Positions 1-64,000 of a DNA stretch of 64,000 nt are shown piece after piece (the first letter of the stretch is position 1; each line of letters opens with the position of its first letter). Both the position numbers and the translations under genes were made by a program. The notes under the pieces are model-generated. The model was not told the origin of the DNA and ran no database searches. It worked only from the letters and a program-made list of their open reading frames with translations. The stretch comes from Pseudoxanthomonas japonensis (lineage in GTDB: Bacteria > Pseudomonadota > Gammaproteobacteria > Xanthomonadales > Xanthomonadaceae): positions 310,001 to 374,000 of the forward strand of contig NZ_PDWW01000001.1 of the NCBI RefSeq assembly GCF_010093445.1, given 5' to 3'.

Positions 1-2509
1 GGCCGACATAAAGCAGACGCGCGTCTTCGGCGATGGCTTCGCGGCGCGCGGCATCGCCGGCGGCCTTCCAGGCGGAATCGTCCTTGTCGAGCTTCCACTG
101 CAGCACGCGCTGCGTGCCGTCATGGACCACGCGGTGGCGACCGCTGTCGGGACGCGAGGTGCCCAGGCCCGCGAACGGCAGGTAGACCAGCGGATATTCC
201 AGTCCCTTGCTCTTGTGCAGGGTGACGATCTGCACGCGCAGCGCGTCGGATTCCAGCCGCAGCAGCTGTGTTTCATCGTTCGCATCGGCCTCGGCCATGC
301 GGGCCTGCAGCCAGTCCAGCAGGCCGTGCAGGCCCAGCGTCTGCGCCGCGGCTTCCTGCAACTGCTCGCCGAGCTGCAGGTAGTTGGTCAGGCGGCGCTC
401 GCCATCAAGCAGGCCCAGCAGCCGCTCGGCCTGCACGGCGCACAGTTCGGACACCAGTGCGAACGGCCCGCCGCGCTGCCAGCGCTCGCGCCAGTGCAGC
501 AGGCGCGACTGGTGCCGGCGTTGCGCCTCGCCATCCTCGTCCAGTGCGGCAAGCGCGGTCGCGTCTTCGCCCAGCAGCACGGTGGCGAGCGCGGCGCGCA
601 ACCGACCGTTGTCGGCGGGGTGCAGCAACGCCAGCAGCAGCGTGCGCAGTTCGCCCGCTTCGGTGCTGGCGAACAGGCTCTGCTTGCCGGCGGCCACGGC
701 TGGCACGCCGGCACGCGCGAGGGCCTGTTGCACGCGGGTGGCTTCCTTGTGGTTGCGCACCAGCACGGCGATGTCGCCGGGTCGGACAGGACGTCCGTCG
801 ATCCGTGCACGACCTGCACGGGCGTCGCCGAGCACGCGATGGATGTCGGCCACGCAGGCGGCGGTCGCCGCCTCGCGCGAGCCGTCGGCGTCGAGCGCGC
901 CGCCTGCCTCGTTGCGCAGCAGGCGCAGGGTCAGCGCGGGGGCGGCACCGTCATCCTGGCGATAGTCGTCATCGCCGCGCTTGCCACCAGGTTCGACCGG
1001 TTCGAAGCGGATGTCGGGATGCGCGAACGCTTCCTGCCCGGTCGCGGACGCACCTTCGTACAGCGCGCGCACCGCGCGCAGCACCGACGGCCGCGAGCGG
1101 AAGTTGTGCGCCAGCCGCGGCGCCTCGTCGGCCACGCCGCGCGCGAGCAGATAGGTCGCGACATCGCCGCCGCGGAAGCCATAGATGGCCTGCTTGGGAT
1201 CGCCGATCAGGAACAACGCGGGCGTTTCGCCCAGCGCGCGCACCTCATCGGAATCGCCGAACACGCGCGCGAAGATCCGCCACTGGCGCTCGTCGGTGTC
1301 CTGGAACTCGTCCACCAGCGCGACGCGGTACTGCGCGCGAAGCGCGGCGACCAGCGCCTGCCGGCGCGGACCGTCGAGTGCGATGGCGACACGTTCGATC
1401 AGGTCGTCGTAGGTCTGCACGCGGCGCGTGCGCTTGAGGTCGTCGAGCCGGCGCCGGGCGTCGTCGCGCAGGCGGTGCAGCAGGCCGACACGCAGGCGGA
1501 GCTGCAGCTGCTGCCAGGCGTCGTCGGCCTCGCACCAGTCGCGCCACGCATCGAACAGCGGCGAGACAGGCACGCGGGCATCGTTTGTGTCCTTGCAGAA
1601 GCCGCGCAATGCGTCCGGCAACAGCTTCTGCACATGCGTCTTGTCGGTGCGCGGCCACTCGGCCAGCGCGGCGCCCGCCTGCAGTTCCTCGAACGCCTTG
1701 TCGAAGCTGGGCCGGCGCGCGCGGCGGCCATCGAAGACCTTGTGGTCGAACGCGGCGGCGATGGCGGCCTGCGCATCAGCCAGGTGCAGGCCGATCGCAT
1801 CCACCAGATGCGCGGCACGACCGGCACGGGTCGCCTGCACGGCGACCTGGCGTTCGCCGTCGTCGCCGGACGGTACGGGCGGCAACAGCGGCAACGGGCC
1901 GCACAGCGCGGGCAGGTCGTCGGCAAGCGCATCCGGACCGCCCCACAGGCCGGCCAGCGCATCGACCGTTGCGGGATCGGCGGCATACGTGCGCCACAGG
2001 TCGGCCGCGAGCTCCGCATGCAATGCCCGCGTATTGCCGAGCAACTCGCCGGCGTCGAATCCCTGCCCGGTCTCAAGCGCGTGTTCGCGCAGCACGCGCG
2101 CGCAGAAGCCGTGGATGGTGAAGATGGCGGCGAGGTCGGTTTCCTCGGCGGCGGTGCGCAGGCGGCGCGCGAGCTGCGCCGGTGTTTCCCCACCAGCGCC
2201 GAGGTGCCGATCGATGACGAAGCGCGTCAGCGCCACCTCGTGCCGCTCCTCGTCGCGCGGCCGCGTGCCGACCAGGTCGGCCGCCAGCGCCAGGCGTTCG
2301 CGGATGCGCTTGCGCAGTTCCTGCGTGGCGGCCTCGGTGTAAGTCACCGCGAGCACTTCGCCCATGCGCAGCCGCTGCTCGACGATCAGGCGCGTGAACA
2401 GCGTGGCCAGCGTATACGTCTTGCCGGTGCCGGCGCTCGCCTCGATCAGCTGCACGCCATCGAGTGCGCGCGTCAGGTAGGGCTCGCCAGCGGGATCGAA
2501 GGTGCTCAT
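1..2509 (-). CDS. recB: RecB, beta subunit of exonuclease V (N-terminal part, runs off the window)
   Basis: RecB is the 3'-5' helicase and nuclease subunit of the RecBCD enzyme, which processes double-strand DNA ends for recombination and degrades linear DNA. Translation from ATG at 2509 gives 836 codons before the window edge. Walker A is visible at residues 23-31 (EASAGTGKT), followed by a TYTEAATQELRKR helicase motif, and a Walker B-type VDEFQDTD near residue 397. The C-terminal nuclease domain lies outside the window. The start codon overlaps the recC stop as ATGA, so the two are translationally coupled; recD would be expected next, beyond position 1. Only shadow frames of this gene are long on the plus strand. 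Confidence 0.95.
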   Translation of the reverse strand, partial: MSTFDPAGEPYLTRALDGVQLIEASAGTGKTYTLATLFTRLIVEQRLRMGEVLAVTYTEAATQELRKRIRERLALAADLVGTRPRDEERHEVALTRFVIDRHLGAGGETPAQLARRLRTAAEETDLAAIFTIHGFCARVLREHALETGQGFDAGELLGNTRALHAELAADLWRTYAADPATVDALAGLWGGPDALADDLPALCGPLPLLPPVPSGDDGERQVAVQATRAGRAAHLVDAIGLHLADAQAAIAAAFDHKVFDGRRARRPSFDKAFEELQAGAALAEWPRTDKTHVQKLLPDALRGFCKDTNDARVPVSPLFDAWRDWCEADDAWQQLQLRLRVGLLHRLRDDARRRLDDLKRTRRVQTYDDLIERVAIALDGPRRQALVAALRAQYRVALVDEFQDTDERQWRIFARVFGDSDEVRALGETPALFLIGDPKQAIYGFRGGDVATYLLARGVADEAPRLAHNFRSRPSVLRAVRALYEGASATGQEAFAHPDIRFEPVEPGGKRGDDDYRQDDGAAPALTLRLLRNEAGGALDADGSREAATAACVADIHRVLGDARAGRARIDGRPVRPGDIAVLVRNHKEATRVQQALARAGVPAVAAGKQSLFASTEAGELRTLLLALLHPADNGRLRAALATVLLGEDATALAALDEDGEAQRRHQSRLLHWRERWQRGGPFALVSELCAVQAERLLGLLDGERRLTNYLQLGEQLQEAAAQTLGLHGLLDWLQARMAEADANDETQLLRLESDALRVQIVTLHKSKGLEYPLVYLPFAGLGTSRPDSGRHRVVHDGTQRVLQWKLDKDDSAWKAAGDAARREAIAEDARLLYVG

Positions 2510-5500
2510 GCGGCGTCCTCGGCGGATGCGCCATGCAGTGCGCCGTAGACACGCAGGCTGGTGTCGATGAAGTCCGCCATGCCTTCGTCGCTGGCGAGCG
2601 GGTCGCGACCGCGGAACGCGAGCTGGATCGCCTCACCCGTGCTTTCGCCCCAGTGGTGGTCGCCGGGATACCATGCCTTGCGCGCCGCGGCCTCGCGCAG
2701 TCCGGGCTCGGCGGTGTGGATGGCCCAACCGGTCGCCGGCGCGAACGGCAGCGGCATGCGCAGGCCGGCGCGTCGCAGCGCCAGCAACGTGCGCAACGCG
2801 TCCTGCGCCTCGTCGAGCGGACGTGCGGAGGTGACGTAGGCACGGATGCCCTCGTCGCCGTCGTGGATCTGCACCAGCGGGATCGACAGCCCGGCCGCAT
2901 TGAGCAGAAGCGCGTCCAGTCCATGACGGATGACCGCCGCACCGTTGAGCGCGCCGATCTGCACGCGCGCCAGGCCATGCGGATAGACATCGGCGATGCG
3001 GCCATGCACGCGGATGCCGTCGATCACGGTCTCGACACGCGGCGCACCGAGATCGTCCGTCGCGACCAGGCCACGCCATTCCACCTGCGCGCGCCACTGC
3101 GGCTGCAGGCGCGAGTATTGCTCGGCTTCGTGCACCAGCAGCAGCAGGCGACGCAGCTCCGCATCCGGTCCTGGTGCGCTCCCGTTGCCGCGTTGCCAAG
3201 GGAACAATCGCTGCTCCGCCAGTCGCGCACGCAATGCGTCGACGTCGATGGCCTCGCCCGCCAGTACTGCGGCGAGCACCGCCTGGCCATCGGGCTCGGT
3301 GAGCGCCTCATGCTGGCGATGGCGGCGGTCGTGGCTGATCCAGTCGGCGAACGCCTGCGCGTACGGCTCGACCTCGGCGAACACCTGTTCGGCCGCGTGT
3401 TCGCCCAGCGGCCCGCTCGGCACCTGGCCGCGCGCGCGCAGCCGGGAATAGAGAGCGGTCGGTGTGCGTGCCTCCTGCGGGCGGGCGGTGTCGAGCAGCC
3501 AGTCGAACACGTCGCGCCGCAGCCGGGCGCGTTCACGGCCGCGCGCAGGTGCGACCAGCGGCTCGATGTCCTCGGCGATATCGATCGGGTCGGGCAGGCG
3601 CAGGCCGAGGCGGTGCGCGAGGAAGGCGCCGGCCGGATCGAGCAGGAAGCGCCGCAGCGTGTCGAGCGGCAGGTCGTGTTCGTCTTCCGCTGCAGGCAAC
3701 AGCGCATCCGCCCAGGGCGACAGCGCGGCGCGCGTGGCATCCACGCGGTCGGCCGCCGGACGCCAGGCGGCGCGGTAGCTGAAGCGGCGCGGTTCATCGG
3801 CACTGCCGAATGCGGCCGGCGCGAACGGCTGCAAGGTATGGCGGACAACGAGGCGTTGCTTCGCGTCCGCATCGGCGTGGTAACGCGCCGCGACATCGAG
3901 CAGCTCGCTGACCAGCACCGACGGCTCGCGCACGCTGCCGTCGCGCGGATCGGCACCCAGGTAGCTGACATAGAGCACGTCCTGCGCGGCGGCGAACAGC
4001 TGCAGGAACAGGAAACGGTCATCCTCGCGCGTGGAGCGGTCGCCGGGCTTGCGCCGGCCGGCGTGCAGCTCGGCGGTGAGCTTGTTGAGGCCGGCGGCGG
4101 GATCGCGGCGGGGGAAGTCGCCGTCGTTCATGCCGAGCAGGCAGATGGCGCGGAACGGCAGCAGCCGCATCGGCACCATCCGGCCCACGCTGATGCCGCC
4201 AGTCAGCAGCGGCGCGCGCGTGTCGGCCTGCGACAGCTGGTCGGCGAAGTGCGCGCGCACGACCTCGGCCGGCACCGGGCCGTCGTAACCGGCGGCGTCC
4301 GCATCGCGGGCGAACCGGTCGATCAGCGTGCGCAGGCGATCCAGCGTGCGTTGCGCGCGCGGCGCGGCAGGCTGTTCCGGCAGCAGCACGGCCAGCAGGT
4401 GCAGCAGGCGTTCGCGCCACTGCGCCGGCGTGGCCGCTTCGCCCAGCACGCGGCGCTGGCGCGCGAGCTCGCGCAACAGCCGCACCAGCGTGTCGAGCGC
4501 ATCCAGCGCACCGCCTTCCAGGTCCGGCCAGGGCGCGACGCCGGCAATCATCCCGTCCGCGCCGCTGGCATGGCCCAGCAGCAGGCGATCGAGCGCGAAC
4601 TGCCAGGTGTAGGCGTCGTCGGCCGGCGCATCGGACGCGGCACGGTGGCTGGCATCCAGGCCCCAGCGTGCGCCGGCCTCGCGCAGCCAGCCATGCAGGC
4701 GGTCGATGGCATCGGTGTCGAGGCCCGCCGCTTCGGCCACCGGTGCGCTGGCGAGCAGGTCCAGCACCTCGTCCAGGCCGAAGCGCGACAGCGGCAGGTC
4801 GAGCAGGCGCAGGAATACCTCGGCCAGCGGCTCGCTCGCCAGCGGGCTGGTGTCGGCCAGCGCCCACGGCAATGCATCGTCGTGGCCGCTGCCGCCGAAC
4901 ACGGCATCGAGATACGGCACGTAGGGATCGATGTCGGGCGCGAGCACGGCGATCTCGCGCGGCTGCAGCGGCGGATCGAAGCGCGGGTCTTCCAGCAGCG
5001 CGCGCAGCTGGTCGTGCAGCACCTGCAGTTCGCGCAGGCGCGTGTGGCAGGCATGCACCTGCAGGCTTGGATCGTCGAGGTCGGGCGCCTGGCGCGGCGG
5101 CGGCGATTCAGGCGCGCGGCGGTGGAAGAGGTCCGACTGCAGCCGGCGCAACAGCGTATCCGGACCGTCAGCGGCGAGCGGATCGGCGTAGACATCGATC
5201 TCGGCGCGCGGATGCACCACTTCGTAGTCGCCGAGCAACGCCATGAAGTCGCGACCGGCCGCGCCCCAGGCCTGCAGCAGCGGATTCTCCTGCACGTCGT
5301 CGGCGAACAGCTCGGCCTGGCCTTCGCGGCGGCGCTCGCGCAGCGTCTGCAGGTCGCCCCAGTAGCCCTGCGCGGGCGTCGGCAGATAGAAGTGCAGCGT
5401 GCCGACGCGCGCCTGCGTGGCCAGCACGCGCAGCACGTCGGGCGAGATGTTGAGCGTGGCGAAGACCATCAGCCGCGTCGGCAGGCCCTGCGGCAGCGGG

Positions 5501-6090
5501 CCGTCGTCGCGGCCGAAGCGCGCGAGGTAGGCGTCGATGCGGCGTGCGCGGTAGTCGCGGCCGGCGGCGACGGCGCGCCACAGCCGTGCCTGTGGATCGT
5601 CGCGGTCGGCGCCGGCTTCCCAGCGCAGCAGCCAGTCGCGGCGCCACGCCTGGTACTTCTCGTACACGCCGGCCAGCTCGCCGGCCAGCCGCCACGGCTT
5701 CAACGGATCGCCATCGGCCAGCCACCCGTCGAGCGTGGCCAACGCGGGATCGCGGCGCAGCGACGGGTCGTCGAGCGCTGCGTACAGGCGCCACTGCAGC
5801 GAGGCGGCATCGAGATCGTCGTCGCCGGCGGGCCCGAGGTTGGCATCCAGCGCGCGCGCGACGAATTCGCCGGGGGTGAGGAATTCCAGGTTCGCGGCGA
5901 TGCCGTACTTCGTCGCCAGCGTGGCCTGCAGCCAGCGGCGCATGGCGACCTGCGGGATCAGCACGATGTCCGGCGCCAGCAGCGCCTGCCCCGGCGCCGG
6001 CCGGCGCAGTTCGTCCGCCAGCAGCGCGGCCAGCAACTCGAGCGCGTTGGACGGATACAGGCGGAAGTCGGGCAGCGGGGCGGCAGGCAT
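2506..6090 (-). CDS. recC: RecC, gamma subunit of exonuclease V
   Basis: RecC is the scaffold subunit of RecBCD that recognises Chi and splits the duplex. The 1194-residue product matches the family in length (about 1120 or more). The family-typical N-terminus FRLYPSNALELLAALLADELRRP and the internal block VGRMVPMRLLPFRAICLLGMNDGDFPR are seen. The frame stays open upstream to 6267, but the extra 59 residues are arginine- and cysteine-rich and unlike RecC, so I start at the ATG at 6090. It overlaps recB by ATGA. Expression of both genes probably starts in the 288-bp gap shared with the divergent mla cluster. Confidence 0.95.
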   Translation of the reverse strand: MPAAPLPDFRLYPSNALELLAALLADELRRPAPGQALLAPDIVLIPQVAMRRWLQATLATKYGIAANLEFLTPGEFVARALDANLGPAGDDDLDAASLQWRLYAALDDPSLRRDPALATLDGWLADGDPLKPWRLAGELAGVYEKYQAWRRDWLLRWEAGADRDDPQARLWRAVAAGRDYRARRIDAYLARFGRDDGPLPQGLPTRLMVFATLNISPDVLRVLATQARVGTLHFYLPTPAQGYWGDLQTLRERRREGQAELFADDVQENPLLQAWGAAGRDFMALLGDYEVVHPRAEIDVYADPLAADGPDTLLRRLQSDLFHRRAPESPPPRQAPDLDDPSLQVHACHTRLRELQVLHDQLRALLEDPRFDPPLQPREIAVLAPDIDPYVPYLDAVFGGSGHDDALPWALADTSPLASEPLAEVFLRLLDLPLSRFGLDEVLDLLASAPVAEAAGLDTDAIDRLHGWLREAGARWGLDASHRAASDAPADDAYTWQFALDRLLLGHASGADGMIAGVAPWPDLEGGALDALDTLVRLLRELARQRRVLGEAATPAQWRERLLHLLAVLLPEQPAAPRAQRTLDRLRTLIDRFARDADAAGYDGPVPAEVVRAHFADQLSQADTRAPLLTGGISVGRMVPMRLLPFRAICLLGMNDGDFPRRDPAAGLNKLTAELHAGRRKPGDRSTREDDRFLFLQLFAAAQDVLYVSYLGADPRDGSVREPSVLVSELLDVAARYHADADAKQRLVVRHTLQPFAPAAFGSADEPRRFSYRAAWRPAADRVDATRAALSPWADALLPAAEDEHDLPLDTLRRFLLDPAGAFLAHRLGLRLPDPIDIAEDIEPLVAPARGRERARLRRDVFDWLLDTARPQEARTPTALYSRLRARGQVPSGPLGEHAAEQVFAEVEPYAQAFADWISHDRRHRQHEALTEPDGQAVLAAVLAGEAIDVDALRARLAEQRLFPWQRGNGSAPGPDAELRRLLLLVHEAEQYSRLQPQWRAQVEWRGLVATDDLGAPRVETVIDGIRVHGRIADVYPHGLARVQIGALNGAAVIRHGLDALLLNAAGLSIPLVQIHDGDEGIRAYVTSARPLDEAQDALRTLLALRRAGLRMPLPFAPATGWAIHTAEPGLREAAARKAWYPGDHHWGESTGEAIQLAFRGRDPLASDEGMADFIDTSLRVYGALHGASAEDAA

Positions 6091-6378
6091 CGCGCCATCT
6101 TGCCGCAGCCCTGTCGCGAATGCCGAGACATCGCCGTCGACGCTCGCGCTTAAGACGTTCTTAAAGTGGGTCGAGCAGCATGCATACGTCGAACGTGGCG
6201 CCACGGAAGCGCGGCAACGTGCGGATCTGCGCACGTCCATGCGCGACACCTCGGTCCGATGCCACAATAATCAAACTGCGCGGTACGGTTTATGTTCAGC
6301 CGCTGGCCGCGAAGCTACGCCGTTGTTTTTCCGTTAACCCGCCGCCCTCCTCCGCAGATCCGCTCGCCGACGACGCCC
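6091..6378. promoter_or_regulatory. Divergent recC / mlaF intergenic region with a TTAAGA-CGT-TCTTAA dyad
   Basis: This 288-bp gap separates recC (minus) from mlaF (plus) and must hold promoters for both. It is locally AT-richer than its flanks. A perfect 6-bp inverted repeat (TTAAGA, 3-nt spacer, TCTTAA) lies at 6150-6164. No regulator is assigned; the dyad may be an operator or chance. Confidence 0.4.
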
Positions 6379-7167
6379 ATGACGCCTGCCGACGCCCCTG
6401 CCGTGCACCTGTCCGGACTCCGCCTTGATCGCGGCGGCCGCACGATCCTGCGCGGCATCGACCTGACCGTGCCCCGCGGCAGCATCGCCGCCGTGCTGGG
6501 TCCGTCCGGCAGCGGCAAGTCGACCATGCTCGCCGCGCTGACCGGCGAGCTGCCGCCGGCGGCGGGCACGGTAGAGGTGTTCGGCCAGCCCGTGCCCCAC
6601 CGCAGCCGCGCGCTGCTGGACATGCGCAAGGGCATCGGCGTGCTGCTGCAGGGCAACGGCCTGCTGACCGATCTGACGGTGGCCGAGAACGTGGCACTGC
6701 CGCTGCGCACGCATACGACGCTGCCGGACGCGCTGATCCGCCGGCTGGTCGAATTCAAGTTGAACGCGGTCGGCCTGCGCGCCGCCGCCGATGCCTATCC
6801 GCGCGAGCTGTCCGGCGGCATGGCCCGCCGCGTCGCGCGGGCCCGCGCGCGGGCGCGGGCCCCGCCGCTGATGATCTACGACGAGCCGCTGACCGGGCTG
6901 GACCCGATCGCCTCGGGCGTGATCATGAGCCTGATCCAGCGCCTCAACGACACGCTCGGACTGACCAGCATCATCGTCACCCACCACGTGCACGAGACGC
7001 TGCCGATCGCCGACCAGGCGGTGGTGATCGCCAACGGCGGACTGGTGTTCTCCGGCACGCCGTCCGAACTGGAGGGCTCCGCGGATCCGCTGGTCAAGCA
7101 GTTCCTGCGCGGCGAGCCGGATGGCCCGATCGCGTTCGATGCGGTGAAGCGCGGGGGGGCCGCCTGA
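6379..7167 (+). CDS. mlaF: MlaF, ATPase of the Mla phospholipid transporter
   Basis: MlaF is the cytoplasmic ATPase that powers phospholipid movement between outer and inner membrane with MlaE, MlaD and MlaB. Walker A is at residues 41-49 (GPSGSGKST), the Q-loop at about 91 (LLQGNG), the ABC signature at 144-148 (LSGGM), and Walker B is MIYDEPLTGLDP from 165. The product is 262 aa from the ATG at 6379; upstream codons in frame look non-coding. One oddity is that the helix after the signature reads ARARARARAPP where the family has ALARAxALDPP. Three leucine/isoleucine positions are arginine and the aspartate is alanine. See findings. Confidence 0.93.
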   Translation: MTPADAPAVHLSGLRLDRGGRTILRGIDLTVPRGSIAAVLGPSGSGKSTMLAALTGELPPAAGTVEVFGQPVPHRSRALLDMRKGIGVLLQGNGLLTDLTVAENVALPLRTHTTLPDALIRRLVEFKLNAVGLRAAADAYPRELSGGMARRVARARARARAPPLMIYDEPLTGLDPIASGVIMSLIQRLNDTLGLTSIIVTHHVHETLPIADQAVVIANGGLVFSGTPSELEGSADPLVKQFLRGEPDGPIAFDAVKRGGAA

Positions 7168-7200
7168 TGCTGCCCTTCGCAACGCGGGTTACCTCGCTCA

Positions 7201-7294
7201 TCATCCCGGCGAACGCCGGGATCCATCCTGATTCTTCTGGTGAGGCCCGGCGCAACCGCAACGGCCACATGGATCCCGGCATTCGCCGGGATGA
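7201..7294. repeat. REP-like inverted pair (CCCGGCGAACGCCGGG type) inside the mla cluster
   Basis: Two 26-nt arms at 7201-7226 and 7269-7294 are reverse complements with a single mismatch, separated by 42 nt. Each arm is itself a hairpin (ATCCCGGC..GCCGGGAT). The pair fills most of the 169-bp gap between mlaF and mlaE. It is probably a REP/BIME-type element inserted into the operon. Confidence 0.85.
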
Positions 7295-7336
7295 CGGACG
7301 AAGCGCAATCGCTGACGTTTACGGGGAAGCCGCCTG

Positions 7337-8089
7337 ATGGCCTTCGTTTCCGCCACCCGTTCGCTGGGCCGTGCCGGGCTGTTCTCGCTGTCGGTGTTCC
7401 GCGCCTCGGCACCGACCCGCGACTTCTTCGCCGAACTGACCCGCGAGATCTACAAGATCGGCGGGCGCTCGCTGCCGATCATCGCCGTGGGCGGCGCGTT
7501 CGTGGGCCTGGTGCTGACGCTGCAGGGCTACCGCACGCTGACCACGTTCGGCGCCAGCGATGCGCTGTCCACGCTGCTGGGCCTGTCGCTGTACCGCGAA
7601 CTGGGTCCTGTGCTGACCGCGCTGCTGTTCATCGGCCGCGCCGGCAGCTCCATCGCCGCCGAACTGGGCCTGATGCGCGCCACCGACCAGATCAAGGCGC
7701 TGGAACTGATGGCCATCGACCCGGTCGCGAAGGCCGTGGCGCCGCGCTTCTGGGCGGCGGTGCTGACGGTGCCGCTGCTGACCGGTTTCTTCTGTTCGCT
7801 GGCGATCAGCGCCAGCTACTTCGAGGCCGTGCACGTGCTTGGCCTCGACAACGGCACGTTCTGGTCGGCGCTGCAGAACAGCGTGGATTTCTGGGACGAC
7901 TTCGGCGTGGCGCTGCTGAAGTCGGCCGTGTTCGGCGGTACCGCCGCCTTGGTGGCGGCCTACGTGGGCTTCCACGCCGAGCCGACCATCGAGGGCACCT
8001 CGGTCGCCACCACCCGCGCGGTGGTGAACGCCTCGCTGCTGGTGCTGATGTTCAATTTCGTCATGTCTGCATTGCTGTTCAGGAGCTGA
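7337..8089 (+). CDS. mlaE: MlaE, permease of the Mla phospholipid transporter
   Basis: MlaE is the inner-membrane permease of the Mla ABC transporter. The 250-aa product has the family pattern ELTREIYKIGGRSLPIIAVGGAFVGLVLTLQGY near the N-terminus and the conserved LTALLFIGRAGSSIAAELGLMRATDQIKALELM block, followed by several hydrophobic segments and a membrane-embedded C-terminus. It lies 169 bp after mlaF, separated by a REP-like pair, and 4 bp before mlaD. The remaining mla genes follow closely, so transcription through the repeat is assumed. Confidence 0.95.
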   Translation: MAFVSATRSLGRAGLFSLSVFRASAPTRDFFAELTREIYKIGGRSLPIIAVGGAFVGLVLTLQGYRTLTTFGASDALSTLLGLSLYRELGPVLTALLFIGRAGSSIAAELGLMRATDQIKALELMAIDPVAKAVAPRFWAAVLTVPLLTGFFCSLAISASYFEAVHVLGLDNGTFWSALQNSVDFWDDFGVALLKSAVFGGTAALVAAYVGFHAEPTIEGTSVATTRAVVNASLLVLMFNFVMSALLFRS

Positions 8090-8093
8090 CCCC

Positions 8094-8636
8094 ATGTCCG
8101 TCCGTGGACCCCGCCTCGAATTCGCCGTCGGTGCCTTCCTGCTGCTGGCCCTGGCCTCGCTGCTGGTGCTGGCGCTGGCTTCCACCAACAAGCGCTTCGG
8201 CGTGGGCGGCGGCAGCTACGAGCTGACCGCGCGCTTCTCCAACCTCGGCCAGCTGCGCAAGCAGGCGCCGGTGAAGATCGGCGGCGTGGTGATCGGGCAG
8301 GTGTCCGACATCCGGCTGGATCCGGTGAAGTTCGACTCGCTGGTCACCCTGTCCATCGACAGCCAGTACAAGGACCTGCCGGCAGACACCGCCGCCGGCA
8401 TCTTCACCAGCGGTCTGCTCGGCGAGAACTATGTCGGGCTGTCGCCGGGCGGCGACCCCGAGGTGCTGAAGCCGGGCGAAGAGATCGCCTTCACCCAGCC
8501 GGCGGTGGACCTGCTGCAGCTGGCCGGCAAGTACATGTTCAGCGGCGGCGCCAACAATGCCGACGCAGGCTCCGGGGAGACCCCGGCCAGCGGCGAGACC
8601 GCCGCTCCCCCCGTTAAGGAAGAACCTACGCCATGA
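8094..8636 (+). CDS. mlaD: MlaD, MCE-domain substrate-binding subunit
   Basis: MlaD forms the periplasmic MCE hexamer that receives phospholipid from MlaC and passes it to MlaE. The product is 180 aa: a single N-terminal membrane anchor (residues about 10-28, LEFAVGAFLLLALASLLVLALA), then one MCE domain (YELTARFSNLGQLRKQAPVKIGGVVIGQV). The motif FTSGLLGENYVGLSPGGD is also present, followed by a low-complexity A/E/P-rich tail. It overlaps mlaC by ATGA. Confidence 0.95.
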   Translation: MSVRGPRLEFAVGAFLLLALASLLVLALASTNKRFGVGGGSYELTARFSNLGQLRKQAPVKIGGVVIGQVSDIRLDPVKFDSLVTLSIDSQYKDLPADTAAGIFTSGLLGENYVGLSPGGDPEVLKPGEEIAFTQPAVDLLQLAGKYMFSGGANNADAGSGETPASGETAAPPVKEEPTP

Positions 8637-9304
8637 AGACGCTCAAGCCCTCCCTCCTTTCCGTCGTGCTGTCGGCGGCGCTGCTGGCATCCGCGCCGGT
8701 CGTCGTGTTCGCACAGGCGGCCGCACCGGCCGCCGCTGCCAAGCAGAACACCGCCAGCCAGGTCGTGCTGGCCAGCAGCACGCGCATCCTGACCACGCTC
8801 GACCAGCGTCGTGCCGAGTTCAAGTCGAACCCGGCCGCACTGCGCCAGTTCGTCACCACCGAGTTCAACACGCTGTTCGACGGCGACTACGCCGCCCGCC
8901 TGGTGCTGGGCGTGCACGGTCGTGGTGCGTCCGATGCCGACGTGAAGCTGTTCGGCCAGGCCCTGACCGAGCGCCTGCTGTCCGCCTATGGCGCGCGCCT
9001 GGCGGACTTCAACGCACGCCTGAAGGTGCGGGTGAAGTCCGAAACCCCGCTGCCCGGTGGCCGCGGCGTGAAGGTCGACACCGAGTTCGTGCAGGCCGAC
9101 CAGACGGTCACCCCGATCACCTTCTATGCGCGCAACGTGGGCGGCCAGTGGAAGGTGTTCGACGTGCTGCCGGAAGGCGTGTCCTTCGTGCAGACGTTCA
9201 AGACCCAGTTCGACACGCCGCTGCGGCAGAAGTCCATCGCCCAGGTGGCGGCGGACCTGAAGTCCGGCAAGCTGCAGGTCAACGGCAGTGCCGGCGGCAA
9301 CTGA
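8633..9304 (+). CDS. mlaC: MlaC, periplasmic phospholipid-binding carrier
   Basis: MlaC shuttles phospholipid across the periplasm between MlaA and MlaD. The 223-aa product begins with a Sec signal peptide (LLSVVLSAALLASAPVVVFAQA) and continues into the MlaC/Ttg2D fold (FNTLFDGDYAARLVLG; ALTERLLSAYGARLADFN; GGQWKVFDVLPEGVSFVQTFKTQF). The start overlaps the mlaD stop by four bases and the end overlaps mlaB by 17 bases, consistent with one transcript. Confidence 0.95.
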   Translation: MKTLKPSLLSVVLSAALLASAPVVVFAQAAAPAAAAKQNTASQVVLASSTRILTTLDQRRAEFKSNPAALRQFVTTEFNTLFDGDYAARLVLGVHGRGASDADVKLFGQALTERLLSAYGARLADFNARLKVRVKSETPLPGGRGVKVDTEFVQADQTVTPITFYARNVGGQWKVFDVLPEGVSFVQTFKTQFDTPLRQKSIAQVAADLKSGKLQVNGSAGGN

Positions 9305-9590
9305 CGCCAGCCTCCGTCGGGAGGGCGACGCGCTCGTGTTCACGGGCGCGCTCGACCGTGCGGCGGCCGCCACATTGTGGCCGCAGGCTTCGACACAGCT
9401 GGCGGGTGCGCAACGCATTGTCCTGACCAACGTCACTACCGTCGACAGTGCTGGGCTGGCACTGTTGGCGGAGTTGGCCGCGCGCCTGCGCGCCGCCGGC
9501 ACCGCTCCCGGCTTCGAAGGACAGCCCCCGGGTCTCGCCGACCTGCAGGCCGCCTACCGTTTGACGCCGGAACTGGATTTCCCGGCGTAA
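9288..9590 (+). CDS. mlaB: MlaB, STAS-domain subunit
   Basis: MlaB is the small cytoplasmic STAS protein that binds and stabilises MlaF. It is a 100-aa single-domain protein with the STAS core IVLTNVTTVDSAGLALLAELAARLRAAG, where the D-S-A-G turn marks the family. The chosen start is GTG at 9288, inside the end of mlaC; no ATG occurs in the frame before the domain begins. Position and overlap match other mlaFEDCB operons. Confidence 0.9.
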   Translation: MPAATDASLRREGDALVFTGALDRAAAATLWPQASTQLAGAQRIVLTNVTTVDSAGLALLAELAARLRAAGTAPGFEGQPPGLADLQAAYRLTPELDFPA

Positions 9591-9620
9591 CCCCACCCCC
9601 GTCGTTTCCCAGGAATCAGG

Positions 9621-10628
9621 ATGAATCTGTTCCGCCTCAGCACCGTGGTCCTGCTGGCCGCCCTGGCGACCGCATGCGCATCGGCGCCCAAGCCGTCGGC
9701 GGATGCGCCGGCCGAGGCCGTCGTGATCGACAGCACCGCCACCGCCGCGGCGCCGTTGCCGCCCGAACCCCCGATCGACCCGGCAAGCATCGATGCCCCC
9801 GCTTCGGCCACGGACGTCGCCACCGCGTCGGAAGGCGAGGACGATTTCGCCGCAATCTACGGCCAGGGCGCCTACGATCCGGTCGCCGATCCCAATCTGC
9901 CTCCGCCGGCACAGTCGCCCGTCGCCTACGACCCGTGGGAGAAGTTCAACCGCAAGGTGCATGCGTTCAACAACGCGGTCGACCGCGCGGTCGCACGGCC
10001 GCTGGCGCGGGCCTATGTCGCCGCCGTACCGCGTCCCGTACGACTGGGCGTCGGCAACTTCTTCGACAACCTGCGCCAGCCGCTGACGATGGTGAACCAG
10101 CTGCTGCAGGGACGTCCGCGCGATGCCACGCAGACGTTCGGGCGCTTCCTGCTGAACTCGACGGTGGGCATCGGCGGCATCTTCGATCCCGCCAGCGACC
10201 TGAAGATGAAGCGCCGCAGCGAGGACTTCGGACAGACGCTGGGCACCTGGGGCTGGCGGCGTTCGCGCTACGTGGAACTGCCGTTCTTCGGCCCGCGTAC
10301 GGTACGCGACGTGCTCGGCCTGGCCGGCGACATGCCGCTCAGTCCGACCCGCTACGTCGAAGACGACAAGACGCGCATCTTCCTGCAGGGCCTGAACCTG
10401 GTCGACACGCGCGCGCAACTGCTGTCGCTCGACAGCCTGCGCGAGGGCGCGGTGGACGACTACGCGCTGGTCCGCGATTCGTGGCTGCAGCGCCGCAACT
10501 ACCAGATCGAAAGCCACCGCAGCACGAAGCCGTCCACCGAAGACGAGCTGCCTGAGTACCTGCAGGACGAGAACACCCCGACCGTGCCGGCCGACGCCAT
10601 GCCGATGCCGGAGATCAACGGGGGCTGA
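9621..10628 (+). CDS. mlaA: MlaA (VacJ), outer-membrane lipoprotein of the Mla system
   Basis: MlaA removes misplaced phospholipid from the outer leaflet of the outer membrane and hands it to MlaC. The N-terminus is a lipoprotein signal (LLAALATAC, acylated Cys at about residue 19), followed by an acidic/proline-rich linker of about 80 residues. The VacJ domain then begins at YDPWEKFNRKVHAFNNAVDRAVARPLARAY and includes GIFDPASDL and EDFGQTLGTWG. The protein is 335 aa, longer than E. coli MlaA because of the linker and a C-terminal tail. It is 30 bp behind mlaB and is followed by a terminator, so mlaFEDCB-A is probably one unit. Confidence 0.95.
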   Translation: MNLFRLSTVVLLAALATACASAPKPSADAPAEAVVIDSTATAAAPLPPEPPIDPASIDAPASATDVATASEGEDDFAAIYGQGAYDPVADPNLPPPAQSPVAYDPWEKFNRKVHAFNNAVDRAVARPLARAYVAAVPRPVRLGVGNFFDNLRQPLTMVNQLLQGRPRDATQTFGRFLLNSTVGIGGIFDPASDLKMKRRSEDFGQTLGTWGWRRSRYVELPFFGPRTVRDVLGLAGDMPLSPTRYVEDDKTRIFLQGLNLVDTRAQLLSLDSLREGAVDDYALVRDSWLQRRNYQIESHRSTKPSTEDELPEYLQDENTPTVPADAMPMPEINGG

Positions 10629-10652
10629 TCCCGTCCGATCGTCGCGGTACGG

Positions 10653-10684
10653 AAAAGCCGGCGCATGCGCCGGCTTTTTCTTTG
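10653..10684 (+). terminator. Rho-independent terminator after mlaA
   Basis: A perfect GC-rich stem (AAAGCCGGCG / CGCCGGCTTT) is followed by a T-rich run (TTTTTCTTT), 25 bp after the mlaA stop. Confidence 0.9.
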
Positions 10685-10734
10685 TGCCTCCAGGAGGCGA
10701 TGTGGCCCGCCGCGACGCGGCGCCCTGGAAGGGA

Positions 10735-11097
10735 TCAGTCGACGCAGATCGTGCCCTGGGCCACGCCGCCGTCGATGCGCTGGCGGCAGCCGAAGTTCTG
10801 GCTGACGTCGCGCTGGCACGTCCCCGTGGCCTTCGCGCCCGGCGCCCGTTCCGTGTCGCCGCTGGCCAGGCACTGGCCGGTGCAGTCGGCCTTGCTGCTG
10901 CAGGTCTTGCCGGCGTCGGCGTAGGCCACCACGCACTGCTCGCGCTGCAGACGGCCCAGCGGCTGCATCTGGCCACCGGAGGCAGCGCACTGCGCCGCGT
11001 CGGTCGTTGCATCGGCTGCAGGAGGGGCTGTCGCGGGCGCGGTGGTGGTGCAGCCGGCGAGCACCAGCCATGCGGACAGGGTCAGGGCGAAGCGCAT
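10735..11097 (-). CDS. Small cysteine-rich lipoprotein, function unknown
   Basis: I do not recognise a named family. The 120-aa product starts MRFALTLSAWLVLAGC, a clear lipoprotein signal with lipobox LAGC, so it should be anchored in the envelope. After a threonine/alanine/proline spacer there are eight further cysteines, suggesting up to four disulfides in a small periplasmic domain. The ATG at 11097 is chosen because it begins the signal peptide; the 22 residues upstream in frame do not belong to a signal sequence. It is convergent with mlaA and downstream of rmuC on the same strand, 140 bp away. Confidence 0.7.
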   Translation of the reverse strand: MRFALTLSAWLVLAGCTTTAPATAPPAADATTDAAQCAASGGQMQPLGRLQREQCVVAYADAGKTCSSKADCTGQCLASGDTERAPGAKATGTCQRDVSQNFGCRQRIDGGVAQGTICVD

Positions 11098-11237
11098 CAG
11101 GAGAATTCCTGCAGATGAAGGAGGTAGGACGATGGCAGGCGACGCTGCGGGCCTGACGCCCATTGTTCAAGAGTGGTCAGAGGAAGGGTTTGCAAGGATG
11201 TCGTGAATGGGGTTATCGCTGTCCGAGTGCGTGGTCG

Positions 11238-12797
11238 TTACTCGCTGCTGCGATCTTCGGTGATCTGCTGGAGCGTTTCCGGCTGCAGCTCCGGCGGCAA
11301 AGCGCGCTTCGCTTTGCTTCCGAGTTCAGCCAGACGCCTCGCGCGATTGAACGCGGACTGGGGCGAGTCGGTAAGACGGTTCCGGGCTCGATTGAATGCT
11401 TGGCTTGCATCGTCAAGGCGCTTTCCCACCGTGTCGAACTCGGAAAGGAACGCCGAAAGCGCGTCCAGCACACGTCCTCCGGCATCGCTGATCTCCAGCG
11501 CCTGCTTCTGTACTTTGTCGCGGGTCCAAAGGCGTTCGGTCACGCGCAGCAGTGCCATCAGCGTATTGGGGGAGGCGAAGACGACGCGACGATCGAAAGC
11601 ATAGCCCTGCAGATCGGGATCGGCGCCCAGCGCGGCGGACAATGCCCCCTCGATAGGCACGAAGGCGATGGTGATGTCCAGGGCATCGTCGCCGATCGCC
11701 TTCGGATAGTTCTTGTCGCCGAGATCCTTGACGTGCTGGCGAAGTCCGATCGCATGACGCCGCAGTGCATCGTGCTGTTCGTCGGGCGTTGCGGCGTTCA
11801 TCGCTTCCTGCCAGGCGATCAGGTTGACCTTGCTGTCCACCACAATCCTGCGCTGGTCGGGGAAGTTGACCACCACGTCCGGCCGCAGCCTGGCTCCCTC
11901 GTCGTCGACGGCATGTTGCTGCCGCTCGTAATGCGCGCCCTCTTCCAGGCCCGAACCCCGCAGCACGCTGTCCAGCATCAACTCGCCCCAGTCACCGCGG
12001 ACGCGTGCGTTGCCCTTGAGCGCGTTGGTCAGGGCAGCCGCCTGTACGGCCATGTCCTGGTTGAGCGTCTTCAGCTCGCCTACCGCACCCAGCAAGCTGG
12101 CGCGCTCACGCGACTCTTCGCCGTAAACCGCATCCACGCGTTGCCGGAATTCGCCGAGCTTGTCGGAAAACGGCTTCAGAAGACCTTCGATATCCACCTT
12201 CGACTGCAAGGTGGCCTGGCGTACATTCTTCTCGAACTGCAGTCCGCGCTCTTCGAAGACCTTGCCGGCAAGTTCGGCGAATGCGCCAGACAATTTCTGC
12301 TGGGCGCTGTCCAGATAGGCACGCAACTCCTGGTGGGCCCGCTGCGAGTGCTGGAGGTCTGCCGCCACTTGGGCATGCTCACCGTAAAGGCGCTGATACT
12401 TCGTTCGTTCTGCTTCAAGCTGACCCTCGAGGGCCGTCAGTCGCCGCTGTGCCTCCAGCAGATCTTCGGCCCGTTCGGCCAGCCGGGTCTCGCGTTCACC
12501 CGCCAACGTCGACTCACGCTCGATCCGTTGCCTGGCGCTCGCGAGATCCTGCGCCTGCGCTGCCAGGCGCGATCGCTCCGCTTCCAACTCCGACTGCAAG
12601 GCTTCCAGTCGACCTCGCTGTTGCGCAGTCTCAAGTGCGGCGGCCTGGGAGCGACCTCGCTCGATCTCCAAATCCCGCGCTAACGCTTCAGCGTCGGCAT
12701 CGGTACGCCCTCGAGACCGCAGCACCAGCACCGCCAGCAGGACGACGGCGACGGCCACGAGGACGAGCAGCAGGATGAGCAGGGTCTGGGAATCCAT
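11238..12797 (-). CDS. rmuC: RmuC-family DNA recombination protein
   Basis: RmuC-family proteins limit DNA inversion and rearrangement and carry a nuclease-like core. The 519-aa product has an N-terminal membrane anchor (residues 5-27), a long coiled coil (about 35-210, rich in E/A/R/L heptads), then the RmuC domain with KGNARVRGDWGELMLDSVLRGSGLEEGAHYERQ. The core segments RPDVVVNFPDQRRIVVDSKVNLIAWQ and TIAFVPIEGALSAAL follow. Start and length match the family. It is transcribed away from the neighbouring permease. Confidence 0.93.
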   Translation of the reverse strand: MDSQTLLILLLVLVAVAVVLLAVLVLRSRGRTDADAEALARDLEIERGRSQAAALETAQQRGRLEALQSELEAERSRLAAQAQDLASARQRIERESTLAGERETRLAERAEDLLEAQRRLTALEGQLEAERTKYQRLYGEHAQVAADLQHSQRAHQELRAYLDSAQQKLSGAFAELAGKVFEERGLQFEKNVRQATLQSKVDIEGLLKPFSDKLGEFRQRVDAVYGEESRERASLLGAVGELKTLNQDMAVQAAALTNALKGNARVRGDWGELMLDSVLRGSGLEEGAHYERQQHAVDDEGARLRPDVVVNFPDQRRIVVDSKVNLIAWQEAMNAATPDEQHDALRRHAIGLRQHVKDLGDKNYPKAIGDDALDITIAFVPIEGALSAALGADPDLQGYAFDRRVVFASPNTLMALLRVTERLWTRDKVQKQALEISDAGGRVLDALSAFLSEFDTVGKRLDDASQAFNRARNRLTDSPQSAFNRARRLAELGSKAKRALPPELQPETLQQITEDRSSE

Positions 12798-13059
12798 GCG
12801 GACAGTGTAGCCGCTGCCGTCTCACCGCCTGAGGCGGAGGGAAGCGAAGGCACAGTGCGAATCGGCAGCACCCCATCCCGTCGGCCCCCAGTGTCCGCGC
12901 AAGAACGATGTCGTCTGGTGCGCCGCCGATTGCCAGCGCCGGCCCGCGCCGCTTAGGCTGCGGGCGGCCGCGGGCGCCACGCCGCGGATCATCCCCCCGA
13001 CCCACCTGCGCTGGCTTGCCGCCCGCGCGCTGTTCCATTGACGCATTCGAGGAGTTCCC

Positions 13060-14496
13060 ATGACCTGGCTACGGCGCAAATCCATCGACCGGATCACCGA
13101 GCACGAAGAAGGCCGGCGACTGGTCCCCACGCTGAGCTGGCCGCACCTGGTGGCACTGGGCATCGGCGCGATCGTCGGCACCGGCATCTACACGCTGATC
13201 GGCGTCGGCGCGGAGAAGGCCGGCCCCGCGGTGCTGATCTCGTTCGTCGTCGCCGGCGTGGTCTGTGCCTGCGCGGCGCTGGCCTATGCCGAACTGTCGA
13301 CGATGATGCCGGCCGCCGGCAGCGCCTACACCTACAGCTACGGTGTGCTGGGCGAGTCCATCGCCTGGATCGTCGGCTGGAGCCTGATCCTCGAGTACTC
13401 GCTGGTGGTCAGCACGGTGGCGGTCGGCTGGTCCGGCTATTTCGTCGGCTTCCTCGAATGGGTGCAGCTGACCTTCGGCTGGAACGTCACCCTGCCCGCG
13501 GCGCTGTCGGCCGGTCCGCATGCCGGCGGCGTCATCAACCTGCCGGCCATCGTCATCACCTTCCTGGTCGCCGGCATGCTGATCGCGGGCACCCGCGAAA
13601 GCGCCACGCTCAACGCGATCCTGGTGGTGTTCAAGCTGATCGCGCTGGCGGTGTTCATCGCCGTCGCGCTGCCCGCGTTCAATGCGGACAACCTGCAGCC
13701 GTTCATGCCGTACGGCTTTCCCAAGTCGATCGGGCCCGATGGCGTCGAGCGCGGCGTGATGGCGGCGGCGGCGATCATATTCTTCGCGTTCTACGGCTTC
13801 GATGCGATCTCGACCGCGGCCGAGGAAACCAAGAATCCTGGCCGCGACCTGTCGATCGGCATCATCGGCTCCATGGTCGGCTGCACGCTGATCTACCTGG
13901 TGGTCGCGGTGGCCGCCGTCGGCGCGCTGAGCTACACCGTGTTCGGCCAGAGCGCCGAGCCGCTGGCGCTGATCATGCGCGAACTCGGCCACGGCACCGC
14001 CGCGCTGGTGATCGGCATCGTGGCCATCGTCGCGCTGCCGACGGTGCTGCTGGCGTTCTTCTACGGCCAGAGCCGCATCTTCTTCGTGATGTCGCGCGAC
14101 GGCCTGCTGCCGCGCAGCCTGTCGAAGGTCAACGCGCGCACCGGCACGCCGGTGGCGATCACCGTGTTCACCGCGGTGCTGGTGGCGGCGCTGGCCGGCG
14201 TCGCGCGGCTGGACGAAATCGCCGCACTCGCCAATGCCGGCACGCTGGCCGCGTTCGTCGCCGTCGGCGTCTGCCTGCTGGTGCTGCGCACGCGCGAGCC
14301 GAACCGTCCGCGCGTGTTCCGCACGCCGATGGCGTGGCTGGTCGGCCCGGTCGCGATCCTCGGCTGCCTGTACCTGTTCTGGAGCCTGCCGCACCGCACG
14401 CAGCTGTGGTTCCTCATCTGGAACGTGGTCGGCATCGTCGTCTATCTGGCTTACAGCCGCCGCAACAGCATGCTGGCGAAGGGCGGCGACGCCTGA
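13060..14496 (+). CDS. APC-superfamily amino acid permease (cationic amino acid transporter type)
   Basis: This is an inner-membrane amino acid transporter of 478 aa with about 12 hydrophobic segments. The first helix carries the APC substrate-binding motif GIGAIVGTGIYTLIG (residues about 34-48), and FFAFYGFDAISTAAEETKNPGRDLSIGI is the hallmark of the YfnA/cationic amino acid transporter branch. Substrate cannot be read from sequence. A 262-bp leader separates it from divergent rmuC, and a terminator follows. Confidence 0.9.
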   Translation: MTWLRRKSIDRITEHEEGRRLVPTLSWPHLVALGIGAIVGTGIYTLIGVGAEKAGPAVLISFVVAGVVCACAALAYAELSTMMPAAGSAYTYSYGVLGESIAWIVGWSLILEYSLVVSTVAVGWSGYFVGFLEWVQLTFGWNVTLPAALSAGPHAGGVINLPAIVITFLVAGMLIAGTRESATLNAILVVFKLIALAVFIAVALPAFNADNLQPFMPYGFPKSIGPDGVERGVMAAAAIIFFAFYGFDAISTAAEETKNPGRDLSIGIIGSMVGCTLIYLVVAVAAVGALSYTVFGQSAEPLALIMRELGHGTAALVIGIVAIVALPTVLLAFFYGQSRIFFVMSRDGLLPRSLSKVNARTGTPVAITVFTAVLVAALAGVARLDEIAALANAGTLAAFVAVGVCLLVLRTREPNRPRVFRTPMAWLVGPVAILGCLYLFWSLPHRTQLWFLIWNVVGIVVYLAYSRRNSMLAKGGDA

Positions 14497-14520
14497 TCGC
14501 ATCATCCGGCGTGGTGACGA

Positions 14521-14549
14521 AGAAGCGGGCTTCTGCCCGCTTTTTCTTT
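14521..14549 (+). terminator. Rho-independent terminator after the permease
   Basis: Stem AAGCGGGC / GCCCGCTT with a four-base loop is followed by TTTTTCTTT, about 26 bp after the stop codon. Confidence 0.88.
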
Positions 14550-14667
14550 GTCCTCGCATTGAGGTGCTGCGCGCGCCATACGCATGCGTGTGCAGGCCCG
14601 GCGCTTCATTCCCGGCGCCTGCGGCACTAAGATGCCGCGCAGGCACACCATCCCCCGGGTTACGACG

Positions 14668-15885
14668 TTGATCATCCATCCCAAAGTCCGCGGCTTCATC
14701 TGCACCACCACCCATCCGCTCGGCTGCGAGCTCAACGTACGCGACCAGATCGCCGCGACGCGCGCGCAGGGCGTGCGCAACGACGGGCCGAAGAAGGTGC
14801 TGGTGATCGGTGCATCCAGCGGCTACGGCCTGGCGGCGCGCATCAGCGCGGCCTTCGGCTTCGGCGCGGACACGCTGGGCGTGTTCTTCGAGAAACCGGG
14901 CAGCGAGAAGAAGGCCGGCACTGCCGGCTGGTACAACTCGGCCGCGTTCGACAAGGCCGCGAAGGAAGCCGGCCTGTACAGCCGCTCGATCAACGGCGAC
15001 GCGTTCTCCGACGAGGCGCGCGCCAAGGTCATCGAACTGATCAAGGAAGAAATGGGTGGCCAGGTCGATCTGGTGATCTATTCGCTGGCCTCGCCGGTGC
15101 GCAAGCTGCCGTCGACCGGTGAAGTGAAACGCTCCGCGCTGAAGCCGATCGGCGCGCCGTACACCTCGACCGCGGTCGACACCAACAAGGACGTCATCAC
15201 CCACGCGACCATCGAGCCGGCCACCGAGCAGGAAATCGAAGACACGGTCACCGTGATGGGCGGCCAGGACTGGGAACTGTGGATCGACGCGCTGGCCACC
15301 GCCGGCGTGCTGGCGGACGGCGCGCGCACGGTCGCCTTCAGCTACATCGGCACCGACATCACCTGGCCGATCTACTGGCACGGTGCGCTCGGCCGCGCCA
15401 AGGTCGATCTGGACCAGACCGCGCAGCGCCTGGACAAGCGCCTGAAGAAGACCGGCGGCACCGCGAATGTCGCCGTGCTGAAGTCGGTGGTGACGCAGGC
15501 CAGCTCCGCGATCCCGGTGATGCCGCTGTACATCAGCATCGTCTTCAAGGTGATGAAGGAACTGGGCCTGCACGAAGGCACCATCGAGCAGCTCGACCGC
15601 CTGTTCCGCGACCGCATGTATCGCGCCGACGGCGCGCCGGCCGAGACCGACGACGAGAACCGCCTGCGCCTGGACGACTGGGAACTGAAGCCCGAGGTGC
15701 AGGAGCAGGCCAAGGCGCTGTGGCCGCAGGTCACCAGCGAGAACCTGTTCGAGCTGACCGACTACGCCAACTACAAGCACGAGTTCCTGAAGCTGTTCGG
15801 CTTCGAACGCAGCGACGTCGACTACGACGCCGACGTGAACCCGGACGTGCAGTTCGACTGCATCGAGCTGTCGCCAGAGGGTTAA
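14668..15885 (+). CDS. fabV: FabV, NADH-dependent enoyl-ACP reductase
   Basis: FabV reduces trans-2-enoyl-ACP in fatty acid elongation and is naturally triclosan-resistant in related species. The product has the family start [20 protein letters not shown], the nucleotide-binding [23 protein letters not shown], and the catalytic Y-x8-K motif in [10 protein letters not shown]. FabV proteins normally begin two residues before IHPKVRG, so the TTG at 14668 is chosen (405 aa). An ATG at 14632 would add 12 non-conserved residues, and I cannot exclude it because neither start has a clear ribosome-binding site. Confidence 0.94.
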
Positions 15886-15901
15886 GTCCTCGCGCGGCGA
15901 G

Positions 15902-15931
15902 AAAAAGGCGGGCCAAGGCCCGCCTTTTTTA
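15902..15931 (+). terminator. Rho-independent terminator after fabV
   Basis: Stem AAAAAGGCGGGCC / GGCCCGCCTTTTTT lies 16 bp after the fabV stop, with the T-tract continuing from the stem. Confidence 0.92.
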
Positions 15932-15947
15932 TTGGCTACCCATGTGC

Positions 15948-16016
15948 TGTGGGAGCGACGTAAGTCGCGATGAGCCTGTGCAGCGATCTGCCATCGCGAC
16001 TTGCGTCGCTCCCACA
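15948..16016. repeat. REP palindrome, TGTGGGAGCGACGT family (copy 1)
   Basis: Two 25-nt arms (15948-15972 and 15992-16016) are reverse complements with one mismatch. Each arm contains the smaller palindrome CGACGTAAGTCG. It lies between the fabV terminator and the end of the DUF1080 gene. Copies of the same family occur near 29,180 and 40,240. Confidence 0.9.
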
Positions 16017-16022
16017 ACACCC

Positions 16023-16691
16023 CTACGGGCAATCCGGTCCCAGCGCGCGGATACGCATGCCCCGGATGTGCACCGCATTGCCGTGGTCCTGCAGCGCGAG
16101 ATGGCCGCGGCGCGCCTTCGCGAACTCCGCCTGTCCGGCGAACTTGCTGGACGCTACGCGGCGCTGCCAGTCGGCGCTGTCCACGTCGTAGGCGGCGACG
16201 CGCACGCCGTTGAGCCAGTGCTCCACGCGCGGACCGCAGGCGACGATGCGCGCGTGGTTGTACTGGTCGATGGGGCGCAGCACGTCGCGCTCAGGCACGA
16301 TCAGGTCGTACACCGCACCGGCGCGATGGCTGGGCACGATGCGGTCTTCCGCTTCACGGTCGTCGAGCAACTGGTACTCCACCGCACGCGCCCAGACCGG
16401 CGATGCATCGACGGCGCGGTAGAACAGCCCGCTGTTGCCGCCCGGCGGCAGCCGCCACTCCAGTTCCAGTTCGAAATCGCCATACGTACCGACGCTGAGG
16501 ATGTCGCCGCCACCGGCTTCTGTCAGCGCGATTTCGCCGTCGTGGACCTGCCAGCGCGGATCCAGCGTGGCGCCGCCGACACTGCGCCATTGCGGCGCAT
16601 CGGTGAGCGATTGCCAGGGCGATGCCGGCGTGGACGCGCAGCCGGCGACGAGTGGGGCCAGCAGGATCGGCACGATCCGCAGGCCGCGCAT
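16023..16691 (-). CDS. DUF1080 (3-keto-disaccharide hydrolase fold) lipoprotein
   Basis: DUF1080 proteins have a concanavalin-like fold and include 3-keto-glycoside hydrolases/lyases; the exact substrate here is unknown. The 222-aa product has a lipoprotein signal (IVPILLAPLVAGC, Cys at about residue 18). The domain pattern then runs in order: FELELEWRLPPGGNSGLFYRAVD, VEYQLLDDREAED, GAVYDLI, YNHARIVACGPRVEHWLNGVRVAAYD. It starts two bases after the stop of the upstream methyltransferase gene, so the two may be co-transcribed by chance of spacing rather than shared function. Confidence 0.82.
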   Translation of the reverse strand: MRGLRIVPILLAPLVAGCASTPASPWQSLTDAPQWRSVGGATLDPRWQVHDGEIALTEAGGGDILSVGTYGDFELELEWRLPPGGNSGLFYRAVDASPVWARAVEYQLLDDREAEDRIVPSHRAGAVYDLIVPERDVLRPIDQYNHARIVACGPRVEHWLNGVRVAAYDVDSADWQRRVASSKFAGQAEFAKARRGHLALQDHGNAVHIRGMRIRALGPDCP

Positions 16692-16693
16692 GC

Positions 16694-17863
16694 TCAGTCC
16701 ACCACGCGGCAGAACACCGCCTTCAGGTAGCGCGATTCCTGCACGTGCGCCATGAAGGGGTGGTCGGGGCCGGCGCCGGCGACCTTGAGGATCTGGATGG
16801 TGCGACCGGAGAAGTAGGCGGCACGGCGCAGCATGTCGAGGAACTGCTCCTCGCTGACCAGCCCGGTACACGAGAACGTGGCGAATAGACCACCGGGCTT
16901 CACCACGCCCAGCGCCAGCTTGTTCATGTCGAGGTACTTCTTCAACGCGGCGATCACCTGCTCGCGGTCGCGCGTCATCTTGGCGGGGTCGAGGATCACC
17001 ACGTCGTACTGCTCGCCGCGGTTCGCCGCGTCGCGCAGGTAGGGGAAGATGTCGGCCTGCACGAACTTGGGACGCGCGTTGTTGAGCTTGGCGTTGCCCT
17101 TGGCGATCTGGATGACGTCCTGGTCGATGTCGACGCCGATGACCTCGGACGCGCCGCGCGCCGCCGCGTACACGGCGAAGCCGCCGGTGTTGCAGCAGAG
17201 GTCGAGCACGGTCTTGCCTTCGACCTGGCGGCTCAGCCACTCGCGGTTCTCGCGCTGGTCGGCGAAGAAGCCGGTCTTGTGCGCGCCTGCGGGGTCGGCG
17301 CGAAACTTCACGCCGTACTCGGTGATGACGGCGGCTTCGGTCGTTGTGTTGCCGTGGAACTCGAAGCTCTCCTGCTTCTGCACGTGCTCGTCGGCGAAGC
17401 TGTGGAAGCGGCAGCCGGGGAACTGCTCGCGCAGCGCCTCGTAGATCCATTCGCGGTGGCGGAACATGCCGGCGGCGAAGAACTCGACCACGATCAGGTC
17501 GCCGTAGCGGTCCACGACCAGGCCGGACAGGCCGTCGCCTTCGGCATGCACCACGCGCCAGGCGTCGCTGATCGCATCCAGCTTCAGCACGTCGCGGCGC
17601 AGCGAGACGGCCGCCGCGATCTTGCGTGAGAACCAGCCGGCGTCGACCGGGACGTCGGGATGCGTTTCCAGGATGCGCACGGCGATGCGCGAATGGCCGT
17701 TGTAGAAGCCGCGGCCGATCCACTCGCCATCCACGCCGACCACCTCGACGACGGTGCCGGGCTTGGGCTTGGCGGCCGGCTTCTCGACCAGCTTCTGGAA
17801 GATCCACGGGTGGCTGGAACGCCAGGCGTTCTTCAGGCGTACGGTCGGGTTGGGCGTATTCAT
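16694..17863 (-). CDS. rlmI: Class I SAM-dependent rRNA methyltransferase, RlmI type
   Basis: RlmI-type enzymes make 5-methylcytosine in 23S rRNA. The 389-aa product has an N-terminal PUA-like region (VRLKNAWRSSHPWIFQKLV, then GEWIGRGFYNGHSRIAVRIL) and a middle domain. The Rossmann methyltransferase carries motif I VLDLCCNTGGFAVYAAARGASEVIGVDID and the catalytic region VVILDPAKMTRDREQV. FATFSCTGLVSEEQF supplies the second conserved cysteine. The ATG at 17863 gives the family N-terminus; codons further upstream are not conserved-looking. The target nucleotide is inferred from the family only. Confidence 0.88.
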   Translation of the reverse strand: MNTPNPTVRLKNAWRSSHPWIFQKLVEKPAAKPKPGTVVEVVGVDGEWIGRGFYNGHSRIAVRILETHPDVPVDAGWFSRKIAAAVSLRRDVLKLDAISDAWRVVHAEGDGLSGLVVDRYGDLIVVEFFAAGMFRHREWIYEALREQFPGCRFHSFADEHVQKQESFEFHGNTTTEAAVITEYGVKFRADPAGAHKTGFFADQRENREWLSRQVEGKTVLDLCCNTGGFAVYAAARGASEVIGVDIDQDVIQIAKGNAKLNNARPKFVQADIFPYLRDAANRGEQYDVVILDPAKMTRDREQVIAALKKYLDMNKLALGVVKPGGLFATFSCTGLVSEEQFLDMLRRAAYFSGRTIQILKVAGAGPDHPFMAHVQESRYLKAVFCRVVD

Positions 17864-17922
17864 GAACGGCATTTTACCCGCCCGGTTGACCCGGCCGGCC
17901 ACCGTCCGGACAATTCGCCGCA

Positions 17923-18040
17923 GAAGGGGAGTAGCTCCCAAACGTGCCGGCCGTCATTTCGAGCAGCAATGCTCCGGTCCCACGGCAGCCCACCGGGCTG
18001 TGAGCGAGACCTTCGCCGCGATGGCGAAGGCATACCCCGG
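17923..18040 (+). ncRNA. yybP-ykoY manganese riboswitch ahead of the terC gene
   Basis: The 5' leader contains the conserved elements of this riboswitch class in order: GGGGAGTAGC at 17926-17935, an internal variable stem, then CGAGACCTTCGCC paired with GGCGAAGGCATACC (about 18005-18036). It lies 67 bp upstream of a TerC-family exporter, one of the classic gene families under this manganese sensor. The arrangement predicts that Mn2+ excess turns on the downstream gene. Confidence 0.88.
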
Positions 18041-18106
18041 ATCCCCGTTTCCCGGTTCCGAGATGTCCGCGCCCGCGGCCGTCCTCCACTTTTTTCGGGA
18101 ATCTCG

Positions 18107-19066
18107 ATGGAAACGATTGGCAACCCCTGGTTGTGGGCCGGCTTCGGCGGCCTGGTGGTGATCGCGCTGCTGGTGGACCTGGTGCTGATGCGCCACGGCG
18201 GGCCGCACAAGGTCACGTTCAAGGAAGCGGCGTGGTGGAGCCTGGGCTGGGTGGCCCTGGCCATGGTCTTCAACGGCGCGCTGTGGTGGTACGTCAACGA
18301 GACGGCCGGCCTGGTCGAGGCCAACCGCGTGGGCCTGGAGTTCCTGACCGGCTATCTGGTCGAGAAGGCGCTGGCGGTCGACAACATCTTCGTGTTCCTG
18401 ATGGTGATGACCTACTTCGCCGTGCCGGAGGAACAGCGCCAGCGCGTGCTGGTGATCGGCATCCTGGGCGCGATCGTCCTGCGCAGCATCCTGATCTTCG
18501 CCGGCGCGGCGCTGTTGCAGCACTTCCACTGGCTGCTCTATCTCTTCGGCGCGTTCCTGCTGCTGACCGGCATCAAGATGTGGTTCGCCGCCGGCAAGGA
18601 GCCGGATCTGGAAAAGAATCCGGCGCTGCGCTGGATGCGCGGGCACCTGAAGCTCACCGATGGTTACCGCGGCGACAAGCTGAGCGTCCGCGAGAACGGT
18701 ACGCGCTGGTTCACCCCGCTGTTCGTGGTGCTGGTGCTGATCGGCGTGACCGACGTGATCTTCGCGGTGGACAGCATCCCGGCGATCTTCGCGATCACCT
18801 CGGACCCGTTCATCGTGCTGACCTCGAACGTGTTCGCGGTGCTGGGCCTGCGCGCGATGTTCTTCCTGCTGGCCGGCATGGCCGACCGCTTCCACCTGCT
18901 GCCGTACGGCCTGGCGGTGGTGCTGGGCTTCATCGGCATCAAGATGCTGCTGATCGACGTGTACAAGATTCCGGTGCCGTGGGCGCTGGGCACGGTGGCG
19001 GCGATCCTGGCGGTGACGGTGGCGCTGAGCCTGGCGCGGCCGCAGAAGACCGAACCGGCGGCCTGA
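18107..19066 (+). CDS. TerC-family membrane protein (Alx-like), probable Mn2+ exporter
   Basis: TerC/Alx proteins are inner-membrane proteins linked to manganese export and metal handling. The 319-aa product has about nine hydrophobic segments and the two acidic membrane motifs of the family, EKALAVDNIFVFLMVMTYF and GVTDVIFAVDSIPAIFAITSDPF. The ATG at 18107 follows the riboswitch leader; the open frame continues upstream through the riboswitch, but that part is RNA, not protein. The Mn2+ riboswitch supports a role in manganese homeostasis. Confidence 0.92.
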   Translation: METIGNPWLWAGFGGLVVIALLVDLVLMRHGGPHKVTFKEAAWWSLGWVALAMVFNGALWWYVNETAGLVEANRVGLEFLTGYLVEKALAVDNIFVFLMVMTYFAVPEEQRQRVLVIGILGAIVLRSILIFAGAALLQHFHWLLYLFGAFLLLTGIKMWFAAGKEPDLEKNPALRWMRGHLKLTDGYRGDKLSVRENGTRWFTPLFVVLVLIGVTDVIFAVDSIPAIFAITSDPFIVLTSNVFAVLGLRAMFFLLAGMADRFHLLPYGLAVVLGFIGIKMLLIDVYKIPVPWALGTVAAILAVTVALSLARPQKTEPAA

Positions 19067-19077
19067 CGTGGCAACGG

Positions 19078-19105
19078 CAGACCATCCCGCCCGCGGGATG
19101 GTCTG
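19078..19105 (+). terminator. Stem-loop after terC
   Basis: A 13-bp perfect inverted repeat (CAGACCATCCCGC / GCGGGATGGTCTG) lies 11 bp after the stop. There is no clear T-tract, so it may be a weak terminator or an mRNA-stabilising hairpin. Confidence 0.55.
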
Positions 19106-19156
19106 TCCATCGGAGCCCGGCCTTGCAATCGCCGGGCGCGCCGCCAGAACTGGACC

Positions 19157-19960
19157 ATGGACCTGCATCCCGACGATCCGGCGTTCGACCCGGAATCCCA
19201 GCAGCGCTACGACCGCAAGCGCCTGCTGCGCGCGCTCAACCTGAGCCTGGCGTTCGTGTTGCTGCTCGCCATCGTGTATTCGGCGCAGAACAGCTTCGAC
19301 GTGCGCGCCTTCACCATCTCGCCGCTGTCGGCCGAAGGCCTGGTCGGCATTCTGACCGCACCGCTGCTGCACGGTTCGCTGGAGCACATCGCCGCGAATG
19401 CGTCGGCGCTGTTGATCCTCGGCACCCTGGCCGGCGCGGTTTACCCGCGCGCGACGTTGTGGGCGATTCCGCTGGTGTGGCTGGGTTCCGGACTGGGGCC
19501 GTGGCTGCTGGCCGATCCTGGCACGCATACGCTCGGCGCCAGCGGACTGACGCACGGCCTGATGTTCATGATCTTCATGCTGGGCCTGCTGCGCCGCGAC
19601 CGTGCGGCGATCGCGGCCGGCATGATCGCGTTCCTGTTCTACGGCGGCATGGTGCTGACCATCCTGCCGCGCGAAGCCGGCGTGTCGTGGCAGGCGCACC
19701 TGGGTGGCGCGGTCGCGGGATTGATCGCCGCCCTCCTGTTCCGTCGCCTCGATCCCGAACTGCCACGCAAGAAGTACAGCTGGGAGATCGAGGAAGAGGA
19801 AGCCGCCGCGCGTGGCGACGACGAGCTCGAACTGCCTGCGCCGCGCGAAGTCCCGCTGTTGTGGGTGCGGCCGGAGCAACCGGAAGAGGAGCAGCGCGGC
19901 GTGGTGCTGCACTTCACCCGTCGCCCGCCGGAAGAAGGTCCGCCACGCAAGACGGAGTGA
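19157..19960 (+). CDS. Rhomboid-family intramembrane serine protease
   Basis: Rhomboids cut transmembrane substrates within the inner membrane. The 267-aa product has six or so hydrophobic segments and shows the catalytic serine motif LGASGLTHG (residues about 118-126). The partner histidine lies in the last membrane helix, SWQAHLGGAVAGLIAALLFR, and HGSLEHIAANASALLILG is the conserved first-helix block. A highly acidic, proline-rich cytoplasmic tail of about 65 residues follows. Substrate is unknown. It stands alone between terC and the GH18 gene. Confidence 0.88.
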   Translation: MDLHPDDPAFDPESQQRYDRKRLLRALNLSLAFVLLLAIVYSAQNSFDVRAFTISPLSAEGLVGILTAPLLHGSLEHIAANASALLILGTLAGAVYPRATLWAIPLVWLGSGLGPWLLADPGTHTLGASGLTHGLMFMIFMLGLLRRDRAAIAAGMIAFLFYGGMVLTILPREAGVSWQAHLGGAVAGLIAALLFRRLDPELPRKKYSWEIEEEEAAARGDDELELPAPREVPLLWVRPEQPEEEQRGVVLHFTRRPPEEGPPRKTE

Positions 19961-20013
19961 GCGCGCGGCTATAGTGGCGGCCCCGCCCGCGTGGCGACGA
20001 CCGTGGAGTGTCC

Positions 20014-21119
<1,106 letters not shown>

Positions 21120-21123
<4 letters not shown>

Positions 21124-21190
21124 CGTGCGCCATGCGCACGACCGCGATGCTGTCTGGGGACCATGAAGTCGTGCGCATGGCGCACGCTAC
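21120..21190. repeat. REP palindrome, GTAGCGTGCGCCATGCGCACGAC family
   Basis: Two perfect 23-nt inverted arms (21120-21142, 21168-21190), each internally palindromic (TGCGC..GCGCA), overlap the last base of coding sequence and the stop codon of the GH18 gene. It is distinct in sequence from the GGGAGCGACGT family. Confidence 0.88.
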
Positions 21191-21196
21191 AAACAA

Positions 21197-21220
21197 CACG
21201 GGCGCCTTGGGGCGCCCGTG
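21197..21220 (-). terminator. Terminator of the TonB receptor gene
   Basis: A 10-bp perfect stem (CACGGGCGCC / GGCGCCCGTG) with a 4-nt loop is followed, on the minus strand, by TTGTTTGT. It lies about 20 bp after the receptor's stop codon. Confidence 0.8.
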
Positions 21221-21241
21221 TCGATCACGCATCCGTGCGGA

Positions 21242-23548
21242 TCAGAACTTCGCGCTGAACTCCACGCCGACCGTGCGCGGCTCGTTGATGAAGCCGGTCA
21301 GGTTGTTGAAGTCGATACCGCCCACGATGCGGCGCTGGTCGGTGATGTTGCGGCCGAACAGGGCGACCTCGTAGTCGCCGTAACCCCAGCCGTAACCGAT
21401 GCGCAGGCCACCTTCCAGCGATGACTTGCCGGTGAATTCGATGGAGTCGTACAGGAAGAAGTTCACCTCGCTGCGGTACGCCCAATCGGTATACACATAC
21501 AGTTCGCTGCCTTCGCCCATGCCGATGCTGTAGCGCGCGGTGAGGTTGTGCACCCACTTTGGTGCCTGCGGCAAACGGTTTCCGCCGATGTAGTAACGGC
21601 CCGTCGGATCGCCGTCCTCGTCCAGCACCTCTTCGTCGGTGACGGTGCAGGCGGCGCAGACGGCGACGTTGAGGTCGTCGTCCTTGATCTCGGTGTCGTT
21701 GTAGCTGCTGCCCAGCGTGACCAGCAGGTTGTCCAGCACGTAAGCCTGGAAATCCAGCTCGAAGCCCTTGCCGACCGACTTGTCGGCATTGACCAGGATG
21801 TTGGCATTGGCCGCACCACCCACCGCCGTCAGCTGCTGATCCTTAACGCGGTAGTAGAAGACGCCCGCGCTCATGCGCGCACGCTTGTCCCAGAAGTCGG
21901 CCTTCACGCCCGTCTCGAACGAGGTGACGGTTTCCGGACCGGCGACGGACTTGCCGTTGAACGCACCTGCCGCCTGGATGCTGCTGCCGCGGAAGCCGGT
22001 GGCTGCGCGTGCGTACAGATTGACGTCGTCGTTGACGGCATAGGTCGCCGACAGGTCCCAGTTGAATTTCTTGTCTTCCGGCGATGCGGACAGGTCGCCA
22101 TCCGGTTCCTGCGCCGCCAGCTGCGCCAGCGTGCATTTGCCGGCCAGCACGCAGGCGGCGAAACCGGTGTTCCAGTAATCCTCGACCGTCAGCTTCTTCT
22201 CGTCGACGGTGTAACGCAGGCCGGCGCGCAGCTCCAGCTTGTCGGTCGCCTGCCACGTCGCTGCGCCGAACACGGCCCATGCATCGTTGGTCTGGCGGAT
22301 GCGCTGATAGCCGTCCTGCGCGCTGTTGTTGAGCGAGTCGTAGCTGAAGCTTTCGACACGGTAGTCCTCCTTGAAGTAGAAGAGACCCGCCTGCCAGTTC
22401 CACGGTCCGGCGTACTCGGACTCGATGCGGAATTCCTGCGTCCACTGCGAATGATCGGGAATGCCGTCGGCGGTTTCGGACGCGAACGGGATCACGCCGG
22501 GGCCGGAATCCGGCAGGAACACCGCGCCATAGCCGCCATCGATATCGCCGCGGTTGATCGTCTCGACGCTTTCGTAGCCGGTGATCGAGTACAGCTTGTA
22601 GTCGCCGACCTCCCAGTTGAGTCGCGCACTGGCGCCCTGCGATTCAAGCTCGGAATAGTTCAGGCCGTCCTGCGACACCTTGTCCTTGTCGAAGCCGGGG
22701 ACGAAGTTGTTGGTGCCGGGATCGATGATGTTGGCGCGGAACAGGCGGGCGGTGCCATTGAGCTTGCGCGCGTGCGCATTGAGCAGCGCTTCGAAGCCAT
22801 CGCCTTCGTACAGGAACTGCACGCGGCCCGCGGATTCGTCATAGCCCTCGAAACCATCGTTCGGACCGGGATAGGTGTTGGTCACCCAATCGTCGCGGCG
22901 CTGGTACAGCACCGAGGCACGCGCCGACCAGTTCGGACTCAGCGCACCGCCGACTGCACCCTCGACGTTCCACATGTTGTCGCTGCCCACGCCGACCTTG
23001 CCGTAGCCGCTGGTTTCCTGCGACGGTTTGGCCGATTCGAACTTCACCACGCCGGCCGGCGTGTTGCGGCCGAACAGCGAACCCTGCGGACCGCGCAGCA
23101 CTTCGACCTGCTCCAGGTCGAACAGCGGGAAGCCCTTCAGGATCGGGTTTTCCTGCACCACGTCGTCGTACACCAGCGAGACCGGTTGCGAGGTGTTGAG
23201 GCGGAAGTCGGTGTTGCCGTAGCCGCGGATGTAGAAGCGCGGGAAGGCGCGGCCGAACGACGACTCGACGTTGAGGCTGGGGACACGACCCGACAGGAAG
23301 CGGATGTCCGTGCCGCCGGAGGTCAGCACGCCCAGCTGCTCACCGTTGATCGTGCTGATGGAGACCGGCACGTCCTGGATGTTCTCGACTTTGCGCTGCG
23401 CGGTGACCCGCACGGTGTCGAGCGTGGCGGCTTCCTTGTCTGCCGGCGTGGTGGCGTCCTGAGCGAAGGCGGTGCCGAACGGCAGCAGGGCGGCGATGGC
23501 AAAGGCGAGGCGATGCGGCCGGACGGCGGCCGGGCGGACTGGGGACAT
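21242..23548 (-). CDS. TonB-dependent outer-membrane receptor
   Basis: TonB-dependent receptors import siderophores, carbohydrates or vitamins across the outer membrane. The 768-aa product has a signal peptide ending at GTAFAQ and a TonB-box-like stretch TLDTVRVTAQRKVENIQDVPVSIS. The plug domain shows RFYIRGYGNTDFRLNTSQPVSLVYDDV and EQVEVLRGPQGSLFGRNTPAGVVKF, and the 22-strand barrel ends with the aromatic-terminated NEPRTVGVEFSAKF. The type resembles the broad iron-complex/unknown-substrate group common in Xanthomonadaceae and Caulobacterales; substrate is not predictable. It is monocistronic, with a 218-bp leader. Confidence 0.92.
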   Translation of the reverse strand: MSPVRPAAVRPHRLAFAIAALLPFGTAFAQDATTPADKEAATLDTVRVTAQRKVENIQDVPVSISTINGEQLGVLTSGGTDIRFLSGRVPSLNVESSFGRAFPRFYIRGYGNTDFRLNTSQPVSLVYDDVVQENPILKGFPLFDLEQVEVLRGPQGSLFGRNTPAGVVKFESAKPSQETSGYGKVGVGSDNMWNVEGAVGGALSPNWSARASVLYQRRDDWVTNTYPGPNDGFEGYDESAGRVQFLYEGDGFEALLNAHARKLNGTARLFRANIIDPGTNNFVPGFDKDKVSQDGLNYSELESQGASARLNWEVGDYKLYSITGYESVETINRGDIDGGYGAVFLPDSGPGVIPFASETADGIPDHSQWTQEFRIESEYAGPWNWQAGLFYFKEDYRVESFSYDSLNNSAQDGYQRIRQTNDAWAVFGAATWQATDKLELRAGLRYTVDEKKLTVEDYWNTGFAACVLAGKCTLAQLAAQEPDGDLSASPEDKKFNWDLSATYAVNDDVNLYARAATGFRGSSIQAAGAFNGKSVAGPETVTSFETGVKADFWDKRARMSAGVFYYRVKDQQLTAVGGAANANILVNADKSVGKGFELDFQAYVLDNLLVTLGSSYNDTEIKDDDLNVAVCAACTVTDEEVLDEDGDPTGRYYIGGNRLPQAPKWVHNLTARYSIGMGEGSELYVYTDWAYRSEVNFFLYDSIEFTGKSSLEGGLRIGYGWGYGDYEVALFGRNITDQRRIVGGIDFNNLTGFINEPRTVGVEFSAKF

Positions 23549-23606
23549 GGTGGTGGCTTTCCGAGTGGGTGGGGTTCGGGGCGCCTGGCGGCGCTAGCAC
23601 GCGAAT

Positions 23607-23622
23607 GTTGCATTACAGCAAC
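23607..23622 (-). promoter_or_regulatory. GTTGC-N6-GCAAC dyad upstream of the TonB receptor
   Basis: A perfect 5-bp inverted repeat with 6-nt AT-rich centre lies about 60 bp upstream of the receptor start, where an operator would be expected. It does not resemble a Fur box. The regulator is unknown. Confidence 0.35.
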
Positions 23623-23766
23623 AAGGCGGGCAATGGCCGGAAGTCCCGCTTCGGCCACCCTGCCGAGGCTTCCCGACCTGCGGCAGGCCGTGCCATGGCC
23701 GGCGCCCGCCCTCGGTCGTCGTCGCGCGCCGCCGCCCCGGCTGCACGTTGTCCGGCGGGACCACCG

Positions 23767-24228
23767 CTAGGCCAGCGCAGGCGTCCCCGCCTTCACCCGG
23801 CGTGCGATCAGGTGGTCCAGGCTGGCCCGGCCCGGTCCGGCCACCAGCAGCCACACGAACACCGCCACGTACAGCACTTCGTCCAGCTCGACGAACTCGT
23901 CCAGCGTGGATACGCCCGGCAGGACGACCACCGCCAGCGCCACCAGCATGTTGAAGATCATCGGCAGCATGGTCAGGCGGGTCGCCAGGCCCAGCATCAT
24001 CAGCACGCCTCCGATGAATTCGGTACCTGCGCACACTGCGGCGCTGAGGGCCGGCCAGGGGATGCCCCACTCGATGAAGCGCTCGGTGAAGAACGCCAGG
24101 TTGTGCAGCTTGGCCCAGCCTGTTTCCAGCCAGAAGTAGCCGAACACCAGCCGCAGCAGCAGCGGGCCGATCCACGCGTGGTCATCGAGGAACGTCAGCA
24201 TGCGGGCTAAAAGGGGGGTCGTTTGCAT
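23767..24228 (-). CDS. DoxX-family membrane protein, last gene of the bufferin operon
   Basis: The 153-aa protein has four hydrophobic helices and the DoxX-type pattern LLLRLVFGYFWLETGWAKLHN, followed by GIPWPALSAAVCAGTEFIGGVLMMLGLATRL. DoxX-like proteins frequently end bufferin-type metallophore operons, where they are thought to act in the membrane, possibly in electron transfer. It starts 17 bp after the stop of bufC, in the same direction, consistent with co-transcription. Confidence 0.85.
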   Translation of the reverse strand: MQTTPLLARMLTFLDDHAWIGPLLLRLVFGYFWLETGWAKLHNLAFFTERFIEWGIPWPALSAAVCAGTEFIGGVLMMLGLATRLTMLPMIFNMLVALAVVVLPGVSTLDEFVELDEVLYVAVFVWLLVAGPGRASLDHLIARRVKAGTPALA

Positions 24229-24245
24229 GGAAAGTCTCCAGAGGG

Positions 24246-25016
24246 TCAGGGGATCCGCAGGCCTGTCAGCAGGCCGTCGGTCAGCCACCGCTTGAGCAGC
24301 CCGGCCGCACGCAGCGCGGGCGTCGGGCCCGGCAGGCGCGTGCACCAGTCGGCGAAGGGCACGCCACGGGCGACGGCGGCCAGCGCCGCGGCTTCGTCGC
24401 GCGGCAGGCGGCGCCAATGCACGTCGAAGGCGTGCCGCCACAACAGCCAGGTCGCGAGGGGCTGGCGACGCAACGCGGGCAGCACGGCCCCACCGGCATG
24501 TACCTCGAGCAGCGCGGCCGCATTGCTGCGCAGGTGCACGCGTCGCACGGCCGGATGAACGGAAAAACGCAACGCCGGCCAGGCATCGGCGGGCAGCGTG
24601 GCCATCGCGCCGATGTCGGCGGTGTCCGCCTCGGCGGCGTCGAACACCTCCCCCTGCGCCCATTCCAGCCGCGCCAGGTCGGCCAGCGCGGGGGCTTCCG
24701 GCGTGCGGGTCGCCAGCCAGCGCGCGAAGCCGGTGCCGACGTGCCGCACGGACGGATACCGCGAGGGATGCGCGTGCAGATACGCCTCCGCCAGGGCATC
24801 GAAGCGGTCCTGCCCCAGCGACGCGCGCAGGACGGGGTAGTCGTGGCGCAGAACGTCCACCAGACGCCACCGGTAACCGTCGGCGTAGAGGTCCAGGCGT
24901 ATCGCGCGTTCGCCGTCGCACGCGGCGACGATGTCGGGCGCGGTACCGGCATGGCGATGCAGCAGCCAGGCCGCGAACGCACGCTGGGTGCCCGCAAGCG
25001 GCATCGTGGCCGTCAT
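24246..25016 (-). CDS. bufC: BufC/HvfC-like bufferin maturation protein (DUF2063)
   Basis: DUF2063 proteins partner the DUF692 iron enzyme that converts cysteines of bufferin precursors to copper-binding heterocycles. The 256-aa product shows the family N-terminus TQRAFAAWLLHR and RLDLYADGYRWRLVDVLRHDYPVLRASLGQDRFDALAEAYLHAHPSRYPSVRHVGTGFARWLA. Its ATG overlaps the bufB stop (ATGA). Several DUF2063 proteins had been annotated as DNA-binding, an older guess not supported here. The role follows from the neighbourhood. Confidence 0.88.
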   Translation of the reverse strand: MTATMPLAGTQRAFAAWLLHRHAGTAPDIVAACDGERAIRLDLYADGYRWRLVDVLRHDYPVLRASLGQDRFDALAEAYLHAHPSRYPSVRHVGTGFARWLATRTPEAPALADLARLEWAQGEVFDAAEADTADIGAMATLPADAWPALRFSVHPAVRRVHLRSNAAALLEVHAGGAVLPALRRQPLATWLLWRHAFDVHWRRLPRDEAAALAAVARGVPFADWCTRLPGPTPALRAAGLLKRWLTDGLLTGLRIP

Positions 25017-25864
25017 GCCGCGCGCTCCATCGGGACCGCCAGTGTCTCGGTCGCGAGCCGGCGGGCGATGTCCAGTTCCGCCAGCAGATCGGCCAACGGG
25101 GGAATGTGATCGTCGCGCTCGATCATCGCCGGCACCTCGCCGAACCGCCGCACCGCCTCGGCATACAGCGACCACACGCCGTCCGGCACCGGCGCGTCGT
25201 GCGTGTCGATCAGCAGGCCGCTGCCCCGCGCATCCTCGCTGTGCCCGGCGAGATGGATCTGCCGTACCGCGCCGCGTGGCAGGCGATCCAGGAACGCGAC
25301 CGCATCGAAGCCATGGTTGTGGGCGTTGACGAAGACGTTGTTGACGTCGAGCAGCAGCCCGCAACCGCTTTCGGTGGCGATGGCGGACAGGAACTGCGCC
25401 TCGTCCAGCGTGTCGTCGGCGAAGCGCAGGTAGCTGGACACGTTCTCCAGCACCAGCGGCAGGCCCAGCGCGTCCTGCACCTGGCGCACGCGCCGGGCGA
25501 CGTGGCGCACCGTGTCCTCGTTCTGCGGGAGCGGAAGCAGGTCGTGGAACTGGACGCCGGCATGGCGCGTCCAGCACAGGTGGTCGGATACGATCCGCGG
25601 CCGCACGCGCCGGGCCAGCCGGCCCAGCGCGCGCAGGTAGTCGCGGTCCAGCGGATCGCTGCCACCGATGTTGAGCGACACCCCGTGCAGGGCCACCGGC
25701 CAGCGCTCGGCCATCCGGTCGAGCATCCACAGCGGCCGGCCGCCTTCGACCAGGTAGTTCTCGCTGAGGATCTCCAGCCAGTCCACGCGGGCCTCGCCGG
25801 CCAGCAGCGCGTCGTAGTGCTGCGGGCGCAGGCCCAGGCCGAAGCCGTGCAGGGCGGTGGTCAT
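25013..25864 (-). CDS. bufB: BufB/HvfB-like multinuclear iron enzyme (DUF692)
   Basis: DUF692 enzymes are TIM-barrel, multi-iron oxidases that modify cysteine in ribosomal peptides. The 283-aa product has the pattern GLGLRPQHYDALLAGEARVDWLEILSENYLVEGG, LHGVSLNIGGSDPLDRDYL, and VSDHLCWTRHAGVQFHDLLPLP. LVLENVSSYLRF, LLLDVNNVFVNAHNHGFD and IHLAGHSED follow, which supply the His, Asp, Asn and Glu metal ligands known in the family. It starts 22 bp after the stop of bufA2 and overlaps bufC, forming the biosynthetic core with its peptide substrate. Confidence 0.93.
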   Translation of the reverse strand: MTTALHGFGLGLRPQHYDALLAGEARVDWLEILSENYLVEGGRPLWMLDRMAERWPVALHGVSLNIGGSDPLDRDYLRALGRLARRVRPRIVSDHLCWTRHAGVQFHDLLPLPQNEDTVRHVARRVRQVQDALGLPLVLENVSSYLRFADDTLDEAQFLSAIATESGCGLLLDVNNVFVNAHNHGFDAVAFLDRLPRGAVRQIHLAGHSEDARGSGLLIDTHDAPVPDGVWSLYAEAVRRFGEVPAMIERDDHIPPLADLLAELDIARRLATETLAVPMERAA

Positions 25865-25886
25865 GACGGCGTATCCGCGGCGACGG

Positions 25887-26189
25887 TCAGCTGTTGGCCT
25901 TCTTCGGCTCGGCAGCCTTTTTCGACGGCCTGGGCGCCTCGAATTTGCCACCGGCGGTCTTGCAGGCCTCGGCGGTGGACTCGGTGAAGCCATGGCCCTT
26001 GCACGCGTTCTGGCCCTTGCACGCATTCGACGCGCTCTTGCAGGCGCCCTGGCCCTTGCAGGCGTTGGTGCCGACGCAATGGCCGACCTTGGCGGAACCG
26101 CTTTCGGCGGCCTGCGCCATCGGTGCGCCGAGGAACAGGGCGGCGGCCGCGACCGCAATGGAAAGGCCGGAGAGCTTCAGGGTGTTCAT
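25887..26189 (-). CDS. bufA2: Bufferin-type metallophore precursor peptide (BufA2-like)
   Basis: Bufferins are secreted ribosomal peptides whose modified cysteines bind copper and help the cell withstand metal stress. The 100-aa precursor has a Sec signal peptide cut near PMAQA-AES, then six cysteines (residues 38, 44, 50, 57, 63, 76) in repeated CKGQxxC units. The family segment CKGHGFTESTAEACKTAGGKFE and a lysine-rich tail follow. Start is the ATG at 26189 with an upstream GAGG. It heads the bufA-B-C-doxX operon. The A2 label rests on the CKGQ repeat pattern; a related family name is possible. Confidence 0.88.
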   Translation of the reverse strand: MNTLKLSGLSIAVAAAALFLGAPMAQAAESGSAKVGHCVGTNACKGQGACKSASNACKGQNACKGHGFTESTAEACKTAGGKFEAPRPSKKAAEPKKANS

Positions 26190-26396
26190 GGGAAATCCTC
26201 GTTGGGTTGGGAAGGACGTCCCGGCGGCGATCGCGGAACGCCCTGCCATTCCAGCCGCATCCCGGAAGCACGACCATTCCCGCGCGTTCCCGCGATATGT
26301 CCCATCGTCCGGTCGCCCCGCGGTCCGGACGTGCGCGCATGAACCGCCGGACGCGCGGTCATGGCCCGCGCGGTGGGCGTGGCCTACGATGCCGGC

Positions 26397-27317
26397 ATGG
26401 AAACGCCTCCACTCTCCGCGCTCGCCCTGATCGAGGACGATGACCGCGATGCCGTGCTGGAAACCGTGCTGGGCGCCTACCGCATGCGGGTGGAGATCAC
26501 GGCCGACGTGCGTTACTGCGGCACCTGGTACGACAGCGAACCGGCCACGCACCACGGCCAGTTCCATCTGGTCACGCAGGGATGTTGCTGGATCAGCGGG
26601 GAGGCGCTGGAGACGCCGGTGCTGCTGGAACGCGGCGACCTGATCGTGTTCCCGGCGGGCATACGCCACATCCTGTCGTCGTCGCCGGACCCGCACCTGC
26701 CCGACGCACCCGATGCGGGCGACACCAGCATGCTGTGCGGCGAACTGGAGTTCATCACCGGCTCGCACAACCCGATCTTCGCCGCGCTGCCCCGCTGGTT
26801 CGTGGTCCGCGCGCAGGACAGCAGCGCCGGCTTCCGCCAGCTGGCCCAGATGCTGGCCGACACCAGCCGCGAACGCCGCTGGGGCCGCCAGCTGGTGCAG
26901 AACAAGCTGGCGGACTCGCTGTTCACGATGGCGGTCTGCGAGTACGTGCGCCAGGCGGAACAGCCACGCGGCCTGCTGGCCGCGCTGACCGATGTGCGCC
27001 TGTCGCGCGCGCTGTCCGCCATCCACGCGCGCCCCGGCCAGGACTGGACCATCCAGTCGATGGCGCAGGAGGCCGGCATGTCCCGTACCGCGTTCGCCGA
27101 ACTCTTCACCACGACCGTCGGCACGCCGCCGATCCAGTACCTGGCGCACTGGCGCGCGACCGAGGCCAGGCGGCTGCTCAAGAACCGGCGCTTTTCCGTG
27201 GCGGCCATCGCCGACATGCTGGGCTACAGCAGCGAGGCGGCATTCCGCCGCTTCTTCAAGCGCGTCGAAGGGGTGGGCCCCGGCAGCGCCCGCCGCCGGC
27301 CGGGCGGTACGTCGTAG
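26397..27317 (+). CDS. AraC-family transcriptional regulator with N-terminal cupin
   Basis: The 306-aa product has an AraC-type cupin sensor (residues about 25-150; GDLIVFPAGIRHIL is typical) and a C-terminal double helix-turn-helix (WTIQSMAQEAGMSRTAFAELFTTTVGTPPIQYLAHWRATEARRLLKN; VAAIADMLGYSSEAAFRRFFKRVEG). ATG at 26397 is preferred over one 36 bases upstream that adds unremarkable residues. It is divergent from the bufferin operon across a 207-bp gap, so regulation of that operon is plausible. AraC proteins of this cupin group also often control unrelated oxidoreductases. Confidence 0.88.
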   Translation: METPPLSALALIEDDDRDAVLETVLGAYRMRVEITADVRYCGTWYDSEPATHHGQFHLVTQGCCWISGEALETPVLLERGDLIVFPAGIRHILSSSPDPHLPDAPDAGDTSMLCGELEFITGSHNPIFAALPRWFVVRAQDSSAGFRQLAQMLADTSRERRWGRQLVQNKLADSLFTMAVCEYVRQAEQPRGLLAALTDVRLSRALSAIHARPGQDWTIQSMAQEAGMSRTAFAELFTTTVGTPPIQYLAHWRATEARRLLKNRRFSVAAIADMLGYSSEAAFRRFFKRVEGVGPGSARRRPGGTS

Positions 27318-27388
27318 CGGCGCCCCGCGTTGGCCGGGGTTGCGGCAAGGGGCGCTATCCTGCGCGCCGGTTCCCCAGCCTCCTGCCC

Positions 27389-28423
27389 ATGCGCCCTGCC
27401 CTTCGCCTGCTCCCTGCCCTGCTGCTCGGTCCGCTGCTGCTCGCCGCCTGCGGCAGCGACAACGTCAAGCCGACGCCTCCGCCCGTGCCGGTCGCCACCG
27501 TGCCGCCGGCGCCAAAGCTCAAGGTCGGCATCGCGCTCGGCGGCGGCGCGGCGAAAGGCTTCGCGCACATCGGCGTGATCAAGATGCTGGAAGCCAACGG
27601 TATCGAGCCGGTGGTGGTCTCCGGCACCAGCGCCGGCAGCGTGGTCGGCGCGCTGTACGCCAGTGGCATGGATCCGTTCCAGATGCAGAAGCAGGCGTTC
27701 TCGCTGGATGAAGCCAGCATCCGCGACGTGCGCCTGTTTTCCGGCGGCCTGGTGCAGGGCCAGAAGCTGCAGGACTACGTCAACGACCTGGTCGGCAAGC
27801 GCACCATCCAGCAGTTGAAGAAGCCGTTCGCCGCCGTGTCCACGCAGCTGGAGAACGGCGAGCGCACGGTGTTCGTGCGCGGCAACACCGGCCAGGCCGT
27901 GCGCGCGTCCAGCAGCATCCCCGGCGTGTTCGAACCGGTGGTGATCGGCAAGGCCAGCTACGTGGACGGCGGCGTGGTCAGTCCGGTTCCGGTGGACGCG
28001 GCACGCCAGCTGGGCGCGGACTTCGTCATCGCGGTGGACATCTCCACCAAGGCGCCCGGCACCAAGCCCGGCAGCATGCTGGGCATCGTCAACCAGTCCA
28101 TCGGCATCATGGGCCAGCGCCTGGGCGAACAGGAGCTGGCGCGCGCCGACATCGTCATCCGCCCGAAGGTCAACGACATCGGCCCGGCCGATTTCGAGCA
28201 GAAGAACAACGCCATCCTCGAAGGCGAACGCGCCGCGCTGGCGGCGATGCCGCAGATCAAGGCCAAGCTCGCCGAGCTGCAGCGCACGCGTACCGCCGCG
28301 CACGCGGCCAAGCACGCGCCGCCGAAGCCCGACCCGCGCTGCCTGGAAGAACCCTCGCGGCTGGGCAAGCTGTTCGGCCGCGACGTCAAGTGCGATGCCA
28401 GCGGCCAGCCGGTGAAGCCGTAG
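27389..28423 (+). CDS. Patatin-like phospholipase lipoprotein
   Basis: Patatin-like enzymes are serine lipid hydrolases with a Ser-Asp dyad. The 344-aa product begins with a lipoprotein signal (LLLGPLLLAAC, Cys at about 21) and a proline-rich spacer. The RssA-type domain follows: oxyanion motif GIALGGGAAKGFAHIG, nucleophile GTSAGSVVGALYASG, and catalytic Asp in ASYVDGGVVSPVPVDAARQLGADFVIAVDI. It should act in the periplasm or at the outer membrane. A REP-type hairpin follows directly at the stop codon. Confidence 0.9.
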   Translation: MRPALRLLPALLLGPLLLAACGSDNVKPTPPPVPVATVPPAPKLKVGIALGGGAAKGFAHIGVIKMLEANGIEPVVVSGTSAGSVVGALYASGMDPFQMQKQAFSLDEASIRDVRLFSGGLVQGQKLQDYVNDLVGKRTIQQLKKPFAAVSTQLENGERTVFVRGNTGQAVRASSSIPGVFEPVVIGKASYVDGGVVSPVPVDAARQLGADFVIAVDISTKAPGTKPGSMLGIVNQSIGIMGQRLGEQELARADIVIRPKVNDIGPADFEQKNNAILEGERAALAAMPQIKAKLAELQRTRTAAHAAKHAPPKPDPRCLEEPSRLGKLFGRDVKCDASGQPVKP

Positions 28424-28441
28424 AGCGGAGCTTGCTCCGCT
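28420..28441. repeat. Short REP hairpin (TAGAGCGGAGCTTGCTCCGCT type)
   Basis: The stem AGCGGAGC / GCTCCGCT overlaps the patatin stop codon. The same unit, flanked by GTAG, occurs at 31,097 as part of an inverted pair, so this is a singlet of that family. Confidence 0.75.
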
Positions 28442-28498
28442 GTCTTTCGCCTCAATGCCCGTGCAACGAATGCCGTGCGGCGCCGGGCAAGCCCGGGT

Positions 28499-29110
28499 CT
28501 ACTCCGTCACCCGCCGCAGGTTATCCCGCGCCCGCGCCTCCAGCGCGGCGTGGAAATGCGGCGTGCTGTAGATCGCCGGACGATCCATGAAGCCGAGCAG
28601 GATCTCCTTCCGTTTACGACGGAACAGGAACCCTGGCACGTAGCCGTATTCACGACGGATCTGCTGTTCGTACTCGTCGAAGCGCGTGCGCTCCGCCCCG
28701 AGGATCGACAGATCGATGTCGACCAGCAACTGCGCATCCCTGCCCTGCGGCACTGCCGTGTGGCGTGTCGCCATCACCAGATCATGCACGTGCTGCGCGG
28801 ATCCACGCGGGACACCGGCTAGATGCAGCGCATCGCGCGCCCAGTCCGCGCTGCGCTGTTCGTTGTCATGGCCCTTGACGTCGTAGATGGCGTCGTGGAA
28901 CCACAGCGCCATCTCGACGGCGTGTGGATGTTCGGACAACGCCTGCGCTTCATCAAAGGCTGCGAGGCATTCGTCGAGGTGCTGCAGCGTGTGATAGTGG
29001 CGCTGCGGTTCGGCGTAGGCCGCCTTCAACTGTGCGAACAGCGCACCGCCCTCGCCCGCCGCGCCGATGCCGGTCCATGCGCGTTGCCAGGAGTGGGAGA
29101 ACAGGTCCAT
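28499..29110 (-). CDS. HD-superfamily metal-dependent phosphohydrolase, predicted
   Basis: The 203-aa product shows the HD-type histidine/aspartate pattern RHYHTLQHLDECL and EMALWFHDAIYD, then VHDLVMATRHT and VDIDLSILGAERTRFDEYEQQIRREY. This pattern marks a conserved bacterial family loosely annotated as predicted HD phosphohydrolases. Substrate is unknown. It is transcribed toward the patatin gene and sits alone, with a REP palindrome just upstream. Confidence 0.8.
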   Translation of the reverse strand: MDLFSHSWQRAWTGIGAAGEGGALFAQLKAAYAEPQRHYHTLQHLDECLAAFDEAQALSEHPHAVEMALWFHDAIYDVKGHDNEQRSADWARDALHLAGVPRGSAQHVHDLVMATRHTAVPQGRDAQLLVDIDLSILGAERTRFDEYEQQIRREYGYVPGFLFRRKRKEILLGFMDRPAIYSTPHFHAALEARARDNLRRVTE

Positions 29111-29148
29111 GCGGCAGTCTAGATCGAACGCGTCGGTTCGAGGGGATC

Positions 29149-29213
29149 GTGGGAGCGACGTCAGTCGCGATGATGTGCCGCGTGTCCGTCATCGCGACTG
29201 ACGTCGCTCCCAC
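29149..29213. repeat. REP palindrome, GTGGGAGCGACGT family (copy 2)
   Basis: Two perfect 25-nt inverted arms (29149-29173, 29189-29213) flank a 15-nt centre. The arms match copy 1 near 15,950 except at one or two positions. Confidence 0.92.
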
Positions 29214-29229
29214 ACCGATGTCCGTGCGA

Positions 29230-29532
29230 TCACCGCGGCGACGGCAACCCATGCCCGCCCACCGGCACCGTCTCGACATGGCTGTCGAAGCCGGCGATCA
29301 GCGAGCGCGCCTTGGCGATGGCCTGCTGCACGGCCGGCAGCGACAGCGAGGCCTTGTGGCTGCCCGCATCGGTCCAGACTTCGGTGATCCAGATCGCGTC
29401 CGCGTCGGCGGGATCCTGTGCGATGACGTAACTCAGGCAACCGGGCATGGCGTCGGTGCCGTCGAGCAGGATCGCAAGCAGCGCATCGCGCTGGCCCGGC
29501 GTGGCGCGCATCTTGCCGATCAGTCCGTACAT
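29230..29532 (-). CDS. Antibiotic biosynthesis monooxygenase (ABM) domain protein
   Basis: A 100-aa dimeric alpha-beta barrel protein of the ABM/YgiN type: MYGLIGKMRATPGQRDALLAILLDGTDAMPGCLSYVIAQDPADADAIWITEVWTDAGSHKASLSLPAVQQAI. Such proteins are small monooxygenases or stress-related enzymes; the substrate is not predictable. It is monocistronic, with a REP palindrome just behind its stop. Confidence 0.85.
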   Translation of the reverse strand: MYGLIGKMRATPGQRDALLAILLDGTDAMPGCLSYVIAQDPADADAIWITEVWTDAGSHKASLSLPAVQQAIAKARSLIAGFDSHVETVPVGGHGLPSPR

Positions 29533-29594
29533 GGCAGTTACTCCGAAAGGGGCGAGCGCGTTGTAGCACGCGACGCGGACAGGCGATGTCCCCG

Positions 29595-30074
29595 TCAGGC
29601 CTTCGGCAATGGCAGGCCCGCATCGGTCTTCACCGCACGCAGCACGAAGCTGGAGTTCACGTCGGCCACGCCGCTGGCGTTGAGCAGGTTGTCGAGCAGG
29701 AAGCGCGAGAAGTGCTCGAGATCCTGCACGACCACGTGCAGCAGGTAGTCCATGTCGCCGGTCAACGCGTAGCAGGCCACCACTTCGTCCCAGGCGCGCA
29801 CGCCATCACCGAACAGCTGGACGCTGGCCGGGTCGTGCTTTTCCAGCTGCACGCGGACGAAGGCCTGCAGGCCCATACCGATCGCCTTGGGGTCGACGCG
29901 GGCCGCGTAGCCGGCAATCACCCCGGTCGCCTCCAGCCGCTGGATGCGGCGCAGGCAGGCCGAGGGCGACAGGTTCACCTGGGCGGCGATGTCGGCGTTG
30001 GTGGCACGGCCGTCGCGCTGCAGCAGGGCCAGCAGGCGCAGGTCGGTGCGGTCGAGGGCGGGCGATCCGGTCAT
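29595..30074 (-). CDS. Lrp/AsnC-family transcriptional regulator
   Basis: The 159-aa product has an N-terminal winged helix (LDRTDLRLLALLQRDGRATNADIAAQVNLSPSACLRRIQRLEATGVIAGY) and a C-terminal RAM ligand-binding domain (VRVQLEKHDPAS...ALTGDMDYLLHVVVQDLEHFSRFL). The ATG at 30074 is preferred to a GTG three codons upstream. It is divergent from phhA across 128 bp, suggesting that it controls phenylalanine hydroxylation in response to an aromatic amino acid. This link is an inference from position. Confidence 0.9.
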   Translation of the reverse strand: MTGSPALDRTDLRLLALLQRDGRATNADIAAQVNLSPSACLRRIQRLEATGVIAGYAARVDPKAIGMGLQAFVRVQLEKHDPASVQLFGDGVRAWDEVVACYALTGDMDYLLHVVVQDLEHFSRFLLDNLLNASGVADVNSSFVLRAVKTDAGLPLPKA

Positions 30075-30202
30075 TCGGTGCACAGGATAGCCTGTTCATG
30101 CACGATCATTGCGCCATCGGTCGGCACAGGCGCAATTTTGCAAGCCTGTTGCGCGGGTCTGCGGCTAGCATCGTTCCTTCACCAGTCCGTCCGGGAAACA
30201 CC

Positions 30203-31087
30203 ATGAACGAGCCGCGCCGCGTCGAGCACCAGCAGACCGACAAGGGCTACGTGCCGGTCTATACGACCGCCCTGGTGGACCAGCCCGCCGACTACCCGGC
30301 CGACGACCACGCCACCTGGGGCACGCTGTACGAGCGCCAGCGCGCCCTGCTGGTCGGCCGCGCCTGCGACGAGTTCCTGCAAGCGCAGGACGCCATGGGC
30401 ATGAGTCCGGACCGCATTCCCCGCTTCGACGAGCTCAACGAGGTGCTGCGCGCGACCACCGGCTGGACGCTGGTCGGCGTGGAAGGCCTGCTGCCGGAGC
30501 TGGAGTTCTTCGACCATCTGGCCAATCGCCGCTTCCCGGTGACCTGGTGGATCCGCCGCCCGGACCAGATCGACTACATCGCCGAACCCGACCTGTTCCA
30601 CGACCTGTTCGGCCACGTGCCGCTGCTGATGAACCCCGTGTTCGCCGACTACATGGAGGCGTACGGCAAGGGCGGCGTGAAGGCGCACGGCATCGGCACC
30701 GACGCGCTGCAGCACCTGACCCGCCTGTACTGGTACACGGTGGAGTTCGGCCTGATCGACACGCCCGACGGCCTGCGCATCTACGGCGCCGGCATTGTGT
30801 CGTCGAAGGGCGAGTCGCTGTACTCGCTGGAATCGGACGCGCCCAACCGCATCGGCTTCGACCTGGAGCGGATCATGCGCACGCGCTACCGCATCGACAC
30901 GTTCCAGAAGACCTATTTCGTCATCGACAGCTTCGAGCAGCTGATGAACGCGACCGCGCCGGACTTCACGCCGATCTATGCGCGGCTGGAAAAGCAGGGC
31001 GCGATCCCCGCCGGCGATGTGCGCGATGGCGACGAGGTCTACACCCGCGGCACCGGCGAAGGCTGGGCCGAGGGCGGCGACGTCTGA
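30203..31087 (+). CDS. phhA: Phenylalanine 4-monooxygenase
   Basis: PhhA converts phenylalanine to tyrosine with tetrahydropterin and a non-heme iron. The 294-aa product covers the single catalytic domain of bacterial enzymes. The iron ligands are visible as two histidines in EPDLFHDLFGHVPLLMNP and the glutamate in LYWYTVEFGL; GAGIVSSKGESLYSL and YRIDTFQKTYFVIDSFEQL are also typical. A pterin-regenerating phhB is not adjacent. The ATG at 30203 follows the divergent promoter region shared with the Lrp gene. Confidence 0.95.
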   Translation: MNEPRRVEHQQTDKGYVPVYTTALVDQPADYPADDHATWGTLYERQRALLVGRACDEFLQAQDAMGMSPDRIPRFDELNEVLRATTGWTLVGVEGLLPELEFFDHLANRRFPVTWWIRRPDQIDYIAEPDLFHDLFGHVPLLMNPVFADYMEAYGKGGVKAHGIGTDALQHLTRLYWYTVEFGLIDTPDGLRIYGAGIVSSKGESLYSLESDAPNRIGFDLERIMRTRYRIDTFQKTYFVIDSFEQLMNATAPDFTPIYARLEKQGAIPAGDVRDGDEVYTRGTGEGWAEGGDV

Positions 31088-31096
31088 CGAGCAACC

Positions 31097-31211
31097 GTAG
31101 AGCGGAGCTTGCTCCGCTGCCTTGGATCGTGAAATGGCGCCTGTTCGACGCCTTTCGGTATCCACGATCATGGCGGTCGCCCGGAGAGCAGCCGAGCAAG
31201 CTCGGCTCTAC
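31097..31211. repeat. REP inverted pair (GTAGAGCSGAGCTTGCTCSGCTG type)
   Basis: Arms at 31097-31119 and 31189-31211 are inverted copies with two compensating C/G changes. Each arm forms its own hairpin. Inside, GGATCGTG and CACGATC form a further dyad. It lies 10 bp after phhA and just before azurin. Confidence 0.85.
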
Positions 31212-31242
31212 AATCCGCGTTCCCTTCATCGCGCATGCTCCG

Positions 31243-31695
31243 ATGCCCAGACTGCTGTCGCTGCTCGCCCTGCTGGCACTCCCGCTGCTCTCCTCTCCGG
31301 CCTTCGCCCGCAACTGCGCGGTGTCGATCGAGGCGACGGACATGATGACCTTCAACCTGAAGACCATCCGCGTGCCCGCCGACTGCGCGCAGCTGCGGGT
31401 GGTGCTGAAGCATGTCGGCCGCATGCCGGCGCAGGCGATGGGGCACAACTGGGTGCTGACGGAAACGCGTCACCACCGCGAGGTCGGTCTGGCCGGCGGG
31501 CGCATGACGCTGGCCGATGCCTACGTACCGCGCAACGACGCACGGGTGATCGCGCATACGCCGGTGATCGGCGGCGGACAGGCGACCGAGGTGGTGTTCC
31601 CGACATCGCGCCTGCGCAAGGACGGCGACTACACCTTCTTCTGCTCGTTCCCCGGCCACTGGAACATGATGAAAGGGCGCCTCGTCTTCGAGTGA
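31243..31695 (+). CDS. Azurin, blue copper electron-transfer protein
   Basis: Azurin carries electrons in the periplasm, classically to cytochrome peroxidase or denitrification enzymes. The 150-aa precursor has a signal peptide ending at SSPAFA and a mature domain starting RNCAVSIEATDMMTFN. The copper ligands are visible: His in AMGHNWVL, then Cys, His and Met in FFCSFPGHWNMMKG. The structural disulfide cysteines are also present (NCAV, ADCAQ). Length is normal. The gene stands alone behind a REP pair. Confidence 0.93.
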   Translation: MPRLLSLLALLALPLLSSPAFARNCAVSIEATDMMTFNLKTIRVPADCAQLRVVLKHVGRMPAQAMGHNWVLTETRHHREVGLAGGRMTLADAYVPRNDARVIAHTPVIGGGQATEVVFPTSRLRKDGDYTFFCSFPGHWNMMKGRLVFE

Positions 31696-31776
31696 GCCGA
31701 GAGCCTTGCTCGCGGGACTCTCCTGGCGGGCCGCCGTTGGTATGATGCGCGCCGATTCTGTGACGGAGCTCTCGTG

Positions 31777-33363
31777 ATGGCCTCTGCCGAAGCACTGTGG
31801 CGATGGCTGCGCCAGTGGCGACGCGAAAACCTGCAGGTCGACCGGGTCGCCGTACTGCGGCATGTGGACGACGCCGGGCAACTCGGCCCGCGCTATGCGT
31901 TCATGACGGTGATGGCCTGTGGCATCGCCACGCTGGGCCTGCTGCAGAACTCGGTGGCCGTCATCATCGGCGCGATGCTGATTTCCCCGTTGATGGGACC
32001 CATCGTCGAACTGGGCATGTCGCTGGCCACGTTCGATTTCCGCAGCCTGCGCGAGTCGCTGAAGACGCTGGCGGTGGGAACCGCGGTTGCCCTGACCACG
32101 GCGACCGCGATCGTGCTGGTCTCCCCGCTGCAGGAAGCGACGCCGGAAATCCTGGCGCGCACCGAGCCGACCCTGTTCGACCTGCTCGTCGCAGTGTTTT
32201 CCGGACTGGCCGGCGCCTACGCCACCATCACCCGCAAGGGCGAAACCATCGTCGGCGTCGCCATCGCGACGGCGCTGATGCCGCCGCTGGCCGTGGTGGG
32301 TTTCGGTATCGCCACCCTCAACGCCAGCATCGCCGGCGGCGCCTTGTTCCTGTTCATGACCAACCTGCTGGCGATCGCGCTGTCGGTCACCATCATGGCG
32401 CGCTGGTACAACTTCGGTGGGGCCGATTCGCCCAAGCAGACCGCATGGCAGGCCACCATGATCGTGGGAACGTTCCTGCTGCTGTCGATCCCGCTGGGAC
32501 TGGCCCTGCGCGACATCGCGGCGCGCGGCGTCGCCGACCGAACCATCCGCAACGCCATGGACGAAGCCGCCCGCGACCACGGCGGACAGCTCACCACGTT
32601 GCGCGTGGAACGCAACGATGACGTGCTCCGCGTCGACGCGGTGATGCTCCTGCCGCAGCACCTGCCGCAGCTGGACCGGCAACTCGAGCGCAAGCTCGAA
32701 TCCGTACTCGCCAAGCCGGTCGAGGTTTCCCTGCGCGAACTGCTGACCGCAGACGAGACGGCGCTGGCGAACGAGCAGGCATCGCTCGCCCAGCTCCGGG
32801 AAAGCGTGATGCGCCTGCAGAGCGTGGCCGAGCGCGATGCGGCCCAGCGCAGTGCCGGCACGCGAGCAAGCGAAGCCATGCATCAGCGCGTACTGGCGCA
32901 TTTCGGGCAACTCGAGATTCTGGAAGGCGGGCAACGGGCGCGCTGGCAGCTCAACGGGACGGCAGGACTCGATATCGTCGAGGCTCGCCGCCTGGAACAG
33001 GCGCTGGCGACCGACGACACCGGCGCCCTGCAGGTGCAGGTGGTGCCGGCACTGCAGGCACTGCCGCCGGTGGCCTTCGGCGACGACCAGTCGGCGCTGG
33101 ATGCGGCGGGTACCGCACAGGTGGATGCGATCGCGTGGGCATTGCGGCGCTGGGGCGTGAACCGGGTATCCGTCGACGGATACGCCGGCAACGATGCAGC
33201 GCTTGCGCTCGCGCGCGCCGAAAGCGTCGCCGCCGCGCTCGACGGCCAGGGGATCCGCGAAGCCACGGCGCGGGCGGTGCCCGGCGCCGATGCACGAGGC
33301 GCCGCCGTCGCCGAGGGCGTGACGGTGCTGCGCGAAGCACGCATCCGGCTCGAGTCGCCGTAG
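31777..33363 (+). CDS. DUF389 (TIGR00341) membrane protein with a C-terminal OmpA-like domain
   Basis: The 528-aa product has a DUF389 membrane region of about six helices (YAFMTVMACGIATLGLLQNSVAVIIGAMLISPLMGPIVELGMSLATFD; GETIVGVAIATALMPPLAVVGFG; LFLFMTNLLAIALSVTIMARWY). A helical/coiled region follows (about 250-390), then a C-terminal stretch resembling the OmpA-C fold (AFGDDQSALDAAGTAQVDAIAWALRRWGVNRVSVDGYAGNDAALALARAESVAAAL). Function of DUF389 is unknown. ATG at 31777 is used; a GTG three bases earlier is equally placed. Confidence 0.8.
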   Translation: MASAEALWRWLRQWRRENLQVDRVAVLRHVDDAGQLGPRYAFMTVMACGIATLGLLQNSVAVIIGAMLISPLMGPIVELGMSLATFDFRSLRESLKTLAVGTAVALTTATAIVLVSPLQEATPEILARTEPTLFDLLVAVFSGLAGAYATITRKGETIVGVAIATALMPPLAVVGFGIATLNASIAGGALFLFMTNLLAIALSVTIMARWYNFGGADSPKQTAWQATMIVGTFLLLSIPLGLALRDIAARGVADRTIRNAMDEAARDHGGQLTTLRVERNDDVLRVDAVMLLPQHLPQLDRQLERKLESVLAKPVEVSLRELLTADETALANEQASLAQLRESVMRLQSVAERDAAQRSAGTRASEAMHQRVLAHFGQLEILEGGQRARWQLNGTAGLDIVEARRLEQALATDDTGALQVQVVPALQALPPVAFGDDQSALDAAGTAQVDAIAWALRRWGVNRVSVDGYAGNDAALALARAESVAAALDGQGIREATARAVPGADARGAAVAEGVTVLREARIRLESP

Positions 33364-33545
33364 CCGCGCCTCTTGCGAGCCATGTGCATCATGGCAGGGC
33401 GCGCATGTTGACGAAGACCGTCAACCGGTCGGGAAAATACGCGGCGATGTCCGGCACGCGGGAGGGTTTGCGGCGATGCGGCGCGCATAATGGCCGTCAT
33501 AGCGCGCATCGAGCCGCGCGACCTGTTCACCGCTGACGGCACGCC

Positions 33546-36161
33546 ATGAATACCGACTACCGCACCTCGCTCCCGGGCACGAAGCTCGACTATTACGACG
33601 CGCGCGCCGCGGTCGACGCCCTGCAGCCGGGCGCCTGGGCGTCGCTGTCGTACACCGCACGCGTCCACGCCGAGAACATCGTCCGCCGCGCCGATCCCGC
33701 GCGCCGCGATGATTACCTGCGGCAACTGGTGGAGCGTCGTCGCGATCTGGATTTCCCCTGGTTCCCGGCGCGCGTGGTCTGCCACGACATCCTCGGCCAG
33801 ACTGCGCTGGTCGACCTGGCCGGCCTGCGCGATGCCATCGCGGACCAGGGCGGCGACCCGGCGCAGGTGAACCCGGTGGTGCCGGTGCAGCTGATCGTCG
33901 ACCACTCGCTGGCAGTGGAATGCGGCGGCTACGACCCGGATGCGTTCGCGAAGAATCGCGCCATCGAGGACCGCCGCAACGAGGACCGCTTCCATTTCAT
34001 CGACTGGACCAAGCTGGCGTTCAAGAACGTCGACGTGATCCCGCCGGGTAACGGGATCATGCACCAGATCAACCTGGAGAAGATGTCGCCGGTGATCTAC
34101 GTGCAGGATGGCGTCGCGTTCCCCGATACCTGCGTCGGCACCGACAGCCACACACCGCACGTGGATGCGCTGGGCGTCATCGCCGTCGGCGTGGGCGGCC
34201 TGGAGGCGGAGAACGTCATGCTCGGCCGCGCCTCGTGGATGCGCACGCCGGACATCGTCGGCGTGGAGCTCGGCGGCAAGCCGCAGCCCGGCATCACCGC
34301 GACCGACGTGGTGCTGGCGCTGACCGAGTTCCTGCGCAAGGAAAAGGTGGTCGGCGCCTACCTCGAATTCCGTGGCGAAGGCGCAGCGGCGTTGACCATC
34401 GGCGACCGCGCGACGATCTCCAACATGGCACCCGAGTACGGCGCGACCGCAGCGATGTTCTTCATCGACGAGAACACGCTGGACTACCTGCGCCTGACCG
34501 GACGCAGCGACGAGCAGGTCGCGCTGGTCGAGACGTATGCCAAGACCGCCGGCCTGTGGGCCGACGACCTGGCGAGCGCGCAGTACGAACGCACCCTGCA
34601 CTTCGACCTGTCCACCGTGGTGCGCAACATGGCCGGTCCGTCCAATCCGCACAAGCGCCTGCCGACCAGCGCGCTGGCCGAGCGCGGCATTGCCGACGAG
34701 GCCAAACTGGCCTCGGGCCGGGCGGAGGAAGCGCAGGGCCTGATGCCGGACGGCGCGGTGATCATCGCCGCCATCACCTCGTGCACCAACACCAGCAATC
34801 CGCGCAACGTCATCGCCGCCGCGCTGCTGGCGCGCAACGCCAATGCGAAGGGCCTGGTGCGCAAACCATGGGTGAAGTCGTCGCTCGCGCCCGGCTCCAA
34901 GGCCGTGCAGCTGTACCTGGAGGAATCCGGTCTGCTGCCCGATCTGGAGAAACTCGGCTTCGGCATCGTCGCCTTCGCCTGCACCACCTGCAACGGCATG
35001 AGCGGTGCGCTGGATCCGACGATCCAGCAGGAGATCATCGACCGCGATCTGTACGCGACCGCCGTGCTGTCGGGCAACCGCAACTTCGACGGCCGCATCC
35101 ATCCGTACGCGAAGCAGGCGTTCCTCGCTTCGCCGCCGCTGGTGATCGCCTATGCGATCGCCGGCACCGTGCGCTTCGACATCGAGAAGGACGCGCTTGG
35201 CATCGATGCCGACGGCAATCCCATCACGCTGAAGGACCTCTGGCCGAGCGACGAGGAGATCGACGCGGTCGTCAAGGCCAGCGTGAAACCGGAGCAATAC
35301 CGTTCCGTCTACAACCCGATGTTCAACGTGCGCGTGGAGCATGGCGGCAAGGTCGATCCGCTGTACGCGTGGCGCCCGCAGAGCACCTACATCCGCCGTC
35401 CGCCGTACTGGGAAGGCGCGCTGGCCGGCGAACGCACGCTGCGCGGCATGCGTCCGCTGGCGGTGCTCGGCGACAACATCACCACCGACCACCTGTCGCC
35501 ATCGAACGCGATCCTCGCCTCGAGCGCGGCAGGCGAGTACCTGGCGAAAATGGGTTTGCCGGAAGAAGACTTCAATTCCTACGCCACGCACCGCGGCGAC
35601 CACCTGACCGCGCAGCGCGCTACGTTCGCCAACCCGCAGTTGCTCAACGAGATGGCGGTCGTCGACGGTGAAGTGAAGAAGGGTTCGCTGGCCCGCATCG
35701 AGCCGGACGGGCAGGTGGTGCGCATGTGGGAAGCCATCGAGACCTACATGGAGCGCAAGCAGCCGCTGGTCATCATCGCCGGCGCCGACTACGGGCAGGG
35801 CAGCTCGCGCGACTGGGCGGCGAAGGGCGTGCGCCTGGCCGGCGTGGAGGCGATCGTGGCGGAAGGCTTCGAGCGCATCCACCGCACCAACCTGATCGGC
35901 ATGGGCGTGCTGCCGCTGGAGTTCAAGGCAGGCGAGACGCGAAAGACCTGGGGCATCGACGGGACCGAGACGTTCGACGTGGTCGGCGAACGCAAGCCGC
36001 GCGCCGAGCTGGTGCTGGTGATCCACCGCGCCAACGGCGAGACGGTGCGGGTACCGGTGGTCTGCCGTCTGGACTCGGACGAGGAAGTGTCGATCTACGA
36101 GGCGGGCGGGGTACTGCAGCGGTTCGCGCAGGATTTCCTCGACGCGTCGAAAGCGGCCTGA
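33546..36161 (+). CDS. acnD: AcnD, Fe-S 2-methylcitrate dehydratase of the methylcitrate cycle
   Basis: AcnD dehydrates 2-methylcitrate to 2-methylaconitate in propionate breakdown and needs PrpF to complete the step. The 871-aa aconitase-fold protein shows LIVDHSLAVECGGYD, TCVGTDSHTPHVDALGVIAVGVGGLEAENVMLG, and the [4Fe-4S] cysteine sites TSCTNTSNPRNV and ACTTCNGMSG. The C-terminal swivel domain has GADYGQGSSRDWAAKG. Presence of prpF 1 kb downstream, rather than a canonical citrate-cycle context, separates AcnD from AcnA. prpB and prpC are not adjacent on the upstream side. Confidence 0.92.
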   Translation: MNTDYRTSLPGTKLDYYDARAAVDALQPGAWASLSYTARVHAENIVRRADPARRDDYLRQLVERRRDLDFPWFPARVVCHDILGQTALVDLAGLRDAIADQGGDPAQVNPVVPVQLIVDHSLAVECGGYDPDAFAKNRAIEDRRNEDRFHFIDWTKLAFKNVDVIPPGNGIMHQINLEKMSPVIYVQDGVAFPDTCVGTDSHTPHVDALGVIAVGVGGLEAENVMLGRASWMRTPDIVGVELGGKPQPGITATDVVLALTEFLRKEKVVGAYLEFRGEGAAALTIGDRATISNMAPEYGATAAMFFIDENTLDYLRLTGRSDEQVALVETYAKTAGLWADDLASAQYERTLHFDLSTVVRNMAGPSNPHKRLPTSALAERGIADEAKLASGRAEEAQGLMPDGAVIIAAITSCTNTSNPRNVIAAALLARNANAKGLVRKPWVKSSLAPGSKAVQLYLEESGLLPDLEKLGFGIVAFACTTCNGMSGALDPTIQQEIIDRDLYATAVLSGNRNFDGRIHPYAKQAFLASPPLVIAYAIAGTVRFDIEKDALGIDADGNPITLKDLWPSDEEIDAVVKASVKPEQYRSVYNPMFNVRVEHGGKVDPLYAWRPQSTYIRRPPYWEGALAGERTLRGMRPLAVLGDNITTDHLSPSNAILASSAAGEYLAKMGLPEEDFNSYATHRGDHLTAQRATFANPQLLNEMAVVDGEVKKGSLARIEPDGQVVRMWEAIETYMERKQPLVIIAGADYGQGSSRDWAAKGVRLAGVEAIVAEGFERIHRTNLIGMGVLPLEFKAGETRKTWGIDGTETFDVVGERKPRAELVLVIHRANGETVRVPVVCRLDSDEEVSIYEAGGVLQRFAQDFLDASKAA

Positions 36162-36204
36162 CCCGTTCGTCGAATCGGTACACCCAACGCACAGGAGTCC
36201 GATC

Positions 36205-36669
36205 ATGTCCGAGAACACCGCCCCCGGTACCGTCCGCCTGCACCGCGTGCTGCGTGCGCCGCCCTCGCGCGTCTACCGCGCCTTCCTCGATCCGGACGCG
36301 ATGGTGAAGTGGCTGCCGCCGCACGGGTTCACCGGCAAGGTCCATTCGATGGACGCGCGCGTGGGCGGCGGTTACACGATGTCGTTCACCAACTTCGGCA
36401 CCGGCTCCAGCCATTCCTTCGGCGGCACATACGTGGAGCTGGTGGAGAACGAACGGCTGCGCTACACGGACCAGTTCGACAACCCCGGCCTGCCGGGCCA
36501 GATGCAGGTCACGGTGACGCTGAAGCAGAGCATCGTCGGCACCGAGCTCCACGTCGTGCAGGAAGGCATTCCTGCCGCGATCCCGGTCGACTTCTGCTAC
36601 CAGGGCTGGCAGGAATCGCTGGAGCTGCTGGCGAAGCTGGTCGAACCCGAGATTCCCGATGGCGCGTGA
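36205..36669 (+). CDS. SRPBCC/AHSA1-domain protein
   Basis: The 154-aa product is a single START-like helix-grip domain of the AHSA1 group (VRLHRVLRAPPSRVYRAFLDPDAMVKWLPPHGF; GGGYTMSFTNFGTGSSHSFGGTYVELVENERLRYTDQFD; CYQGWQESLELLAKLVEPEIPDG). Members bind small hydrophobic ligands; no specific role is known. It lies 43 bp behind acnD and in the same direction, so it may ride on the acnD transcript. The next ORF starts at its stop codon. Confidence 0.85.
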   Translation: MSENTAPGTVRLHRVLRAPPSRVYRAFLDPDAMVKWLPPHGFTGKVHSMDARVGGGYTMSFTNFGTGSSHSFGGTYVELVENERLRYTDQFDNPGLPGQMQVTVTLKQSIVGTELHVVQEGIPAAIPVDFCYQGWQESLELLAKLVEPEIPDGA

Positions 36670-37139
36670 TGACGTCTATGCTCCTTTCCATGCATACGGA
36701 CATTGCGAGCCCCTCTCCCCTCGCGGGAGAGGGGTTGGGGAGAGGGGGCACCGTGGAATCAAGGACGTTCGCGAAGCAACTTCGCCGCAACATGACGGAC
36801 GCCGAGCATCGGCTCTGGAAGCATCTGCGAGCGCATCGACTCGATGGGCAGAAGTTCCGCCGCCAGCAGCCGATCGGTCCTTGCATCGTATATTTCGTGC
36901 ATTTCGGAGCGCGAGTGGTCGTCGAGGCCGATGGTGGGCAGCACGTTCAATCCCCGCATGACACCGCACGCGATGCCTGGCTGATGCGACAGGGGTTTCG
37001 CGTCCTCCGGTTCTGGAACGACGACATACTCCTGCACACCGATGCCGTGCTTGAATCCATTTGGAAGGCGCTGCGCGAAAGAGCGCCCTCTCCCCCGACC
37101 CCTCTCCCGCAAGGGGAGAGGGGTGAACAGCCCCACTGA
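36669..37139 (+). CDS. DUF559 endonuclease-like protein
   Basis: DUF559 proteins have a Vsr-like PD-(D/E)XK nuclease fold. The core runs from MTDAEHRLWKHLRAHRLDGQKFRRQQPIGPCIVYFVHFGARVVVEADGGQH to GFRVLRFWNDDILLHTDAVLESI, with the catalytic-type E-A-D and the Q-P-I-G-x-Y/I-x-V-D/H segment recognisable (VDF is read VHF here). The DNA of the flanking repeats is read through as SPSPLAGEGLGRGG at the N-terminus and APSPPTPLPQGERGEQP at the C-terminus. The frame starts with a TGATG overlap, which is probably fortuitous. The cassette looks like an insertion between acnD and prpF. Confidence 0.78.
   Translation: MTSMLLSMHTDIASPSPLAGEGLGRGGTVESRTFAKQLRRNMTDAEHRLWKHLRAHRLDGQKFRRQQPIGPCIVYFVHFGARVVVEADGGQHVQSPHDTARDAWLMRQGFRVLRFWNDDILLHTDAVLESIWKALRERAPSPPTPLPQGERGEQPH
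36709..37127. mobile_element. DUF559 cassette bounded by inverted CCCCTCTCCC repeats
   Basis: Left repeat (about 36709-36749) and right repeat (about 37084-37127) are inverted copies of one unit, CCCCTCTCCC-TYGCGGGAGAGGGGTYGGGG, each also able to fold on itself. They enclose precisely the DUF559 coding core. The same pairing of this repeat type with a DUF559 gene is common in proteobacterial genomes, to my knowledge, suggesting a small mobile unit. No target-site duplication was established. Confidence 0.6.
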
Positions 37140-37152
37140 GACAGAGTTCGAC

Positions 37153-38346
37153 ATGTCAAACGCCCCCCAGATCCGCATCCCCGCCACCTACATGCGCGGC
37201 GGCACGTCGAAAGGCGTGTTCTTCCGGCTGCAGGATCTTCCGGCGCGCGCGCAGGCACCGGGGCCGGTGCGCGATGCGCTGCTGAGCCGCGTGATCGGGT
37301 CGCCCGATCCGTACGGCAAGCACACCGATGGCATGGGTGGCGCGACGTCGAGCACCAGCAAGGTGGTGATCATCGCGCCGGCCACCCAGCCGGAGCATGA
37401 CGTGGACTACCTGTACGGGCAGGTGCCGATCAACGAGTCCTTCATCGACTGGAGCGGCAACTGCGGCAACCTGTCGTCGGCGGTCGGTCCGTTCGCCATC
37501 GCCAACGGCTTCATCGACAAGGCGCGCATTCCCGAGAACGGCGTGGTCACCGTCCGCATCTGGCAGGCCAACATCCACAAGACCATCGTCGCCCATGTGC
37601 AGGTGACCAACGGCGAGGTGCAGGAAACCGGCGACTTCGAACTGGACGGCGTGACGTTCCCCGCCGCGGAAGTGCAGCTCGAATTCATCGATCCGGCGGA
37701 CGAAGGCGATGGCGACGGGGGGGGCGCGATGTTCCCCACCGGCCAACTGGTCGATGACCTCGACGTGCCGGGCGTCGGCGTGTTCAAGGCCACGATGATC
37801 AACGCCGGCGTGCCGGTGGTGTTTGTGGAGGCGGCGGCGCTGGGCTACGACGGCACCGAGCTGCAGGGCGCGATCAACGAAGACAAGGTTGCGCTCGAGA
37901 AGCTGGAAGCCATCCGTGCCCATGGCGCCGTGCGCATGGGCCTGGTCCCCGATGTCGCGGCGGCTGCGAAGCGCCCGCTGACGCCGAAGGTGGCGTTCGT
38001 CGCACCGCCGAAGGACTACGTATCGTCGAGCGGCAAGCCGGTCGCCGCTTCCGACATCGACCTGCTGGCGCGCGCCATGTCGATGGGCAAGCTGCACCAC
38101 GCGATGATGGGCACGGCGTCGGTCGCCATCGCCACGGCCGCTGCAGTGCCGGGCACGCTGGTGAACGCGGCGGCCGGTGGCGGCACGCGCGAGGTGCTGG
38201 TGTTCGGGCATCCGTCCGGCACGCTGCGCGTCGGTGCGGACGTGAAGCAGGTGGATGGCACGTGGGTGGTGACCAAGGCGGTGATGAGCCGCAGCGCGCG
38301 CGTGCTGATGGAAGGCGCGGTGCGCGTGCCGGGCGACGCGTTCTGA
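37153..38346 (+). CDS. prpF: PrpF, 2-methylaconitate isomerase (AcnD partner)
   Basis: PrpF isomerises the 2-methylaconitate made by AcnD so that it can be rehydrated to 2-methylisocitrate. The 397-aa product belongs to the diaminopimelate-epimerase-like fold and shows IRIPATYMRGGTSKGVFFRLQDLP, SPDPYGKHTDGMGGATSSTSKVVII and INESFIDWSGNCGNLSSAVGPFAI (the catalytic cysteine region). It also shows RAMSMGKLHHAMMGTASVAIATAAAVPGTLV. It follows acnD with two intervening ORFs, an arrangement usually found without the DUF559 insert. Confidence 0.94.
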   Translation: MSNAPQIRIPATYMRGGTSKGVFFRLQDLPARAQAPGPVRDALLSRVIGSPDPYGKHTDGMGGATSSTSKVVIIAPATQPEHDVDYLYGQVPINESFIDWSGNCGNLSSAVGPFAIANGFIDKARIPENGVVTVRIWQANIHKTIVAHVQVTNGEVQETGDFELDGVTFPAAEVQLEFIDPADEGDGDGGGAMFPTGQLVDDLDVPGVGVFKATMINAGVPVVFVEAAALGYDGTELQGAINEDKVALEKLEAIRAHGAVRMGLVPDVAAAAKRPLTPKVAFVAPPKDYVSSSGKPVAASDIDLLARAMSMGKLHHAMMGTASVAIATAAAVPGTLVNAAAGGGTREVLVFGHPSGTLRVGADVKQVDGTWVVTKAVMSRSARVLMEGAVRVPGDAF

Positions 38347-38427
38347 CGACGGCAGGCTGACCTGCCGGAAGTCACCACTTTCGCCGAGGCCATTGCCTCG
38401 GCGCGGCGCACGCGACAGCATGGACGC

Positions 38428-39534
38428 ATGTGGCCGACCCTGACCCGACTTCGCGAACCCATGACGCTCGCCGGCGTATTCACGATCGGCGCCGTGTCCT
38501 TGGGTCTGCGCTTCCTGCCGCCAGACATCCTGCCGGCCGCAGCCGCGGCGCTGGGTGCGTATGCGTCGGGTTTTCTTCTGTTCGCGGTGGCACCGGACAC
38601 CTGGAAGCGGTCGCGCCGGATCGCACTCGTGGCGATGGCTGCTCTTGCGCTGCTGCTGGCCTGGCTCACGCCCCGGGTCGGCACCGCGCAGGTGCTGTTG
38701 GTGATCTGGGTGGCATGCGCGGTCAACGTGCTGTCGCCGCGATGGGTGATCGGTGCGGCAGTGGTGTTGAACGCGGCCTTCTACGCGCTGTTGGTACATC
38801 ATGAATTCGGCGCGCCGGGCACGATGACGCTGATCAACATGGGCTTCCAGGCCCTGGCCGGTCTGTGCGTGCACTACGCGCGCCGTGCGGAAGACTCGCG
38901 CGACGCGCTCGCGCGCGTGAACGCCGACCTGCTGGCCACGCGCGCCCTGCTGGCCGACAGCGCGCGCGATGCCGAGCGCCTGCGGGTGGCACGCGAACTG
39001 CACGACGTCGCCGGCCACAAGCTCACCGCGATGAAGCTCAACCTGCGTGCGCTGGCAAGCGATCCGACGCTCGCGGCGCGCGAGGAAGTGCGCATCGCGC
39101 AGCAGTTGTCCACCGAACTGCTGGACGACATCCGCAGCGTCGTGCAGGCCATGCGCGATTCGCGCGGGCTGGACTTGCAGACCGCGATCCGCGCCCTCGC
39201 CGCGCCGCTACCGCGACCCGCGTTGGCGCTGCATATCGAGGAGGGCGTGAAGGTTGACGACCCCGCGGTCGCGGAATCACTGTTGCGCATCGTGCAGGAA
39301 TGCCTGACCAACGCGGCACGCCATGCCGGTGCGGAGACGCTGACCGTGTCATTGAAGAACGAGGAGGCAGGCATGCACCTGCGGATCGAAGACGATGGAC
39401 GCATGAAAGGCGGCATGCGCGAAGGCAACGGCGTATCGGGTATCCGCGAACGCGTCGCGGCGCTGGGCGGCGAGCTGGAGTTCGGCACCAGCGCAACCGG
39501 CGGCCTGCGTCTGGACGTGAGGCTCCCCGCATGA
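38428..39534 (+). CDS. NarL-type sensor histidine kinase
   Basis: The 368-aa product has five or six N-terminal membrane helices (to about residue 150), a short coiled coil, then a HisKA_3 dimerisation domain with the phospho-acceptor histidine in ARELHDVAGHKLTAMKLNLRAL. A HATPase domain follows (VAESLLRIVQECLTNAARHAGAETL; GNGVSGIRERVAALGGELEFG). The signal sensed is unknown. Its stop overlaps the start of the response regulator by ATGA, so the pair acts together. No obvious target operon is adjacent. Confidence 0.92.
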   Translation: MWPTLTRLREPMTLAGVFTIGAVSLGLRFLPPDILPAAAAALGAYASGFLLFAVAPDTWKRSRRIALVAMAALALLLAWLTPRVGTAQVLLVIWVACAVNVLSPRWVIGAAVVLNAAFYALLVHHEFGAPGTMTLINMGFQALAGLCVHYARRAEDSRDALARVNADLLATRALLADSARDAERLRVARELHDVAGHKLTAMKLNLRALASDPTLAAREEVRIAQQLSTELLDDIRSVVQAMRDSRGLDLQTAIRALAAPLPRPALALHIEEGVKVDDPAVAESLLRIVQECLTNAARHAGAETLTVSLKNEEAGMHLRIEDDGRMKGGMREGNGVSGIRERVAALGGELEFGTSATGGLRLDVRLPA

Positions 39535-40160
39535 GCGTGCGTGTCGCCCTGGCCGATGACCAGGCGCTGGTGCGCGCCGGCCTGCGCGCCCTGCTGAAGG
39601 CGCAGCAGGTGGAGGTGGTGTTCGAAGCCGACGACGGCGCCGATCTGCTCGCCAAGCTGGAATCGCAACCGGTGGACGTGGTGCTGAGCGATATCCGCAT
39701 GCCGGGCGTGGATGGCATCGACGCGCTGATCAAGCTGCGCGAGCGCGGTGACCGCACGCCGTTCTTGCTGCTCACCACCTTCGACGACAGCGACCTGCTG
39801 CTGCGTGCGACCGATGCCGGTGCGCAGGGCTTCCTGCTGAAGGATGCGGCGCCGGAAGACCTGCACGACGCCATCCAGCGCGTGGCCGGCGGCGAGACGC
39901 TGCTGCAGCCGGTCAGCACGGATCCGGTGCGCGCGCGTTTCCGCTTCCGCGACGAAGCACCGCCCACCGACACCTTCAGCGAACGCGAGGTCGCGATCCT
40001 GCGCCTGCTGGCAGGCGGTTATTCGAACAAGGAAATCGCACGCACGCTGTTCCTGGCCGAAGGCACGGTGAAGAACTACGTCTCCACCATCCTCGACAAG
40101 CTCGGCACCCGCGACCGCACCCGCGCCGTGCTGAAGGCGATCACGCTGCGGATCATCTGA
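39531..40160 (+). CDS. NarL/LuxR-type response regulator
   Basis: The 209-aa product has an N-terminal receiver domain with acidic pocket (ALADDQALVR), phospho-acceptor Asp in VVLSDIRMPGVDG, and the conserved Lys in GFLLKDAAPEDL. A C-terminal LuxR HTH follows (FSEREVAILRLLAGGYSNKEIARTLFLAEGTVKNYVSTILDKLGTRDRTRAV). It is coupled by ATGA to the kinase upstream. A REP pair follows the stop. Confidence 0.94.
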   Translation: MSVRVALADDQALVRAGLRALLKAQQVEVVFEADDGADLLAKLESQPVDVVLSDIRMPGVDGIDALIKLRERGDRTPFLLLTTFDDSDLLLRATDAGAQGFLLKDAAPEDLHDAIQRVAGGETLLQPVSTDPVRARFRFRDEAPPTDTFSEREVAILRLLAGGYSNKEIARTLFLAEGTVKNYVSTILDKLGTRDRTRAVLKAITLRII

Positions 40161-40175
40161 GGGGACGCTGGCTTC

Positions 40176-40312
40176 TCTGTAGGAGCGACGTGAGTCGCGA
40201 CCGCACGCCTCGCCCGCTCATAACCCATATCACGTGATTGATTCACCTGCGCGAGTCCTCAGGCGCAATGGCATGCTGGTTTCGCGGTCGCGACTCACGT
40301 CGCTCCTACAGA
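40176..40312. repeat. REP inverted pair, TGTAGGAGCGACGT family (copy 3)
   Basis: Perfect 29-nt inverted arms at 40176-40204 and 40284-40312 with a 79-nt centre fill the space between the response regulator and the DUF4010 gene. The arms differ from copies 1 and 2 by A for G in the GTAGGAGC start and by ending GACCGC. Confidence 0.93.
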
Positions 40313-40321
40313 AAAGCTAAG

Positions 40322-41557
40322 TCAGAACACCCACACCATTGCCGCGCCCGCCGCCAGCGCCAGCATCAGGCCGGCAGACACGCGCAGGCCGTAGGCCGCA
40401 CCCCCGCTGATCCAGGCGATCACCGACTTCGCCGTCAGGCTGGCGGCGAGCAGGGCCAGCATCCACCAGCGGGCCTCGGCCGCTTCCATCCCGCCGCGCG
40501 AGAACTGGTTGGCCAGCGTGGCCACCGCCGCGTGCAGTTCGGCCAGGGCCGACATCGCCGCCGCCGCCATCGCGCCGCGCGGCCCGATCCACGAGGCCAG
40601 CGCCGCTGCGACGAAGGTCAGCACCGCGACCAGCAACGCGAAGCCCAGCGCCTGGCCGAAGCGGAACATGCGGCTTTCCGAGGTCGGCGGCTTCACCGTT
40701 TCCTCGCGACCCGCGCGCAGGCCGAGCAGACCACCTGCCAGCAGCACGGCCCCGATGGCAGACAGCTCCGGCAGCAGGTCGCGCACCAGCGGCGGCGACA
40801 CCGCCCACAGGATCGGCACGCACAGCGTCAGCGACGCCAGGTTGGACAGCAGCGCTGCGGCGACCGCCGAACGCATCAGCGCCGGCGTCTCCTTGGCTCG
40901 TTGGCCGAAGCCGATCGTCGCCGCGGTCGACGACACGTAACCGGCGAAGAACCCCGCTGCCGCCAGCCCCCAGCGGTTGCCGACCACGCGCAGCACGATG
41001 TGGCCCAATGCGCTGACCGCCATCACCAGCACCACCAGCTTCCAGATCGTCGCCAGGTTGATCGCCTCGAACGGACCGATGGGGCGGTCCGGCAGGATCG
41101 GCAGGATCACCAGCGCGGAGGCCAGCAGCAGCAGGCCGTCGAAGACCTCGCGCTCGCTGAAGGTTTCGCGGGTCAATTCGTGCAGCGGCTGCTTGGCGTA
41201 CAGCAGCACGGCGACCACGACCGCCAGCCCGGTCGCCAGTGCCGGAAACCGCAAGGCCAGCGCGCCCAGCAGGAAGGTCAGCACCAGCGTCACTTCGCTG
41301 GTCAGCCCCGGGTCGTCCTGCTGCGTGGCCCGGTAGGCCATGGCGGCCAGCAAGCCGACCACACCCAGCCCGACCAGCACCACGACCGATCCCAGCATCG
41401 TCGCGACCGCCGCCATCAACGCCACCAGCGCATGCGTCCGCAGGCCGGCGATCCGGTGCCCGCGACCGCCGCTGCGTTCGCGCACCAGGCCGATCAGCAA
41501 GCCGAGCCCAAGGGCGGAAGACAGGGCCAGCCAGGTCTGCGGGGTCGCTTCGTCCAT
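40322..41557 (-). CDS. MgtC/SapB-DUF4010 family membrane protein
   Basis: The 411-aa product has about 12 hydrophobic segments. The N-terminal part resembles MgtC/SapB ([45 protein letters not shown]) and the rest is the DUF4010 membrane domain ([30 protein letters not shown]). The family's function is not established. ATG at 41557 begins the membrane-proximal family start; the 33 residues upstream in frame are not conserved-looking. It is divergent from fbp across 97 bp. Confidence 0.82.
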
Positions 41558-41654
41558 CCCATCCTTCCTCGTTGGGGCCGCGAGCATAACGAATGGTCTT
41601 GCATTGGTCTCGTCAACCCGGACAATGCGCGCCACCTTCGCCGTGGACCCCATC

Positions 41655-42686
41655 ATGCCCGCTCCCGCTCCGTCCGCCGTCTCGCTGAGCCGCTACCTGA
41701 TCGAGGAACAGCGCGCCGGCCGCATCAGCGCCGACCTGCGCCAGCTGATCGCGGTGGTGGCCCGCGCCTGCACCAGCATCTCCATCGCGGTCAGCAAGGG
41801 CGCGCTGGGCGGCGTGCTGGGCGACGCCGGCACCGGCAACGTGCAGGGCGAGGCGCAGAAGAAGCTGGACGTGCTGAGCAACGACATCCTGCTGGAAGCC
41901 AATGCCTGGGGCGGTCATCTGGCCGCCTGCGCGTCGGAGGAGATGGACCACAGCCAGCCGATCCCGGACGCCTACCCGCGCGGCGGCTTCCTGCTGCTGT
42001 TCGATCCGCTGGACGGCAGCTCGAACATCGACGTCAACGTCTCGGTCGGCACCATCTTCTCGGTGCTGCGCTGCCCGGACGGCGTGACGACGCCGGGCGA
42101 CGAGCACTTCCTGCAGCCGGGCCGCGAGCAGGTCGCCGCCGGCTACTGCATCTACGGGCCCAGCACGATGCTGGTGCTGACCACCGGCAACGGCACCCAC
42201 GCCTTCACCCTGGACCGCGAACAGGGGGCCTTCGTGCTGACCCAGCGCGACATGCGCATTCCGGAGGAGACGAAGGAATTCGCCATCAACATGTCCAACC
42301 AGCGCCACTGGGAGGCGCCGATGCAGGGCTACGTCACCGACCTGCTCGCCGGCAAGGAAGGCCCGCGCGGCAAGGACTTCAACATGCGCTGGATCGCCAG
42401 CATGGTCGCCGACGTGCACCGCATCCTGACCCGCGGCGGCATCTTCATCTACCCGTGGGACCGCAAGGATCCGGGCAAGGCCGGCAAGCTGCGCCTGATG
42501 TACGAAGCCAACCCGATGGGCATGCTGGTGGAACAGGCCGGCGGCGCCGCCAGCACCGGTCGTGAGGACATCCTGTCGCTGCGCCCGACCCAGCTGCACC
42601 AGCGCGTGCCGGTGTTCCTGGGCTCGAAGCAGGAAGTGGAAGCGGCGGTCGGCTACCACCTGGCGCACGACACCGCGGCGGCGTGA
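41655..42686 (+). CDS. fbp: Class I fructose-1,6-bisphosphatase
   Basis: Fbp makes fructose-6-phosphate in gluconeogenesis. The 343-aa product shows the class I metal-binding motif [25 protein letters not shown], the substrate segment [34 protein letters not shown], and [23 protein letters not shown]. Length and start match the family. It is 34 bp ahead of the next gene and could be co-transcribed with it. Confidence 0.95.
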
Positions 42687-42720
42687 CGAAGGCGGGTCGG
42701 GTGGCGGCTAGAATCCTTCG

Positions 42721-43428
42721 ATGACCGCCACCACCGCCGACTTCATCGAGGTCTACCCCGACGCGCTGGACGCGGACACCTGCCGCGCCATCGTGGCGCG
42801 CTTCGATGCCAGCGGGCAGGACCAGCCCGGGCGCGTCGGCGGCGGCCACTATCCCGAGCTCAAGCACAGCCGTGACATCAGCATCAGTGGGCAAGCCGAT
42901 TGGCGCGACGTGGAACAGCGCCTCAACCTGGCGGTGCTCACCGGCCTGCTGCAGTACCTGCGCACGTATCCCTTCAGCCTGATCGCCCCGTTGATGCTGC
43001 AGCAGCCGGATGCCGACGGCACGCTGCGCCGGTTGCGCTACGACGATGTGGCGAACATGGACGAAGCCGCGCTGATGAAGCTGGTGATGAAGGTGTTCGT
43101 GCCGGGCAAGATCAACCTGCAGCGCTACGCCGCCGGCGAAGGCGGCTATCCGTACTGGCACTGCGAGCTGTTCCCCAAGGCGGCCGATGCGGAGACACTG
43201 CACCGGCACGTGCTGTGGACGATCTACCTCAACGACGGTTTCGGCGCCGGCGAAACCGAGTTCTTCCACCAGCAGCGCAAGATCGTGCCGCGCACCGGCA
43301 GCCTGCTGATCGCGCCGACGGCGTTCACCCACACGCACCGCGGCAATCGACCGCTGCACGGCGACAAGTACATCGCGACCAGCTGGGTACTGTTCCAGCG
43401 GGCCGAACGGCTGTACGGAAACGGCTGA
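42721..43428 (+). CDS. 2-oxoglutarate/Fe(II)-dependent dioxygenase
   Basis: The 235-aa product has a prolyl-hydroxylase-like jelly roll. The iron ligands can be placed at the HxE of GGYPYWHCELFPKA and the distal His of AFTHTHRGNRPLHGDKYIATSWVLF. LHRHVLWTIYLNDGFGAGETEFFHQQRKIVPRTGSLLIAP is the conserved central sheet. The substrate is unknown. The start at 42721 lies immediately after the fbp intergenic space. Having glutamate in the HxD/E position is allowed in some family members. Confidence 0.82.
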   Translation: MTATTADFIEVYPDALDADTCRAIVARFDASGQDQPGRVGGGHYPELKHSRDISISGQADWRDVEQRLNLAVLTGLLQYLRTYPFSLIAPLMLQQPDADGTLRRLRYDDVANMDEAALMKLVMKVFVPGKINLQRYAAGEGGYPYWHCELFPKAADAETLHRHVLWTIYLNDGFGAGETEFFHQQRKIVPRTGSLLIAPTAFTHTHRGNRPLHGDKYIATSWVLFQRAERLYGNG

Positions 43429-43440
43429 GCGATCCGACCG

Positions 43441-43974
43441 TCAGGCCGTCGACCGGCGCGCATCGAGATCCGCGCGCAGGCGTTGCAGCGCGGCCTCGGC
43501 GTCGCCCACCACCATCACGCAGGGCACGGCCAGCATCAGGTTGAGCGGCAGGCCGAACTCCTCCAGCTCCCATCCACCGGCATCGGTGCCGGCCGCCCTT
43601 CCGAGATGCTGCGGACAGCGCTGGCGGATGCGCTCGGCCAGGCTGCCGCCCTCGGGTACGTACCCGTAGACGGGCTTACCACGCGCGATCGCGTAGCCCA
43701 CTTCGAAACAGGTGCCGCTGTCGGGTTCGGCGCCGCGGAAGAAATCCAGATTGGCCAGCACCGCATCGGCCGCCTCCAGCAAACCGAGGTCGGCGCGGTA
43801 GATCCAGCGCGCGGTATCCAGGGGATCGCCGGTGGCGTGGCCCGCGACCTGGGCATCCAGGGGAAACAATCCCTCGAAGCCGTAGCGCGCGCACAGCACC
43901 TTGAGGCGTTCGCCATGCGCCACCGCATCGGGACGGAAGATGTCGGGACCGGCCAGGTAAAGCGACTGGATCAT
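43441..43974 (-). CDS. Nucleoside 2-deoxyribosyltransferase family protein
   Basis: The 177-aa product fits the NDT fold: SLYLAGPDIFRPDAVAHGERLKVLCARYGFEGLFPLD at the N-terminus and LLEAADAVLANLDFFRGAEPDSGTCFEVGYAIARGKPVYGYVPE with the catalytic glutamate in GTCFEVGYA. Family members exchange bases between deoxynucleosides or hydrolyse odd nucleotides. ATG at 43974 starts the family N-terminus. It is convergent with the dioxygenase gene. Confidence 0.85.
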   Translation of the reverse strand: MIQSLYLAGPDIFRPDAVAHGERLKVLCARYGFEGLFPLDAQVAGHATGDPLDTARWIYRADLGLLEAADAVLANLDFFRGAEPDSGTCFEVGYAIARGKPVYGYVPEGGSLAERIRQRCPQHLGRAAGTDAGGWELEEFGLPLNLMLAVPCVMVVGDAEAALQRLRADLDARRSTA

Positions 43975-44063
43975 CGATGCGCACGCAACAGGCGAAGCCT
44001 GCATTGTCGGCGTGCGTGCGCCCGCTTCGATGTGACCGATCGTCGCAGCGCGACGACGCGGCG

Positions 44064-44903
44064 TCAGAACAGTTCGCCCTGTGGCGACGATGCGCGCGGC
44101 CGCACGAATAGCGTGAGGTCGAACGGCGGATGCCGGCGCCCTTCGAATCCGTATCGCTTCGATGCCAGCGCGAAGCGCCGCGCCAGCAGGTCCGCATACA
44201 CGCCTTCCCCTCGCAGCCGTTGACCGAAGCGGCTGTCGTAGTCCTTGCCGCCGCGCAGCTGCTGGACGGTGCTCATCACGTGCGCCGCGCGATCCGGCAG
44301 ATGCATCTGCAGCCAGTCGCGGAACAGTGGCGCGACTTCGTGCGGCAGGCGCAGCAGCACGTAGCCCGCCGCCGTGGCGCCCGCGTCGCGCGCGGCCTCC
44401 AGGACGGCTTCCAGCTCATGGTCGTTCACCCAGGGAATCACCGGCGCGAACATCACGCCCACCGGCACGCCCGCCTCGCTGAGCCGCTTCCCCGCGCGCA
44501 GGCGGCTGTGCGGCGCCGATGCGCGCGGCTCCAGCCGCGACGAGAGCGTGTTGTCGAGCGTGGTGATGGAAAAGTACACATGCACCAGCCGTTCGCGCGC
44601 CATCGGCGCCAACAGGTCGAGGTCGCGTTCGATCAGGGCGTTCTTGGTGATCAGCGAGAACGGATGCTTCGCCTCCGCCAGCACCTCGATGATGCGACGG
44701 GTCAACTGCAGCTTCCGCTCCGTCGGCTGGTAAGCGTCGGTGTTGATGCCCAGCGAGATCGGACTGACGCGATAGCCGGATTTCGCCAGTTCGCGCCGCA
44801 GTACGTCCTGCGCATTGGTCTTGGCGAAGATCTTCGTTTCGAAGTCCAGCCCCGGCGACAGGTCGAGGTAGGCATGCGATGGGCGTGCGAAGCAGTAACT
44901 GCA
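44064..44903 (-). pseudogene. Truncated PA0069-family radical SAM protein, 5' part lost at the island junction
   Basis: The frame encodes about 279 codons of a PA0069-type radical SAM protein: CSYCFARPSHAYLDLSPGLDFETKIFAKTNAQ, VSPISLGINTDAYQPTERKLQLTRRIIEVL, FSLITKNALIERDLDLLAP, and a normal C-terminus. Homology starts at TGC-AGT-TAC-TGC (44892-44903), the last two cysteines of the radical SAM cluster. Upstream codons read NCW and then run into an in-frame TGA at 44934-44936. The first 80 or so residues and the first cluster cysteine are missing, so the protein should be inactive. The missing part probably lies at the far end of the island. Confidence 0.85.
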
Positions 44904-45192
44904 CCAGCAATTTATGGAACCTCCAAATTTTGTTCACTTGCTCGAGGGAGCCTGGAGCAGGGATCTGGGGTGCCATTCGGTCAAAGTGCGCAAGATTGGC
45001 CGAGCTTGCGGCTAGCCTAGAGGTCCCATGGGGGACCCGTAAGGTAGGTTGGGGGGGGATTTGAGATTGCCCCGAGGCTGCGGCCGGATGAATCAGCTGC
45101 ACTTGCGAAAAACAGGTTTCTGATGAGGTAGCCGCATTCTCTCTGGGCAACGGCCACGCCTAGGCCATGATTGCCCAGCCAGGGCGCTGCAC

Positions 45193-45900
45193 ATGAACAG
45201 TGGGATCGCCACACGAAACCTCGGCAGAATGGAAACTCACACCAGCCGCCCTGATCTAGCAATGCAAGACCTGCCAAGACCGAAGCTCGCTCACCCGACT
45301 CGCGAGTTCATGGCTTCCCTGCCGCCTTTCACTGGGCTGGACACAGGGAGGGTTCATTGGATTGGAAGCGAGCAGGCTGCTACAGCCGCGCTCCAATTCC
45401 TCAAGCTTGAACGTACGCTCGGGTTCGACACGGAAACGAAGCCCACCTTTGTGGCCGGTGAAGCCAGGACGGGACCTCACCTGATCCAACTGGCCACTTC
45501 CGATAGGGCCTACTGCATTCCTGCGGAGGGCGTGTGGACGAGGGAGCTTTTGGCGCCACTCCTTGAGTCCGAAGGCATTCTCAAAGTTGGTTTTGGCCTG
45601 GCAAATGATCGGAGGCCGCTCTACGGTAAGTATAAGATCAAGCTAAGGGGGGCCTTGGATCTTGCTCCCGTCGTGCGCAAGCTTGGCTACCGACAGCGCG
45701 TGGGCCTTCAGGCCTCCGTGGCTATCGTCTTGGGACAACGCCTTGGGAAATCCAAGTCCGTTCAACTGTCCAATTGGAGTGCGCGGCCCCTTAGACCAGC
45801 CCAACTTCTCTACGCCGCCAATGACGCTTTTGCATCCCACTGCGTGTTCCTTGAACTTCAGCGCCGTTATCCGAGCCTGCTGGTAGCGGGTCATCCATGA
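45193..45900 (+). CDS. RNase D-like DEDD 3'-5' exonuclease domain protein
   Basis: The 235-aa product contains a single DEDD exonuclease fold: ExoI FDTETKPTF (D and E), ExoII region KVGFGLANDRRPLY, and ExoIII YAANDAFASHCVF (Y and D). There are no HRDC domains, so it is not a full RNase D; it resembles stand-alone 3'-5' exonucleases of the EXD2/WRN-exo type. Substrate (RNA or DNA) is open. Starts at 45229 (Met13) or 45262 (Met24) are also possible; none has a strong ribosome-binding site. It is the first gene on the island side of the junction. Confidence 0.8.
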   Translation: MNSGIATRNLGRMETHTSRPDLAMQDLPRPKLAHPTREFMASLPPFTGLDTGRVHWIGSEQAATAALQFLKLERTLGFDTETKPTFVAGEARTGPHLIQLATSDRAYCIPAEGVWTRELLAPLLESEGILKVGFGLANDRRPLYGKYKIKLRGALDLAPVVRKLGYRQRVGLQASVAIVLGQRLGKSKSVQLSNWSARPLRPAQLLYAANDAFASHCVFLELQRRYPSLLVAGHP

Positions 45901-45961
45901 CCCGCGTCAAATAGCATCACGCAGCCTTCTCCTAGCGCCAAGGGCTCTATCGATAGAGGGC

Positions 45962-47530
45962 TCAGGCGGGCTCAACGGCATGCTTCTGCACCACCCACTG
46001 TCCATCTTCGTACACAAGTCGAACGTCGCCACGACTGGATGCCTCTTGACCCGGTACAGGCGGAGAGAAGAGATACTCATAGTCCGCGGAGTTCTCCTTC
46101 TTGGGCTGGGACGTAAAGAGGAGCTGGATACGCTGCTCATCTAGGTCAAGACGCGTTATGAACTCTGAAAAGACTCCTGATGGCCTCGACTTTGCGTGCT
46201 CTTCATGCGAGAGCAGAAGATAGTTCTTTCCCTTTGCCACTGGATACCGGGCTGCTTCCATCGCATGATAGAAGTACTTGTTGTGGCCTCCATGATGAGC
46301 AACCTGCACTACTGGCAGCGGTGTGTTGAGCGCGCGGATCAACTTCGGATAGAAGTTGGTATGATCAAACCTCTGTCCAAGGGGCACGAAGTCAACAAAG
46401 CCCGTATCGCCTGATATGAGTACGCCTTGATCTTCGTAGCTGAAGATCATTGCATAGCTCAGTTCGTTCTGCGGTGTAATGGATTCGACTGGCAGTCGGC
46501 TCTGAAGTGCAAAAGTGATGTACTCACCAATAGGGAGTCTCCGCCAGTACTTTGAGATCAATCCCTTGGACGGCCCCAGCAGGGTTAGCGTCAGGCCTCT
46601 TGAGGTCTGCACCCTTGAGAAGCGTCTTTCTGCCTTCTTCCAGGCGTACAGCTTGGGCTCGCCATCATTCACACTCTCGTATCTTGTACTGATGCCCTTT
46701 GCCTCCAGCGCGTCGACCACGTCCTTGAGATATCTTGCCGTTAGCGCATCTTCTGCAGCGCTCTTTTCTATGAAGGAAAGGCTTCTGTTCTGGTTCTCGC
46801 CTACGTCCCAATCAAATCCATGGTTACGACGGAAGCTGTACTCGTGCAGCCATGAGACCTTATCCAGCTCTAGCTGGGGCATGTCGTCGAAGTGGAACGG
46901 CGGGCGCACCTCTTTGCAAGCGTGGTCCGTGTCTTCTGCGTCCTTGCCAACTACTCTCTTCCTGACTGCCTGGAAGTAGTCTTCACTCGTGTCTTCCTCT
47001 TCTTGCGCCACGAGGCCTTTGCTCGAAAGGCTTCTTGCCAGCTGACGAGCGTCTACTCCTTCTTCGGTGCTATTCATGATCTTGCGAACATTGGCCACCC
47101 TCTCAATGATGTCCCTCTTCGCCAGCAAGTACTGCTCAAGCTTCTTGTTTCCCTGCTCACCTACAAGCTGAGGACCCAATAGATTGCTGTTCCTTGGCTC
47201 CTCCCAGTCTGCCGCGGGCTGTTCCGCGTCATTAGCAATCGGTGGCATCCACGCTTCGCCGATCTCATAGGCTTCGATGACGGGAACAAGACAGTTGAGA
47301 TGGTCTTGGTCATAGTGCGTGCCAATGAGCAGATCGATCCGTGGTGGGTTCTGCTCATCGTCGATCGGCAATACTTCCTTGAGCTTGTTTAGTACATGCT
47401 CCTTCGGATATTTGCCACCCTTGGTTCCGCCATCGGCCAGGACCGTGACGAAGCGATCGCCTCCCTGATTGAACCGAAGAAGTATTGAAGCTCCCAGCTG
47501 CACTTCGAACATGTCGACTATGATGTCCAC
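45962..47530 (-). CDS. Large MBL-fold metallohydrolase
   Basis: The 522-aa product is a metallo-beta-lactamase fold protein: VTVLADGGTKGGKYP, metal motif LLIGTHYDQDHLNCLVPVIEAY, GVLISGDTGFVDF, and VVQVAHHGGHNKYF. These are split by an insert of about 230 residues rich in charged residues. The layout is like the ComEC/competence-type MBL domain but without membrane helices, as in many proteins of unknown role in defence islands. The start is GTG at 47530, five bases after AGGAG. No partner gene is clear; the region behind it toward XRE is empty. Confidence 0.8.
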   Translation of the reverse strand: MDIIVDMFEVQLGASILLRFNQGGDRFVTVLADGGTKGGKYPKEHVLNKLKEVLPIDDEQNPPRIDLLIGTHYDQDHLNCLVPVIEAYEIGEAWMPPIANDAEQPAADWEEPRNSNLLGPQLVGEQGNKKLEQYLLAKRDIIERVANVRKIMNSTEEGVDARQLARSLSSKGLVAQEEEDTSEDYFQAVRKRVVGKDAEDTDHACKEVRPPFHFDDMPQLELDKVSWLHEYSFRRNHGFDWDVGENQNRSLSFIEKSAAEDALTARYLKDVVDALEAKGISTRYESVNDGEPKLYAWKKAERRFSRVQTSRGLTLTLLGPSKGLISKYWRRLPIGEYITFALQSRLPVESITPQNELSYAMIFSYEDQGVLISGDTGFVDFVPLGQRFDHTNFYPKLIRALNTPLPVVQVAHHGGHNKYFYHAMEAARYPVAKGKNYLLLSHEEHAKSRPSGVFSEFITRLDLDEQRIQLLFTSQPKKENSADYEYLFSPPVPGQEASSRGDVRLVYEDGQWVVQKHAVEPA

Positions 47531-47860
47531 GACCTCTCCTTGCTGTTTGATGGTCTCGTACTTCCGGCTCGGTTCAATAAAATGCGGAGCGGCTCCGTTC
47601 CGTGCGATTCAGTCGCTTTGAGGTCTGGCTGACTTGCCCTGCCCAGCCGCGTCGCGACTAGCTGCGGCCACCAACGGGCTCTTGGGCGAACGTTCCACGA
47701 AGGATAAGAGGGCCGCCATTTGTCGGCACAGGTAGTAAATACGCTTCCAAGTAGGTGGAGCCGGGCACAACCTTTAAAGGCCGTCCAGCGACGGGACGAC
47801 CAATGTGTTTCCGGGACCGCCGGAAGGTTCGTGACTTGGTGTCGCGTTAGCCGAGGGGGA
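47531..47860. other. Gap of 330 bp between MBL hydrolase and XRE gene
   Basis: No supported coding sequence or RNA. A promoter for the MBL gene should lie at its left end. Small stems such as the dyad around CCGTCC..GGGACG are present but no clear terminator. Confidence 0.5.
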
Positions 47861-48112
47861 CTACTCAGAGGCCTTGGCTGGAAGCAATAGCTTCATTGCC
47901 CGGGCTGGGCTCAGCCCGAGCGCTGAAGTGAGCTCGAAGAACTCGATCACATCGAGCCTGCGGGCCCCCGCCTCGACGGCAGATATCCGCTGCTGGGGCC
48001 ACCCCAACTGACGAGCTAGCTCGCCCTGCGACAGCTCCAGCTCCTCGCGGCGCCCTCTCAGACTCTCGACCAGCCGTCGATACTCCTCCCGATAGATCGT
48101 CTTTGATGCCAT
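47861..48112 (-). CDS. XRE-family helix-turn-helix regulator
   Basis: The 83-aa product is a single HTH: YREEYRRLVESLRGRREELELSQGELARQLGWPQQRISAVEAGARRLDVIEFFELTSALGLSPARAMKLL. ATG at 48112 is chosen because the 14 residues upstream are outside the domain. It is divergent from the next gene across 118 bp, a region holding ACATGAAAATTGTG, so it may repress that gene and itself. Confidence 0.85.
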   Translation of the reverse strand: MASKTIYREEYRRLVESLRGRREELELSQGELARQLGWPQQRISAVEAGARRLDVIEFFELTSALGLSPARAMKLLLPAKASE

Positions 48113-48230
48113 GGTCGCCGCCAGTCCTGGACGACTGGGGAATCTATGGCGCACCTACCGATTACATGAAAATTGTGTAGAAAACTCCCCCGTCCGCTGA
48201 TAAGCTCCCCGACTACTCGCGAGAGGTGCA

Positions 48231-49043
48231 ATGGCATGTGTCCGCACCCAATCGACTCTGCTGCCCGCCGCTCGCGACCTCGTGCCATTTGCACAGTCGC
48301 TGGGATTGCTGCGGCTTGTTGCGTGGTACGCGCTTGAGCTATCGACGACAGTCGAGGCTCCTTTCAGCACTGGTACGGCGCTAAGCCAGAAGCTCTTCCG
48401 GCAGTTGGAGGAAAGTCAGGTTCTGCGTCCTGCGTCAGGACAGGAGTCCGGCATCCGTCGCGCACTCTATGAACCCCTGGGATGGTGCTATCTCACCGAT
48501 TGGGGTGAGCGAAACCATCTCCAAGCCACGCTGCAGACTGTGATGCTGGATCTGGCATCCCGTCAGGACTCTGTTCGACCGACCCTTGAGCTCTGGGAAG
48601 CATTGTCAGCGGCCGAGATTGAGACATACCTAGCGCACCTGCTACGTCGCCACACCCTAGATCCGGCAAGCGCTCCCTTCATCGTGCATGCCCTTGAAGA
48701 TGACTGGTCGGATTTGAGTTTGGCTCGTAAGCGCTACCTGGCTTGGCATGCGGCGCGCGGCGCTGCCTCAACTCTTCTTCGGACTGGGATGGACCAAGAT
48801 GCGGCTCGCGCCGCAATGCTTGATGAGATGCGTCGCAGGTCGCGCTGGCTTGCTTCCAGATCAGCCAACAATGAGCTGTCTGCCGAGGAGTACCAGTTTG
48901 TACCTGATCCTCAGTGGAAGAAGCCCATCCTATTGAACGTCTTCCTCTCCTCCCTATTGCCTGTCGGATTTTCCTACTGGACAGACCGTCCTGGGCGATC
49001 CGCCGATGCACTGGGACAGAGCAAAGCGGCAGGCAAGGCCTGA
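48231..49043 (+). CDS. Uncharacterised island protein
   Basis: I do not recognise this 270-aa protein. It is mostly alpha-helical in appearance, rich in leucine, alanine and arginine, with no signal peptide and one weakly hydrophobic stretch near the C-terminus (ILLNVFLSSLLPVGFSYW). AGAGG four bases before the ATG supports the start. It is divergent from the XRE gene and followed in the same direction by the BPSL0761 and SseB genes, with which it probably forms a transcript. Confidence 0.6.
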   Translation: MACVRTQSTLLPAARDLVPFAQSLGLLRLVAWYALELSTTVEAPFSTGTALSQKLFRQLEESQVLRPASGQESGIRRALYEPLGWCYLTDWGERNHLQATLQTVMLDLASRQDSVRPTLELWEALSAAEIETYLAHLLRRHTLDPASAPFIVHALEDDWSDLSLARKRYLAWHAARGAASTLLRTGMDQDAARAAMLDEMRRRSRWLASRSANNELSAEEYQFVPDPQWKKPILLNVFLSSLLPVGFSYWTDRPGRSADALGQSKAAGKA

Positions 49044-49134
49044 CGCCGGCCGCCTCGCGACATCTCTAATCATGCCCGCAACAGGCGACCGTCCACGGCT
49101 TGTTCCACAGCGCCCTCCGATACGGAAGATCCCT

Positions 49135-49410
49135 ATGACCATGCCAATCGAACGAACTCGACACCTCATCCAGGCAGGCGCGTTCCTTCGCGATCTTGCC
49201 GCCAACATGGCCCTTCCCAAGCAGGTACGCACGGAAGCGTATCGATTGCTCAGACACTTCCCGTCGATATCGGATGTCGAAGCGATTGCCGCCAACGAGG
49301 CACACCTGCAGGAGGTCACTAAGTCACCGCTTCGTCCGAACCTACTTGTGACCGAGTTCGATCCGGAATGGCTGCGCGGCTATACGCATGGTCCACACGT
49401 TGGGGGTTAA
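49135..49410 (+). CDS. BPSL0761-family small protein
   Basis: The 91-aa product matches the pattern of BPSL0761-type proteins: MTMPIERTRHLIQAGAFLRDLAANMALPKQVRTEAYRLLRHFPSISDVEAIA. The family is common on mobile elements of Burkholderia and Xanthomonadales and has no known function. The ATG at 49135 begins the family N-terminus. It lies 91 bp behind the unknown gene and 3 bp before the SseB gene. Confidence 0.75.
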   Translation: MTMPIERTRHLIQAGAFLRDLAANMALPKQVRTEAYRLLRHFPSISDVEAIAANEAHLQEVTKSPLRPNLLVTEFDPEWLRGYTHGPHVGG

Positions 49411-49413
49411 GAG

Positions 49414-50145
49414 ATGTCCACCGTAAGCGAGGGCGAGCTGGAACACTGGTTCGAGCAAGGGATGCAGAGCTATACCAACGAGTCGCGCTTCTTCTCTTGC
49501 CTCATTCGCGCCATGGTTTACGCCTATGTGCCCGTCTCCGATGACTCCAAGAATGTGAGGCTGATCCAGTTTCGGCACCCGGATGGCTACGACGCGATTC
49601 CCTTCTTCACCTCGGCTCAACGCGCCGCGCGATCTAGCTTCAATGGCTTGCGGACTATCAGGCTTCCTTGCACAACGCTGTTTGAGCAGACGCGAGGGGC
49701 CACCTTGATGGTCAACCCTAACGACGGTGGCGCTGTGCTGTTTCCCGAGGAGGTGGCCACGTTGCTGCAGTCAGGGACGCTAGAGACGTTCGAGAAAGTC
49801 AGTTTGGGCGAGGGTCCCGTTGATGTACGCCCCGCCACGTCCGCGCCTGACAACTTGATCAGAGCGCTAGACGGGAACGTACCTTTGCCTCCCTTCATCA
49901 GGGAGATCTATCTCCTTGAGAAGCGCGCAGTGGATGGGAGGTCAAGCCGAGCAAGTCTGCTCATCTATGCGGGCGTGGAAGCTCGCCAGATGGAGCGAGG
50001 AGCACGGCATCTTGTCTCTGTTGTTCAGGCATTGGATCCACGGCCCGAGGACATTGTCGACGTGGCCGTGTTTGACATTGCGCAGGCCAAGCCTGGCTTT
50101 TTGGATGAGATTGGCGGCATACCGGTGTTCGCTTCCGGGGACTAG
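49414..50145 (+). CDS. SseB-domain protein
   Basis: The 243-aa product resembles proteins with an N-terminal SseB domain (MVYAYVPVSDDSKNVRLIQFRHPDGYDAIPFFTSAQRA; TLMVNPNDGGAVLFPEEVATLL) and the C-terminal SseB extension (LPPFIREIYLLEKRAVDGRSSRASLLIYAGVEARQMERGARHLVSVVQALDPRPEDIVDVAVFD). SseB-type proteins are named for serine-sensitivity phenotypes; the molecular role is unknown. It follows BPSL0761 by 3 bp, so these two are translated from one message. Confidence 0.72.
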   Translation: MSTVSEGELEHWFEQGMQSYTNESRFFSCLIRAMVYAYVPVSDDSKNVRLIQFRHPDGYDAIPFFTSAQRAARSSFNGLRTIRLPCTTLFEQTRGATLMVNPNDGGAVLFPEEVATLLQSGTLETFEKVSLGEGPVDVRPATSAPDNLIRALDGNVPLPPFIREIYLLEKRAVDGRSSRASLLIYAGVEARQMERGARHLVSVVQALDPRPEDIVDVAVFDIAQAKPGFLDEIGGIPVFASGD

Positions 50146-50440
50146 ACCTACGAATCCGCTATGGGGCTGGTGGTCACGGGCATAATCGCGCCACCTACAC
50201 CCTGGGCTCTGACAACGCTGCGCCATCGGATTCAGCCTTAGCATTGGATGAAAGCGAGTAGGAAAAATGGCTTCGCGCGAGCTTGCCTTCGTCGAGACCT
50301 GATCCCCGATGATCCCTTTCCTACGAGACTACGGTGGCGACTCTGAAGCGCAACCCTCAAGCTCCCAAGACTCTTGATGTGGACCAGAAGGCAGGGCCAA
50401 TAGCGCCGACTCTATGATGACCTTGTTCCACGCGAATGCA
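50146..50440. other. Gap of 295 bp after the SseB gene
   Basis: The two neighbouring genes converge here. I see no supported gene, no RNA and no strong terminator hairpin. Confidence 0.5.
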
Positions 50441-51313
50441 TCAAGCCGTGCCGGCGGGAGAACCGACCGTTTTTAGCCAATATCCCACGCCGCTTCCTGA
50501 AATTCCGGCACCCCACATCGCGATTGCTTGATCAAGCTCGGGAAAAAGTACCAAAGCAATTCCGAGTACGAATGCAAAGAAGGCGAACAAGGGTTCCAGG
50601 CGAGCGCGCAGATGATTAGTCGCCGCATCTGGTTTGCTGTCCCAGTGCTTGGCCAACAACATGAAGTAGGCGACCAAGAACGCTGTGACAAACAGTGAGA
50701 AAAGTGCCAACAAGACGATGCCCCACATCTTGCTCGATGAGGAATCCGGCGTATCTGAGGGAACCGAGGCGGAAGCGAGCCTGGCTTCTAGTTGCCGCAT
50801 ATCGTTGGCTAGATCGGCGGTCGGATATCTGTTGCTTAGCGCAGGCTCCAACCGACCCGCCGTTTCTATCTCGAAAACTGCTGATTTCACAAGTTCGGAG
50901 CTGATGTCCGTATCGCCCGTCTTGCGCAAATAGAAAGTAGCGTTCCCTAGATTGTCACTGGCGCGCTGCAGATGAAGCTGAGCTTCTGGCGTCCTCGCGC
51001 TGTCTATAAGCTGACTTACCGTGACTCGAACCTGCGCCAGACTGGCAAGGTGCGCAGAGGCTGGACCCCTGCCGCTGTAGTTGTTAAAGCTCGGCAGCGC
51101 GACCGCCACAAGCATAGCGAGAAAAATTAAAGAGAATATCGCGATACCAACTCGGCTTCCGAGCGGACTTCTGTGAGCACTCTGGCCCCTAACGCTGGAC
51201 AAACCGTCGTCGGGGGGCAATCGCGCCTGATGACCGTAGCGACGAGAGTGTTGTGAGAAGAGCCACATGCAGAATAGTGTGGCGAGTCCTAGAACGAAGG
51301 CCCACAGGTTCAT
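50441..51313 (-). CDS. Uncharacterised membrane protein, four helices
   Basis: I do not recognise this 290-aa protein. Hydrophobic segments lie at about residues 2-20, 54-74, 198-222 and 238-260, leaving a periplasmic or cytoplasmic loop of about 120 residues with alpha-helical character (SLAQVRVTVSQLIDSARTPEAQLHLQRASDNLGNATFYLRK) between helices two and three. It lies on the same strand as the astacin and lipoprotein genes upstream, 227 bp downstream of them, so a shared role is possible but unproven. Confidence 0.6.
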   Translation of the reverse strand: MNLWAFVLGLATLFCMWLFSQHSRRYGHQARLPPDDGLSSVRGQSAHRSPLGSRVGIAIFSLIFLAMLVAVALPSFNNYSGRGPASAHLASLAQVRVTVSQLIDSARTPEAQLHLQRASDNLGNATFYLRKTGDTDISSELVKSAVFEIETAGRLEPALSNRYPTADLANDMRQLEARLASASVPSDTPDSSSSKMWGIVLLALFSLFVTAFLVAYFMLLAKHWDSKPDAATNHLRARLEPLFAFFAFVLGIALVLFPELDQAIAMWGAGISGSGVGYWLKTVGSPAGTA

Positions 51314-51540
51314 TCAGTTCCCCTCTTTATCGCGGGATCGGCCATCTACACGGTCGACAGCATATCTAGTTCGAGTAGCCTTCCAATCATTAGCCGTCAA
51401 CTACGAGAAAACGAATGGCGCTCTGTGATGATTTCGCTTGATCTCGATAAATTGAGAGAATATCTCAGCACAACTTCTAGCTACGTGCAGCGCATCAACC
51501 AATGACCAGCCATCAAGCCTCACCAAAAAAGAACGCGGCA

Positions 51541-52299
51541 TTAAGAGTACATCGCCGTAACAGTTGCGATATCACCTGAACTCAACTGGCCGTTCCGTGG
51601 GATTGGGTCGCCGTTCTTCATCGTAATGGTGTGCTGACTGTTGACGCTAAATGCCAACGAGTCATAGTGCATGATGGACTCGACATCGTAGGCGCCAAAG
51701 TCTTGGCCATCCTTTATCACTTGATCAAATTGGAAGCCTTGGCCCCCGAGGATGTTCTGGCGATGAATCTGGACATGCTTGTCACGGTCGGATCTGCCAT
51801 GCTCATGCCACAGTCCTAGAGCGTGACCAATTTCATGCATTACTGTCTCAACAGTGGCGTCCTCGCGAAGCGTCACCGTTTGCGCTCTACCAGTACACCC
51901 AACCTCGGAAGTGTTCATAGGGCCAGGCATGAAAAGTACATAGGCTTTCTCGGCATCGTAACGTTTGAATCTTACTGGTGTGGACTGCTCCCACTGCGCA
52001 GTGGCTTCGGCTACGAGATCGGTCAGCGTGACGTGGCTCGCATAAGGAACCACGCCTCCCCTCCAGAGCGACGAGCGGCTCCTGATTCGGTTACCGAACA
52101 CCACAGAGCGATGCTTGATTGCCGCATCAGCGATCCGCATTGGCGCTACGACTATGTCACCTTCAAAGTAGTAGCGCCCATGGGTCTCGACACATTCAAG
52201 CAGATGAAGGCCACTCCTTCGACCGACTGACGCGACATCGACCGTCACAGTGACCCGCCTGCCCTGCGGGGTTTCGAAGGGGCTGCTTGGTCCGGTCAT
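51541..52299 (-). CDS. Astacin-family (M12A) zinc metalloprotease with zymogen switch
   Basis: The 252-aa product has the astacin zinc motif HEIGHALGLWHEH (H155, E156, H159, G162, H165), the following arginine/serine segment, and the Met-turn SIMHYDS with the tyrosine ligand. RYYFEGDIVV (residues 42-51) matches the F-x-G-D aspartate-switch motif that keeps astacin zymogens inactive. No signal peptide is visible at the chosen ATG (52299) or upstream, so the protein appears cytoplasmic unless exported another way. It lies 20 bp downstream of the lipoprotein gene. Confidence 0.85.
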   Translation of the reverse strand: MTGPSSPFETPQGRRVTVTVDVASVGRRSGLHLLECVETHGRYYFEGDIVVAPMRIADAAIKHRSVVFGNRIRSRSSLWRGGVVPYASHVTLTDLVAEATAQWEQSTPVRFKRYDAEKAYVLFMPGPMNTSEVGCTGRAQTVTLREDATVETVMHEIGHALGLWHEHGRSDRDKHVQIHRQNILGGQGFQFDQVIKDGQDFGAYDVESIMHYDSLAFSVNSQHTITMKNGDPIPRNGQLSSGDIATVTAMYS

Positions 52300-52319
52300 C
52301 TTTAAATGTCTCAGTGTGA

Positions 52320-53678
52320 TCAAGACTCGGGGCAAGTGTATCCACCCGCCTCGATGATCGCGCGACACGTTTCAAGTTTGTTGCGCTTCTGCAGTGCCTC
52401 CAGCGCCTCAATTGCAGCCTTGTCTTCTTTGACGTCACTCGTGGCTCGTGCCGCCTGCAATGCGGTGTGGGCTTCCGCGATTGCTTGCACTCCGCCCGTT
52501 ATCTCTTCACCGCGAGCTCCGGACGACCAACCAAAAGAAGTGCGTCGGCCGAATTCATCCAAGGTTAGTGCCAGCGATTTGGTCCCACCGAATCCGGCGC
52601 TCAGCGGAAAGTAACTGTAGTCGCCCGCTTGCGGAAGTGGGAAGGCTACACGCGCGAGACTATTGTCAGTGCCACCAACCAGATCCGGCTCCCTTTTGGG
52701 ACGGGCATTTTTGTCAATCGCGATCGTCGGGTTCGGCTGCGCATCAACAACGTTGGCGCTGACAACTGTCAGCTCCACCAGCTTAGGCTCGAGAAATACG
52801 AGTGTAGTTGCGCAAGCTCCATCGGAGCACTGCGGCGGCGAAACCCAATTACTCAGATTGTTAGACTTACTACGGAGATAAGAATCGTACTGCGGCGTTG
52901 CACTGTCGATCAAACAATCCGAGCTCTTACCCGGAACCCAATCCGCCACACACCAAGCGAGACTGAAGTTCGAGCGATTCGCTTTGGGTTCCAGCCACTT
53001 TCTCAAGTCCTCCTCGGTCCAACTTTCCAGGCCGGCAGTCTGCTTCACGTCGATCGTCAGTAGCTTGCTCAGCGTGAGGGTCAGCGGTCCCGACTCAATT
53101 CGACCCAGTTCTGCTGCCAAAGCATCGATTTGTTTCATTGTTGCCGCAGGGTCTTTCCCGAGGTCATCTCTAAGCTTCTTGATTTGGGATCCAAGTGCGG
53201 TATGGCGAGCCAATGCATTCTCTGTAGCCGCGTTGCATGTTGCGACCGCTGGTTGAGCGTTTCTAGATGGCGCACCGCCAAGCAGTGTCGCAATCTTGAG
53301 GACGTTGATCAGAATCGCCCCGGAGCGGTCGGCCACGCTTGCGTTGATAGATTTGATTGCGCGATGCGGGTGCAATTCGATCTTCAGATCACGCTTTTTG
53401 CTGAAGGAGACTAGCTGCTCACCTTCGATACGACGCGTGTGTACCGGATAAGGGCTCGCACTCGCTACAGGCACCAACGTCACCTCAGCGTCGGCTTTCG
53501 GTGCGGCACCACATTGGGTGAGTACTAGGCGCGCCGTCAGCTGGACGTGGGTGAAAGGCAACGAGTAGTCGATGTGGGCGGCATCCATACCCTGCTTAGC
53601 TTTGGGGCGATGCGCGCAGCCACAGGTTAGGACAACTAGAGCAGCGCAGAGCATATGAAAGACAGACGAGATCTTCAT
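52320..53678 (-). CDS. Uncharacterised lipoprotein, partner of the astacin gene
   Basis: I do not recognise a family in this 452-aa protein. The N-terminus MKISSVFHMLCAALVVLTCGCAH is a signal peptide with a plausible lipobox at TCGC (Cys21). The body has about seven further cysteines, a helical segment around residues 155-190, a beta-rich middle and a charged C-terminus (TALQAARATSDVKEDKAAIEALEALQKRN). The ATG at 53678 begins the signal peptide; 13 upstream residues in frame are rejected. It is followed closely by the astacin gene on the same strand. Confidence 0.68.
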   Translation of the reverse strand: MKISSVFHMLCAALVVLTCGCAHRPKAKQGMDAAHIDYSLPFTHVQLTARLVLTQCGAAPKADAEVTLVPVASASPYPVHTRRIEGEQLVSFSKKRDLKIELHPHRAIKSINASVADRSGAILINVLKIATLLGGAPSRNAQPAVATCNAATENALARHTALGSQIKKLRDDLGKDPAATMKQIDALAAELGRIESGPLTLTLSKLLTIDVKQTAGLESWTEEDLRKWLEPKANRSNFSLAWCVADWVPGKSSDCLIDSATPQYDSYLRSKSNNLSNWVSPPQCSDGACATTLVFLEPKLVELTVVSANVVDAQPNPTIAIDKNARPKREPDLVGGTDNSLARVAFPLPQAGDYSYFPLSAGFGGTKSLALTLDEFGRRTSFGWSSGARGEEITGGVQAIAEAHTALQAARATSDVKEDKAAIEALEALQKRNKLETCRAIIEAGGYTCPES

Positions 53679-54165
53679 AGGAATGAGAACTCCTGGCCGG
53701 GATTGGATTTCTGACACGGACGTGCCGTATGACAGCTGTTACCCCTTTCCCACCGAGCAACGGCGGACTTACCTCATTCTCGGCCATTTGTTCTCTCCAA
53801 TCAGACGAACGGCGCAATGTGGTAAGTTTTGCTTACGCATCTTGTAAGTCGGGCACACTGCTAACGCCCCCGGGCGGACAACTCGAAAGTACCGTCGTCG
53901 CCCAGGTCATATCAGTCCCACGGGAAGTCGCTTCCTATGTTAGAAAGCTGCCCTCGCGAAAGGCAGATTTCACACTGTTGAGTCCTGACCGCGTGCTGGA
54001 CGCCGAGCACGCGCCCGCCTCCGTGACCGAGTGAAGGTGCGCAGCTGGCAGGTTCGAAGCTCAGCTTCGGCCACCGCTTGCGACCCAAAGCGGACATCCT
54101 TACCGAAGCCTGTGCTACATGGCGAATACTCATTCGGTGCGTAAGCAGATCCGGGCAACCGTCGA
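53679..54165. other. Gap of 487 bp between the lipoprotein and HNH genes
   Basis: Divergent promoters are expected. A plus-strand open frame (53729-54034) has no recognisable domain and poor start context, so it is not called. Two hairpins lie together at 54056-54068 (GAAGCT-C-AGCTTC) and 54074-54093 (CCGCTT..AAGCGG); the second carries GCGACCCA in its loop. Confidence 0.45.
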
Positions 54166-55611
54166 ATGCTGATGAAGGCCTTGTATGACAACACCCCCCT
54201 ACGTCCGAACCCCTCCCAACCTCGCAAGGACCGCCAGCCCGTGACAGCTTCGTGCTACCTCTGCTCTAAAACCTTCAATAACTCGGACGTACTCCGGCAT
54301 GGCGAGCACGTGCTCCAGAACGCCATTGGTGGCGCGCTCATCTGCGATGACATCCTGTGCGAGGCATGTGGTGGCAGGCTCGGGACGTCTGTCGATGGGG
54401 CTTTTGCGGAGGCGATCGCACCGCTTACGGCCCTACTGCAGACGCCCCGCGATCGTGGTAGTCAAGCGCAAGCCAAAGTCCAGCTGAGAACTAGCGACCC
54501 TAACGCCAAAGAACTGGAGTCAATCGGCTTTCTTCTGAAGAATGACTTTACCGTGGTACCAACGCGGCCGGTAATGGTCCCAGACCATTCCGCCAAGGTT
54601 GCGAGAATCGTCGCAAGCAGCCTCCAGCAGGCCAATCAGTTCAAACGATCCCGTCCAATCCAAGACCTGCTCACCCGTGGCTACACGGTCGAGGTAAGCG
54701 ATAACGCGGCAGCCTACGCCGAGCGCCTGCTTCTCACAGCGCGGCCGGGCGCGCCAGAGATCCTTCGCGGCATTCTGAAGATCGCAATTGGCTTCGCAAG
54801 CCTGCATGGGGTTCAGCGCCGATACCTGGCCCACTTGATGAGCCATACAGACCTAACGACCAGCCCCTCGCAATTGCGTTCGCTGATCATTCCCTACTAT
54901 CCGGTCGACGACGTCGAACGCTTGTTTGAAACCGAAAAGCATGTGCACGAGGATTGGTATCCGACGCACCACGTCTATCTCTTCAGCCATGGACGCGATC
55001 TGTACTGCTATGTCGAGCTATTCGGCGTGCTACAAAACTATGTTCACCTGAGCGACGCCTACGACGGACCGCAGCTCATCGAGAAGTTCGTGCAGAAGGC
55101 TGAGAAGTGGCATTTCAACGAGAACGCTTTCATTGCACGCTCGCCGAGCGACCTGGATATCTTGGCGAAAGAGTTTGGTGTTCCGCAGAACCAGACGTGG
55201 GAGCAGATCCAAGCCCAAGTGCTTCACCGCGCGGCGTCACGTTCCTATCGCCTTGAGCCGGACGAGACGATCGAGAAGGTCCAGGCTTTGGCCCTACTCC
55301 TTGCACAATATGCGCGTCTGCCTAACCCGGAGGGATTCGAATGCGTCCGCGAGATGTTTGCCAAGGCGGAGGCCGCCAAGACGCAACTCGGCCTGAGGTT
55401 GTTGGACGATCTCAAGGCCAACCCCCTGCATGTAGTGAATCTGTTGAACAAGAACTACAGCGAGTTCCGCATTGGAAACCCGAGAGCCAGCAGGCCCGCC
55501 CAAGCCTTCCAAGTGTCCGCCCCGGACGTCGAGCGCTACGTGTCCTACAAGTTCTATGAATTGTTGCGTGCGAAGGGTCGCGAGGCGGAGTTGGAGTATC
55601 AGCTGCTCTAG
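54166..55611 (+). CDS. HNH-type endonuclease-like protein
   Basis: The 481-aa product starts with an HNH/treble-clef zinc site: CYLCSKTFNNSDVLRHGEHVLQNAIGGALICDDILCEACGGRLG, containing two CxxC pairs and the EHVLQNAIGG motif of HNH_5-like proteins (residues about 30-72). The following 400 residues are helical and unassigned, and may bind DNA or sense a signal. Alternative starts at 54172 or at the GTG at 54241 would leave the zinc site intact. It stands alone between two divergent or convergent units, typical of defence-island orphans. Confidence 0.75.
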   Translation: MLMKALYDNTPLRPNPSQPRKDRQPVTASCYLCSKTFNNSDVLRHGEHVLQNAIGGALICDDILCEACGGRLGTSVDGAFAEAIAPLTALLQTPRDRGSQAQAKVQLRTSDPNAKELESIGFLLKNDFTVVPTRPVMVPDHSAKVARIVASSLQQANQFKRSRPIQDLLTRGYTVEVSDNAAAYAERLLLTARPGAPEILRGILKIAIGFASLHGVQRRYLAHLMSHTDLTTSPSQLRSLIIPYYPVDDVERLFETEKHVHEDWYPTHHVYLFSHGRDLYCYVELFGVLQNYVHLSDAYDGPQLIEKFVQKAEKWHFNENAFIARSPSDLDILAKEFGVPQNQTWEQIQAQVLHRAASRSYRLEPDETIEKVQALALLLAQYARLPNPEGFECVREMFAKAEAAKTQLGLRLLDDLKANPLHVVNLLNKNYSEFRIGNPRASRPAQAFQVSAPDVERYVSYKFYELLRAKGREAELEYQLL

Positions 55612-55909
55612 TCCTCTCTCGCTAAGGAAAGTAGCGGCATCACAGATCGCATCTTCTTGATTGCGGCTGCGACCGTCCTCCAGGGCGCTGACAACCTACC
55701 AGGACTGCGAACAAACAGTGTCGACGGGCGCTACCCAACGTGGAACGTGCGTGGCATGGAACAATCACTAGCTCACACTGCTGCAGTGCACGGGCGCCCA
55801 TGATCCCATGTCGTAGCGACAGTCACCAATGAGCGGCGCGGCGGCTCCAATCGGGTTCGCTTCTGGCAGATAGCTGAAATCCGTGTGGGGCATTGCCCGG
55901 TTCCAGGGC
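55612..55909. other. Gap of 298 bp between HNH and the three-gene operon
   Basis: Convergent genes meet here. I see no coding sequence, RNA, or strong T-tailed hairpin. Confidence 0.5.
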
Positions 55910-56578
55910 TCACTTCTCCTTCCCGAAGAACTCGTTCTCGGTCATCCCTATGAATCGTGGTGGCTCATTGAGCCCCCACTTGAGCTCGACCACTTTAAGA
56001 AAATTGGCTTTTAACGTTTCGTCTTCCTCCGAGCGAAGATCGGCGACATACTGTTCAAAGTGCCTGACCACCCCGTCTACAAAGCGTTTGGCATTTATGA
56101 CGATTGATTCGATCTGGCCGGTCTTGACGAACTCCCCATCCTTCTTCGGCCAAGTAATGGTCAGCGCCTCTGGGCGGCCATCGCTGAAAAAGACGCGATT
56201 ACGAAACAATCCGTCGTGCGAGAAGCCGCACCTAGCTTGAACATAGAGACCATTCACCGTCTCGTCAAAGATGTGCGCGCTCTCTGGTCTTGGCTGAAAG
56301 ACCCTTTGAAACCCGCGACGGAAGAACTCCTTTGAGGTTCGGTCGCTGTCCTGACCTGAGAAGTAGATCTCTATTCCCTCGAAGTATCCGAGAGTAAGGG
56401 ATATGGCTGGAACGTCCCCATACTCCATGGAGAGAAGATGCTGAGCTGGTTCAAGGAGCCACTTTCGCATCCGATCTTCAAACACATCCACGAGATCCGA
56501 GTAGCTCGGAGATTCTAGCTTGGTGTGCTCATAGCTTGGGCTGACATGACTAAGTGCCATAGTCATAGCTGCTTTCAT
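55910..56578 (-). CDS. Uncharacterised protein with HEPN-like R-x4-H motif
   Basis: The 222-aa product is alpha-helical in look and contains GLYVQARCGFSHDGLFRNRVFF, in which R-C-G-F-S-H fits the R-x4-6-H active-site motif of HEPN ribonucleases and is followed by a polar residue as in many family members. A long C-terminal helix pair (VDGVVRHFEQYVADLRSEEDETLKANFLKVVELKWG) is compatible with the HEPN fold. I cannot confirm the family without a structure search. It is the last gene of an operon with a methyltransferase and AlkB, 47 bp after alkB. Confidence 0.6.
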   Translation of the reverse strand: MKAAMTMALSHVSPSYEHTKLESPSYSDLVDVFEDRMRKWLLEPAQHLLSMEYGDVPAISLTLGYFEGIEIYFSGQDSDRTSKEFFRRGFQRVFQPRPESAHIFDETVNGLYVQARCGFSHDGLFRNRVFFSDGRPEALTITWPKKDGEFVKTGQIESIVINAKRFVDGVVRHFEQYVADLRSEEDETLKANFLKVVELKWGLNEPPRFIGMTENEFFGKEK

Positions 56579-56625
56579 TCTTCTTGTACTTTGGCATGCA
56601 AGCGAAAGTCCCTGTCATCAGGCCA

Positions 56626-57261
56626 TCACTTTGGCGTATCAAAGAGACCGTGACGCACTTGACGAAATGTCAGATTCACGCGCGGACCATGAGTCTTGGA
56701 TGCCTTGGCGATACCATGCTTCCAGAACCTTTGCGTACTTCCCTTCATGAGAAGGAGAGTTCCAGAGTGCAACGGAACGCGAACCAACGGCACATCTTGA
56801 GTCTTGTGTTTGAAGACGAATGTCCGTGTTTCGCCGAGGCTAAGTGATGCAATAATCGGACGCGTGCCCAGCTCAGGTTCGTCGTCGCTATGCATCCCCA
56901 TGCTGTCGCGTTCGTTCCGGTAGTAGTTCAGAAGAACGCTGTTGAAGGTCTCATCGCATTGGTTCTGAACGGACTGCCTCAGCATCTCTATCAGGGGTGT
57001 CCATGGAAGCGGGGCCACCGAGATTCCGGAGTAGGAGTAGGATCGACCCGGGTCTCCGTACCATGCAATTAGTCGTGGCTGCACGTGCCTCTTCCCCCAC
57101 ACGGTCACTTCTTCTGAACGCCATGTGGTTTCTTCAATCAGCCTCGTGAGCGCTTCCGAAGCAGGCAGGGGGAGCGGGAAGTCCCTGAGCAAGAAGACCT
57201 CGGCATCCCTCATCGGAAGCTGCTCGAAATCCCGTCCAGTAGAGAACAGATCCTGCGTCAC
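56626..57261 (-). CDS. AlkB-like 2-oxoglutarate/Fe(II) dioxygenase
   Basis: AlkB enzymes remove alkyl groups from bases by oxidation. The 211-aa product shows the AlkB core: WGKRHVQPRLIAWYGDPGRSYSYSG, FNSVLLNYYRNERDSMGMHSDDEPELG (HxD iron site), IIASLSLGETRTFVFKHK, and the distal histidine plus arginines in WKHGIAKASKTHGPRVNLTFRQVR. It resembles the ALKBH2/3-type short enzymes. Its ATG overlaps the methyltransferase stop (ATGA), so it is translated together with it, and the HEPN-like gene follows. Confidence 0.92.
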   Translation of the reverse strand: MTQDLFSTGRDFEQLPMRDAEVFLLRDFPLPLPASEALTRLIEETTWRSEEVTVWGKRHVQPRLIAWYGDPGRSYSYSGISVAPLPWTPLIEMLRQSVQNQCDETFNSVLLNYYRNERDSMGMHSDDEPELGTRPIIASLSLGETRTFVFKHKTQDVPLVRVPLHSGTLLLMKGSTQRFWKHGIAKASKTHGPRVNLTFRQVRHGLFDTPK

Positions 57262-58121
57262 GGCTTTCTCAGCAGGCGATAACTGAGTTGAGTCTTTAGC
57301 TTTGGCATCTGACCAAACCTATTCAAGTAGTCGCCCAGATCATCCTTCTGCTCATCGCTCCCTGGCCACGTCAGTTCGTTGGTCGCGCCTACGATAAGTT
57401 CAAGCCCGGCGGTCTTCCACTGGTGGTCGAAGTAGTTGTTGAAGGTCTCGTGTCCGTTGTCGTCGTACAAGAACAACGCGCCGGACTTGGCTGATCCGAA
57501 TATGGTCTGCCAGAAAGCCGTCACAACTCCGCCTTTGTCCAGCGCCATCACCTCAGAGACAAAGTAGCTCATAGTGAAGAGATCCGCTTGTAGGAATTTC
57601 TTCTGATACTTCCAGTCTTCTGGCTCGGTTACATCTAGAGGCTGGAAGTTCGCATTCAACTGGATCTCAGTGCCAAGGGAGGCGTGGATCTCCGTCCAAG
57701 TGTCCGCCCATGCCTTCTCACGATCCACTAGGTAGCAAGTCAGTTTCTGCACCTGCTCCTTCTTGTTCTCAGCTAGGTACTTCAGTAGACCGATGAAATC
57801 GCTCCCTGGACCGCCCCCAATACAGGTTACCCGGAGCGATTCTTGATCAAAGATGGGCGCTCCCAGTTCGAGTCGTAGGGTGTATAGAACCTGGGCGACA
57901 TAGTCACCGTGCGAGGCGACGTACTTGTAAACATAGGCGAATCTGGTTGCCGGGTTCTTGTAGTCCACCGGCTTTCTGTCTGCGCTAGTGAGCTTCCCAT
58001 AACTGGTAGTCAGGTAAGCCATCTGCTCCTTGATCTGGGTGTCCGCGTCTTTTCCGAATGCATCCACCGCCTCTGCGTACAACGTATCCAAGACAATCTT
58101 CACCAACTGAAAAATGGTCAC
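57258..58121 (-). CDS. SAM-dependent methyltransferase-like protein, function unknown
   Basis: The 287-aa product has a Rossmann methyltransferase motif I in LRVTCIGGGPGSDFIGLLKYLAENKK, an acidic strand-2 end (LTCYLVDREKAW), and a motif in which FLQADLFTMSYFVSEVMAL and GALFLYDDNGHETFNNYF follow. The N-terminal 90 residues are helical (KNPATRFAYVYKYVASHGDYVAQVLYTLRLELG). I assign it to no named enzyme. The GTG at 58121 has GGAGAG six bases upstream and is preferred to upstream ATGs. It heads an operon with alkB and the HEPN-like gene. Confidence 0.72.
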   Translation of the reverse strand: MTIFQLVKIVLDTLYAEAVDAFGKDADTQIKEQMAYLTTSYGKLTSADRKPVDYKNPATRFAYVYKYVASHGDYVAQVLYTLRLELGAPIFDQESLRVTCIGGGPGSDFIGLLKYLAENKKEQVQKLTCYLVDREKAWADTWTEIHASLGTEIQLNANFQPLDVTEPEDWKYQKKFLQADLFTMSYFVSEVMALDKGGVVTAFWQTIFGSAKSGALFLYDDNGHETFNNYFDHQWKTAGLELIVGATNELTWPGSDEQKDDLGDYLNRFGQMPKLKTQLSYRLLRKP

Positions 58122-58474
58122 GGTCCGCTCTCCCTGTGTGCGCCCAGCACCCTGCCAAGCATCCATCTCGAGCGGAGCGTATCTCCGCCGGATCCACCCC
58201 ACAAGTAACGCCTACAAAGATAGGAAGTGGCGATCTCAACACCTGAGAAGGGTGCCGCAGGCTGATCCGCCAGCGACTCGCTTCCGTGCCGGACCTAAGC
58301 ACCCCAAGTACAGCCCGTTCGGCGATCGCGGCCTTCGCACGACGGGGAGGGAGCAGTTCCAGCCCACGCATTTGTGGCCTGATCGCGGTGCGCGACCCAT
58401 CGATGTCGGGGCCTGACCAAATGCCGAACTGGGTGCCGCAGCTTTGCCGCAAGCAGCCCGTATGCGGGGGATCA
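58122..58474. other. Gap of 353 bp ahead of the methyltransferase operon
   Basis: Several short overlapping frames exist but none has a domain or a good start. The promoter of the methyltransferase-alkB operon should lie at the left end. A stem around GCAGCTTTGCCGCAAGC (about 58438) is seen, possibly a terminator for the upstream minus-strand gene without a T-tract. Confidence 0.45.
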
Positions 58475-59038
58475 TCAGTCTCGCAGTGCTTCGAGTTTTC
58501 CATGCGGCGCAACGACGTAGTCTTGCCGCTTCTCATTCCACTCGAGTCTGGCACTGGTCAGCGCTGAGGAATCAGCGGCGAAGACCTGGAACATCTCGAG
58601 CAAATCGACAATCTGGATTTCGTAGGCCCACTTGTGCCGCTCGTAATCCGAGAACACCAGCATCAGTTCAAATGATCGATTGTTGGTAAGCGTCTGCATC
58701 CAGTAGTAGTGGATCAGCTGATTGCAGACAGTGAGAACCGGAAGGCTGACGGGTTGCGGGTTGTCCATTTCGAACCTGTCATGTGGCCAGCCCCCGCCCG
58801 ACACGGTGAATGGGCGGTTCCCGATCTTCTTATATCGGAAGGCCGGACAAGCCGTCTCTCTGGCGGCTTGGCTGACCTTTGGGCGCTCAAGCAAAGAGCG
58901 GACCTGGAAAGCCACCAACATGAGTCTACGCTCGAACAAGACGTGCCGCTTCTCAGACCACCGTGTGTACTTGCGATTTCGACGCAGCCAGATCATTTCG
59001 CTCCTCAGCTCCGCGCGCCAGTACTGAGATTCGATCAT
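58475..59038 (-). CDS. Uncharacterised island protein
   Basis: I do not recognise this 187-aa protein. The N-terminus is basic and helical (RAELRSEMIWLRRNRKYTRWSEKRHVLFERRLMLVAFQVRSLLERPKV). The middle has VLTVCNQLIHYYWMQTL and FELMLVFSDYERHKWAYEIQIVDLLEMF, suggesting a compact alpha/beta domain. Start at ATG 59038. Its relation to the downstream methyltransferase operon is unclear because of the 353-bp gap. Confidence 0.6.
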   Translation of the reverse strand: MIESQYWRAELRSEMIWLRRNRKYTRWSEKRHVLFERRLMLVAFQVRSLLERPKVSQAARETACPAFRYKKIGNRPFTVSGGGWPHDRFEMDNPQPVSLPVLTVCNQLIHYYWMQTLTNNRSFELMLVFSDYERHKWAYEIQIVDLLEMFQVFAADSSALTSARLEWNEKRQDYVVAPHGKLEALRD

Positions 59039-59109
59039 GTCTTGCGTGGCCCTTGATTAAGACGACTGGATGTTAGGGCGACGACGCTCTCCGAACAAGC
59101 CGACGAGCG

Positions 59110-59574
59110 CTATTTTCGTGTGCGCCGTGAAACCACGGTCTGTTGAACAATGCGACGATTTATCTTGCGCTTCCACTCCAACTGTCGATCCGAGAGCTTT
59201 CGTTTCAGCCGGGTCGAGACGAGAAATTCGTATTCAGATGGATAGATGAAGCCTAGCTTTCTTCCGTGCTCGATCACGTCAAGATTTGCGTTGGCATAAG
59301 GGTCCTTGGTGATGCGCTTGAGGCCATCGAACAGGCTTCCCGTGTCGATGCCTATGAATCTGTTAATGCACACGTTGCCGACGTAGGTAGAGTGACCCGT
59401 GATCCGGTTGGTGATGTAGCAATGCTCTTTGATCTCCTGCCCGCAAGGGCAGTGGTCGAAGTCCTCCGTGATCTCCACACTCACAAGATCCCACTCCGTT
59501 CGCGCCACCTCGAAGCGGCTGGAATGGGAGAGCGGCAGTATGTGTGCTTTGAGCTTTTCGACGTTGTGATCCAC
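59110..59574 (-). CDS. Uncharacterised protein with a CPCG-C-x-N-x-C cysteine cluster
   Basis: The 154-aa product contains DFDHCPCGQEIKEHCYITNRITGHSTYVGNVCINRFIG, in which four cysteines (and a histidine) are spaced as for a zinc ribbon. Small proteins with this cluster occur, to my recollection, in phages and islands, but I cannot name the family. The C-terminal half is basic and helical (STRLKRKLSDRQLEWKRKINRRIVQQ), fitting nucleic-acid binding. Start is GTG at 59574. It lies 55 bp downstream of the DUF6527 gene on the same strand and could be the tail of that operon. Confidence 0.6.
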   Translation of the reverse strand: MDHNVEKLKAHILPLSHSSRFEVARTEWDLVSVEITEDFDHCPCGQEIKEHCYITNRITGHSTYVGNVCINRFIGIDTGSLFDGLKRITKDPYANANLDVIEHGRKLGFIYPSEYEFLVSTRLKRKLSDRQLEWKRKINRRIVQQTVVSRRTRK

Positions 59575-59628
59575 GGCGTCCCTATGCGTCTATGAAGTTC
59601 AAGCGGAGGATTTCTGGCGCGATCTTAC

Positions 59629-60006
59629 CTAGCGCCCGAGACGAAGTCGCAGATCGCGCCACAACGTGTTGCGCTGATCCGCAGTCCAATGGACACGCCC
59701 TTCCCGGAACCAGAAGTGGGCACCGCAGTGGTCCTTGCGCCAGACCGATGGCATCAGCGAGCCACCATCTCGTAAATTGAGGTGCCAGCACGGCCGCTGA
59801 TCTGCCAACAGGTTCAGGTGCAGGATCGCCTTGCAGCCACACGGACACGTCATAGCCGCAGCCCAGACTTGGCCGTCCTCAGCCAGCACATAGAGTGTCC
59901 TCTTGCGCATGACCGCGGGAAAGTCATCCTCAGCTTCGACAAGGCTGAAGCGCGGACCAATGATGCTGCGCATGCGCTGCAGCATATGTCGGACGACGTT
60001 AGTCAT
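59629..60006 (-). CDS. DUF6527 protein, last gene of the ubiquitin-like operon
   Basis: The 125-aa product has the DUF6527 pattern: LYVLAEDGQVWAAAMTCPCGCKAILHLNLL, then PCWHL, SLMPSVWRKDHCGAHFWFREGRVHW. Cysteines and histidines (CPCGC, CGAHF) suggest a zinc-binding treble clef. DUF6527 genes are recurrent neighbours of prokaryotic E1/E2/ubiquitin-like operons, where a ligase-like or adaptor role has been guessed but, as far as I know, not shown for this class. The ATG at 60006 overlaps the end of the E1 gene by 8 bases, so it is part of the operon. Confidence 0.85.
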   Translation of the reverse strand: MTNVVRHMLQRMRSIIGPRFSLVEAEDDFPAVMRKRTLYVLAEDGQVWAAAMTCPCGCKAILHLNLLADQRPCWHLNLRDGGSLMPSVWRKDHCGAHFWFREGRVHWTADQRNTLWRDLRLRLGR

Positions 60007-61393
60007 GATGGTGGCGATCCGACAACTCGGGCAAACCCAGCAACGGAGTGCGATCACCCAACCCCACTCGCTTGCTCAGGATGGGACATGAGGCGTCGTA
60101 GGTGTCGTGCAGGATGGTCATGTCTGCAAGATCCAACTGGAGGTGCTCGTAGGTACGGTTGGGAGAGTCCCGGAACGGATGCAGGCGCGCGAGAAGCTCG
60201 GTCACTGCCATGGCTGCAAGTTGGAAATTGATGCTGATTACCGCTGGCCGCAGGGTGGGCGCACCGCGGATGTAGCCGTCTTTGACCTGCTGGGCGTGCG
60301 CCTGCGGGTCGGTGCGCCGAAGGCCCGCAGCCCTTACGTCTTCCATGGTGAACAACCCTCGGCTAAGCAAGCTCGAACGCCCGGGCTGCAGGTAGTGGAT
60401 GCTTCCGCAAGCGGCCTGGATTTGACCATCCTCCCCAGCCACCAAGCGGACACCCACGTCGATATAAGGAATTAGATAGTCCGTTGCCAGCAGGTTGAGG
60501 AGGAAGCGGCCGTCAACACTATCCATGCAGCCAAACACCATGTCGCACTGCGCCACTTCGCGCACAGCATCTGCGCTCCAGAGATTGTGGGGAACAACCC
60601 GAACAGTGGTCCCTAGGCCCATCTCTTCAATCGCCTGCGCGAGCACATCGACCTTGCGACGCTTTTTCTGGGCATCGTCGCGGGTAGCGTTGGGGATGCG
60701 ATTGAGATTTCTGGTCTCAACAACGTCGTCATCCACCAACACGAGTTCGCGGGGAGCCAGGCGCGCGATCTGCTCGGCCGTCGGTGCCCCGGTACCTGAG
60801 CAGCCGATGATGGCAATGGACATGTCACTGATCATGCGAAAGGTCTCCTCGCCGAAAGCAGCTGCGTGGGACGCGGCTGATTCATCCAACGTCAGATTGG
60901 AGGTCCATCGCCATAGGTCATCTCCCACGCACTGAATTGCGCTAAAGGCTGCCAAGGTTCCGTCATGATCCAGGTAGCGGCCGAACATCGTGCCACCTGG
61001 CAGCATTACTGCACTACCGTGGAGGCGATCGTCTGCCTCTATCCAGTCTCGGATGGCCGGCAGCAAGCGCAGGTCCCCTTGGGTATCCACGGTTGAGAAT
61101 TCCGGTACACCGGTGGGATGGCTGTGTACTTTGACTAGGGTCCAACCTTCGCGCTCGGCGCGATCCAGCAGCGGCACCATGAAGTCGGTGGACCAGGTGA
61201 CCTGCACGGGAGTGCGCACGGAGCACTCTTGGTAGGGGATGGGATGGACCTCACGCACGAGCAGGCGATGGGCGTGGGCACCCTTGGCACGACCACACAG
61301 TAGGATGGCGGCCGCCTCCTTGCCATCGCCGGGGAACAAGTGGCTCTGCAACTGCAGGTGGTGGTGGATGGTAAGAGCCAACGTCACGTGCAT
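59999..61393 (-). CDS. JAMM protease fused to a ThiF/E1-like ubiquitin-activating domain
   Basis: The 464-aa product combines two enzymes of a ubiquitin-like pathway. The N-terminal half is a JAB/MPN domain with the full zinc site: E26, H90-S-H92 and S100-x2-D103 (KVHSHPTGVPEFSTVDTQGD). The C-terminal half is an E1-like adenylating domain: SIAIIGCSGTGAPTAEQIARLAPRELVLVDDDVVETRNLNRI, with KVDVLAQAI, FGCMDSVDGRFLLNLLA and YIDVGV. The first part would trim or remove the Ubl, the second would activate it. ATG at 61393 overlaps the E2 gene by 10 bases. Confidence 0.92.
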   Translation of the reverse strand: MHVTLALTIHHHLQLQSHLFPGDGKEAAAILLCGRAKGAHAHRLLVREVHPIPYQECSVRTPVQVTWSTDFMVPLLDRAEREGWTLVKVHSHPTGVPEFSTVDTQGDLRLLPAIRDWIEADDRLHGSAVMLPGGTMFGRYLDHDGTLAAFSAIQCVGDDLWRWTSNLTLDESAASHAAAFGEETFRMISDMSIAIIGCSGTGAPTAEQIARLAPRELVLVDDDVVETRNLNRIPNATRDDAQKKRRKVDVLAQAIEEMGLGTTVRVVPHNLWSADAVREVAQCDMVFGCMDSVDGRFLLNLLATDYLIPYIDVGVRLVAGEDGQIQAACGSIHYLQPGRSSLLSRGLFTMEDVRAAGLRRTDPQAHAQQVKDGYIRGAPTLRPAVISINFQLAAMAVTELLARLHPFRDSPNRTYEHLQLDLADMTILHDTYDASCPILSKRVGLGDRTPLLGLPELSDRHHHD

Positions 61394-61794
61394 GACGGCA
61401 TCTCCCTGCGAAACCATTCCTCGATAGACAGGACGTGTCGCTCAAGACCATCGATACCTGCCACCCATGGATGGGTGGCCGTGTAGTGGCGCGACCAGCG
61501 CTGGTACTGCACCCCATGAATGGCCTGGACAGCTTCGGTGCACCGGAGTGCCTGACCATCGCGGCGTGACATCGGCGGATGGACATACACCATGTCCAGC
61601 GATGCCAAGGGATAGCCCGTCTCCAGTCGGATGGCTACTGTCACGGTGGCTGAGGTGTAGCCCTCATGTTGGGTACTGAACTCATGTATCAGAACCCACT
61701 GGCTACCGTCGACCGTGGTCTCCCATGGACGGCCGTAGCCGTCCAGGAAGGTAACGTCATCGGGAGGCAGGTCGAACTCGCGCCGCAGGTCCAT
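61384..61794 (-). CDS. Prokaryotic E2-like protein (family E)
   Basis: This 136-aa protein matches the Prok-E2 family E pattern: FDLPPDDVTFLDGYGRPWETTVDGSQWVLIHEF at the start, GYPLASLDMVYVHPPMSRRDGQALRC in the middle, and YQRWSRHYTATHPWVAGIDGLERHVLSIEEWF at the end. C85 lies just before the W-S-R-H motif and is the best candidate for the thioester cysteine. It would transfer the Ubl from the E1 to a target. The gene lies four bases behind the Ubl stop and overlaps the E1 gene. Confidence 0.88.
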   Translation of the reverse strand: MDLRREFDLPPDDVTFLDGYGRPWETTVDGSQWVLIHEFSTQHEGYTSATVTVAIRLETGYPLASLDMVYVHPPMSRRDGQALRCTEAVQAIHGVQYQRWSRHYTATHPWVAGIDGLERHVLSIEEWFRREMPSCT

Positions 61795-61798
61795 GGGA

Positions 61799-62140
61799 TC
61801 AGCCCTCGGTCTGATCGTTGGGCAGCGCCTTGAATTTCTCGACGCCCGGGCGAGTCAGATCGACGCGTTCGTTGGGTTCGATCCGGTCGAAGGCGCCGCC
61901 ATGCAGCTTCAAACGCAGGGTCCATTGCTCGACCGGAACCAGACCCGCCTTCTGCAGGATCTGCTCACGCGTGGGATTGGGCACTTCGAACACGAAGGGA
62001 TCCCGGTTCACACGGATGCGGTAGGCCTTTGCCTTGGGGGGCTTCACGCCCCTGCTGGCGTACTCGGCAAGGTCAATGACCTCGTCCAAGACGGGTTCTT
62101 CAGTGTCTGCGACATCATCGTGCTCGTCGTTGGTGCTCAT
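61799..62140 (-). CDS. Multiubiquitin-family ubiquitin-like protein, single domain
   Basis: The 113-aa product has an acidic N-terminal tail (about 37 residues) and one beta-grasp domain of the Multiubiquitin family: KAYRIRVNRDPFVFEVPNPTREQILQKAGLVPVEQWTLRLKLHGGAFDRIEPNERVDLTRPGVEKFKALP. It ends in glycine (G113) as in mature ubiquitin-like modifiers, so no tail may need trimming. Most relatives have two or more tandem domains. It is first in an operon with E2, E1-JAMM and DUF6527, and its promoter faces an XRE/ImmA pair. Confidence 0.88.
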   Translation of the reverse strand: MSTNDEHDDVADTEEPVLDEVIDLAEYASRGVKPPKAKAYRIRVNRDPFVFEVPNPTREQILQKAGLVPVEQWTLRLKLHGGAFDRIEPNERVDLTRPGVEKFKALPNDQTEG

Positions 62141-62300
62141 TGCGTTCTCCTCTGGTTAGGCGCAGTTTGTGTCGACTCCGTCGCACGCCCTGCATCACAT
62201 TTTCTTGTCCCTATCTCCGTTATGGTGCCTACACAGACAACAGTCGTGATAGCCTTCTAGACCCTCCTAAACCCTTATGTGGCTTAGTTCGGAGGGCGCC

Positions 62301-62320
62301 TGTTGTCTGGTTAGACAACA
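62301..62320. promoter_or_regulatory. Candidate operator TGTTGTCT-GGTT-AGACAACA
   Basis: An 8-bp perfect inverted repeat with 4-nt spacer lies 38 bp upstream of the XRE start. An AGACAACA half-site 60 bp to the left points to a second, nearer the Ubl promoter. It is the obvious site for the adjacent XRE repressor. Confidence 0.7.
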
Positions 62321-62346
62321 CGCTAGACCCAAAAGTTCCGCCTGTC

Positions 62347-62353
62347 AAGGAGG
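62347..62353 (+). promoter_or_regulatory. Ribosome-binding site AAGGAGG that sets the XRE start
   Basis: A full-consensus Shine-Dalgarno sequence sits four bases before GTG at 62358 and fixes the start there rather than at the ATG at 62277. Confidence 0.8.
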
Positions 62354-62357
62354 CGTC

Positions 62358-62744
62358 GTGTCGTTACCCCCCCTCGGAGAGGCTCTCCGGTTTTTTCGTG
62401 AAGATCGAAAGCTGACGTTGCGTGAGACTGGCCGGTTGGCCGAGGTCGACCACGCCTATATCCATCGCCTAGAGACCGGACAGAAGGAGTCGCCTTCCAG
62501 CGAGATCCTGGAACGCCTGGTCCGAGTCCTGAAGCCATCGAGCCGGGACACCGAGATTTTGATTTACCTGATGGCCCATCCGTCGGGCGATGCTGAACTC
62601 GTCCGGTACGTGCTGGAGAATTCCTCTATTCCGATCGAGACATTTGAAGTCGCCTATGGCGTCCGTCATCGCGGGACCACCAGACCAGAACCGCGTGCTC
62701 TGATCGAGCGCGCACAACGCGTGATCGACTCAGAAGATGAATGA
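62358..62744 (+). CDS. XRE-family repressor, CapH-like partner of the ImmA/IrrE gene
   Basis: The 128-aa product has an N-terminal HTH (LGEALRFFREDRKLTLRETGRLAEVDHAYIHRLETGQKESPSSEILERLVRVL), a linker, and a helical C-terminal part that could dimerise and be cut. It starts at GTG 62358, defined by the AAGGAGG site. It overlaps the metalloprotease gene by 8 bases. The pair resembles CapH-CapP and other repressor/ImmA-IrrE switches, in which the protease cleaves the repressor after DNA damage. It probably represses the divergent Ubl operon. Confidence 0.82.
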   Translation: MSLPPLGEALRFFREDRKLTLRETGRLAEVDHAYIHRLETGQKESPSSEILERLVRVLKPSSRDTEILIYLMAHPSGDAELVRYVLENSSIPIETFEVAYGVRHRGTTRPEPRALIERAQRVIDSEDE

Positions 62745-63588
62745 GTTCACTGCAGAACAGCGTGCCCGCAAGTTCGTTCAATCGGTGAACCCGACCGTCG
62801 TGCCGGTTCCCCTTGAACCCTATCTCGCTCAGATCGGCGCAAAATTGAGCGTAGATGATGAATTAGAGAGTGGCGAAGCAGGCTATACGATGACGGCCAA
62901 GGGCCGTCATTCCATCTTCGTGAATGGCAACGATTCGCCACGTCGCCAGCGCTTCACTGCCTGTCATGAGATTGGCCATGTCGTACTGGAGCTTGAATCC
63001 GAGCATGGTGATCCGTCATGGAGCTATGAGAGGAGGCCACCCAACGAAGTGTGTTGCGACATCTTCGCTGCCGAACTCTTGCTACCCGTTTCGCTATTTC
63101 GGCCAGCCCTACTAAAGAGGGCAATGGATGTGGCCTCCTTGCATGACTTGGCTGAGCAGTTCGAAGCATCCCTGCTGGCTACTGGCTCGCGCATGGTTGC
63201 TTTCTCTCCTGAACCATGCGCGTTTGTCGTGTCTCAGGGTGGCAAGGTCAAGTACGCCTTTCGCTCTGCCTCACTGCGCAGTACCAAACTGTGGATACCT
63301 TCAGGCGTTGCATTGCCGGAGACTTCCTACTCCGCCCAGCTACGCAAGGATCCAACGCATGCGGGTCCATTTGAGCTGGACGCAGATGTTTGGTTCGACA
63401 ATGCCGACGGCGGTACCGTCGTCGAAGATGCGATCTTCGATGCATCTAGGGATCAGGTACTAACGCTCTTGTGCCTGGATTCAGAAGACATGCCAGAGCC
63501 GACGCGTGATGGGCCGATTCGCCAGGACGAAGAAGACACGGGACTGAAGGAACTCGATGGCCACCTGCCTTGGCCGAGCAAGGGCTAA
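62737..63588 (+). CDS. ImmA/IrrE-family metalloprotease
   Basis: The 283-aa product has the HExxH zinc motif CHEIGHVVLELE (H77, E78, H81) and the third ligand region EVCCDIFAAELLLPVSLF with the family E-x2-C/A-D-x-F-A. A C-terminal sensor-like region follows (residues about 140-283). ImmA/IrrE enzymes cut a cognate XRE repressor; CapP-type members respond to single-stranded DNA. It overlaps the XRE gene, indicating joint translation, and is divergent from the Ubl operon. Confidence 0.9.
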   Translation: MNEFTAEQRARKFVQSVNPTVVPVPLEPYLAQIGAKLSVDDELESGEAGYTMTAKGRHSIFVNGNDSPRRQRFTACHEIGHVVLELESEHGDPSWSYERRPPNEVCCDIFAAELLLPVSLFRPALLKRAMDVASLHDLAEQFEASLLATGSRMVAFSPEPCAFVVSQGGKVKYAFRSASLRSTKLWIPSGVALPETSYSAQLRKDPTHAGPFELDADVWFDNADGGTVVEDAIFDASRDQVLTLLCLDSEDMPEPTRDGPIRQDEEDTGLKELDGHLPWPSKG

Positions 63589-63621
63589 GTAGGCGATGGA
63601 CTGACGCGGATAGGAATCGCC

Positions 63622-63996
63622 TCACTGCACCAGGGGTGGTGAGCGCTCGTCTCCCACATCAAATGTAAGTGGCAAGCCCCCCGCGGGGACGCACTCCAAG
63701 GTCACTAGACGCCCATCCCAGTCGTCATCCGTTGCAGCGAAGATGGGAACGGAACGTTCACGAATGCCCTTGAAGAAACGATCCAGTTGGGGCGGTGAAC
63801 TGAAGTATCGGCTCGCCCTATCCTCTGCCTCTTGAGCAGCCGTGTACAGCACTGTCTTGACGCGCTTGTGCACTGACAGATCACCCAAGTCGACGGCTAC
63901 GTCCTCCAGCTCTCCTATCAGAAACCGATTGAGAATCAGGCTGTCGATGACGGGAATGTCATTGACCGGCACACCTACGTGTGTCGTTGTGCTCAC
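63622..63996 (-). CDS. Uncharacterised protein at the window edge (start uncertain)
   Basis: The 124-aa frame begins at a GTG at 63996 and may continue upstream beyond the window. It contains LILNRFLIGELEDVAVDLGDLSVHKRVKTVLYTAAQEAEDRASRYFSSPPQLDRFFKGIRERSVPIFAATDDDWDGRLVTLECVPAGGLPLTFDVGD. I do not recognise a family. It is convergent with the ImmA/IrrE gene. Confidence 0.5.
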   Translation of the reverse strand: MSTTTHVGVPVNDIPVIDSLILNRFLIGELEDVAVDLGDLSVHKRVKTVLYTAAQEAEDRASRYFSSPPQLDRFFKGIRERSVPIFAATDDDWDGRLVTLECVPAGGLPLTFDVGDERSPPLVQ

Positions 63997-64000
63997 AACC

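Follow-up and report, generated by a model that had tools for sequence, protein, structure and literature searches.

The hallmark of the Bub (bacterial ubiquitination-like) systems is a serine, not a cysteine, as the active residue of the E2 protein. The Bil (ISG15-like) antiphage systems have a cysteine E2 and encode JAB and E1 in separate genes. In the available excerpt of the published work on Bub operons, 219 of 544 operons adjoin CapW or CapH+CapP, a count that the excerpt does not split between the two regulators, and CapW and CapK+CapS are also named as regulators of Bub operons (PMC13373217). The same excerpt describes Bub operons as not demonstrated to protect the host against phage and as possibly serving more global stress responses (PMC13373217). 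PprI of Deinococcus is, in the excerpted text of its description, an M78 protease which responds to ssDNA by cleaving a repressor, and its Arg85 is one of three arginines needed for ssDNA binding (PMC10904395).

Gene content and affiliation of the operon

The locus occupies positions 59629–63588 of the window, the 64,000-nucleotide stretch of Pseudoxanthomonas japonensis analysed here, and a frame check of the window confirmed its six open reading frames. The layout agrees with the initial annotation: genes for a ubiquitin-like modifier (Ubl), a family-E E2, a JAMM-E1 fusion and a DUF6527 protein lie on the minus strand and are divergent from the overlapping genes of an XRE and an ImmA/IrrE protein. 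The reported spacing was likewise recovered, with 4 bases between bubA and bubB and overlaps between bubB and bubCD and between bubCD and the DUF6527 gene. By the longest frames these overlaps measure 34 and 59 bases, respectively; they would shrink to about 10 and 8 bases if the inner ATG codons at 61393 and 60006 are the true starts. All Pfam matches given below for the six genes exceeded the Pfam cut-off.

BubA (61799..62140, minus strand, 113 aa) consists of a single Ubl domain ending in EG. It affiliates with the Pfam family Multi_ubiq (E 8.8e-11) and, among solved proteins, with BubA from Citrobacter (PDB: 9ea8, E 3.9e-6) and a multi-ubiquitin protein (PDB: 9d59, E 1.4e-10). All 23 BubA sequences aligned keep this terminal glycine. 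BubA is encoded separately from BubB here, whereas Ubl and E2 share one frame in 15 relatives. BubB (61384..61794, minus strand, 136 aa) belongs to Prok-E2_E (E 9.1e-33) and is related to Citrobacter BubB (PDB: 9eae, E 4.6e-24). Its Ser101, located in the motif QRWSRH, is present in all 27 aligned E2 proteins. Among five additional E2s, two (L069 and L072) carry the serine in register and three (L034, L035 and L071) read WFSWH with the serine shifted. A cysteine at the likely active position is not conserved in the 27 aligned sequences and is absent there in the five others; Ser101 is probably the active residue in its place. The third protein, BubCD (59999..61417, minus strand, 472 aa), is a fusion of a JAMM deubiquitinase and an E1 with matches to ThiF (E 6.3e-29) and Prok-JAB (E 2.5e-7). 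Its residues 13–468 match Citrobacter BubCD (PDB: 9ea4, E 1.8e-83), and the JAMM motif HSHPTGVPEFSTVD (HSHP...SxxD) is intact. The E1 domain also matches the E1-E2 models of PADLOC (best E 2.4e-10) as a ThiF relative.

Judged by these homologies, the operon is of the Bub and not of the Bil class. The initial annotation had likened it to Bil-type operons; it was right about the presence of Ubl, E2, E1 and JAMM, and the solved homologues are BubA, BubB and BubCD. A Bil-type antiphage system with an accessory regulator would account for the same four components and for a weak match of BubA to the solved BilA (PDB: 8u38, E 2.7e-6). That reading is nevertheless very improbable and was rejected, since the best solved relatives of the E2 and the JAMM-E1 protein are BubB and BubCD, JAMM and E1 are fused in one protein and the E2 lacks a conserved active cysteine; the constant presence of DUF6527 also argues against it. 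Assignment to CBASS was rejected as well, with no CD-NTase model match among the six genes or the flanks tested with PADLOC.

The fourth protein of this Bub operon (59629..60057, minus strand, probable start ATG 60006) affiliates with DUF6527 (Pfam, E 8.3e-19), a constant partner of the Bub operon in the loci compared. Four positions are highly conserved in the family alignment (C71 in 28, C75 in 27, C111 in 28 and H114 in 28 of 29 sequences), and the protein probably binds zinc through this C-X3-C ... C-X2-H arrangement. An AlphaFold2 model from four sequences reached a mean pLDDT of 60.5, Foldseek returned no match to it at E ≤ 0.001, and even at E values as high as 5 a profile of 17 members picked up no relative of solved structure; therefore no fold is claimed. 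As a guess, the protein might act in target choice or in an E3-like step. Among the control genomes, DUF6527 was found in Caulobacter vibrioides; a literature search returned no mention of the family. Weak matches below the cut-off, three to PF14462 (L019–L021) and one to DUF6527 (G845), were left out of the counts.

The regulator pair and two candidate operators

The metalloprotease gene capP (62737..63588, plus strand, 283 aa) was recognised by Peptidase_M78 (Pfam, E 3.1e-16), by the PADLOC model of capP (E 1.2e-52) and by the solved CapP (PDB: 7t5t, E 5.2e-13). Its HExxH motif is intact (HEIGH), and the residue seven positions ahead of it is an arginine which, by motif offset, takes the place of PprI Arg85. 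The adjacent and overlapping capH (62358..62744, plus strand, 128 aa) matches HTH_31 (Pfam, E 2.1e-11), the PADLOC model of capH (E 9.5e-11) and a solved HTH protein (PDB: 7t5u, E 6.1e-4); the PADLOC match is weaker than that of capP and covers mainly the HTH. By these homologies the two regulators are a CapH+CapP pair. The XRE gene proposed in the initial annotation is real, but its ATG start at 62277 is only mechanical. The true start is likely GTG 62358, which is preceded by a Shine-Dalgarno-like AAGGAGG at 62347–62353 and corresponds to the position where the 128-aa XRE frame of the relative L002 begins.

Because capH likely starts at GTG 62358 and not at ATG 62277, the palindrome upstream is taken as intergenic. 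The 217 bp between bubA and capH hold two candidate operators with a common half-site, neither of them assigned to a strand. Operator 1 (62301..62320), located 5' of capH, is the perfect palindrome TGTTGTCT-GGTT-AGACAACA; operator 2 (62223..62242), on the bubA side and 78 bp from operator 1, is the imperfect copy TGGTGCCT-ACAC-AGACAACA. With no match in 100 shuffles of the window, the palindrome is beyond chance, and the two sites score 16/16 and 14/16 compared with best scores of 11–12 in 20 simulated 64-kb sequences. Exact matches of TGKTGYCTNNNNRGACAACA in the 4.08-Mb genome are confined to this locus; on other contigs the pattern occurs at one site with one mismatch and at two sites with two mismatches. 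The pair of sites is kept in the relatives L002 and L027, there with a spacing of 77 bp. In L030, L037 and L038 the same script detected no palindrome in the stretch that separates the regulator from the Bub operon. Both sites, lying between regulator and operon, are putative CapH binding sites. A scan of the intergenic region revealed no consensus sigma-70 promoter; a terminator-like site inside capH from the same scan was taken as chance.

XRE/ImmA pairs occur in many contexts, and the present one might be an independent module, for example an ImmR/ImmA pair of a mobile element or a toxin-antitoxin system, that merely adjoins the operon. The variety of regulators found at this place in other Bub loci would fit such a module: L033 has a WYL protein there, as does L047 according to its annotation, L040 has a pair assigned by eye to CapK/CapS, and further loci carry sigma modules. 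It is nonetheless an improbable explanation, as operator 2 lies on the bubA side and the operator pattern is matched exactly nowhere else in the genome. Neither is the pair rare in relatives, one of the two points on which the initial annotation had made its proposal depend: XRE+ImmA adjoins 8 of the 15 operons sampled, and the published statistics, so far as excerpted, also speak for an association (PMC13373217). Of the relatives, L002–L004 came from a scan of genome contigs, and L074 was the sole hit of a viral contig scan with the BubCD alignment.

A sigma-like gene was observed in 11 of the 39 other loci, usually with an ImmA-family protease that in some of them is joined to a UvrD helicase-nuclease; the literature excerpts consulted do not mention this arrangement. 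In such sigma-linked loci the protease frequently forms one protein with a UvrD helicase and a PD-(D/E)XK nuclease, and it mostly lacks a basic residue where PprI has Arg85. Titles and abstracts of 20 among 639 papers matching a literature search revealed no ImmA/UvrD/sigma fusion, which is no proof of absence. Tentatively, M78 proteases could stand at the head of Ubl/ThiF/DUF6527 operons in general and act through either of two outputs. One would be the known XRE repressor, as in this window; the other would be a sigma-like protein restrained by a small partner that serves as the target of the protease. In the second case the helicase, working on broken DNA, would trigger the protease, and the operon would be switched on positively.

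Proposed mechanism and physiological role

Homology, gene order, operator sequences and residue conservation make it very probable that this Bub operon is under control of the CapH+CapP type, which DNA damage probably triggers, each biochemical step being inferred. At rest, a dimer of the CapH-like XRE protein would sit on the two conserved palindromes and repress both bubA-bubB-bubCD-DUF6527 and capH. Upon DNA damage, ssDNA would activate the M78 protease CapP, as suggested by characterised CapP and by Deinococcus PprI, and the cleavage of CapH would open both promoters. By analogy with the Bub homologues, BubA, whose C-terminal glycine is ready-made, would then be adenylated there by the E1 domain of BubCD. 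It would pass to BubB, probably as a Ser101 oxyester, and from there to a target amine, and the JAMM domain of BubCD would remove it again. The CapH/CapP-type wiring of a Ubl-conjugation operon, as initially annotated, is thus supported by homology, gene order and operators. Weighing against the reading as a whole are the lack of a sigma-70 consensus, the weaker and mainly HTH-based capH match, the near-matches to the operator elsewhere in the genome, the relatives in which no palindrome was detected, the tested flanks with no sign of a defence island and the separate bubA frame. The two-layer mechanism envisaged there is sound and not new, because the pairing is already in print, as the excerpted count of 219 among 544 operons attests (PMC13373217).

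An antiphage role of the operon is unproven and cannot be assumed. The possibility that the switch works as described and the operon is a general tagging pathway for DNA damage or stress, rather than phage defence, is close to an even chance. It agrees with the excerpted statements on phage protection and global stress roles (PMC13373217), and none of the nearby flanking genes tested belonged to a defence system recognised by PADLOC, the only defence-family match being part of a 2OG-oxygenase; the flanks therefore lend no defence-island support. On the other hand, the same regulators run CBASS and other immune operons according to that excerpt (PMC13373217), and Abi-type genes occur near three of the plasmid loci compared (L038, L075 and L080).

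Comparison with known systems

The closest relative of this operon is the Bub system of Citrobacter (PDB: 9ea4, 9ea5, 9ea8, 9eae and 9eav), to which it is homologous in the Ubl, the family-E E2 and, over its full length, the JAMM-E1 protein. In contrast to the present single Ubl with its own stop after EG, the construct name 'BubA 155-229' suggests a longer BubA in Citrobacter. The regulators resemble CapH+CapP, first described with CBASS, in their capP and capH matches, their overlapping adjacent genes and the HExxH motif; here they would control a Bub operon instead of CBASS, a pairing that the excerpted source already contains (PMC13373217). CapP shares the arginine at position -7 of HExxH with Deinococcus PprI/IrrE, although the PprI/IrrE-DdrO system governs a global radiation response and the sequence match is weaker (IrrE, PDB: 3dte, E 5.1e-6). 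The other Bub regulators, CapW and CapK+CapS, differ in consisting of a WYL protein or of a kinase and a STAS repressor, with no metalloprotease. Beyond the known pairing, this comparison adds the operators, the conservation of Ser101, the constancy of DUF6527 and the frequency of XRE+ImmA. The locus is a natural, compact single-Ubl Bub system whose two candidate operators make it handy for testing ssDNA-triggered derepression of a tagging pathway, and its comparison with other loci suggests that the protease switch also has a variant linked to sigma-like proteins and helicases, and marks DUF6527 as constant.

Gene content and identity of the locus

The four minus-strand genes of the operon encode a bubA-like Ubl (61799–62140, 113 aa), a bubB-like E2 (61384–61794, 136 aa), a bubCD-like JAMM-E1 fusion (59999–61417, 472 aa) and a DUF6527 protein (59629–60057). 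The plus strand carries a capH-like XRE gene (best start GTG at 62358, preceded by AAGGAGG) and, overlapping it, a capP-like ImmA/IrrE gene (62737–63588). All six frames lie where the initial annotation had placed them, and each name was matched in Pfam above the cut-off.

Among solved structures, the E2 matched Citrobacter BubB (4.6e-24), the JAMM-E1 fusion matched Citrobacter BubCD (1.8e-83, residues 13–468) and the Ubl matched multi-ubiquitin proteins (1.4e-10) and BubA (3.9e-6). The ImmA protein matched PADLOC capP (1.2e-52), its best solved-structure match being CapP (7t5t, 5.2e-13), and the XRE protein matched PADLOC capH (9.5e-11). Judged by these matches, the locus is a bacterial ubiquitination-like (Bub) operon with a CapH+CapP pair. 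The initial analogy to Bil operons was abandoned, as the BubB and BubCD matches point to Bub and not to Bil. The closest named relative of the E1 gene (81%) is from Luteimonas weifangensis, another genus of the same family (locus L002; L numbers denote neighbourhoods fetched for comparison), whose contig also bears the handle G082.

On one flank, at 56626–58202, an AlkB-like 2OG oxygenase (PF13532, 1.9e-36; part of PADLOC CARF_2OG, 3.2e-41) overlaps a SAM methyltransferase-like gene (Methyltransf_34, 4.8e-7) by 4 bases. Large minus-strand frames of 676, 683 and 604 aa lie from 63622 onward (7623–9653 of L036, the window's own locus) and at L036 11470–15339; none had a Pfam or PADLOC match, nor the first two one in NCBIfam.

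Candidate operators and regulators of Bub operons

The intergenic region of 217 bp contains one site in two copies. Operator 1 (TGTTGTCT-GGTT-AGACAACA, 62301–62320), located 5′ of capH, is a perfect palindrome, and operator 2 (TGGTGCCT-ACAC-AGACAACA, 62223–62242), on the bubA side, is imperfect (6/8 pairs). In the 4.08-Mb genome (4,075,313 bases), only these two sites match TGKTGYCTNNNNRGACAACA exactly; one other site has one mismatch and two have two, and the reversed control pattern matched once. Their half-site scores were 16/16 and 14/16, with 11 as the next best in the window and 11–12 as the best across 20 simulated 64-kb sequences. Both operators have counterparts in L002 and L027 (15 + 15 and 14 + 14 of 16), spaced 77 bp apart versus 78 bp in the window, and L034 has a single similar site (14/16) between the XRE gene and the Bub genes. 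The two copies and their counterparts in relatives support control of both the Bub operon and the regulator genes by the XRE protein. Together with the capP and capH matches, these conserved candidate operators support the switch mechanism proposed initially. Different palindromes, built from TCAAGC/GCTTGA, were found in L041, L043 and L069, which carry a second XRE/M78 subfamily, and in L068, where profiles recognised no M78 gene neighbouring the XRE gene; in L030, L037 and L038 the palindrome script found none between regulator and Bub genes.

CapP of the window retains HExxH, and an arginine seven residues before it (position −7) takes, by motif offset, the place of Arg85 of Deinococcus PprI, given in passages of PMC10904395 as one of three arginines needed for ssDNA binding. 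A basic residue occupies this position in 20 of the 21 HExxH-bearing M78 proteins without helicase fusion at the loci compared, the exception being L003 (Gln).

Prok-E2_E was above the cut-off in 10/297 sampled genomes of the family and 6/398 of the phylum, i.e. in 15 distinct genomes, the window genome being in both samples and counted once. In this sample, biased towards the window's family, the XRE+M78 pair, which the initial annotation had proposed to seek beside related operons, was present at 8 of 15 (window, L002, L023, L024, L027, L028, L030, L034). Three others (L022, L031, L032) have a module of sigma-like, small and M78-UvrD genes, L026 a capH gene (1.9e-20) followed by genes of IS21-type appearance (by eye), and L033 a WYL protein; profiles recognised no regulator in L029 and L035, the latter having a HigA/ImmA-like fused protein further away (by eye). 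A BubCD relative was found in 152 of 72,556 plasmid records, and four of the 12 such loci examined encode an XRE protein with M78 (L038, L041, L043; fused in L037). At another Bub locus (L048, 3607–4224), the protein after the upstream HTH gene weakly matched PADLOC PD-T4-9_A (6.6e-7).

Conjugation proteins and DUF6527

Bub chemistry uses oxyesters. Ser101 of the E2 (motif QRWSRH) is invariant among 27/27 aligned E2s; five later E2s have a serine in register (L069, L072) or WFSWH (L034, L035, L071). Because none of the 27 aligned and five added E2s has a cysteine at this place, the E2 intermediate is likely serine-linked. The JAMM motif is intact in the window BubCD; the pattern occurs in 32 of 36 long E1s (not L027, L039, L043, L070), and H100, S108 and D111 are kept in 29/29 aligned. 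BubA ends exactly in EG, as in L002, L004, L027, L037, L038 and L068, so the window Ubl appears usable without prior trimming. Other BubA proteins end in NG (L069), AG (L028) or QG (L072) or carry short tails beyond the glycine (L003, L045, L046), and at 15 loci Ubl and E2 share a single frame.

DUF6527 is encoded in 30/30 loci scanned (29 distinct, as L025 repeats L002; window included), adjoining the E1 gene except in L034, where it lies one frame away. In L023 (8422–8769) and L024 (8269–8664) it and bubCD converge from opposite strands and are hence probably not co-transcribed. For a reverse check, 11 neighbourhoods were taken from the 11 other genomes of the class whose DUF6527 match passed the cut-off, and a full E1 frame lay near DUF6527 in nine; L066 has E1 and DUF6527 fragments only, and the 3.4-kb L073 neighbourhood has no E1 frame near DUF6527. 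Conservation of C71, C75, C111 and H114 in 27–28 of 29 proteins suggests a zinc site. In L071 (5827–6941), two DUF6527 genes stand in tandem.

The sigma-like/helicase module and described systems

A sigma-like gene was present at 11 of 39 other loci fetched irrespective of this module (L003, L022, L031, L032, L039, L042, L044, L045, L046, L063, L074), with an M78 domain at all of these but L039. In the six fusion loci found via the operon (L022, L031, L032, L044, L045, L063), M78 begins a protein of 1,137–1,180 aa with UvrD and PD-(D/E)XK (Pfam, all six). The sigma-like gene accompanies a stand-alone M78 beside the Bub operon in L042 (3132–4928), L046 (3118–5148), L074 and L003 (8831–10735, downstream of the operon). 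Residue −7 of 14 helicase-fused M78 domains, which are mutually related and thus not 14 independent events, is basic in one (L045) and acidic in 11.

The sigma assignment, by profile matches, is weak for several members. Sigma70_r2 was matched by L045 (8.7e-10) and L046 (0.018) and sigma70-ECF, below its cut-off, by L032 (4.9e-9); L039, L042 and L044 had no sigma match in Pfam. Of two sigma profiles built from the loci, the first was seeded by L032, L039, L042, L044 and L045 and the second by L032 and L022, so the matches of these loci to their own profiles are not independent; L031 gave a value above 1e-3 with the first.

A search with the L044 helicase matched 93 plasmid records. In all eight loci examined (L075–L082) of 40 matches listed, 99% of it aligned and a sigma-like and a small gene lie ahead (annotated sigma-70 family in L081); an operon of Ubl, ThiF and DUF6527 follows directly in 7/8, L077 being the exception, although in L081 an IS element intervenes. 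A subtype of ten operons (L063, L064, L065, L067, L075, L076, L078–L081) encodes a shorter ThiF/E1 of 393–420 aa; the JAMM pattern is absent from all ten and DUF6527 is kept.

The sigma-like, small and M78-UvrD-PD-(D/E)XK module is a candidate for a further class of damage-sensing regulator. Its novelty is judged solely from its absence in passages of PMC13373217 and in a literature search on such fusions. Those passages (EMBO J 2026) count 219 of 544 Bub operons beside CapW or CapH+CapP, the two shares not being separated there. The pairing of Bub with CapH+CapP is therefore already published, and the two-layer mechanism envisaged by the initial annotation is a sound inference. Judged by sequence, the window locus is a further instance of a described system, with the sigma/helicase module as the possibly new part.
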